From assembly GCA_013697295.1 (NCBI GenBank), contig JACCXF010000208.1, forward strand, positions 1 to 36,782: DNA of 36,782 nt. Reading direction: 5' to 3'. This document shows positions 1 to 36,782 of this stretch, one piece after another. How positions within the stretch are numbered: the first letter of the stretch is position 1; every line of letters begins with the position of its first letter. Below the pieces are notes generated by a model. That model ran no database searches, was not told the origin of the DNA, and saw only the letters and a list, made by a program, of their open reading frames with translations. The position numbers were made by a program, and so were the translations under genes. This stretch comes from Actinomycetota bacterium (GTDB lineage Bacteria > Actinomycetota > CADDZG01 > WHSQ01).

Positions 1-325
1 GGATGGGACCGAGCCGGGGGCCGAGGATCTTAATCGATCCCAAGAACGTGTCGAGGAAACCCTTTGCCTCGGGGCTCATCGCGATGCTCTTGCTGTGGGT
101 TAGCCGGCGGTGCGCCTTCACGGCGAAGCGGAACGATTCCGGAGTCATCGAGTTCCACCTGGTGAACGTGCCCTCCGCCTGCAGGCGGTAGAAGGTCGCG
201 TTGACCTCGCAGGCCGTCAGGACCCCCGAGTAATGCTCCAGGAAACGGGATCGCGGGAGTTCTCCCGGATAGAAGAGGGGCTTCCATTCCCGATAGGCCC
301 ACCCGGACGTTCCCAGATACAGCAT
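1..325 (-). CDS. DUF72 family protein, N-terminal part (runs off left edge; absent from ORF track)
   Basis: Manual minus-strand translation from ATG at 325: MLYLGTSGWAYREWKPLFYPGELPRSRFLEHYSGVLTACEVNATFYRLQAEGTFTRWNSMTPESFRFAVKAHRRLTHSK..., which has the DUF72 N-terminal pattern (GTSGW.Y..W...FYP....FL.Y......E.N.TFYR......W...TP..F.FAVK..R.TH). Start overlaps the stop of the next gene (ATGA). Confidence 0.85.
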   Translation of the reverse strand, partial: MLYLGTSGWAYREWKPLFYPGELPRSRFLEHYSGVLTACEVNATFYRLQAEGTFTRWNSMTPESFRFAVKAHRRLTHSKSIAMSPEAKGFLDTFLGSIKILGPRLGPI

Positions 326-1335
326 CAGCGCTTGAACTCGCGCGCTTTGCGCGGCTGGGCGCCGAGCTGTTCGATCAACGGTTGCAGGTCCTGGCCCGGC
401 CCCTGCGCAACAGGCAGGAACAGGTCACCCACCTCTGCGATGCGGTCGAAGATCGTCTCAATCGTGAAGTCGGACGGGTGGATGCCGTCGATCTCGTCCC
501 ACTTCAGCGGCGTCGAAACCGTCGCCCCCGGCTCCGGACGAACCGAGTAGGCGGCCGCGATGTTCGCTCCCTGCCGGTTCATGTTGACGTCCAGGAACAC
601 CTTCCCCGTGCGCTTCTTCGTGTCCCATTCGAGCGTCGTGACCTCGGGCTCCATCTCGTGGATCAGATCCGAGACCGTTCCGACGAATCCTCGGATCTGG
701 TTGTACGGCAGGTGCCCGTCGAGAGGCAGCATGATCTGCATACCGGTCGCGCCCGACGTTTTCGGATATCCGCGCAGCCCGAGCCGGTCGAGCACCGCCT
801 TGATCAAGCCGGCGACGTGCGCCACTTCCGTCCAACCCGCGGGCTCGAACGGGTCGAGGTCGAAGAAGCAATAGGTCGGATGCCCCTGGTCCGTCCCCTT
901 GCCGTGCAGCGGATGGAACTCGATGGCGCCGAGATTGACGATGTAGAGCATGTGTGCGACATCGCACGCGGTCAAGAAGTTGATGGTCCGACCGACGTCC
1001 TCCGACCGCACCGGGATCCGCGGCATCCACTCAGGCGTGTGCGACTGCGCGTTCTTCTCGTAGAAGAACTCGCCGTTGACGCCGTTGGGCATCCTCTTGA
1101 GCGTCAGGGGTCGGTCCTCGAGGTGGGGGATCATCGTGGGGGAGATGTTGAAGTAATAGGTCAGCAGATCGCCCTTGGTGTAGCCCTCGACCGGCCAGTA
1201 GACCTTGTCCAGGTTGGACAGCCGTAGCTCGCGCTCACCGGCGCGCGCATACCAGTGCTCGCCCCTCCTAGCGGTGGGGAGGTCGACCGGGAACCGAACC
1301 GTCGTCACGGTGCTCACCTGGCAAGTCTCTCGCAC
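325..1335 (-). CDS. LigD-type DNA polymerase/primase domain protein (PolDom, stand-alone, NHEJ-like)
   Basis: LSNLDKVYWPVEGYTKGDLLTYYFNISPTMIPHLEDRPLTLKRMPNG..., CFFDLDPFEP (DxD), YPKTSGATGMQIMLPL. No ligase or nuclease domain in the ORF. Start may be an internal GTG. Confidence 0.88.
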   Translation of the reverse strand: MRETCQVSTVTTVRFPVDLPTARRGEHWYARAGERELRLSNLDKVYWPVEGYTKGDLLTYYFNISPTMIPHLEDRPLTLKRMPNGVNGEFFYEKNAQSHTPEWMPRIPVRSEDVGRTINFLTACDVAHMLYIVNLGAIEFHPLHGKGTDQGHPTYCFFDLDPFEPAGWTEVAHVAGLIKAVLDRLGLRGYPKTSGATGMQIMLPLDGHLPYNQIRGFVGTVSDLIHEMEPEVTTLEWDTKKRTGKVFLDVNMNRQGANIAAAYSVRPEPGATVSTPLKWDEIDGIHPSDFTIETIFDRIAEVGDLFLPVAQGPGQDLQPLIEQLGAQPRKAREFKR

Positions 1336-1367
1336 CTTGCGCCGCGAGCGCGCGGGTCCGGAACGCG

Positions 1368-1395
1368 ACGAGGGGCTCCTCCGGGAGCCCCTCGT
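1368..1395 (-). terminator. Perfect 12-bp hairpin with 4-nt loop (ACGAGGGGCTCC-TCCG-GGAGCCCCTCGT)
   Basis: Inverted repeat read directly. It sits between the aquaporin stop (1414) and the PolDom start; no T-tract. Confidence 0.7.
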
Positions 1396-1413
1396 GGATC
1401 ACGTGTTGTCGTG

Positions 1414-2391
1414 CTACGGAGTGCGAGGATCCTCGCGCGGAGCCGTAGCGGTGGTCTCGGCGCCGGCGCTGACGTCGATGATCTCCTCGCCGTGGGTCGC
1501 AGCTCCTGGCGACGGCGCGGGCGCCACCCGCTCCATACCCGAGATGCTTTCGTAGGTGAAGACCGCGGCGGTCGCTCCGACCAGCGGTCCGACCGCGTAC
1601 ACGAGCAGGTCGCCCCAGGGAACCTTGACGCCATCGAACGGAAGTGCGGCGACGTAAGGCCCGAGGGTCCGGGCGAAGTTTGCCGAGCCGCCCGAGATCG
1701 GGCCTGTGGCCAGGAGGCCTGCACCGAGAGCCATCCCGATCACCAAGCCCGACCATCCCTTGGGCGCGCGCCGGTCCACGGCGACGGCCATGATGGCCAT
1801 CATCAGCCCGAAGGTGATCAGCGTTTCGGCGAGTGTCGCCTGCCAGAACTCCACTCCGTCGGCGACGCGAGGGGCTCCGAACAGGATCTGCTGGTCGCCC
1901 ACGATCGCACCGGTCTCGTTGAATATCCCGGCCACGATGAAGGCGCCCGCGATACCTCCGAGCACCTGGGCAAGCATGTACAGGGGCGCCTCAGCGAATG
2001 GGAACCGGCGTGAAACGGCGAGGCCGAAGGTGACCGCGGGATTGAAGTGACCTCCCGAGACTCCGCCGAATGCGTACACGATGAACGCCAGCGTGAATGC
2101 GAACGCGATCGCGACCGGTACGAGGTCGCTCAGCGATACCGAGAGAAGCGCATTGAAGATGGCCAGCTGCTCGGGCACCTGACGAAGCGCGTCCGGAAGC
2201 TGTTCGCTCAGGACGATCGGCCCCCTCAGGTAGGCGGTTGCGGCTCCGGTTCCGATCGCCACCAGAAGAAGGGTGCCGAGGAACTCCGCGCCCAAACGTC
2301 GGGCGAGCGGCGCTTGAACCTCCGCCACCTCCAGGAGGCCCTCCTTTCCCGTTGGTGGGGTCGTGTCGTACGTCTCGGCACTAGTGGCCAT
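1414..2391 (-). CDS. Aquaporin/MIP family channel
   Basis: 325 aa, multi-TM, GGHFNPAVTFGLAVSRRF first NPA box, GGSANFARTLGPYV second box. Strong SD (AAGGAGG) before ATG. Confidence 0.92.
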   Translation of the reverse strand: MATSAETYDTTPPTGKEGLLEVAEVQAPLARRLGAEFLGTLLLVAIGTGAATAYLRGPIVLSEQLPDALRQVPEQLAIFNALLSVSLSDLVPVAIAFAFTLAFIVYAFGGVSGGHFNPAVTFGLAVSRRFPFAEAPLYMLAQVLGGIAGAFIVAGIFNETGAIVGDQQILFGAPRVADGVEFWQATLAETLITFGLMMAIMAVAVDRRAPKGWSGLVIGMALGAGLLATGPISGGSANFARTLGPYVAALPFDGVKVPWGDLLVYAVGPLVGATAAVFTYESISGMERVAPAPSPGAATHGEEIIDVSAGAETTATAPREDPRTP

Positions 2392-2403
2392 CGAGCCTCC
2401 TTG

Positions 2404-4371
2404 TCATTCGTCTGCGTGAAGTGATGCGGCTTTGGTTCTGATGTCATCGAGGATCGGCGCGTTCTGAAGCGTGGTTACATCCCCGAGCTCCCGGCCCTCT
2501 GCAACATCCTTTAGAAGCCGCCGCATAATCTTGCCTGAGCGTGTTTTTGGCAAATCGTCCGTGAAAACGATCGAATGCGGGCGTGCGAGCTTGCCGATCA
2601 CCTTAGCAACGTGGTTCCGGAGCTCTTGCATCAGATCCTCGCCCCCCTCGGACCCGGATTTCGCCGTGACGAAGGCGACGATGGTTTCGCCCTCCTTCGG
2701 GTCGTTGCGGCCCACCACGGCCGCCTCGGCCACAGAGGGGTGATCGACGAGCGCGGATTCGACCTCGTAGGTCGAGATGCGATGCCCGGCTATGTTCATG
2801 ACGTCGTCAACCCGTCCGAGCAGCCAAAAGTAGCCGTCATCGTCGAGCTTGGCGCCATCGCCCGGGAAGTAGATCTCGTCCCCGTAGCGCCCGAAGTAGG
2901 TCTCGCGGTACCGCTGGTCGTCGCCGAAGATCGTCCGGAACATCGACGGCACCGGGCGCTTCAGGACGAGATACCCGCCGCCGTCGGGACCCACCGGTTT
3001 CCCCTGTTCGTCGACCACATCCGCGCTGACGCCGGGGTAGGGAACGGTCGCGGAGCCCGGCTTCAGCGTCGTTACACCGGGCAGCGGCGAGATCATGATC
3101 GCACCGGTCTCGGTCTGCCACCACGTGTCGACCACCGGCGTTCGCCCGCCTCCGATGAACTCCTGGTACCAGATCCAGGCCTCCGGATTGATCGGTTCGC
3201 CGACCGAGCCCAGCAGGCGCAACGAGCTCAGGTCGTGTCTCTGGGGCCACTCCGTTCCCCACTTCATGAACGAGCGGATCGCGGTCGGTGCCGTGTAGAG
3301 GATCGTCGCCTTGTGCTCTTCGATGATCGACCACCAACGGTTCTTCTCGGGCCAGTCCGGAGCGCCCTCGTACAGGATCGATGTGCAGCCGTTCGCGAGG
3401 GGGCCGTAGACGATGTAACTGTGACCGGTCACCCAGCCGATATCGGCGGCGCACCAGTAGACGTCGGTCTCTGGCTTGATGTCGAAGATGTTGAAGTGCG
3501 TGGAGGCGACACCGGTTAGGTATCCGCCCGTCGTATGGACGATGCCCTTGGGTTTTCCGGTCGTGCCGGACGTGTAGAGGATGTAGAGCATGTCCTCGGA
3601 GTCCATCGGCTCCGCCTCGCACTCGCTCGGCGCATCTGAGACGAGGTTCCTGTAGACGAGGTCGCGTCCCTCGACCATGTTCACGTCATCCTTGGTGCGC
3701 TGCACGACCACGACCTTCTCGATCGACGGGCAGTCGCGCAGAGCCTCGTCCGCGTTCTCCTTGAGCGGAACCGTCTGCCCACGTCGGTAGCTGCCATCTG
3801 CGGTGATGAGCACCTTGCACTCTGCATCGTTGATCCTGTCCCGGAGACTCTCGGCCGAGAAGCCACCGAAGACCACCGAGTGAGCGGCCCCGATCCGGGC
3901 ACAGGCGAGCATCGCGGCAGGGAGCTCCGGGACCATGGGTAGATAGATGGCGACGCGGTCGCCTTTGGTAACCCCGAGATCCTTGAGAGCGTTCGCGAGC
4001 CTCGAGACTTCTTCGTGCAGCTCCCGGTAGGTGACCGCGCGGCGGTCCCCGGGCTCACCCACCCAGTGATAGGCGACGCGATCGCCATGCTCGTCGAGGT
4101 GACGATCGAGACAGTTGTACGACGCGTTGAGTTGTCCGCCCACGAACCACGTGTGATGAGGAGGATCCAGCTCGCTCACGGTGTCCCACTTCTTGAACCA
4201 GTGGAGGCGTTCGGCCTGGGACGCCCACCACGCGTCCGGATCCGATGAGGCCTGTTCGTAGACGGAAGGGTCCTTGAGGTTCGCCTGTTGCGTGAACTCC
4301 TCAGAGGGCGCGAACGTGCGACGTTCCTGAAGCAGGGCTTCGATGGTTCGCTCGACTTCCTCCTCGACCAC
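2404..4371 (-). CDS. acsA: Acetyl-CoA synthetase
   Basis: 655 aa; YTSGTTGKPKGIVHTTGGYL, VYWCAADIGWVTGHSYIVYGPL, WWQTETGAIMISPLPG, C-terminal PKTRSGKIMRRLL. GTG start. Confidence 0.96.
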   Translation of the reverse strand: MVEEEVERTIEALLQERRTFAPSEEFTQQANLKDPSVYEQASSDPDAWWASQAERLHWFKKWDTVSELDPPHHTWFVGGQLNASYNCLDRHLDEHGDRVAYHWVGEPGDRRAVTYRELHEEVSRLANALKDLGVTKGDRVAIYLPMVPELPAAMLACARIGAAHSVVFGGFSAESLRDRINDAECKVLITADGSYRRGQTVPLKENADEALRDCPSIEKVVVVQRTKDDVNMVEGRDLVYRNLVSDAPSECEAEPMDSEDMLYILYTSGTTGKPKGIVHTTGGYLTGVASTHFNIFDIKPETDVYWCAADIGWVTGHSYIVYGPLANGCTSILYEGAPDWPEKNRWWSIIEEHKATILYTAPTAIRSFMKWGTEWPQRHDLSSLRLLGSVGEPINPEAWIWYQEFIGGGRTPVVDTWWQTETGAIMISPLPGVTTLKPGSATVPYPGVSADVVDEQGKPVGPDGGGYLVLKRPVPSMFRTIFGDDQRYRETYFGRYGDEIYFPGDGAKLDDDGYFWLLGRVDDVMNIAGHRISTYEVESALVDHPSVAEAAVVGRNDPKEGETIVAFVTAKSGSEGGEDLMQELRNHVAKVIGKLARPHSIVFTDDLPKTRSGKIMRRLLKDVAEGRELGDVTTLQNAPILDDIRTKAASLHADE

Positions 4372-4411
4372 GACATCCCCTCCCAGGCGCCCGAGCGTTT
4401 GAACGACGAGG

Positions 4412-4912
4412 TTAACGCTCCCGGCTGAGGGGCTCCGAACCGTGGGCGGTGTCGCCGGCGAGCGTCTGGAGCGCGTGCGGGAGGATCGGAAGGAGCGCTT
4501 CCAGCCCCTCGGCCACGGCTTTCGGGCTGCCGGGAAGGTTTACGATCAAGCTCGAGCCCGCGGCACCGGCAATCGCTCTGGACAACGCTGCGTGAGGGGT
4601 GTTCTGTATGCCGGCGTGGAGCATCGCGAAGACGAGGCCCGGCGCCACCCTCTCGATCACCGCCGAGGTCGCCTCGGGAGTCACGTCCCGGGGGCCGAAG
4701 CCGGTCCCGCCGGTCGTCACGATCAACGAGAGTCCCGCGTCTACGTACGCGCGGAGGAGCGCTTCGATCTCGGGCCGCTCGTCTGGGACGACCGCTCGCC
4801 GGAGCGTTGCGAAGCCCAACCCCGCCAGAAGGACCTCGGCGACATCCCCGGACTCGTCGGCACGCGCTCCGGCGGCCACACCGTCGCTGACGGTCAGGAT
4901 CGCAGCGATCAT
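4412..4912 (-). CDS. MoaB/Mog-type molybdenum cofactor biosynthesis protein
   Basis: [22 protein letters not shown]...[19 protein letters not shown]...[12 protein letters not shown]. The ORF extends to 5056, but that extension is repetitive low-similarity sequence; ATG at 4912 preferred. Confidence 0.9.
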
Positions 4913-4940
4913 CTCGGTCGTAGGGCCCGGCACGGGTCGC

Positions 4941-5000
4941 TCACCAACCCCTCTCGAGTCACCAACCCCTCTCGAGTCGCTCACCAACCCCTCCCGCTCG
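4941..5000. repeat. Short tandem repeat: 18-bp unit TCACCAACCCCTCTCGAG x2 plus a diverged third copy
   Basis: 4941-4958 and 4959-4976 are identical; TCACCAACCCCTCCCGCTCGG at 4981-5001 is a third, degenerate copy. Confidence 0.9.
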
Positions 5001-5098
5001 GCGAGGGCATCGACGGAAGGTTCCCGCCGATCGAGATCTCGACTATCGCGGCGCAACCCACCAGGTTCACTCCGAGCTCGGAGACTGAGATCGCTTGG

Positions 5099-5893
5099 TC
5101 ACGTCAACAGACCCCTCAGAGCGCCACCGTCCACGACGACGGTATTCCCGGTCATGTACGAGGCGCGCTCCGAAGCGACGAAGGCGACCACGTCCCCGAA
5201 CTCGGCGGGGTCGCCATAGCGACCGAGCGGGATGCTGCTTCGACTGGTTTCGGCGACTTCCTCCGCCGTCAGGCCACTGTTTTCGGCGGCGAGGCGATCC
5301 AGCGCGGCCACGCGATCGGTCTGGATCCGACCGGGTGCGACGCAGACCACCCGGATGCCCCGCGGCCCCAGCTCTTTCGACAATGTCTTCGCCAGGCCGA
5401 CCACGGCTGGACGCATCATGTTCGACAACAACAGGTTGGCGATGGGCTCCTTGACGGAGCCGGACGTGATGAAGATCATCGCCCCGCCGTGGCGCTCCTG
5501 CATCGAGTCGGTGGCGACCTTCGCTAGGCGCCAGGCGGATGCGGTCGTGAGATCGAACGCCGCCCGGAGTTGATCCTCGCCCAGGCCCGCGAACGTGCCG
5601 GGGGCCGGACCACCCGCGTTCGCGACGCAGATGTCGATACCGCCAAGCTCGCGGCTCACCGCTCGCCCCACCTTTTCGATCGCAGGCGGATCCGTCACGT
5701 CGAGCTCGAGTGGCAGGCACCTGGAGCCCGTTTCTCGTTCGATGTCGGCGGCGTGCCGCCTGAGGTCCTCGAAGCGCCGCGCGGAGATCGCGACCGTGGT
5801 GCCTTCGCGCGCCAGAGACCACGCACTCGCGAGACCGAGTCCGGAGGAGGCCCCCACCACCCACGCGATCTTGTCGTCCAGACCTAGGTCCAT
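5099..5893 (-). CDS. SDR family oxidoreductase
   Basis: MDLGLDDKIAWVVGASSGLGLASAWSLAREG, DICVANAGG, C-terminal MTGNTVVVDGGALRG. Catalytic region ITSGSVKEPIANLLLSNMMRPAVVGLAKTL has no YxxxK at the usual spacing. ORF extends to 6058, but ATG at 5893 with SD preferred. Confidence 0.9.
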   Translation of the reverse strand: MDLGLDDKIAWVVGASSGLGLASAWSLAREGTTVAISARRFEDLRRHAADIERETGSRCLPLELDVTDPPAIEKVGRAVSRELGGIDICVANAGGPAPGTFAGLGEDQLRAAFDLTTASAWRLAKVATDSMQERHGGAMIFITSGSVKEPIANLLLSNMMRPAVVGLAKTLSKELGPRGIRVVCVAPGRIQTDRVAALDRLAAENSGLTAEEVAETSRSSIPLGRYGDPAEFGDVVAFVASERASYMTGNTVVVDGGALRGLLT

Positions 5894-5900
5894 GACACCT

Positions 5901-6338
5901 CTAGTGTTCGGCCCCCACCCACGAGGAGCCGTCGGCGTAGTGCTCCTTCTTCCAGATCGGAACGCCGGCTTTGATCGTGTCGATGAGCCACCGGCACGAC
6001 TCGAGTGCGTCCCCGCGATGAGGCGCTGAGGTGACCACCACCACCGTTGGCTCCCCAAGATCGCACGCGCCGGACCGGTGCACGGCGATCACCTTCTTCA
6101 GGTCCCACTTTTCCGCCGCTTCGTTGGCGATCTCTCGTATCCGCGCCAGGGCGAGTGTGGGATGAGCTTCGTACTCGAGTCCCACGACGTTCTTCGCGTC
6201 GTTCTCGGGAACGGCCGCGGTTTGGCGAACGGTCCCGATGAATGCCGCCACCGCTCCGGACTCCGGGGAGCTTCCCGACCCCAGAGCCGCAGTTACATCG
6301 AGCGCACCTTCGCTGATGTGCGCGTCGATCTCGGCCAT
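5901..6338 (-). CDS. moaE: Molybdopterin synthase catalytic subunit MoaE
   Basis: GAVAAFIGTVRQ...LEYEAHPTLA...AVHRSGACDLGEPTVVVVTSAPHRGDALESCRWLIDTIKAGVPIWKKEHYADGSSWV. True start MAEIDAH at 6338. Confidence 0.93.
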   Translation of the reverse strand: MAEIDAHISEGALDVTAALGSGSSPESGAVAAFIGTVRQTAAVPENDAKNVVGLEYEAHPTLALARIREIANEAAEKWDLKKVIAVHRSGACDLGEPTVVVVTSAPHRGDALESCRWLIDTIKAGVPIWKKEHYADGSSWVGAEH

Positions 6339-6346
6339 GCCGCGGG

Positions 6347-7426
6347 TCAGCCGCCGATCATCGACATCGAGCGCGCGGGCTTGACGAAGTCGTCCTCGCC
6401 GATCCTGTGGCCCGACCACTTCGCCGCGACGCACGTCTGGGCCAGTGCGGCGAGGTCCGCGTCGTTCGCTCCGGCGCGCAGGGGGCCGCGCAGATCGGTT
6501 TCCTCGAGAGAGAAGAGGCAGGCGCGCAGTTGCCCATCGGCCGTGAGACGCAGACGATTGCACGAGGCGCAGAATGGCTGCGTCACGGATGGGATGACGC
6601 CCACTCGGCCGGGCGCCCCGTCCGCGAAACGGAATGGGGTCACGGGCTCCGGCTCGTCGTCCGTGTCCGCCACCAACGGGTAGGCGCGGGCGATCCGTTC
6701 GATGATCTCGGCCCCCGGCACCACGCCGTCGGCGGACCATTCGTCCTGCGCATCGAGTGGCATGTACTCGATGAACCTGATGTCGTAACCCGTGGAACGG
6801 GCGAGCTCGGCGAACTGCACTACCTCGTCTTCGTTCTTGTTCCGGATCACGACCGTATTGATCTTGATCGGTGTCAAGCCTTCGTCGCTTGCGACGCGCA
6901 GTCCGTGCATCACTTCATCGAGCGCATCCCGTAGCGTCATGTCGGCGAAGCGATGTTTGAGCAGCGAGTCGCACGACACGGTGACCCTGTCGAGCCCGGC
7001 GCCGGCCAGTGAGGCGGCCTCTTTCGCGAGCAGGAATCCGTTCGTCGTCATCGAGATGTCCAGCTTGTGGTCGACGTCCCGTAACTTGCGGACCAGATGG
7101 TGGACGTCGCGTCGCACGAGCGGCTCGCCCCCGGTGACCTTGATGGAACGCACGCCAAGGTCGACGAGGATCCCCGTGAGCCGTTCGATCTCCTCGAATG
7201 TGAGTAGCGCCTCGCGCGGCATCCAGGGCAACCCCTCCGGGGGCATGCAGTAGCGACAGCGGAAGTTACAGCGATCCGTCACGGAGATGCGGAGGTCGGT
7301 CGCGACCCGCCCGAAGTCGTCGATCAGAGAGGCGGCCGTCCCCTCAGATGCCGTGGCGTGAATGTCGTCGTCCATGCCCTTCATCCTCTCACGGCCTCTG
7401 CCGGTAGAGGCGGGCGTGCGCGCCAT
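6347..7426 (-). CDS. moaA: GTP 3',8-cyclase MoaA (radical SAM)
   Basis: DLRISVTDRCNFRCRYCMPPEG (CxxxCxxC), IKVTGGEPLVRRD, C-terminal CASCNRLRLTADGQLRACLFS, terminal GG. Start may be MKGMDDD or MDDD further in. Confidence 0.96.
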   Translation of the reverse strand: MARTPASTGRGRERMKGMDDDIHATASEGTAASLIDDFGRVATDLRISVTDRCNFRCRYCMPPEGLPWMPREALLTFEEIERLTGILVDLGVRSIKVTGGEPLVRRDVHHLVRKLRDVDHKLDISMTTNGFLLAKEAASLAGAGLDRVTVSCDSLLKHRFADMTLRDALDEVMHGLRVASDEGLTPIKINTVVIRNKNEDEVVQFAELARSTGYDIRFIEYMPLDAQDEWSADGVVPGAEIIERIARAYPLVADTDDEPEPVTPFRFADGAPGRVGVIPSVTQPFCASCNRLRLTADGQLRACLFSLEETDLRGPLRAGANDADLAALAQTCVAAKWSGHRIGEDDFVKPARSMSMIGG

Positions 7427-7448
7427 CGACCGGGCGGTCCGATGGCGC

Positions 7449-7454
7449 TATCCT
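7449..7454 (+). promoter_or_regulatory. -10-like TATCCT, 6 nt before GTG of the epimerase (leaderless-type)
   Basis: TANNNT-N6-start spacing. Confidence 0.55.
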
Positions 7455-7460
7455 GCCGCC

Positions 7461-8618
7461 GTGAAGGTTCTGATCCTCGGAGGCGACGGCTACCTCGGGT
7501 GGCCCACGGCGATGCATCTCGCTCAGGCGGGGCACGACGTCGCGGTCGCCGACAACCTCTTGCGACGCAACATGGCCACCGAGCTCGGAACCAACTCCCT
7601 GACGCCGATCCAGCCCCTCCAAGATCGAGTGACGGTGTTCAAAGAGCTGACCGGGAACGAGGTCCGTCCGTTCTTCGGCGATCTGATCGACGCGCAGTTC
7701 GTCGACGAGGTTTTCTCCGAGGTCCGACCCGACTCCGTCATCCATTACGGCGAGCAGCCCAGCGCCCCGTACTCGATGATCGACCGCAGGCATGCCGTTG
7801 CGACCCAAAGGAACAACGTCGAGGGCAACCTGAACGTCCTCTACGCGATGCGCGATCTAACCCCGCAGGCCCACCTCGTGAAGCTAGGAACGATGGGCGA
7901 GTACGGCACCCCGAACATCGACATCGAAGAAGGTTTCATCGAGATCGAGCACAAGGGGCGGAAGGACACGCTTCCGTTCCCGAAGCTCCCGGGATCGATG
8001 TATCACCTATCGAAGGTCCATGACTCCCACAACATCCACTTCGCGTGTCGTATATGGGGCCTCGCTGCCACCGACCTGAATCAAGGCGTGGTCTACGGCA
8101 TCCGGACTGAAGAGACGGCGCTCGACGAGCGCGTCTGCACGCGCTTCGACTACGACGAGGTCTTCGGCACGGTTCTGAATCGGTTCTGCGTCCAGGCGGT
8201 GGTCGGGCATCCCCTGACGGTCTACGGGAAGGGCGGTCAGACCAGAGGCTTCCTCAACATCATCGACACCCTCCAGTGCGTGCGCCTGGCGGTCGAGAAT
8301 CCTGCCGCAGGCGGGGAGTTCCGCGTGTTCAATCAGTTCACCGAACAGTTCTCGGTCAATGAGCTCGCGGAGATCGTTCGGCGCGTGGGCGGGGGTATGG
8401 GGATCAACGTGAGTGTCGAGTCGGTCCCGGGCCCCCGCATCGAGGCCGAGGAGCACTACTACAACGCGGCTCACACGAAGCTGGTCGAGCTGGGGCTTCA
8501 CGCTCACCCGCTCACGGATGACGTGGTGATCCGCATGATCGAGACCGTCGCGCGCTACAAGGATCGCATCCTCGTCGGGCCGATAGCGCCGAAGACTCGC
8601 TGGGACCCGCGCTCCTAG
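7461..8618 (+). CDS. NAD-dependent epimerase resembling UDP-sulfoquinovose synthase (SQD1/SqdB)
   Basis: VKVLILGGDGYLGWPTAMHLAQAGHDVAVADNLLRR, GEQPSAPYSMIDR, VKLGTMGEYGTPNIDIEEGFIEIEHKGRKDTLPFPKLPGSMYHLSKVHDSHNIHFACRIWGLAATDLNQGVVYG, YGKGGQTRGFLNI. GTG start 6 nt after TATCCT. Confidence 0.88.
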   Translation: MKVLILGGDGYLGWPTAMHLAQAGHDVAVADNLLRRNMATELGTNSLTPIQPLQDRVTVFKELTGNEVRPFFGDLIDAQFVDEVFSEVRPDSVIHYGEQPSAPYSMIDRRHAVATQRNNVEGNLNVLYAMRDLTPQAHLVKLGTMGEYGTPNIDIEEGFIEIEHKGRKDTLPFPKLPGSMYHLSKVHDSHNIHFACRIWGLAATDLNQGVVYGIRTEETALDERVCTRFDYDEVFGTVLNRFCVQAVVGHPLTVYGKGGQTRGFLNIIDTLQCVRLAVENPAAGGEFRVFNQFTEQFSVNELAEIVRRVGGGMGINVSVESVPGPRIEAEEHYYNAAHTKLVELGLHAHPLTDDVVIRMIETVARYKDRILVGPIAPKTRWDPRS

Positions 8619-9394
8619 GGAGCCTTCTTCAGGAGGAAGTGGTCCCACCGGCCCACCAGGTCGAATCCGAGCTTCTCGTACAACGTCTTGGGCCAATCAT
8701 CTTCGCCGGCGACCAGGAAGACGAGATCGTGATCGACCCGAGCCGCTTCTACGGCGGCGAGCACGTTGGCGCGGGCGAAGCCCCTGTTCTGGTAGGCCTC
8801 GAGCGTGGCGACGTCCTCGATCTGAGCGGTCCGGCCGTCGGAGTAGACCTCGCACAACGACACCGGCCGTCCCTCGTCGAAGGCCGCGAACCAGCGGGTT
8901 GCTGCGTACCGGCGAAGGATCCCGTCGAGCAGTCCCCACTGCTGGATCACTTCCGGGGACACGTCGTCGTCGCCATCGGCTTCCTCTTGCCGCAGTTGGT
9001 CGCGCACGTCGCTGATCGTGGCCTCGTCGCACTCGCGGACGTCGATCCCGAAAGGCTGTTTATCGGGCCGCCGGTGGATCATCACGACGATGCCATCCCG
9101 GTGCCATCCCAGCTCGTCGAAGGATGGGCGCAGACGCGCGGCTGCCTGCGCGTCGAAGACCGGGATCGAGCGGAACCTCCGGCCCCGCTCGCGGTGGAGG
9201 CGATCGGCGAGCTCGATCAGGTCTTCCGTTGAAGGAGCATCGTTCGTGTCGACGCGCACGAAGTTGCAATCCCACATGACGTTGAGCTCAGCGCTGAAGC
9301 CGGCCACCCCCCAGGGGAATCGGATCAGCTCTTCGACCGCCGACTCGTAGATCCAGCGCTCGAAGTCGAGGGCGCGACGGAGATCCGGGTCCAT
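8615..9394 (-). CDS. GNAT family N-acetyltransferase
   Basis: 259 aa; C-terminal IEDVATLEAYQNRGFARANVLAAVEAA...WPKTLYEKLGFDLVGRWDHF. Confidence 0.8.
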   Translation of the reverse strand: MDPDLRRALDFERWIYESAVEELIRFPWGVAGFSAELNVMWDCNFVRVDTNDAPSTEDLIELADRLHRERGRRFRSIPVFDAQAAARLRPSFDELGWHRDGIVVMIHRRPDKQPFGIDVRECDEATISDVRDQLRQEEADGDDDVSPEVIQQWGLLDGILRRYAATRWFAAFDEGRPVSLCEVYSDGRTAQIEDVATLEAYQNRGFARANVLAAVEAARVDHDLVFLVAGEDDWPKTLYEKLGFDLVGRWDHFLLKKAP

Positions 9395-10471
9395 CTACGC
9401 GGACGCGTTGATGGCGTCGATGAGGGCATCCGCCACCGCGCCCGTAGGAGTTGACTCACCCACCCCGGACATGTCGGAGGTGCGGATGTCTTTTCGGCCG
9501 AGGACGCCTTCGACTGCCCTTTCGAGGACGCCGGCCGCAGCGGCCTCGCCGAGGTGCCGGAGCATCAGCACGGCGGAAAGGATCATCGCGATGGGGTTGG
9601 CGAGACCCTTACCCGCGATATCGGGGGCCGACCCGTGCGTGGGCTCGAACACCGCGTATTCCTTGCCGAGGTTCATCCCGGGGGCGAATCCGAGACCGCC
9701 GATCAGACCGGCGCAGAGATCCGAGATGATGTCGCCATAGAGGTTGGGCAGAACGATCACGTCTAGCTCCGCGGGGATCCATGCCAGCCACATCGCGAGC
9801 TCATCCACGTGCATGTCTTCGAATCCAACGTTGCGGTAGCTCTCGGCGAGCCGTAACCCCGTCTCCAGCCAGACCCCGTCGGAGAACTTCATGATGTTCG
9901 CCTTGTGACCGAGCGTCACCTTTCGGCGTCGTTCCCTCCGCGCGTACTCGAAGGCGAACTCGACTATCGCCTGCGTGGCCGACACGGAGATCGGCTTGAC
10001 GGAGACGCCGGCGTCCTCCCGTAGCTCGTATCCGTGCATGTACTTGAGATAGCCGCGCAGTTTGCTGACCTCGGCAGAGCCCATCTCGAATTCGATGCCC
10101 TCATAGAGGTCCTCCGTGTTCTCGCGCACGACCACCAGGTCGATGGCCTCGAAGTGAGAGGGAACGCCCGGGAACAGACGGCACGGGCGGACACTGGCGA
10201 AGAGGTCGAGCTCCTGGCGAAGGGTGACGTTGACCGATCGGAACCCCGTCCCGACCGGCGTCGAGACGGGGCCCTTGAGAGCCGTCCCGTTCCGCCGGAT
10301 CGACTCGAGGACGTGCTCGGGGAGCGGGGTCCCGTGCTGCTCGAGGACCGACGCGCCCGCCTCGTGCACCTCCCAATCGATGCCGACCCCCAACGCGTCG
10401 ACGACGCGCGTGGTCGCGTCCGATACCTCAGGACCGATCCCGTCGCCTCTTATGAGCGTCACGGTTGGCAT
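9395..10471 (-). CDS. Isocitrate/isopropylmalate dehydrogenase family protein (NAD-IDH-like)
   Basis: LIRGDGIGPEVSDAT, VVRENTEDLYEGIEF, NLYGDIISDLCAGLIGGLGFAPGMN, FEPTHGSAPDIAGKGLANPIAMILSAVLML. Confidence 0.92.
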   Translation of the reverse strand: MPTVTLIRGDGIGPEVSDATTRVVDALGVGIDWEVHEAGASVLEQHGTPLPEHVLESIRRNGTALKGPVSTPVGTGFRSVNVTLRQELDLFASVRPCRLFPGVPSHFEAIDLVVVRENTEDLYEGIEFEMGSAEVSKLRGYLKYMHGYELREDAGVSVKPISVSATQAIVEFAFEYARRERRRKVTLGHKANIMKFSDGVWLETGLRLAESYRNVGFEDMHVDELAMWLAWIPAELDVIVLPNLYGDIISDLCAGLIGGLGFAPGMNLGKEYAVFEPTHGSAPDIAGKGLANPIAMILSAVLMLRHLGEAAAAGVLERAVEGVLGRKDIRTSDMSGVGESTPTGAVADALIDAINASA

Positions 10472-10477
10472 CCGCCA

Positions 10478-10483
10478 ACCCTA
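10478..10483 (-). promoter_or_regulatory. -10-like TAGGGT, 6 nt before ATG of the IDH-like gene (leaderless-type)
   Basis: Minus strand TAGGGT-TGGCGG-ATG. Confidence 0.55.
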
Positions 10484-10654
10484 TTCGCCACCAGGAACCG
10501 GCTCCCGCACGAGCGGGGGTGCTGGATTTGGACCTCGGATTTTGACAGGCTGAGCTCCCCGGCTCGTCATTCCGCGACCGACTGCAGCGAGGAGCACGTT
10601 GAACATCGGAAGCGTTTCCACTCCCCGCGCGCGCGTGAGGCGCGCTGGGTCCGA

Positions 10655-11611
10655 ATGAGCCGGCCACCGCTCCTCGTCGCCGCGCTGGGCGGGAACGCGA
10701 TGCAGGATCCCGCCGGCGACGACACCGTCCCCGCGGATTTCGCCCGCACGATGGAGACGGCTCGCACCATCGGTGATCTGGCGGTCTCGGGGGAATGGCG
10801 TCTCGTGATCACGCACGGTAATGGTCCGCAGGTGGGGAACCATCTCTTGCGCAGCGAGCTCGCACACGAGCACGGCCACCTTCCGCCTCTACCGCTCGAC
10901 GTCTGTGTGGCCGACACGCAGGGTGGACTCGGTTACATGCTGCAGCAGTCACTCGTGAACGCACTTCACGAAGCCGGAGCGCCGGCGGTCGTCGCCGCGC
11001 TCGTGACCCAGGTGGTGGTGGATGAGGACGATCCGGCGTTCTCGAAGCCCTCCAAGCCGGTGGGGGAGATGATCGGCGAGGAGCGCGTCGACGATCTCCG
11101 CCAGCGCGGATGGTCTCTCGAGGAGGACCCACACCGCGGGGGCTGGCGCAGGGTCGTCGCGTCGCCGGATCCGAAAGAGATCGTGGAGGCCGGCGCGGTC
11201 GCTGCTCTTGTCGATGATGGTGTCATCGTGATCGCGGGCGGAGGCGGCGGCATCCCGGTCGTCCAGCAAGCGGACGGGACGTTAGTGGGAGCCCCCGCGG
11301 TCGTCGACAAGGATCTTGCGAGCGCGTTGCTCGCCTCGGACCTCGGTGCGGACGCGTTCTTGATCCTGACCGATGTCGACCGCGCCTTCGTGGGCTTCGG
11401 AACCGCGGCCGAGAAGGCCATCGACCGCATGACGGTGGCCGAGGCGCGCGCGTACATGGACGAAGGCCAGTTTCCGGCGGGAAGCATGGGTCCGAAGGTG
11501 GAGGCCCTGTGCCGCTTCGTGGGATCGACCGGCGGATGCGGGGTCATCACGTCGATCCCGAACGCGCGCGCCGGGCTGGCGGGCGAGGCGGGAACCACGA
11601 TCGCTCCTTGA
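10655..11611 (+). CDS. arcC: Carbamate kinase
   Basis: LLVAALGGNAMQ, LVITHGNGPQVGNHLLRSE, VIVIAGGGGGIPVV, VDKDLASALLASDLGADAFLILTDV, GSMGPKVEALCRFV. ATG at 10655 is in frame with the longer ORF. Confidence 0.94.
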   Translation: MSRPPLLVAALGGNAMQDPAGDDTVPADFARTMETARTIGDLAVSGEWRLVITHGNGPQVGNHLLRSELAHEHGHLPPLPLDVCVADTQGGLGYMLQQSLVNALHEAGAPAVVAALVTQVVVDEDDPAFSKPSKPVGEMIGEERVDDLRQRGWSLEEDPHRGGWRRVVASPDPKEIVEAGAVAALVDDGVIVIAGGGGGIPVVQQADGTLVGAPAVVDKDLASALLASDLGADAFLILTDVDRAFVGFGTAAEKAIDRMTVAEARAYMDEGQFPAGSMGPKVEALCRFVGSTGGCGVITSIPNARAGLAGEAGTTIAP

Positions 11612-11666
11612 GGTCCAGTGACCTGCGTCATGGCGCCGTCGATGTCCATGGACGGAGGCTGGGTCG

Positions 11667-13322
11667 ATGCATCCCATGCGAACAGTCACCGTCTTCGCCG
11701 CGTCATTACTCGCGGTCGCGGGGGCCCCGGCATCCGCGGTCGCACCGTCGCCTTACATCCTCCTCACCCCGCCGGTGGACTCGGTCATCACGCGCTACTT
11801 CGAGCCTCCGGAAAGCGATTACGCGCCCGGTCACCGCGGGATCGACTACGGCGTAGTGCCGGGGGTGAAGGTTCGTGCGGCGGCCGCCGGGACCGTCTCG
11901 TTCGCCGGCCCGGTGGCCGGAACCAAAGCCGTGACACTCGATCATGGCGGCGGCGTGGAGACCACGTACTCGAGGCTGGGCGTCATCTCCGTCCTTCCGG
12001 GAACGACGGTCGATGAGGGTCATTTCATCGGAACGACTTCTGCGGCACACCCCGGGGAGTGGGCGGGTCTCCATTTCGGCGTGAAGGTCCAGGAGCGCTA
12101 CGTCGATCCACTCACCTGGCTGGGTCCGGTGGATGTGTCCGAAGCGATCCGTCTCGCTCCGACCGTGGAGGACCTGGAGGGTGAAGTGGACTCCCTCCTG
12201 GTGGCGTCTTCGGGACGGGCCGGAACGCACCACCGCGCATGTGCCCCGACCCCTCAGACGAATGGACTCCCTCGGCCGCCCAATGCCAACATCGCCGTGT
12301 CGATCGCCGGGCTGAACAGCAGCACTAAGGGCGGCACACCGGATCTATACAGGTCCGGTGCCGGTGCGGAGGCTCTCGGCTACCCACCCGAGCGCATCTA
12401 CAGGTACTCCTACCGTGGGACGGATGGCCGCGATCTGCACCGGCCCTATTCGGGGCTCGACACGCAAGGCGACCTTCGGTCGGCTGCGCGTCGCCTGATG
12501 GACCTTCTGCGAGCGATCGGTCGCCGTCACCCGGGGGCCCGCGTCGACATCATCGCCCACTCGCAAGGCGGGATCGTGGCGCGCGCGGCTCTCGAGGTGA
12601 TGGCGACCGCATTCGACCCGGCCCTGCCACCCGTGGCGCATCTCGTAACTCTGGCAACGCCGCACGAGGGAGCCCCTCTGGCGGGGCTTCTCGAGGACCT
12701 CCGAACGAGAACCGTGACGGGCCGGCTGGCCCTCTCGGGCCTGTCCAGGGTGGTGAGGCGCGGTGGCCCGGTGCCGGATCCGGATGCGACGGCGATGAAG
12801 CAGCTCGCTCCCGGCTCGGATCTGCTGGACGATCTAGCCGCCGAGGACATCGCCTACGGGACGCGCGTTCTCGCCCTCGGTATAGCGAACGATCTGATCG
12901 TCCCGGCGGATCACTCGGACTATCCCGGCAAGGTCAGCAGGGTCGTCGGTCCCGAGGGCGCGTTCGGTCACGATGCGGTCACCGGATCCGCACGAGCCCT
13001 GGCCAAGGCGCATGCCTTCCTCCGGGACGCCTCGCCCCCGTGCGAGGCCGCGGCGGACCGCCTCGGGCCTCTGGCCGGAGTCGCCATCTCGTTCCTAGAG
13101 AGGCGGGCGGTGGATCTGTACTCGGAGGTCGAGGGCGCCCTTGGTGGGGGCCTGTGGCGCGGCTTGCAGAGGGCGGATCGGGCTCTCGGGTCACCGGCAC
13201 GACGATTGGTGCGGGCCGTGGGCTCCGGGGCGCGCTGGGCGAGAGACGCGCTGGAGGACGTAGCGCGCCTGCCCGGGCGCATCGGGCGCCTCGTGACCAC
13301 CGGCGCGGGTGGGTCGGAATGA
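11667..13322 (+). CDS. Secreted two-domain protein: LytM/M23-like domain plus C-terminal alpha/beta hydrolase (lipase-like)
   Basis: Signal peptide MRTVTVFAASLLAVAGAPASAVA; HRGIDYGVVPGVKVRAAAAGTVSFAGPVAG...LHFGVKV..RYVDPLTWLG; then VDIIAHSQGGIVARAALEV (nucleophile elbow), TLATPHEGAPL, IANDLIVP, FGHDAV. Confidence 0.88.
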   Translation: MHPMRTVTVFAASLLAVAGAPASAVAPSPYILLTPPVDSVITRYFEPPESDYAPGHRGIDYGVVPGVKVRAAAAGTVSFAGPVAGTKAVTLDHGGGVETTYSRLGVISVLPGTTVDEGHFIGTTSAAHPGEWAGLHFGVKVQERYVDPLTWLGPVDVSEAIRLAPTVEDLEGEVDSLLVASSGRAGTHHRACAPTPQTNGLPRPPNANIAVSIAGLNSSTKGGTPDLYRSGAGAEALGYPPERIYRYSYRGTDGRDLHRPYSGLDTQGDLRSAARRLMDLLRAIGRRHPGARVDIIAHSQGGIVARAALEVMATAFDPALPPVAHLVTLATPHEGAPLAGLLEDLRTRTVTGRLALSGLSRVVRRGGPVPDPDATAMKQLAPGSDLLDDLAAEDIAYGTRVLALGIANDLIVPADHSDYPGKVSRVVGPEGAFGHDAVTGSARALAKAHAFLRDASPPCEAAADRLGPLAGVAISFLERRAVDLYSEVEGALGGGLWRGLQRADRALGSPARRLVRAVGSGARWARDALEDVARLPGRIGRLVTTGAGGSE

Positions 13323-13333
13323 GGCACAAAAAT

Positions 13334-13378
13334 GAGCCCCCTCCGCCGGGGGGGATGGGCGGATGACGGAGGGGGCTC
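13334..13378 (+). terminator. Perfect 12-bp inverted repeat GAGCCCCCTCCG/CGGAGGGGGCTC, 21-nt loop
   Basis: 13334-13345 pairs exactly with 13367-13378, starting 12 nt after the lipase stop codon. Confidence 0.7.
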
Positions 13379-13382
13379 GGGT

Positions 13383-13419
13383 CCCGGGCGGGGGGATCAG
13401 ATCCCGGGGTGTCCTTTTT
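13383..13419 (+). terminator. Candidate intrinsic terminator: CCCGGG/CCCGGG (or GGGAT-CAG-ATCCC) hairpin then TTTTT
   Basis: gtcccgggcggggggatcagatcccggggtgtccttttt immediately follows the previous hairpin. Confidence 0.5.
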
Positions 13420-13496
13420 CACTTGTTGTGTACCCACATTGTGATTCTTTTCACATACCTCTTCAAGCCGGTTTGAGCCGAGATACGGGGCGTCCG

Positions 13497-13515
13497 TTTG
13501 TACATGAGGTACAAA
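13497..13515. promoter_or_regulatory. Perfect 7-bp dyad TTTGTAC-ATGAG-GTACAAA upstream of the YgjP-like gene
   Basis: Inverted repeat read directly, about 25 bp upstream of a TAGGAT -10-like box (13541-13546). Confidence 0.55.
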
Positions 13516-13553
13516 GCCCATTTTCGGGGGTGGGCCCGCCTAGGATGGGCCAC

Positions 13554-14093
13554 ATGGTGCTGAACAGGCTTCCGTTCGACTCGCCCGGGGCGGAGGGTGA
13601 ATTCCAGCGCGTCGAGGTCCACAGGAGCTCTCGCCGCAAGAAGACGATCTCGGCCGAGATCGTCGGCGACGTCCTGGTGGTATCGGTCCCGGAGCGCATC
13701 TCGAGAGCCGAGGAGCAAGAGTGGGTCGCCCGGATGACGGGCCGGATGTCCGAGCGGAGGCGGAAGGAACGCCTGAACGCCGAGGGCGACCTGGCGCAGC
13801 GCGCGGTCGAACTCGCGGATCGCTTCCTGGACGGCGTCCGGGCCTCGGACATCGCCTGGGTCGAGACGCAAAGGTCGCGCTGGGGCTCATGCTCGCCCGA
13901 TGACGGCACTATCCGTTTATCGCTCGCGCTGGCCGCTTATCCATCCTGGGTCCGCGACTACGTGATCGTTCACGAGCTGGCGCACCTCGTCGTTCCCGAT
14001 CACTCCGATCGCTTCTGGGCGCTCGTCGAGCGCTACCCGCTGACGGAGCGCGCGCGCGGATTCCTCATCGCGAAGGGGATGGAAGAGGGCTGA
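13554..14093 (+). CDS. YgjP-like metallopeptidase (DUF45 / M48-related)
   Basis: ETQRSRWGSCSPDDGTIRLSLALAAYPSWVRDYVIVHELAHLVVPDHSDRFWALVERY: WGSC plus HELAH...DHS.RFW. Start ATG 13554 chosen over 13332. Confidence 0.9.
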   Translation: MVLNRLPFDSPGAEGEFQRVEVHRSSRRKKTISAEIVGDVLVVSVPERISRAEEQEWVARMTGRMSERRRKERLNAEGDLAQRAVELADRFLDGVRASDIAWVETQRSRWGSCSPDDGTIRLSLALAAYPSWVRDYVIVHELAHLVVPDHSDRFWALVERYPLTERARGFLIAKGMEEG

Positions 14094-14137
14094 TCGCGCA
14101 GATCAGGCAGCGATCGTCTCGACGATCGCGCAGATCA
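14092..14137. terminator. Inverted repeat GCGATCGTC-TC-GACGATCGC embedded between two direct repeats GATCGCGCAGATCA; possible bidirectional terminator
   Basis: 14110-14118 pairs with 14121-14129; direct repeats at 14092-14105 and 14124-14137. Lies between convergent genes ending at 14093 and 14150. Confidence 0.6.
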
Positions 14138-14149
14138 AATGGCGCGCTC

Positions 14150-14728
14150 TTACGGGAGCGTGCGCCAGAACAGGATCTCGGGGACGCCGGCGCGCTCGAG
14201 CATGCCGACCGCGAGAGCGGCGCGGACTCCCGCCCCCGCCGCAACGGCTACCGGCCCCTGGCTGGCGAGCTCGCTCGCGCGGCTCCAGAGGCGTTCGACC
14301 GGGATGCGCACCCCCGGATCCGAGACCTGCGCGCCCGGGTCACCGACGTCCAGTACGAACGCATCCGGAGGAGCGGGTCCCGAGACGATCTCGGTTGAGA
14401 CAGGTGTTCCGTTCTCGGCCGCCCAACCGTTGACCGCATCGCTGACGTAGCCGACCACGGTGAAACCCTTGCCGCGCAGCGACGATGCGGCATTGGTGAG
14501 ATCACCAACGCCGAGATCGAGCAACAGCAGCGACGAATCCAGCGGGAGACAGTCGCGGGCGCGTGACGGCATGCCCGGTCCGAACTCGTACAACAACTCG
14601 ATAGTGCCCGGGATATGGACGTCGAGGTAGTCCTCCACGGGCCTGAGGTCGATCGGCGTGGCGCCTTGAGCCATCTCCGCCGCCGCCTCGTCGTACGCGA
14701 GCTCTCTCAACGAGGTCCTGATCGCCAT
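14150..14728 (-). CDS. Rhodanese-like protein lacking an apparent active-site Cys
   Basis: GATPIDLRPVEDYLDVHIPGTIELLYEFGPGM (rhodanese CH2A-like) and a second half PDAFVLDVGDPGAQ...GPVAVAAGAGVRAALAVGMLERAGVPEILFW. No Cys in the expected loops. Confidence 0.65.
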   Translation of the reverse strand: MAIRTSLRELAYDEAAAEMAQGATPIDLRPVEDYLDVHIPGTIELLYEFGPGMPSRARDCLPLDSSLLLLDLGVGDLTNAASSLRGKGFTVVGYVSDAVNGWAAENGTPVSTEIVSGPAPPDAFVLDVGDPGAQVSDPGVRIPVERLWSRASELASQGPVAVAAGAGVRAALAVGMLERAGVPEILFWRTLP

Positions 14729-14769
14729 GCGCGTACCTATACCAGACGAAGGGGGTCGATACTTGGACG

Positions 14770-15297
14770 ATGGCACCCGGACTCATGATCGCGTTGCTCG
14801 TCGTGCCGATCGCCGAGCTGTGGGTCATCTTGCAGGTCTCCGATCGGGTCGGCGTGCTCAGTACGATCGGCTTGCTCATCCTCGTTTCGATACTGGGGGG
14901 ATGGTTGTTGAAGCAGCAGGGGGCGGCTACGTGGCGGCGGCTGCAAGCGACCCTGCGCAGGGGCGAGATGCCGACGGTCGAGGCGATCGACGGGGCTCTG
15001 ATCCTCTTCGGTGGGGCGCTCCTGCTCACCCCCGGCTTCCTGACCGACCTGGTCGGACTGGCGCTGATCTTCCCGCCGACGCGAGCGAGCCTCAGGGGCG
15101 TGTTCCGCAGATTCGTGAAGAAGAGCGCCGGCCGGCGCTGGCAGGTGATCGAGTCACGGAGCCCGACCGCTCGCGTCGTGAAGGTGGAGAAGTCGGTCCG
15201 CCCTAGGGGCTCGACTCCTCCTGGGTCGTCTCGGCTGCCGCCTTCGTCTGGGGATCCGGCCGAGGATCCCGGGGACGATTCTCGGGATAGCCGCTGA
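14770..15297 (+). CDS. FxsA family membrane protein
   Basis: VVPIAELWVILQVSDRVGVLSTIGLLILVSILGGWLLKQQG...IDGALILFGGALLLTPGFLTDLVGLALIFPPTR. Confidence 0.9.
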   Translation: MAPGLMIALLVVPIAELWVILQVSDRVGVLSTIGLLILVSILGGWLLKQQGAATWRRLQATLRRGEMPTVEAIDGALILFGGALLLTPGFLTDLVGLALIFPPTRASLRGVFRRFVKKSAGRRWQVIESRSPTARVVKVEKSVRPRGSTPPGSSRLPPSSGDPAEDPGDDSRDSR

Positions 15298-15718
15298 CCG
15301 GTCCCACTCTGCCCTGTTCGGGATACGCCGCGTCCCGGTACTCCTGGGCCGATCGGTGGTGGGAGTTGATCCGGACCCGAAGCTCTTCGGGGTACTCACC
15401 GGTGTGCACCGGAACCCCGAGCGACTCCGCGGCGCGCTCTGCTTCCTCGACCGAGTGGAGAACCCACCGCTCCCACGCCCCGTCGGGAGCGACCAGGACC
15501 AATTGAGCGTCGTGCAGCCCGATGCGCACGATGACAGCTTCCGTTCCGTCGCCGTGCATCCGGACGTAATCGCTCGGGCGCTTGGCGCGCGTACGCCGGG
15601 TTGGTTCGGGCGTGTTCTCGAAGGGCCAGGCGCGTTCCACTCGAAGTCTCACTCCAGGTAGCGCGGATGTTCGCGGGAGCGTAGCAGCAGGGCTAGATGA
15701 CCAGGCCCCCGTCGACAC
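15203..15718 (-). CDS. Hypothetical protein (start uncertain, probably an internal GTG)
   Basis: VRLRVERAWPFENTPEPTRRTRAKRPSDYVRMHGDGTEAVIVRIGLHDAQLVLVAPDGAWERWVLHSVEEAERAAESLGVPVHTGEYPEELRVRI; plausible protein composition. Confidence 0.6.
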   Translation of the reverse strand: MSTGAWSSSPAATLPRTSALPGVRLRVERAWPFENTPEPTRRTRAKRPSDYVRMHGDGTEAVIVRIGLHDAQLVLVAPDGAWERWVLHSVEEAERAAESLGVPVHTGEYPEELRVRINSHHRSAQEYRDAAYPEQGRVGPVSGYPENRPRDPRPDPQTKAAAETTQEESSP

Positions 15719-16472
15719 ACAGCACCTGCCCGGTGATGATGTTCGACTCGTCGCTCGCGAGGAACACGAAGGCCGGAGCGATCTCTTCGGGGGTCCCGTA
15801 GCGACCCAGCGCGAAACGTGCCAGTCGTCGCTTGGCGATGGCTGGATCCTCGAGCAGCGGCTCGGTCATGGCGGTCAATGCGGCGGGGGCGATCGCATTG
15901 ACGTTTATGGCCAGCCCCCCGAGCTCTTTGGCCCACGTCTTGGTCAGTCCGACTATCCCCATCTTCGCTGCGGCGTAATTCGATTGCCCCACGGAGCCGA
16001 TCAACCCGGAGGCGGAGGTCACGTTGATGATCTTTCGGTGAGGGGGGTTGCCGGCGTCCACCTCCTGTTTGGCCGCGTCGCGCCAGTGACGAACGACGGC
16101 GCGACCGCAGGCCCAGGTCCCCTTCAGGTGAACTTCGATCACGGCGTCCCATTCTTCCTCCGACATCTTGTGCATCATCCGGTCGCGCAAGATGCCGGCG
16201 TTGTTCACGAGGACGTCGACGTCTCCGAAGGCCTCGATAGCGGTCGCCAGGACGGCATCCGCCGAGGCGACCGACCCGATCGGATCGTGGTTGGCCACCG
16301 CCTCCGCTCCGGTCGAACGCAGAGCCTCGACCGCGGAGTCGGCGGCGTCACCGACGGCATCGTTGACCACCACCCGGGCCCCCTCGGCGGCGAAGGCCTT
16401 TGCGACGGCGAGTCCTATCCCGGCCCCCGCGCCGGTGACGATGCAAGCCTTGTCTGTAAGTCTTCCGGACAT
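15693..16472 (-). CDS. SDR family oxidoreductase, FabG-like
   Basis: ACIVTGAGAGIGLAVAKAFAAEGARVVVND, VLVNNAGILRDRMMHKMSEEEWDAVIEVHLKGT, NYAAAKMGIVGLTKTWAKELG, ITGQVLCVDGG. Confidence 0.93.
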   Translation of the reverse strand: MSGRLTDKACIVTGAGAGIGLAVAKAFAAEGARVVVNDAVGDAADSAVEALRSTGAEAVANHDPIGSVASADAVLATAIEAFGDVDVLVNNAGILRDRMMHKMSEEEWDAVIEVHLKGTWACGRAVVRHWRDAAKQEVDAGNPPHRKIINVTSASGLIGSVGQSNYAAAKMGIVGLTKTWAKELGGLAINVNAIAPAALTAMTEPLLEDPAIAKRRLARFALGRYGTPEEIAPAFVFLASDESNIITGQVLCVDGGLVI

Positions 16473-16526
16473 GGCTGAGCATCCTATCCAGGCACCCGCA
16501 TCGTTTGCGGAACGAAAACGCTTATG

Positions 16527-16532
16527 TATCGT
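16527..16532 (+). promoter_or_regulatory. -10-like TATCGT, 6 nt before greA ATG (leaderless-type)
   Basis: TATCGT-GGCCGT-ATG; TTTGCG at 16504-16509 is a possible -35 (17-bp spacer). Confidence 0.6.
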
Positions 16533-16538
16533 GGCCGT

Positions 16539-17015
16539 ATGGCGGACGAGAAGAAGACACCACTCTCACAGGCTGCTTTCGAGCGGTTGAAGGGGGAGCT
16601 GGGGTTCCTCGAGGGTGAGGGCCGGCAGAAGATCATCGAGGCGATAGCCACCGCACGCGCCCACGGCGACCTCAGCGAGAACGCCGAGTATCACGCCGCC
16701 AAGGATCAGCAGGGGATGCAGGAGGCGCGCGTGCGTCAGCTTCGCCAGATGCTCGAGAGCGCGGAGATCGTCAAGGGGGATGATTCCGGCGTGGCCAAGC
16801 CCGGGATGCTCGTGACCATCAAGTACCAGGACGACGACGAGACCGAGACCTATTTCCTCGGCCTGCGCGAGGAGAAGGGCGGGGAGTTCGATGTGCTCAC
16901 CCCCGATTCGCCCATCGGCCAGGCGGTGTTGGGGCGGTCGGCCGGCGAGGCGGTCATGGCCGAGGTTCCAACCGGCGCGCTGAAGGTGCAGCTCGTAGAG
17001 GTCCGCTCGCCCTAA
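16539..17015 (+). CDS. greA: Transcription elongation factor GreA
   Basis: EKKTPLSQAAFERLKGELGFLEGEGRQKIIEAIATARAHGDLSENAEYHAAKDQQGMQEARVRQLRQMLESAEIV; GEAVMAEVPTGALKVQLVEV. Start 16539, 6 nt after TATCGT. Confidence 0.95.
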   Translation: MADEKKTPLSQAAFERLKGELGFLEGEGRQKIIEAIATARAHGDLSENAEYHAAKDQQGMQEARVRQLRQMLESAEIVKGDDSGVAKPGMLVTIKYQDDDETETYFLGLREEKGGEFDVLTPDSPIGQAVLGRSAGEAVMAEVPTGALKVQLVEVRSP

Positions 17016-18106
17016 CGGACGCGCAGACCCCGGCGCCACACCCCCCGGATCGTCGTGAGTGATGCCGCGCCGGCCAACGGCTCGGTCGCCACCAGGTCCG
17101 CGTCCCTCCCGGGTGCTATCGCACCGGTCCGCTCGAGCTTCAGATACTCGGCCGAAGAGGACGTGGCCGATCGGATGATGTCCATGAGACTCATGCCGGC
17201 GGCATGCAAAGCGTCGATCTCGCGCCGGTCGATCCCCGGTTTCGGACCTTCGTTGCCGAGATCGGTCCCGTACACGATCCGGCCCCCGGCGACGAGGAAC
17301 CGGGCTGTGTTCTCGATCGCGACGCTGAGGTCGTCGACGCGTACGGCCAGCGTCGGCACGATCGTTACATCCTGCTCGACGAGCCGGGAGATGACCTCAT
17401 CCGGGATGACCTCGTTGCTCATGAGCATGTGTGCGAGCTCGTCGACCCCCGCGTCGAGAGCCTTTAGAAGTTCATCCAGTCCATGGATGTGTCCGGTAAC
17501 GCGAGCGCCGCGATCGTGCGCCGCAGTGACGATGGCCGAGAGTTCGGCTGCGCCGAGCGTGGGGCCGGCGGGCGGATTGAGCGCGATCTTCACGATGCTC
17601 GCACCCTGTACGAGCTGGCGATCCACGGCCTTGGGCGCATCGAGGGGTGACGCGACCTCGTAGCCGGTTCCCGGCGGTGCCCAGGCCGCCCGCGTGGGAT
17701 AGCCGCCCGGGGTCGTGAGCATCTGTCCGGCCGCGATGATGCTGGGCCCCTCGAAGTCCGCCGCTGTCGATCGATCGACCAGAGGCCAGATCTCGTCGGG
17801 GGGCCAGGCAAGATCGCGGACGGTCGTAACCCCGCCCCATAGAACGTCCCGTGGGGAGACGAACCCGATGTGGACATGAGCGTCGATGAAGCCCGGGATG
17901 AGCGTCGCCCCCGCGACCTCGACCTCGGGCCCGTCGGACGCGACGGTCGAGGAGGGGCCCGCGTCAGCGATCCGGCCATCGCGAACGACGACCGACGCAT
18001 CCTCGATCGGGGTCAAGCCGGTTCCGAGCAGCGCGCTTGCGACGCGGATCGTGTAGGTCGTGGCGGTCACGGAGCCAAGGCTCCCCGTTGCGGGCTTCGC
18101 GCGCAA
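17012..18106 (-). CDS. Amidohydrolase family protein (start probably the internal GTG of VTATTYTIRVASALLGTG)
   Basis: TLIPGFIDAHVHIGFVSPRDVLWGGVTTVRDL, KIALNPPAG, HIHGLDELLKALDAGVDELAHMLM, YGTDLGNEG, GAIAPGRDADLVATE. Confidence 0.9.
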   Translation of the reverse strand: MRAKPATGSLGSVTATTYTIRVASALLGTGLTPIEDASVVVRDGRIADAGPSSTVASDGPEVEVAGATLIPGFIDAHVHIGFVSPRDVLWGGVTTVRDLAWPPDEIWPLVDRSTAADFEGPSIIAAGQMLTTPGGYPTRAAWAPPGTGYEVASPLDAPKAVDRQLVQGASIVKIALNPPAGPTLGAAELSAIVTAAHDRGARVTGHIHGLDELLKALDAGVDELAHMLMSNEVIPDEVISRLVEQDVTIVPTLAVRVDDLSVAIENTARFLVAGGRIVYGTDLGNEGPKPGIDRREIDALHAAGMSLMDIIRSATSSSAEYLKLERTGAIAPGRDADLVATEPLAGAASLTTIRGVWRRGLRVR

Positions 18107-18133
18107 GCGCGGTGGTTGGGGTAGAACTCGTAC

Positions 18134-20047
18134 ATGAGGGCAGTCCCCACGCGCTCCACCGTCGCTACATTCGCCGCGCTTGCGCGCGGGGCCCTGGGTC
18201 CGAGCTATTCGCCCGAGGTCCCACAGCGGATGCTCGCGATGCTCGGCCAGGTCGCCTCGGAGGCGGAGGCGAACCAGCTGGTGGGGGCTCTACGGGTTGC
18301 CGATTCGCGTGCCGGCGCCCTGGTGATGACCGGCCGGCCCGTCCCGGTGTCCTGGCTCGGAGAGCGGGACGCAGAGGCCGTCATCTCTGCCTGGCGCACG
18401 AGTCCCATTCCCCAGCAGAGGCAATTGGTGGATTCCGTGCTCGCTCTTGCGCTGGCGTCCGCTTACGGCCACCCGGGCCCGGAGTGGGACCGGATGGGTT
18501 ACCCGGGCCCGATGAACGCTGCGGCGTCGGGATCCGCACGTCTCGAGCCGCTCGATATCCGCGGTGAGTCCCAGCTCGATTGCGATGTGATCGTCGTGGG
18601 TTCAGGGGCCGGGGGTGGCTGTGTGGCAGCCGAGTTGGCGGGCGCGGGCTTCGACGTGATCGTGGTCGAGAGGGGCGGCTACTTCCACGAACGCGACTTC
18701 CACCACCTCGAAGGCGATGCCTTGCGCGACCTCTATCTGTACGGAGCCACACTCGCAACCGTTGGGGGCGCGGTCAGGATCCTGGCCGGTTCGGCCCTGG
18801 GCGGCGGGACGCTGGTCAATTACTCGACGTCGTTCAAGACTCCGGATCACGTCCTCCGGGAGTGGTCCGCACTGTCGGGCATCGAGGCCTTCGCCTCGGG
18901 CGAGTTCGAGCAGTCGCTGGATGCGGCGGCTGAACGACTGGGCGTCAACACGGACTCGAGCGCGGCGGGGCGGCGCGATGAGGTGATGGAGGAGGGCCTG
19001 AAGAAGCTCGGGTGGCACGTAGACCTGCTCCCTCGCGCGGTGCGCGGCTGCGCTCAGGACGAACAGTGTGGCTACTGCGGTTTCGGATGTCGCCTGGGTG
19101 CGAAGCAGTCATCGATGCGCACCTACTTGGAGGATGCAGCAGGAGCAGGCGCGCGCATCGTCGTTGGTGCTCATGCCCGCAAGGTGCGCATCGCCGACGG
19201 TCGAGCCTGCGGCCTCGAGTTGGATGTCGAGGGTCGAGCCTTCAAGGTCGCGGCGGGCGCGGTTGTGGTTGCGGCAGGCGCGATAGAAACGCCGGCTCTT
19301 CTCCTTCGCTCCGGACTGGGCGGCGAGGTGGGAAGGCACCTGCGGCTGCACCCGGGCACGGGTGTCCTCGGGCTGTTCGAGGACGAGGTCAGACCGTGGG
19401 AGGGCACGCTTCAAGCTCGTTACTCGAGCGAGTTCCGGCATTGGGATGACAACTACGGGCCCATCCTCGAAACCGTCCCCGTTCACCCCGGGGCGGCGGC
19501 AGCCGCGTTCCCCTGGGTGTCGGCGGAGCACCATCGCCGCTTCATGGGTGAGTACGGGCGGGTGGGGCTGGTAGCGGTGCTCCCGCGCGACCGGAGCTCC
19601 GGCCGACTCCGGATAGGACGTGACGGCAACCCCCGCGTGCACTACAAGCTCGCGGCCGACGATGAGCGACGTGTTGGGCGGGGGGTGATCAACGCCGCCC
19701 GTGTGATGGAGGCGGCGGGGGCGTACGAGGTCTGCTCCCTCCACGATGGATATCTCGGGTACCGGCCCGATGAGCCGGGGGGTCACGACCGGTGGGCGGC
19801 CGCGACCGAGTCGGCGGGCTACGCGAGGAAGGCCACCCTCGTCTCGTATCACCAGATGGGTTCCTGTCGGATGGGTGTCGATCGCGCGTCGTCCGCGGTT
19901 GACGCATCGAACGAGTCGCATGAAGTCAAGTCGTTGTTCGTCGCCGATTCATCGTGTTTTCCAACTGCTTCAGGTGTCAATCCGATGCTGACGGTCTACG
20001 GCATCGCGCATCGCGCCGCGCAGAAGATCACCGAACGCCTCGGCTGA
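18134..20047 (+). CDS. GMC-family oxidoreductase (FAD; long-chain alcohol oxidase-like)
   Basis: DVIVVGSGAGGGCVAAELAGAGFDVIVVERGGYF, GSALGGGTLVNYSTSFKTPDHVLREW, CAQDEQCGYCGFGCRLGAKQSSMRTYL, AGAIETPALLLRSGLG, SYHQMGSCRMG, FVADSSCFPTASGVNPMLTVYGIAHRAA. Confidence 0.92.
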   Translation: MRAVPTRSTVATFAALARGALGPSYSPEVPQRMLAMLGQVASEAEANQLVGALRVADSRAGALVMTGRPVPVSWLGERDAEAVISAWRTSPIPQQRQLVDSVLALALASAYGHPGPEWDRMGYPGPMNAAASGSARLEPLDIRGESQLDCDVIVVGSGAGGGCVAAELAGAGFDVIVVERGGYFHERDFHHLEGDALRDLYLYGATLATVGGAVRILAGSALGGGTLVNYSTSFKTPDHVLREWSALSGIEAFASGEFEQSLDAAAERLGVNTDSSAAGRRDEVMEEGLKKLGWHVDLLPRAVRGCAQDEQCGYCGFGCRLGAKQSSMRTYLEDAAGAGARIVVGAHARKVRIADGRACGLELDVEGRAFKVAAGAVVVAAGAIETPALLLRSGLGGEVGRHLRLHPGTGVLGLFEDEVRPWEGTLQARYSSEFRHWDDNYGPILETVPVHPGAAAAAFPWVSAEHHRRFMGEYGRVGLVAVLPRDRSSGRLRIGRDGNPRVHYKLAADDERRVGRGVINAARVMEAAGAYEVCSLHDGYLGYRPDEPGGHDRWAAATESAGYARKATLVSYHQMGSCRMGVDRASSAVDASNESHEVKSLFVADSSCFPTASGVNPMLTVYGIAHRAAQKITERLG

Positions 20048-20049
20048 TC

Positions 20050-20805
20050 TTGAAGGGCTTCGTGGCGCGGTTCCTTCTGACCTTGATCGCGGCAACCGTC
20101 GCGCTCGTTGCGATGGTCGGGATCGAGATCGTCCTGGCGCTGAAGAGGGAGTACCTCGCTACCGAGCCCGCGCTCGAGATCGGTGGAACGTTCGGGTCCG
20201 CGTCGGACCCGCCGCTGACCTTCGCCGTCCTGGGGGACTCGACGGCCGCGGGGGTGGGAGTGAGTCGGGCGGAGCACGCTTACGCGACGCTCCTTGCGGA
20301 ACGCCTGGCCGCCGAGGGGCGCCACGTTCGTCTGCTCGCGTTCGGCATCTCTGGGGCTCGCATCGGCGACGTGCTGCGCGAGCAGGTGCCCGAGGCGATC
20401 GAGGCGGAGCCGGATCTCGTGTTCGTGGGGATCAGCGCCAACGACGTTATACACTTCACTTCTCTGGACGACGTTAGGGCCGACTCCTCGGACATGGTCG
20501 AGCGTTTACGTACAACGGGTGCAACGGTCGTGGTAGCCGGAGCCCCCGACATGCGCGCAGCGGCGTGGCACGAGCCGCTCCGATCCCTCGCCGGCTGGCG
20601 AGGTCGCTCCGTTGCGGCGGCGGTGGAGGAAGGCGCTCGAGCGGCGGGAGCGACGACCGTTCCCCTCGCCGAGAGGACCGGGCCCTTCTTCGCTCGGGAT
20701 CCAGAAGAGGCCTACGGATGCGATGACTTCCATCCCGGCGCGGGCGGATACCGAGCGTGGGCCGATGCCATCTATCCCGAGCTGGAAAAAGCGCTGGCGC
20801 GCTGA
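20050..20805 (+). CDS. SGNH/GDSL hydrolase with N-terminal membrane anchor (TTG start inferred)
   Basis: FAVLGDSTAAGVGVSRAEHAYATLLAERL, VFVGISANDVIHFTS, CDDFHPGAGGYRAWADAI. Confidence 0.85.
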   Translation: MKGFVARFLLTLIAATVALVAMVGIEIVLALKREYLATEPALEIGGTFGSASDPPLTFAVLGDSTAAGVGVSRAEHAYATLLAERLAAEGRHVRLLAFGISGARIGDVLREQVPEAIEAEPDLVFVGISANDVIHFTSLDDVRADSSDMVERLRTTGATVVVAGAPDMRAAAWHEPLRSLAGWRGRSVAAAVEEGARAAGATTVPLAERTGPFFARDPEEAYGCDDFHPGAGGYRAWADAIYPELEKALAR

Positions 20806-20846
20806 CACCGCTATCTCATGTCGCCCGGTGCTGGGGCAGACATGGG

Positions 20847-20852
20847 TACCCT
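20847..20852 (+). promoter_or_regulatory. -10-like TACCCT, 6 nt before ATG of the unknown protein (leaderless-type)
   Basis: TACCCT-CGTGCG-ATG. Confidence 0.5.
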
Positions 20853-20858
20853 CGTGCG

Positions 20859-21860
20859 ATGGCAATGAGCCTGGACGATCTCATCGAGGCAGCGGACCTG
20901 AACGGTTTGCTGCGCGCGGTCGATGGGCTCTGTGAGCGAAAAGCCTGGGAAGACCTCGTTGAGCTGGCGGATCGCTGCGAAGAAGCGCTCGAGCGAGGGA
21001 AGCAGCTGTGGCCGATCGCCATGCACATCGACTACAGGCTCGCCCTGGAAGCGCCCGGGGATTACGCGGCGGGCGTCGTCCATCCCGAGTTGAGCCGGTT
21101 CTCGCTTGGTCCTCTCACGGAAGTGGCCGCGTCGACGCATACATGGGCCGAACTCGCTCCCCACCTCGAGACTCCCCAGGCCGCGGCCTACGTGGCGCAG
21201 GAACGGGTCCTGCGCGGCGACCGGCTCGACGGTGACAACCGCGCCCATCCCGAGGTGCTCGACCTTCCGTTGCACCTCGAGCCGTGGGAGCCCACCTATG
21301 CGCTGGCCACCTTCCGGGCCGACCACGTCGAAGTGGCGGAGCCGTGGGATCCGCGTGCGCCTATGGAGGAGCAGACTCCACAAGAGGGTCAGCTCATCGA
21401 CGATCAGGAGCTCGAAAGCACCCTTCTCGATCTGGTCGCGCCCTGGACCGCCGAGTCCAACGGGGCTGCGCGCGTCGCTATCACCGAGGGGGAGGCGCCC
21501 GGCGCCATCTCCCATCTCGCGTACGACTCGATCCGCATCGGTCCACTCGAGACCGCCGAGGCGATCCAGCGGATGGCCTGGGCGGCTGCGAGCGGCGGAG
21601 CGCACGGGCGACGGCGCGGGGCCGCTCTAGGGCGCTTCATGTCGTGGTACGGAGCCGCGCTGATGAACGGGCTCGCGTGGCCCGTCGAGCCCGAGGCTCT
21701 GGGGAACGCCCTGGGTTCCCTTCGCTGGTTCAGGTGGGACGAGGGCACGGCCGAGAAGGGATGGGTCCTTCGCATCGCGGTCGAGCACCCGGAAGATGGC
21801 TGGGCCGCCGCCATCGCGGCGACGGACCTTCTGGAGGAGGACGACGAGGAGGAGGGGTAG
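20859..21860 (+). CDS. Protein of unknown function
   Basis: 333 aa acidic protein MAMSLDDLIEAADLNGLLRAVDGLCERKAWEDLVELADRCEEALERGKQLWPIAMHIDYRLALEAPG...; ATG exactly 6 nt after TACCCT. Confidence 0.8.
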   Translation: MAMSLDDLIEAADLNGLLRAVDGLCERKAWEDLVELADRCEEALERGKQLWPIAMHIDYRLALEAPGDYAAGVVHPELSRFSLGPLTEVAASTHTWAELAPHLETPQAAAYVAQERVLRGDRLDGDNRAHPEVLDLPLHLEPWEPTYALATFRADHVEVAEPWDPRAPMEEQTPQEGQLIDDQELESTLLDLVAPWTAESNGAARVAITEGEAPGAISHLAYDSIRIGPLETAEAIQRMAWAAASGGAHGRRRGAALGRFMSWYGAALMNGLAWPVEPEALGNALGSLRWFRWDEGTAEKGWVLRIAVEHPEDGWAAAIAATDLLEEDDEEEG

Positions 21861-21864
21861 GGCG

Positions 21865-22581
21865 CTATCCGCCCAGGGTCCCTCCCGGGTCCAGGTCCAC
21901 GACCTCGAGCCCGTCGACATCGCCGGCCTCCCGACGAAGGTCTTCGGGGGTCCCGACCAGCACCGGGAAGGTTCCGAAGTGCATCGGGACCACCGTCTTG
22001 ACGTCGAGCAACCTGACGGCCTCCGCCGCGGAGCGCGGGCCCATCGTGTAGTGGTCGCCGATCGGCAACAGGGCGATGTCGGGTTCGAGCAAGCGGCCGA
22101 TGAGCTCCATGTCGCTGAAGACCGCCGTGTCCCCGGAGTGATAGAGCTTGAAGCCGTCGGCGAGCTCGATCACGAAACCCGCCGCTTCGCCGCCGTACAG
22201 GATCTGATCTCCATCGGTGATCCCGCACGAGTGCACTGCGTGCACCATGTGGGCCTTCACGCCGGCGACTTCGACCGTCCCTCCCTTATTCATATCGATG
22301 GTCTTCTCGACCCCCTTCGATCCGAGCCACGTCGCGGTCTCGACGATCGCAATCACCTCGGGGGAGGTCGCCTTGGCTATCTGGACCGCGTCGCCGATGT
22401 GGTCGAAGTGAGCGTGAGTGATGAGCATCGCGTCCAACGATCCAAGGTCCTTCAGGTCGTCGGGGCACGCGGGATTGTTCTGCACCCAAGGGTCGATGAG
22501 GATGCGCGCCTCACCGGTATCGAGCAGGAACGTCGCGTGACCGAGCCAGGTGAGTTTCACGCCATCGGGAAGTTGTGCCAT
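21865..22581 (-). CDS. UPF0173-type metal-dependent hydrolase (metallo-beta-lactamase fold)
   Basis: KLTWLGHATFLLDTGEARILIDPW, LITHAHFDHIGDAV, FKLYHSGDTAVFSDM, LLPIGDHYTMGPRSAAEAVRLLDVKTVVPMHFGTFPVL. Strong SD AAGGAGG before ATG at 22581. Confidence 0.94.
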   Translation of the reverse strand: MAQLPDGVKLTWLGHATFLLDTGEARILIDPWVQNNPACPDDLKDLGSLDAMLITHAHFDHIGDAVQIAKATSPEVIAIVETATWLGSKGVEKTIDMNKGGTVEVAGVKAHMVHAVHSCGITDGDQILYGGEAAGFVIELADGFKLYHSGDTAVFSDMELIGRLLEPDIALLPIGDHYTMGPRSAAEAVRLLDVKTVVPMHFGTFPVLVGTPEDLRREAGDVDGLEVVDLDPGGTLGG

Positions 22582-22663
22582 GTGATCCCTCCTTGAGATT
22601 CTTCTAGTGACAAATCGGTTCCGACCGACCACTCTCTAGCATCTCCGTGCGTGTTGGTCCGAG

Positions 22664-23827
22664 CTAGAGGCCCATGGTCTTGGCGATGATGTACCGCTGG
22701 ATCTCGGAGGTCCCCTCGACCAGAGTGAGGATGCGAACCAACCGGTAGATCCGCTCTAGCGGAAGCTCGCGCATCCACCCCATGCCGCCGTGGACCTGGA
22801 TCATCCGGTCGACGACTCGGTTGACCATCTCGGTGGCGTAGACCTTCACGATGGAGGATTCCTGTATGACCGAGTCGCCTCCGTCGTACTTGGCGGCACA
22901 CTCGTACGTCATCAGCTTCGAAGCCTTGATCTCGATCAAGGAATCGACCAGGTGCCCCTGGATGTACTGGTTCTTCCCGATCGGCCGACCGAAAGCCTCG
23001 CGATCCTTTGCGTACTGCAGCCCGAGAGACAAGCAGTAGTCGGCGATGCCATTGCACATCGCTCCGATGGAGAGACGACCCATCGCAAGGAACTGCATCG
23101 CAGCGTAGAAGCCCATCCCGACCGCTTCCGGACCCCCGAGCACCTGCTCCTCGGACACCCTGCAACCTTCGAACACGAGCTCGAACTGGCCCTCTCCCTC
23201 GAGCATCCCGACCTGGCCGCGGCCAACGTTGAACCCAGGGGTATCTCGCTCGACGATGAAAGCCGTGATGCCGCCCTGGGCTTTCTTCCCGCGATCGTTC
23301 GCCGCGAACACCAGCGCGAAGTCCGCGTGTTTCCCGTTCGTGATGAAGTGCTTCGTTCCGTTGAGGATCCAATCGCCGCCGTCTTTCGTGGCGGTCGTCT
23401 TGATGTTCTGCGCGTCCGAGCCCGCGTCCGGTTCCGTCAGCGCGAAGCACATCGACTTCTCCGCCGACACCAGTGGCACGAGATACCTCTTCTTCTGCTC
23501 GTCGGTGGCGGACAGCAATACGCCGGTCGGCCCCTCGGGGCCGTAGGTGGCGAACGCCGCGAGCCTGCACCCGCTCCGCGCGGCGGCCTCGCGCAACAGG
23601 ACCATCCCCAGCTGCGGCAGATCGCTTCCACCGAGATCCTGCGGGAAGTCGGCGGCGTAGAAGCCGAGCTCGGCGGAGCGCCGGCGCACGCGGTCCCGCA
23701 GGTCGATCGGAACCTCGTCCTTCTCTGGGTCTAGTTCCCGCTCCTCGAGGGGACGTAGCTCCCGGTCGATGAAGTCCGTGACGCCGCGCTGGAGCTCGGC
23801 GTACTCGGCGGGGATCTCGAAGTTCAC
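22664..23827 (-). CDS. Acyl-CoA dehydrogenase
   Basis: MCFALTEPDAGSDAQNIKTTATKDGGDWILNGTKHFITNGKHADFALVFA, QFLAMGRLSIGAMCNGIADYCL, QVHGGMGWMRELPLERIYRLVRILTLVEGTSEIQRYIIAKTMGL. GTG start. Confidence 0.96.
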   Translation of the reverse strand: MNFEIPAEYAELQRGVTDFIDRELRPLEERELDPEKDEVPIDLRDRVRRRSAELGFYAADFPQDLGGSDLPQLGMVLLREAAARSGCRLAAFATYGPEGPTGVLLSATDEQKKRYLVPLVSAEKSMCFALTEPDAGSDAQNIKTTATKDGGDWILNGTKHFITNGKHADFALVFAANDRGKKAQGGITAFIVERDTPGFNVGRGQVGMLEGEGQFELVFEGCRVSEEQVLGGPEAVGMGFYAAMQFLAMGRLSIGAMCNGIADYCLSLGLQYAKDREAFGRPIGKNQYIQGHLVDSLIEIKASKLMTYECAAKYDGGDSVIQESSIVKVYATEMVNRVVDRMIQVHGGMGWMRELPLERIYRLVRILTLVEGTSEIQRYIIAKTMGL

Positions 23828-23833
23828 CGGCCA

Positions 23834-23839
23834 AGATTA
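23834..23839 (-). promoter_or_regulatory. -10-like TAATCT, 6 nt before GTG of the acyl-CoA dehydrogenase (leaderless-type)
   Basis: Minus strand TAATCT-TGGCCG-GTG. Confidence 0.55.
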
Positions 23840-23944
23840 AGCGGTTCCTCGGATGGCCGGGCCCCCCGGGAAGTCCAACCCGTGCACCTGCCTCGCGCAG
23901 TCGTGGGCCCGGGCTCGTCCCACATCTTAGGATGCACGGCGACC

Positions 23945-24238
23945 ATGCCCATCGATAGGAAAGCCGTCGATCACGTCGCGCGTCTCGCGCGCCTCGATCT
24001 CACCGAGGACGAGCGCGAGCGCATGAGCGTCGAGCTCGCACAGATCTTGGGACACGCGGAAGCGATCCAGGAGCTCGAGCTGGACGATATCGAGCCGACA
24101 TCGCACGCTCTCCCGTTGCGCAACGTGATGCGCGCAGACGTTGTGCGACCATCGCTCACCCAGGATGAGGCGCTGGCTAACGCACCGCAGGCCGAGGGGG
24201 GACGTTTCCGCGTCCCCAGGATCATCGAGGACGCGTAA
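23945..24238 (+). CDS. gatC: Asp/Glu-tRNA(Asn/Gln) amidotransferase subunit C
   Basis: IDRKAVDHVARLARLDLTEDERERMSVELAQILGHAEAIQELELDDIEPTSHALPLRNVMRADVVRPSL. Confidence 0.95.
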   Translation: MPIDRKAVDHVARLARLDLTEDERERMSVELAQILGHAEAIQELELDDIEPTSHALPLRNVMRADVVRPSLTQDEALANAPQAEGGRFRVPRIIEDA

Positions 24239-25708
24239 ATGGTCGACACGTGGACGCCCGCGGCCGAGCTCGGACATGCCATGGCATCCGGGGATGCGTC
24301 GGCGGAGGAGATCACCACCGCGTTCATCGAGCGCGGTCAAGCCGTTGAAGAGGGGATCCACGCGTACCTTGCACCGACCTTCGAGCGCGCTGTCGACGAG
24401 GCGCGCGCCGCCGACGACCGGCGAACCCGCGGCGAAGCACTGAGCGCGGTCGATGGGATCCCTCTCGCCTTCAAGGACGTGTTCGTCACCAAGGGCGTGC
24501 CGAGCACATCCGGTTCGAGGATCCTCGACGGCTGGGTGCCCCCCTACGACGCCACAGTGGTTGCCCGATGCTCGGAGGCCGGCCTCCCGATGCTCGGAAA
24601 ACTCGATATGGATGAGTTCGCCATGGGGTCCTCCGGAGAGAACTCGGGGTTCGGGGGGGCGCGCAATCCATGGGACGCCGAGCGGGTTCCGGGTGGATCC
24701 AGCTCGGGTCCGGCGGCGCTGGTTGCGGCGGGCGGCGCGCCGTGGGCATGGGGGACCGACACCGGGGGGTCGGTCCGCCAGCCCGCGGCGTTATGCGGGA
24801 TCGTGGGAGTGAAGCCGACCTACGGCCTCGTGTCCCGTTACGGGATGATCGCCTTCGCCTCGAGCCTCGATCAGGCGTCGCCATTCGCGCGCACCGTCGA
24901 AGACGCGGCCATGCTGCTGCAACTGGCCTGCGGCCACGACCCGATGGACTCGACCTCTATCCCCGACGAGGTGCCCGACTTCCTCGATGGGATCGACGCC
25001 GGGATCGAGGGCATGCGCATCGGCGTGGTCAAGGAGTTCCAGGGCGAGGGAGCTCAACCGGGCGTGCGGACGCGCGTCGACGAGGCCTACAAGCGTCTCG
25101 AGAAACTGGGGGCGAAGATCGAGGAGATCTCACTTCCCTCTTTCGAGTACGGGATCTCGGCGTATTACTTGATCGCGCCGGCGGAGGCCTCCGCCAACCT
25201 GGCTCGATACGACGGGGTCCGCTATGGCTACCGGGCGCCCGCCGACGACATCGTCACGATGACATCACACACTCGCGAGGACGGCTTCGGCGACGAGGTG
25301 AAGCGCCGCATCATGCTCGGCACCTACGCGTTGTCGGCTGGGTACTACGACGCGTACTACGGCAAGGCGCTGCGCGTTAGATCGCTGATCATCCGCGACC
25401 TCGAGAAGGCGTACGAGAAGGTCGACCTGATCGCGTGCCCGACCTCGCCCACGACAGCGTTCAAGGTGGGGGAGAGGACCGCGGACCCACTCGCCATGTA
25501 CCTGTCCGACATCTACACGGTGCCGGTGAATCTCGCCGGCAATGCAGGCATCAGTGTCCCGTGCGGCCTGTCGCCCGACGACGGTCTCCCCGTTGGTCTT
25601 CAACTGATCGCGAAAGCGCTGGACGAGCGCACGATGTTTCGAGCCGCTCACGCCTTCGAACGTGACTTCGGTTGGATCTCTTCCGCGGAGGGCAGGCCAC
25701 CTCTTTGA
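24239..25708 (+). CDS. gatA: Asp/Glu-tRNA(Asn/Gln) amidotransferase subunit A
   Basis: GIPLAFKDVFVTKGVPSTSGSRIL, GSSGENSGFGGARNPWDAERVPGGSSSGPAALVAAGGAPWAWGTDTGGSVRQPAALCGIVGVKPTYGLVSRYG. Confidence 0.97.
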   Translation: MVDTWTPAAELGHAMASGDASAEEITTAFIERGQAVEEGIHAYLAPTFERAVDEARAADDRRTRGEALSAVDGIPLAFKDVFVTKGVPSTSGSRILDGWVPPYDATVVARCSEAGLPMLGKLDMDEFAMGSSGENSGFGGARNPWDAERVPGGSSSGPAALVAAGGAPWAWGTDTGGSVRQPAALCGIVGVKPTYGLVSRYGMIAFASSLDQASPFARTVEDAAMLLQLACGHDPMDSTSIPDEVPDFLDGIDAGIEGMRIGVVKEFQGEGAQPGVRTRVDEAYKRLEKLGAKIEEISLPSFEYGISAYYLIAPAEASANLARYDGVRYGYRAPADDIVTMTSHTREDGFGDEVKRRIMLGTYALSAGYYDAYYGKALRVRSLIIRDLEKAYEKVDLIACPTSPTTAFKVGERTADPLAMYLSDIYTVPVNLAGNAGISVPCGLSPDDGLPVGLQLIAKALDERTMFRAAHAFERDFGWISSAEGRPPL

Positions 25709-25733
25709 GCGATCCTCGGATGGGGGGCCGGCC

Positions 25734-27203
25734 ATGAGCACGACGACCTCCGACCTGTACGAGACGACCGTCGGGCTCGAGATCCACGTCGAGCTATCCA
25801 CCGCGTCCAAGATGTTCTGCGGGTGCGGGGTCGCGTTCGCGGGCGAACCGAACACGCGCACCTGCCCGGTCTGCCTTGGGATGCCGGGCTCGCTGCCCGT
25901 GGTCAACGAGAGGGCGGTCGAGTACACGATGAAGATCGCTCTCGCACTGAACTGTCAGATCGTCGAGCACTCCCTGTTCCACCGCAAGAATTACTTCTAT
26001 CCCGACATGCCTAAGAACTATCAGATCTCGCAATACGACTATCCCCTAGGGTCGAGTGGTGTCCTCGAGATCGCGGGTGGCTTCGGTACGACGCGGGTGG
26101 GCATAACTCGGGTGCACCTCGAGGAAGACACCGGCAAGTCCCAGCACATAGGTGGAAGCGGTCGGATCGCGGACTCGGACTACTCGCTCGAGGACTTCAA
26201 TCGCGCCGGGACGCCGCTGGTCGAGATCGTTAGCGAGCCCGACATCCATTCCGCCGACGAGGCGCGCGTCTTCGTCACCGACCTTCGTGCGCTGATCGAG
26301 ACCCTGGGGGTCTCGGATGTGCGCATGGAAGAGGGCTCCATGCGCGTCGATGCCAACGTCTCGGTGCGTCTCAAGGGGGCGGCGGGCTATGGCACCAAGG
26401 TCGAGGTCAAGAACATGAACTCGATCAGATCGGTGGGCCGGGCTCTCGAGTTCGAGGAGAAGCGGCAGCGCGAGGCATTGATGGCGGGTGACGAGCTCCT
26501 CCAGGAAACGCGCCACTTTGACGAGAAGACGGGCGCGACGTCCTCCCTTCGGACCAAGGAGTTCGCGTTCGACTACCGGTACTTCCCCGAACCGGATCTC
26601 GTCCCCTTCGAGCCGTCGCCGGAGTGGGTTGAGGCGGTCCGATCGTCATTGCCGGAGTTGCCCGTCGCGCGACGGGAACGGTTCGTGCGCGACTACGGCC
26701 TCGGTGAGGCGGACGTTGCATTGCTCACCACGTCGCGAGCGACTGCGGACTGGTTCGAGGCCGCAGCCCGAGCCTACGGAGGCGACGCGAAGAAGGTGGT
26801 GAACTGGATCATCGCCGACCTGTTCGGTCTCCTGAACGAAGCCGGCATCGAGCTGCCGCAGTCGAAGATCGCCCCCGAGCAATTGGCCGGCCTCGTGAAG
26901 CTCGTCGACGGCGCCACGATCTCGGGCAAGCAGGCAAAGTCCGTCCTCGTGGAGATGTTCGCCTCGGGCAAGGATGCGGACGCGGTCGCTCGCGAGAAGG
27001 GACTCGAACAGATCACCGATTCATCGGCCATCGAGAGCGTCGTCGATGAAGTCATCGGCGAGAATCAGGAGGCCGCCGACAAGGTGCGCGCCGGCAACCT
27101 AGGAACGATCGGGTTCCTCGTCGGCCAGGTCATGAAGAAGTCCCGCGGACAAGCCAATCCCAAGCTCGTGAACGAACTGCTGCGCTCGAAGCTGGAGGGA
27201 TGA
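25734..27203 (+). CDS. gatB: Asp/Glu-tRNA(Asn/Gln) amidotransferase subunit B
   Basis: YETTVGLEIHVELSTASKMFCGCGVAFAGEPNTRTCPVCLGMPGSLPVVN, FYPDMPKNYQISQYDYPLG, RVHLEEDTGK, EVKNMNSIRSVGRALEFE, YRYFPEPDLVPFE. Confidence 0.97.
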   Translation: MSTTTSDLYETTVGLEIHVELSTASKMFCGCGVAFAGEPNTRTCPVCLGMPGSLPVVNERAVEYTMKIALALNCQIVEHSLFHRKNYFYPDMPKNYQISQYDYPLGSSGVLEIAGGFGTTRVGITRVHLEEDTGKSQHIGGSGRIADSDYSLEDFNRAGTPLVEIVSEPDIHSADEARVFVTDLRALIETLGVSDVRMEEGSMRVDANVSVRLKGAAGYGTKVEVKNMNSIRSVGRALEFEEKRQREALMAGDELLQETRHFDEKTGATSSLRTKEFAFDYRYFPEPDLVPFEPSPEWVEAVRSSLPELPVARRERFVRDYGLGEADVALLTTSRATADWFEAAARAYGGDAKKVVNWIIADLFGLLNEAGIELPQSKIAPEQLAGLVKLVDGATISGKQAKSVLVEMFASGKDADAVAREKGLEQITDSSAIESVVDEVIGENQEAADKVRAGNLGTIGFLVGQVMKKSRGQANPKLVNELLRSKLEG

Positions 27204-27204
27204 G

Positions 27205-27696
27205 ATGGCCACGCTAGGCCGCGCCATCGGTGGTTGGAACGTCGTGCTCGAGATGGCCGCGACCTTGCCCGGACCGCCCGAAGTCGTGTGGGACTTGATC
27301 ACCGATTGGGAGCATCAGGACGACTGGATGCTTGAGGCGAGCGACTTCGTAGTCCTGGGGTCGCAGCGCGAGGGCGTCGGTGTCGAGGCTGAAGCGACGA
27401 TCAAGATCGGCGGCGTGAAAACTCGGGACCGGATACGGGTGGTCGCGTGGGAGCCGCTTCGCCTTCTCTCGATCGCACACGAGGGCTGGGTGGCCGGACG
27501 AGGAGAGTTGTCCCTCACCCCGATCGGTAAGGACCGAACCCACATGTTCTGGCGCGAGGAGCTCGAACCCCCGCTGGGCGTGCTCGGTTCGATCGGCTTG
27601 ACCCTCTTCAAGCCGCTGATGGGCCGAATCTTCCGCCGGGACCTGAGGATCCTGGCCGGCCTCACCCGAGCTCGAGCCACAGCCCGAACCCCTTAG
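27205..27696 (+). CDS. SRPBCC family protein (polyketide cyclase/START-like)
   Basis: NVVLEMAATLPGPPEVVWDLITDWEHQDDWMLEASDFVVLGSQREGVGVEAEATI...IRVVAWEPLRLLSIAHEGWVAGRGELSLTPIGKDRTHMFWREEL; SD GGAGGGATGAG before ATG. Confidence 0.85.
   Translation: MATLGRAIGGWNVVLEMAATLPGPPEVVWDLITDWEHQDDWMLEASDFVVLGSQREGVGVEAEATIKIGGVKTRDRIRVVAWEPLRLLSIAHEGWVAGRGELSLTPIGKDRTHMFWREELEPPLGVLGSIGLTLFKPLMGRIFRRDLRILAGLTRARATARTP
27658..27690 (+). repeat. Outer direct repeat, copy 1 (33 bp, 30/33 identical to 28918-28950)
   Basis: GGCCTCACCCGAGCTCGAGCCACAGCCCGAACC. Partial degenerate repeat follows (gcccgagccaccgccgaacccc, from about 27696). Confidence 0.85.
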
Positions 27697-27791
27697 CCCG
27701 AGCCACCGCCGAACCCCCTGGCCCGCCGCCTGCACCTAAGTCTGTGGTCGGTCCTGGCCTAACGAGGCCGTTGGCCCCACCCGTTCTCGAT

Positions 27792-27836
27792 CGTTTGCCC
27801 CCTAGGTTGCGTTTTTCGCAATCTCAAGCGCAAACG
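27792..27836. repeat. Inner direct repeat, copy 1 (45 bp, 36/45 identical to 28747-28791), spanning the DUF559 stop codon
   Basis: CGTTTGCCCCCTAGGTTGCGTTTTTCGCAATCTCAAGCGCAAACG; internally palindromic (CGTTTGC...GCAAACG; TTGCG-TTTTT-CGCAA). Confidence 0.85.
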
Positions 27837-28781
27837 TCTGTATACCGAGCGCCTTACGTATCTCGAACGCTGTTTCTTCCGGCCGCTTTCGGAGGTCCTC
27901 CGTGGTGACGTGGAGCACTCGCCATCCGCATGCGGCTATCGCGCTCAGCCTCCGTCGATCGCGAGCCCAGTCTCTTCGTCCAGAATGGTGCTTGAAGCCG
28001 TCGGTCTCGATACCCAACCTTTCCCCGGGATAGGCGAAGTCGAAGCGTGCTACGAACTCGGATCCGTTCGACAGCCTGTACTGGCGGACAGGGCTCGGCA
28101 GCCGATGCTTGCGCATGAACTGAATGAAGCGTGTCTCGAGCCAGCTTTCGGTTGGGGGAGCGTGTGCGCGAAGCTCCAGTAGGGCTCGCAGAGGAGCGAT
28201 TCCAGCAGAGCGTGTCGACCGGTGTCTCTGGATGAGGTTGTGTAGTCGGTCGTTCGACGTCAGGCCTCGGCGGAGGGCGTCTTCCAGAGCGATCTCTAGC
28301 CGGTCTCTTTCGACGATCGCGGCCAGGTCCATGAGCGTCCGCTCAGGAGTCGTGAGGGGGATGCCTTTCCGCCGCCGGATCTCTGCCTGTGGGAGAGACG
28401 AGCGGCGATGGATGATGATTGAAACCGCCTTTGCCTTGAGGCTCCGACTCGTCGTTATCTCCGTTGTGTAGTTGCCTTCGAATCCCTCGAGGCTCATCAA
28501 GCTGGCCGCGCACCGGTGGGATGCTGCTGATCCCTCGCCGGCCCACAAACAAGCAGCCAAGGCGAGTTGTTCCTTGCTCTTGAGGGAGCCCGGGGTGGCG
28601 AAGACATGTGGGAACACTCGTTGCAGTTTGGCGGCGCCACCCACCGACTGATCTGGGAGGGAGTGAAACCGATCTCGTTCAGTTGCTCGCGATCGATGAG
28701 CCCGTACTGGCGTTCGGAAGTACGGGTGAGTTGATCGTGGAGTCGACGATTGCCCTCCACGTTGCGTTTTCCGCAATCCAT
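27802..28781 (-). pseudogene. DUF559/Vsr-like endonuclease with AbiEi-like N-terminal wHTH, disrupted by a 1-nt frameshift near 28630-28640
   Basis: C-terminal frame: LETRFIQFMRKHRLPSPVRQYRLSNGSEFVARFDFAYPGERLGIETDGFKHHSGRRDWARDRRRLSAIAACGWRVLHVTTEDL. N-terminal frame (ORF 28497..28781): QYGLIDREQLNEIGFTPSQISRWVA. Joining at GTGGCG/GCCGCC restores ISRWVAAAKLQRVFPHVFATPGSLKSKEQLALAACLWAGEGSAASHRCAASL. Confidence 0.8.
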
Positions 28782-28791
28782 GGCGCAAACG
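28747..28791. repeat. Inner direct repeat, copy 2 (45 bp), spanning the DUF559 start codon
   Basis: CGATTGCCCTCCACGTTGCGTTTTCCGCAATCCATGGCGCAAACG, same orientation as 27792-27836. Confidence 0.85.
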
Positions 28792-28917
28792 ATGCTTGTA
28801 GCGGCCTGCGAGCGCGGTGGCGCCGGCTACTTCCTGCACGATTGCGGGAGGGGCGAGGGCTGCATTCCCTGGTTGGCCGGACGCGAGGCGGTGGTGGAGG
28901 CTGCTTTTCTGGTTGGC

Positions 28918-28950
28918 GGCCTCACGCGAGCCCGAGCCACGGCCCGAACC
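28918..28950 (+). repeat. Outer direct repeat, copy 2 (33 bp)
   Basis: GGCCTCACGCGAGCCCGAGCCACGGCCCGAACC; differs from 27658-27690 at 3 positions. Confidence 0.85.
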
Positions 28951-28974
28951 TAAGTTGGGGGCGGTGGTGGGGGA

Positions 28975-29382
28975 CTACTTCTCTGCTTTGGTGGTGGGGT
29001 CGGCGCGTAGGGAGATCGCGCCTTGGTGGATCGTGCGAGCGCCCATGAGGATCAGGAACACCGCGAAGATGTTCTGTAGCGCCTCGGCGTCCATGGCGAG
29101 GGCAAGCGATGAACCAAGTAGCGCGCCGGCCGTTCCTCCGAGCCCGACGAGCGCGGCGTGCTTGAACGAAACGTAGCCGCGCCGGAGATGGGCGAGGACG
29201 CCCACCACGGCGGTCGGAACGATCACCAGCAGCGATGTGCCCTCTGCGACGTGCTGACTCTCGTCGAGCACCACGACCATGAACGGCACCATCAGCAAGC
29301 CGCCGCCAACCCCGAACAGTGCCGACAGGATGCCGACCACCAGTCCCGCCACGACCACCAAGGCGAGCGTTCCGCCGCTCAC
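28975..29382 (-). CDS. TauE/SafE family half-transporter (second half)
   Basis: [98 protein letters not shown] start overlapping the upstream stop (GTGA). Confidence 0.82.
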   Translation of the reverse strand: MSGGTLALVVVAGLVVGILSALFGVGGGLLMVPFMVVVLDESQHVAEGTSLLVIVPTAVVGVLAHLRRGYVSFKHAALVGLGGTAGALLGSSLALAMDAEALQNIFAVFLILMGARTIHQGAISLRADPTTKAEK

Positions 29383-29762
29383 GACAGCACCATCTGCAAC
29401 CCCACCGCGACCACGAGGATCCCGAACATCACCTTCAGCAGGCCCTCGCTCGCGCCGGCCATCAGCCGCGCCCCGAGGGGCGCCCCCACGAGGGCCCCTG
29501 CGGCCAGCAGTCCGGCAAGGCCGAGATCGACGCTCCCGTCGACGGCGAACCGTCCGGCCCCCACGATGGCGATAGGGACGATGGCGGCCAGGGAGGTGGC
29601 GTGAGCCTCGTGCTCGCTCAAGCCCGCGAAGGCCGCCAGCAGGGGAACGATCAGGATCCCTCCGCCGACCCCGAGCAGGCCGCTCGCCAGCCCAGCCACC
29701 AAGCCGATGCCGATGGGGATCGCTACGGCGCGCGGGGAGCCGATCGCGCGCGGGGAACTCAG
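29379..29762 (-). CDS. TauE/SafE family half-transporter (first half; start uncertain, CTG at 29762 or near)
   Basis: [115 protein letters not shown]. Confidence 0.78.
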
Positions 29763-30955
29763 GAGAGGAGCTCGGCCACGCGGGTGATGCCCTCGATGAT
29801 GTCGTCGTCGCCGAGGGCGTAGCTGAGACGCATGTAACCCGGAGCACCGAAACCATCCCCGGGAACCATCGCGACTCGCGCGTGGGTAAGAACGATGTCG
29901 GTCAGCGTCAAGGTGTCCGTGATGGAGGTTCCTGCGATCTCGCGCCCGATCACCCCGGCGAAGGATGGGAAGCAGTAAAAGGCTCCCTCGGGCTCGTAGC
30001 ACGACACGCCATCGATCTCGTTCAGCATCTTGTGCATCGTGATGCGCCGGCGATCGAACGCAGCGCGCATCTCGCCGGCAGCCGACAGGTCACCGGTCAC
30101 GGCGGCGAGCGCGGCCGCCTGGGCCACATTCGAGACGTTGGAGGTCGTGTGTGACTGGAGCGACGCGGCTCCTTTGATGACGGCTGGGGGCCCGATGACC
30201 CACCCCACTCGCCATCCGGTCATCGCATAGGTCTTCGCAACGCCGTTGATGACGAGGCAGCGATCCGCGAGCTCGGGCACCAGGACCGGCATGGAATGAA
30301 AGCGACTGTCGCCGTAAACGAGGTGCTCGTAGATCTCGTCCGTAACGACCCAGAGGCCACGTTCCGCCGCCCATCTGCCTATCGCTTCGATCTCTGCGCG
30401 CGGATAGACGGCACCGGTCGGGTTCGAAGGCGATACGAACAGCAACGCCTTGGTCTTGGGGGTAACGGCGCGTTCGAGTTGATCGATCGTGACGCGGAAG
30501 CCCGTGGCCTCGGTCGTGGGCAGCTCGACGGTGACGCCGTCGGCGAGGTGGATCATCTCGGGGTAGCTAACCCAGTAGGGGGCCGGCACGATGACCTCGT
30601 CTCCTGGATCCAGGATCGACAGGAACGCGTTGTACAGGGCGTGTTTGCCGCCGTTGGTGACGAGGACCTGGTTCGCGGCCACCTCGAGGCTCGAGTCGCG
30701 CGCCGTTTTGGCAGCGATGGCTTCGCGCAACAGAGGCAACCCTCCGGCGGGGGTGTAGTGGTGGTAGACGGGGTCGGCGCACGCGGCCGTAGCCGCTTCG
30801 ACGATGTGGGCGGGGGTGGGAAAATCGGGTTCCCCGGCGCCGAAGCCGATGACGTTCTCACCTGCAGCCTTGAGGGCTTTCGCCTTGGCATCGATCGCGA
30901 GGGTCGATGACTCGGTGATGCTGGCTACGCGCTTCGATAAGCGAGGGTCGGGCAT
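29759..30955 (-). CDS. Pyridoxal-phosphate aminotransferase class I (aspartate aminotransferase-like)
   Basis: [118 protein letters not shown]. Confidence 0.95.
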
Positions 30956-30961
30956 CTACGC

Positions 30962-30967
30962 ATGATA
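30962..30967 (-). promoter_or_regulatory. -10-like TATCAT, 6 nt before ATG of the aminotransferase (leaderless-type)
   Basis: Minus strand TATCAT-GCGTAG-ATG. Confidence 0.6.
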
Positions 30968-31022
30968 TTCAGGGTTCGCAGCCCCGCCCGGACGTCGATC
31001 CCCACACGGAGATGAGGACAGA

Positions 31023-32150
31023 GTGACCGCCGACGACATCGCCATACCCAGCGAGTTGCTGCCGGGCGATGGACGCTTCGGATCGGGCCCTTCGAAGGTG
31101 CGGCGGGAGGCGGTCGAGGCCCTCACCGCCGCAGCCCCGACCTATCTCGGGACCAGCCATCGACGGGATGGCGTCAAGCAGGTCATCGGGCGGATCAGAG
31201 AGGGGCTCGGCCAGTTCTTCTCGCTGCCGGATGGCTACGAGGTCGTTCTGGGCAACGGCGGCTCGACCATGTTGTGGGACGGGCTCGTCTTCGGGTTCAT
31301 CGACCAGGCCAGCCTGCATTACGTCTTCGGCGAGTTCTCGGCCAAGTTCGCCGAGGCCACTGCTCTGGCGTTGCACCTTCGACCGCCCGTCGTGATCGAG
31401 GCGGAGCCGGGAACGCACCCGCCTTTCGAGGTGGCCGAGCGGATCGACGTCTTCGCCCTGACGCACAACGAGACCTCTACCGGCGTGTCCATGCCGGTGA
31501 AGCGCCCCGGGACCGAGGGGCTGGTGGCGGTGGACGCAACCTCTGCGGCCGGCGGGTTGAGGGTGGACCCCAGGGATTTCGACATCTATTACTTCGCGCC
31601 CCAGAAGTGCTTCGCGTCCGACGGCGGGCTCTGGCTCGCGCTGTGCTCGCCGGCTGCGATCGAGCGAATCGAGACCCTGGGGGAGTCGGACCGTTACATC
31701 CCCTTGTCCCTCGACCTTCTCGTGGCGCTGACCAACTCCCGGCTGGACCAGACATACAACACGCCCGCGCTGGCGACTCTGTTCCTTTTGGCGCATCAGA
31801 TCGATTGGATGCTGGAACAAGGGGGACTCGAGTGGGCCGCGTCTCGGTGCGACGATTCGGCCCACCGTCTCTACACGTGGGCCGACAAGGCCGCCTACGC
31901 GCGACCTTTCGTTGTGGACCCGGGCGAGCGCAGTCACGTCGTCGGGACCATCGACTTCGAGGATGAGGTCGACGCCGGCGCCGTGGCACGCGTCCTGCGG
32001 AGCAACGGCGTCGTCGATGTCGAGCCGTACCGCAAGCTGGGACGCAATCAACTTCGCGTGGCGTTGTATCCGGCGATCGATCCCGACGATGTCGAAGCCC
32101 TCACACACAGCGTGGACTTCGCAGTGGATGCCCTTCGTGGAGATTCGTAG
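31023..32150 (+). CDS. serC: Phosphoserine aminotransferase
   Basis: GDGRFGSGPSKVRREAVEALTAAAPTYLGTSHRRDGVKQVIGRIREGL, ALTHNETSTGVSMPVKRPGTEGLVAVDATSAAGGLRVDPRDFDIYYFAPQKCFASDGGLWLALCSPAA. GTG start. Confidence 0.94.
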   Translation: MTADDIAIPSELLPGDGRFGSGPSKVRREAVEALTAAAPTYLGTSHRRDGVKQVIGRIREGLGQFFSLPDGYEVVLGNGGSTMLWDGLVFGFIDQASLHYVFGEFSAKFAEATALALHLRPPVVIEAEPGTHPPFEVAERIDVFALTHNETSTGVSMPVKRPGTEGLVAVDATSAAGGLRVDPRDFDIYYFAPQKCFASDGGLWLALCSPAAIERIETLGESDRYIPLSLDLLVALTNSRLDQTYNTPALATLFLLAHQIDWMLEQGGLEWAASRCDDSAHRLYTWADKAAYARPFVVDPGERSHVVGTIDFEDEVDAGAVARVLRSNGVVDVEPYRKLGRNQLRVALYPAIDPDDVEALTHSVDFAVDALRGDS

Positions 32151-32646
32151 GGCGAACGCCGAAGACGCATCCGGCATCGCGAGAGCGCACGTCGAATCGT
32201 GGCGCGCGGCCTACAAGGGGATCGTGTCGGACGAGCTCCTCGCGGCGAGGGACATGGATGATCGGCTTGCGACGTGGAGCGCTCAACTCGAACGAGACGA
32301 ACCAAACGCCCGGGTCTACGTCGTCGACTTCGACGGCGAGGTGGGTGGGTTCGCATTCTCCCAACCCTGTGGGGACGAAGATCTCGCGGCCGAGCAGGTA
32401 GCCGAACTGACGGCCTTGTACCTGCGACCCGCCTACTTCGGTCGCGGCGCAGGTACGGCTCTGGCCGACGCGGCATTGCGGGACTTGCGGGAGGCGGGTT
32501 TCGACGAAGTCGTCTTGTGGGTGCTCGAGGAGAACGTTGGCGCACGGCGCTTCTACGAGCGCACCGGTTGGAAGTGGGACGGGACGCGGGCTCCCTGCTA
32601 TCGGGCCTTCGCCGCTCCGGCGCTTCGCTACCGGCGCGGCCCCTGA
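32128..32646 (+). CDS. GNAT family N-acetyltransferase
   Basis: MPFVEIRRANAEDASGIARAHVESWRAAYKGIVSDELL...LTALYLRPAYFGRGAGTALADAALRDLREAGFDEVVLWVLEENVGARRFYERTGWKWDGT; overlaps the serC 3' end. Confidence 0.9.
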   Translation: MPFVEIRRANAEDASGIARAHVESWRAAYKGIVSDELLAARDMDDRLATWSAQLERDEPNARVYVVDFDGEVGGFAFSQPCGDEDLAAEQVAELTALYLRPAYFGRGAGTALADAALRDLREAGFDEVVLWVLEENVGARRFYERTGWKWDGTRAPCYRAFAAPALRYRRGP

Positions 32647-32648
32647 CT

Positions 32649-32654
32649 TACGAT
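32649..32654 (+). promoter_or_regulatory. -10-like TACGAT, 6 nt before serA ATG (leaderless-type)
   Basis: TACGAT-GGCGCG-ATG. Confidence 0.55.
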
Positions 32655-32660
32655 GGCGCG

Positions 32661-34259
32661 ATGAAGGTGCTGGTAACAGAGCAACTGTCGGAGGCGGGCC
32701 TCGATCTGCTCCGGCGGGAACTCGACGTCGATGTTCGTTCGGGGCTCTCGCCCGATGACCTGTCCTCGATCATCGCCGGATACGACGCGCTAATCATCCG
32801 CTCGGCGACCAAGGTGGACGCGGCTCTTTTGGATCGCGCGGAGAACCTCAAGGTCGTTGGTCGGGCGGGCATCGGACTGGACAACGTCGATGTCGACGCG
32901 GCCACGCGCCACGGCGTCCTCGTGGTGAATGCACCCCAGTCGAACGTGTTGTCGGCTGCAGAGCACACGATGGCGTTGTTGCTCGCTCAGGCTCGCAACA
33001 TCCCACAGGCCCATACCGCCCTCACCTCGGGCTCATGGGAGCGGGAGAAATGGCAGGGAGTCGAGCTGCACTCGAAGACGCTCGGGATCGTCGGTCTCGG
33101 TCGCGTCGGCACGCTGGTCGCCCAGCGGGCGAGCGCCTTCGGCATGAACGTCGTCGCCTACGACCCCTACGTCTCGGCCAGCCGCGCCGCCCAGATGGGC
33201 GTTCGACTCGTGCCCTCGGTGGCCGAGGTTTGCGCGGCCGCCGATTTCCTGACGATCCACCTTCCCAAGACCCCCGAGACGGTCGGCATCATCGGCGAGC
33301 GGGAACTGGCCACCGCGAAGCCGGGCTTGCGCATCGTCAATACGGCCCGGGGAGGGCTCGTCGACGAAGACGCGCTGCTTCGCGCCCTCAAGGACGGTCG
33401 CGTCGCGGGCGCGGCGATCGACGTCTTCGTCTCGGAGCCCGTCACGGAGCATCCGTTGTTCGCCCTCGAGAACGTCGTCGTGACCCCACACCTGGGCGCG
33501 TCGACGGCAGAGGCTCAGGACAAGGCCGGGATGGCGATCGCCGAACAGGTCGGCCTCGCCTTGCGCGGTGAGTTCGTGCCATACGCCGTCAACCTTGAGG
33601 TCGGAGCGGACATCCCCGAGCCCGTGCGTCCGTACCTCGGGCTGGCCGAGCGGCTCGGGCGCGTCGCCGTGGCGTTAGCCGGCACCGGCATCGAGGGCCT
33701 TCGATTCGAGTACTACGGAGGGATCGCGGAGCACGATACGCGCGCCCTCACCTTGACGGGATTGAAGGGTGCGTTCTCATCGGTGATGCACGAGCCGGTG
33801 ACGTTCGTGAACGCACCGCTGCTCGCGAAAGAGCGCGGCATCTCGGTGGAGGAGACGAAGTCGTCTCAGTCGCTCGACTACGTGAACCTGATCGAGGTCC
33901 GAGCTGAATGCGAAGGGGAGACCGTTTCGGTGGCCGGCGTGCTCGTCGGCAAGAGAGACAACGAGAAGCTCGTCAGGATCTACGGATACGAGGTGGACAT
34001 GGCATTCTCGCCGATCATCGCATTGTTCCGGTACGAGGACCGGCCCGGCATCGTCGGGGCCGTCGGCAGCCTCCTCGGCGCGGCCGGGGTCAACATCGCG
34101 AATATGCAGGTGGCCCGGCATACGGAGGGGGGCGAAGCGCTGATGGCTATGGCGGTCGACTCGCCGATACCTCAAGATGTACTGGACGAGATCGTGAGCC
34201 AGGCCGCCATGCGTGACGCGCGTTTGATCGTCCTGGACCCCGAGGCTAGGGAGGCGTAA
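32661..34259 (+). CDS. serA: D-3-phosphoglycerate dehydrogenase
   Basis: LKVVGRAGIGLDNVDVDAATRHGVLVVNAPQSN, LGIVGLGRVGTLVAQRASAFGMNVVAYDPY, IVNTARGGLVDEDALLRALKDGRVAGAAIDVF, C-terminal ACT domain RPGIVGAVGSLLGAAGVNIANMQVAR. Confidence 0.97.
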   Translation: MKVLVTEQLSEAGLDLLRRELDVDVRSGLSPDDLSSIIAGYDALIIRSATKVDAALLDRAENLKVVGRAGIGLDNVDVDAATRHGVLVVNAPQSNVLSAAEHTMALLLAQARNIPQAHTALTSGSWEREKWQGVELHSKTLGIVGLGRVGTLVAQRASAFGMNVVAYDPYVSASRAAQMGVRLVPSVAEVCAAADFLTIHLPKTPETVGIIGERELATAKPGLRIVNTARGGLVDEDALLRALKDGRVAGAAIDVFVSEPVTEHPLFALENVVVTPHLGASTAEAQDKAGMAIAEQVGLALRGEFVPYAVNLEVGADIPEPVRPYLGLAERLGRVAVALAGTGIEGLRFEYYGGIAEHDTRALTLTGLKGAFSSVMHEPVTFVNAPLLAKERGISVEETKSSQSLDYVNLIEVRAECEGETVSVAGVLVGKRDNEKLVRIYGYEVDMAFSPIIALFRYEDRPGIVGAVGSLLGAAGVNIANMQVARHTEGGEALMAMAVDSPIPQDVLDEIVSQAAMRDARLIVLDPEAREA

Positions 34260-35176
34260 TGCCCGTGCAGCCGGTCGACCTGGTGTGGATGAACGGCAAG
34301 CTGGTCGAGTGGGCTAGCGCCACGGTTCACGTGCTGACTCATGCGCTGCACTACGGCACCGGGGTCTTCGAGGGCATCCGCTGTTACGAGACCGAGAAGG
34401 GGCCGGCGGTATTCCGGCTGCGGGATCACCTGATGCGCATGGAACGTTCGGCAAAGATCTTCTTGATGGAGATCCCGTATTCGGTCGACGAGCTCGTCGA
34501 AGCTACGCACCAGCTGATCCTTCGCAATCGTCTTCAGACCTGCTACGTGCGACCGATCGCGTTCAGAGGCTTTGGCGACATGGGAGTCAATCCCGATAAC
34601 AACCCGATCGATGTGACGATCGCGGTGTGGCCGTGGGGGACCTATCTCGGCGAGGATGCCTTGACGAAAGGCGTTCGGATGACCGTGTCGTCATGGCGCC
34701 GCCACGACCCGAACGTGATCCCTCCGCAAGCCAAGGTGACGGGCGGATACATCAACTCTTCGATGGCGAAACTGGAGGCCGTTCGGGGCGGTTTCGATGA
34801 AGCGATCATGCTCAACCCGGACGGCTTTGTCTCGGAGGCCACCGGCGAGAATCTCTTCATCGTCAACGGCGGCGAGATCTTCACGCCCCCCATCGCTTCT
34901 GGTCCACTTCCGGGCATCACGCGTGGCACGGTCATGCGCATCGCGGCAGATCTCGGTATCCAGGTAAGGGAGAGGGTTCTCTCGCGGGCGGATCTTTATA
35001 CGGCCGATGAGATGTTCTGCACCGGGACCGCGGCCGAGGTGACCCCGATCCGAGAGATCGACGGGCGCATCATCGGCGACCCGGGCCCGACCACGATGGC
35101 GATCCAGCACAAGTACTTCGAGATCGTCAAGGGGCAAGACGAGAAGTACGCCGACTGGCTCGACGTAGTCGGCTGA
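34259..35176 (+). CDS. ilvE: Branched-chain amino acid aminotransferase
   Basis: WASATVHVLTHALHYGTGVFEGIRCYETEKGPAVFRLRDHLMRM, QAKVTGGYINSSMAKLEAVRGGFDEAIMLNPDGFVSEATGENLFIVNGG, PLPGITRGTVMRIA. Confidence 0.96.
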   Translation: MPVQPVDLVWMNGKLVEWASATVHVLTHALHYGTGVFEGIRCYETEKGPAVFRLRDHLMRMERSAKIFLMEIPYSVDELVEATHQLILRNRLQTCYVRPIAFRGFGDMGVNPDNNPIDVTIAVWPWGTYLGEDALTKGVRMTVSSWRRHDPNVIPPQAKVTGGYINSSMAKLEAVRGGFDEAIMLNPDGFVSEATGENLFIVNGGEIFTPPIASGPLPGITRGTVMRIAADLGIQVRERVLSRADLYTADEMFCTGTAAEVTPIREIDGRIIGDPGPTTMAIQHKYFEIVKGQDEKYADWLDVVG

Positions 35177-35178
35177 GC

Positions 35179-36618
35179 GTGACAGAAGGCGTCCGCACCC
35201 GGATCGCTCCGGCACCGAGTGGTTCGATCCATGTCGGGAACGCGCGCACCGCGCTCTACAACTGGTTGTTCGCACGCCATCACGGAGGGACTTTCGTGCT
35301 GCGCGTCGAGGACACGGATCGCAAGCGCGCCACCGACGAGGCCTACGGCGCCGTGCTCGAAGACCTTCGTTGGCTCGGCCTGGACTGGGACGAGGGCCCC
35401 GAGGTGGGAGGTGACCTGGGCCCCTACCGCCAGAGCGAAAGGCTCGAGCGATATCGCAGCGCGACATCGGACCTGGTCGAACGCGGCGCCGCATATCCCT
35501 GCTATTGCACGCCCGAAGAATTGGACGAGCGCCGCAAGCTGGCACAGGCGGCGGGCCGGCCCCAGGGATACGACCGTCAGTGCCGCGAGCTGTCGGGGGA
35601 ACATAGAGCGTCCTACGAGGCCGACGGGCGCACCCATGTCGTGCGGTTCAAAGTCCCAGATGGGCGAACGGTCGTCTTCGGCGACGTAGTGCGCGGAGAG
35701 ATATCGACGCAGACCTCGCAGATCCAGGATTTCGTCTTGATGCGCTCGGATGGATCCCCCATGTACATGCTCGCGACGACCGTTGACGACGCCCTCATGA
35801 ACATCACGCACATCATCCGCGGCGAGGACCTCATCTCCGCGACGCCGAGACAGCTTCTGTTGCGCGAGGCGATGGCGGTGGCGGGCGTTCCGGTGTTCGC
35901 TCACCTCCCGTTGCTGGTCGACGATCGGGGCAAGCCGCTGTCGAAGAGGTGGGGTGACGTGGCGGTGAGTGCGTACCGCGATCAGGGGTATCTGCCGGAG
36001 GCCATGGTGAACTACCTGGCGCTTCTCGGATGGTCCTACGACGACAAGACAAACATCTTCTCGCTCGACGAGCTCGTGGAGCATTTCGGGCTCGAGCGGG
36101 TGGCTCGCAATCCCGCTGCGTTCGACGTGAACAAGCTCGAGTGGTTGAACGGGCACTACATCCGGCAGATGACGCCGGAGGCCCTCGCCGAGGCGCTCGT
36201 ACCGTTCTGCGCCGCGGCCGGCTTCGAGGCAGGCGACGATCGGGGCCGAGCGGTCCTCAGGGATGTTTCTCCGCTCCTCGTCGAGCGCTTGAAGAGGCTA
36301 GACGAGGCGCCGCCGATGGTGCGTTTCTTGTTCGAGGACGTGTCTCCGGACGCAAAGGCGGCCACGACCATCGACGGTCGGGCCGACTACCTGGTCGAGG
36401 CCGCGGTCCGGCTGGAGGGTCTCGAGAAGTGGGCGACCGCTGCGATCGAGGACGCATTGAGGACGCTCGCCGCGGAGCGAGAGCTCAAGTCGAAGCAAGC
36501 GTTCCAGCCGATCCGGGCCGCGGTGACGGGGACCCTGATATCGCCCCCGTTGTTCGAATCGCTCGAGATCCTCGGGCAACAGGAGACGGTGAAGCGCCTT
36601 CGAAGAGCGGCCGCGTAG
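35179..36618 (+). CDS. gltX: Glutamyl-tRNA synthetase
   Basis: TRIAPAPSGSIHVGNARTALYNWLFARHHGGTFVLRVEDTDRKRATDEAYGAVLEDLRWLGLDWDEGPEVGG; DDRGKPLSKRWGDVAVSAYRDQGYLPEAMVNYLALLGWS. Confidence 0.97.
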   Translation: MTEGVRTRIAPAPSGSIHVGNARTALYNWLFARHHGGTFVLRVEDTDRKRATDEAYGAVLEDLRWLGLDWDEGPEVGGDLGPYRQSERLERYRSATSDLVERGAAYPCYCTPEELDERRKLAQAAGRPQGYDRQCRELSGEHRASYEADGRTHVVRFKVPDGRTVVFGDVVRGEISTQTSQIQDFVLMRSDGSPMYMLATTVDDALMNITHIIRGEDLISATPRQLLLREAMAVAGVPVFAHLPLLVDDRGKPLSKRWGDVAVSAYRDQGYLPEAMVNYLALLGWSYDDKTNIFSLDELVEHFGLERVARNPAAFDVNKLEWLNGHYIRQMTPEALAEALVPFCAAAGFEAGDDRGRAVLRDVSPLLVERLKRLDEAPPMVRFLFEDVSPDAKAATTIDGRADYLVEAAVRLEGLEKWATAAIEDALRTLAAERELKSKQAFQPIRAAVTGTLISPPLFESLEILGQQETVKRLRRAAA

Positions 36619-36688
36619 CGCAGGGGACGACTGTTATCCTCGGTCGGTCGCCAGGCGCGTAGCCCGATGTGGGCGTGTGCCCGACTTT

Positions 36689-36761
36689 TGGGGCGTGGGG
36701 TAACCTGGCAGCCCGGCGGATTCTGGTTCCGTTAGTCCTGGTTCGAATCCAGGCGCCCCAG
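36689..36761 (+). tRNA. tRNA-Gln, anticodon CUG (36723-36725)
   Basis: Acceptor TGGGGCG/CGCCCCA; D-stem GGG/CCC; anticodon stem GCGGA/TCCGT with loop TTCTGGT; T-arm CCTGG-TTCGAAT-CCAGG; discriminator G. Confidence 0.93.
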
Positions 36762-36782
36762 CTGGATCGGCTTCAGATCGCC

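Follow-up and report, generated by a model that had tools for sequence, protein, structure and literature searches.

The window analysed here, a 36,782-nt stretch of contig JACCXF010000208.1 from an Actinomycetota bacterium, comes from a draft genome of 358 contigs. On its minus strand lies a DUF559/AbiEi-like gene bracketed by two palindromic repeats, with neighbors that read as SRPBCC and TauE proteins (Table 1). The original prediction had described the brackets as two 45-nt palindromic direct repeats identical at 36 of 45 positions, each reaching 10 nt past the ATG or the TAG, and both statements are borne out. The two copies share the same orientation and 80% identity, lie 955 nt apart, and start with CGTTTGC; among the direct-repeat pairs detected in the window, none exceeds their 45 nt. 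The nested inverted repeats described for the 3′ copy are also present, with an outer stem (CGTTTGC/GCAAACG) enclosing an inner TTGCG-N5-CGCAA stem. Compared to shuffled sequences, the hairpin of this copy scores z = -4.5; the 5′ copy forms a weaker hairpin, at z = -1.5. The 3′ repeat codes for the final residues of the open reading frame and includes its TAG stop (27802-27804), and the 5′ repeat overlaps the candidate start codons.

Table 1. Features of the palindrome-bracketed nuclease locus (positions in the window).
Feature	Position	Strand	Remarks
Outer direct repeat, left copy, 34 nt	27657-27690		3′ end of SRPBCC gene
3′ palindromic repeat, 45 nt	27792-27836	minus	Outer stem CGTTTGC/GCAAACG, inner stem TTGCG/CGCAA
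Long ORF, 345 aa (called mechanically)	27802-28839	minus	Real coding part ~27802-28632
N-terminal AbiEi-type winged helix	28640-28781	minus	Other frame; start ATG 28781 or GTG 28760
5′ palindromic repeat, 45 nt	28747-28791	minus	Direct copy of 3′ repeat (36/45)
Outer direct repeat, right copy, 34 nt	28917-28950		Between nuclease gene and TauE

The coding part of the long ORF comprises an AbiEi-like middle region and a C-terminal Vsr-like MTES_1575/DUF559 nuclease (Pfam MTES_1575, 1.8e-9; DUF559, 3.2e-6), in which an alignment places the conserved D, E, H, and D residues. The family profile matches positions 27835-28632; in the frame that ends at the TAG, homology begins at 28632, and homologues align only downstream of the frame break described below. 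The ATG at 28781 opens a separate 94-amino acid frame (ORF 28497-28781) with an AbiEi-like N-terminus, RQYGLIDREQLNEIGF... The reading frame is broken near 28630-28645, between the winged helix and the remainder of the protein, so the window copy is either a pseudogene or contains an assembly indel. The original prediction therefore needs one correction: the ATG of the 5′ repeat is in a different frame from the TAG that lies inside the 3′ repeat.

We compared 24 members of the family by profile searches. Pfam MTES_1575 matched 24/24 and DUF559 19/24, while the PADLOC AbiEi model matched 24/24 and Pfam AbiEi_4 16/24; in the window, the AbiEi-type winged helix is present in the shifted frame only. 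Aligning 24 relatives shows four invariant residues: D238, E249, H256, and D265. By profile comparison, the nearest solved structures are 3hrl, an endonuclease-like protein, and 3r3p, deposited as “Mobile intron protein”, with Vsr matching weakly. Together, these data indicate that the family protein is an AbiEi-type winged helix (wHTH) fused to a Vsr-like PD-(D/E)XK nuclease. Searches with Pfam, NCBIfam, and PADLOC models gave matches to MTES_1575, DUF559, Vsr, and AbiEi and to no Y1 transposase family. Within the class, 18 of 24 genomes carry the gene, at 1-17 copies per genome; across the phylum, 90 of the 296 genomes sampled have it at E ≤ 1e-30.

To characterize bracketing across the family, we used a set of 106 genes encoding an AbiEi-type wHTH and a Vsr-like (MTES_1575/DUF559) domain, chosen by protein similarity and not randomly. 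For each locus, the DNA before the gene was locally aligned with the DNA after it, and mismatched pairs from different loci served as the null. Fifty-two of the 106 loci are bracketed (40 by direct repeats and 12 by inverted repeats only), versus 9 of 895 control genes (Fisher p ~2e-47), a ratio whose exact value is approximate because the controls come from one contig of one genome. These controls were 896 ORF-defined genes on the 1.05-Mb contig C4 of genome G009, where 10 genes are bracketed by repeats of either kind, one of them a DUF559 gene. A thirteenth inverted-only match (L230) was dropped, as it overlaps coding sequence. Direct repeats scoring at least 21 were found at 21/69 loci within the class (null 99% = 17, maximum 21) and at 19/37 loci outside it (null 99% = 19, maximum 28); about half of the 106 loci showed no detectable bracket. 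Of the 40 direct loci, 31 have at least one copy that is palindromic at p < 0.01, and 26 have two that are palindromic at p < 0.05. At 23 of the 40, the 3′ repeat includes the stop codon, as it does in the window. Overall, bracketing by palindromes is a general pattern that is not peculiar to the window gene, and the originally predicted tie between the repeats and the DUF559 gene is upheld across its relatives. The window’s draft assembly and frameshifted gene could point to chance similarity or an assembly artefact, but this explanation is refuted on statistical grounds and we give it almost no weight: the same pattern appears in independent genomes, including the single-contig genomes G038 and G124, compared to 1% of control genes. 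Separately, at locus L019 (G002:C19) a DUF559 gene is positioned between long inverted repeats that contain several tandem units of ~77 nt.

The sequence of the palindrome differs from locus to locus. When the palindromes of the 40 direct loci were compared pairwise, strong similarity was confined to one pair, the orthologous L008/L023, and we found no genome in which two genes share a palindrome. Protein similarity and palindrome similarity are uncorrelated beyond near-identical genes (Spearman 0.05). For the window palindrome, a search of its own draft genome allowing three mismatches returned exactly three copies, with none for a reversed-pattern control: the window pair and one solo site of the kind that the original prediction had proposed to look for (C159:24964-25008, CGTTTGTCCCTCAGGTTGCGAAAAGCGCAACGCTAGGGGCAAACG). 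This solo copy lies on another contig, flanked by thrS on one side and a fructose-bisphosphate aldolase gene on the other. The core of the window motif was not found in 15 relatives, and a search of the order with the strict palindrome pattern gave no match. The inner-stem pattern matched 11 times in 85,000 genomes, in no case with the outer stem, and these matches were judged to be chance.

Family size ranges from 2 to ~20 copies across the palindromes that we followed, with the window family consisting of its pair and one solo copy. Genome G009 contains three separate families. The first (L048) has 19 copies in the DNA examined, mostly as 72-nt doublets (reversed control 0), with two copies on each side of the gene and the others at gene-less sites elsewhere; the second (L049) has two flanking and five dispersed copies; and the third (L035) has two flanking copies and four others. 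In G014, the L031 palindrome has ~8 copies elsewhere in the genome. The L244 palindrome of G124 has 12 copies, four of them around the gene in two 72-nt doublets, and none in seven other genomes. The L067 and L069 palindromes are found as a flanking pair only, with no more copies within three mismatches. Thus, three genomes (G009, G014, and G124) have dispersed families with mostly intergenic copies that are absent from the relatives searched, and on contig C4 of G009 the dispersed copies are mainly intergenic and often lie just past gene 3′ ends.

Several further arrangements were observed in these genomes. A 72-nt period is common to unrelated palindrome doublets, at L146, L149, L145, L185, L176, and L140 in G009 and at L263 and L260 in G124. 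At L182 and L183 (G009:C1 ~141575-143537), the order is palindrome, DUF559 gene, palindrome, MntA (Polbeta NTase)/HepT, and a third copy of the L035 family; here the toxin-antitoxin-like MntA-HepT pair sits between palindrome copies of the adjoining nuclease gene. A small lipoprotein-like gene at G009:C4 997706-998623 lies between copies of a different repeat (~84 nt), of which the DNA examined contains ~11 more.

We examined the L048 family for signs of how its palindrome might be recognized. Covariation was not above that of shuffled sequences, giving no support for a selected single-stranded fold, and the symmetric half-sites are invariant. These two observations favor recognition of double-stranded DNA by a symmetric protein, and double-stranded half-site recognition would be at least as likely as recognition of a single-stranded hairpin. 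Conserved, symmetric half-sites without covariation are also consistent with the palindromes being operators through which an AbiEi-type winged helix autoregulates its own gene, with the 3′ and dispersed copies forming a regulon. AbiEi and Rv2827c autoregulate via promoter inverted repeats (PMC7319586), and the 5′ copies are frequently near the start of the gene. Operators, however, would not account for the near-identical copy that spans the stop codon (the 23 loci noted above), the 72-nt doublets, the location of most dispersed copies at gene 3′ ends, or the conserved nuclease site. We consider this explanation improbable in its own right, and an operator role may exist alongside the one that we prefer below.

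The original prediction suggested that the gene could be a self-contained cassette, moved or excised through its flanking repeats. A comparison of the SRPBCC/TauE locus in relatives, also proposed there, identified this junction without the nuclease gene in G005. An unrelated hairpin (GCCGAGTGGGT ... ACCCACTCGGC) is located at this empty junction (L103; G005:C409, ~880-935), between convergent TauE and SRPBCC genes. In the window, an outer direct repeat (31/34 identical) encloses the whole unit and is a possible target duplication. Together, the gene-less junction and the outer duplication make insertion of whole units possible. Among the 40 direct loci we found no clear equal of this outer duplication, the window’s being the strongest. 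Several other loci have orthologues in a different species or genus (L007/L028, L008/L023, L014/L039, and L015/L042). L031 and L187 are same-genus orthologues; L187 retains the 3′ palindrome, with an outer stem that is related and an inner part that has diverged. By reading, one gene is common to G006 and G007, accompanied by 1+1 palindrome copies in the former and 3+2 in the latter, so the number of palindromes shifts while the gene stays put. Two findings had been named in advance as counting against the prediction, namely orthologues without repeats at their ends and a generic REP element unrelated to DUF559 genes. We found instead that the orthologues L008/L023 and L031/L187 keep related repeats and that the element is tied to DUF559 genes.

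A palindrome-gene-palindrome cassette, transposon-like or homing, that inserts or excises whole and leaves a solo palindrome behind would fit the missing gene in G005, the solo palindrome in the window’s own genome, and the outer repeat with its duplicated SRPBCC 3′ end. The nuclease is homing endonuclease-like, and the third L035-family copy in G009, just past the MntA-HepT pair adjoining a DUF559 gene, could be read in the same way. Several observations argue against such a cassette. The brackets are direct or inverted, unlike transposon ends; the five pairs of loci listed above are conserved across species or genera; units with the same palindrome are not repeated within a genome; and the window’s outer duplication has no clear equal at other loci. 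Moreover, DNA and protein searches of phages gave no family match, and plasmids gave few, weak ones. We judge this explanation to be rather unlikely. The original claim of mobility is supported insofar as a gene-less junction and solo or dispersed palindromes exist, but movement or excision of the cassette as a unit through direct repeats is not supported, given the mixed orientation of the brackets, the conserved loci, and the lack of a shared palindrome within a genome. A better reading than a cassette is a gene that resembles a REPtron and has a palindrome family of its own; the window locus would be one copy of such a unit, probably damaged.

A further explanation is that the repeats act as terminators in both directions, or as insulating hairpins, and flank the gene by chance. 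Many copies do lie between convergent genes or just past stop codons, and the empty G005 site also has a hairpin between convergent TauE and SRPBCC. We nonetheless consider this very doubtful: no terminator-like or promoter patterns were found in the region, there is no Rfam match, and the locus-private pairs, the doublets, and the dispersed families would go unexplained.

We propose, with somewhat better than even confidence, a model in which the wHTH-nuclease would bind its own palindromes and cut them, with repair of the breaks spreading and homogenizing the palindromes. The winged helix would recognize the gene’s own palindrome, and the Vsr-like nuclease would cut at or near it. Repair from another copy would carry palindromes to new intergenic sites, and the same repair would keep the flanking pair alike. 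In this manner, the palindromes would disperse from a gene that normally stays where it is; in the window genome, a single dispersed copy would remain or have formed. Another enzyme could instead mobilize the repeats. Since the promoters of AbiEi-type genes contain inverted repeats to which the encoded proteins bind (PMC7319586), autoregulation through the 5′ copy may operate in addition to the main mechanism. More broadly, we see about an even chance that these genes represent a second, HUH-independent REP system, in which winged-helix/Vsr-like nucleases recognize private palindromes, spread them between genes, and can bracket cargo genes, with MntA-HepT between palindrome copies in G009 as an example of such cargo. 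If true, such a system would explain palindromic repeat families in genomes without a tyrosine transposase for these repeats.

Our search of open-access full text found no report linking DUF559 or MTES_1575 to palindromes. These data point to an undescribed palindrome-plus-nuclease system that resembles bacterial REP elements and uses an unrelated enzyme. REP-like palindromes are widespread, and the only enzymes so far tied to them are HUH tyrosine transposases. Here, a large gene family annotated as DUF559/AbiEi is physically coupled to private palindromes at about half of the sampled loci, in many families of one phylum. This coupling suggests a function, open to testing, for a domain of unknown function; it also predicts a DNA target for each gene and provides an independent case of a nuclease and repeats evolving together.

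Individual parts of this system resemble known ones. Like type IV AbiE systems, it has a winged-helix N-terminus and an AbiEi-like middle region, and AbiEi and Rv2827c autoregulate via inverted repeats in their promoters (PMC7319586). It differs in its C-terminal nuclease and in its palindrome, copies of which also lie at the 3′ end of the gene and at other sites in the genome; no AbiEii (DUF1814) nucleotidyltransferase partner was found among the neighbors examined, which in the window are SRPBCC and TauE. With Vsr and the Vsr-like homing endonuclease 3r3p, the nuclease shares a related fold by profile and conserved acidic and histidine residues; unlike a homing endonuclease gene, however, the gene is not in an intron but between two whole palindromes, with no split site, and a winged helix is added. 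The Pfam assignment of its C-terminus is shared with MTES_1575/DUF559 restriction endonucleases, domains described within larger HEPN-linked conflict proteins (PMC3710099) or of unknown function. Insertion sequences and transposons differ in having ends of fixed orientation and a target duplication; here the ends are direct (40 loci) or only inverted (12), and a target duplication-like outer repeat is clear in the window alone when compared to the 40 direct loci.

The closest resemblance is to REPtrons, in which a tyrosine transposase gene (RAYT/TnpA-REP) is flanked by REP palindromes, with one REP family for each gene dispersed between genes (PMC6006769, PMC3733652); for some REP classes, no mobilizer is known (PMC3733652). 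As in REPtrons, palindromes lie on both sides of a chromosomal nuclease gene, in either orientation, and every gene is paired with a palindrome family of its own whose copies are intergenic, often at the 3′ ends of convergent genes, as singles or doublets. The differences are the enzyme, a winged helix with a Vsr-like PD-(D/E)XK domain instead of an HUH Y1 transposase; the palindromes, which are ~45-50 nt long without a GTAG/CGTC tag; and the families, which number ~2-20 copies instead of hundreds. A GTAG (or CGTC) tag is absent from the foot of the window hairpin, and by reading, the palindromes of other loci have no common tag. The unrelated enzyme and the untagged palindromes place the palindrome-nuclease unit outside the REPtron family, yet it has REPtron anatomy and, by analogy, would work like one.
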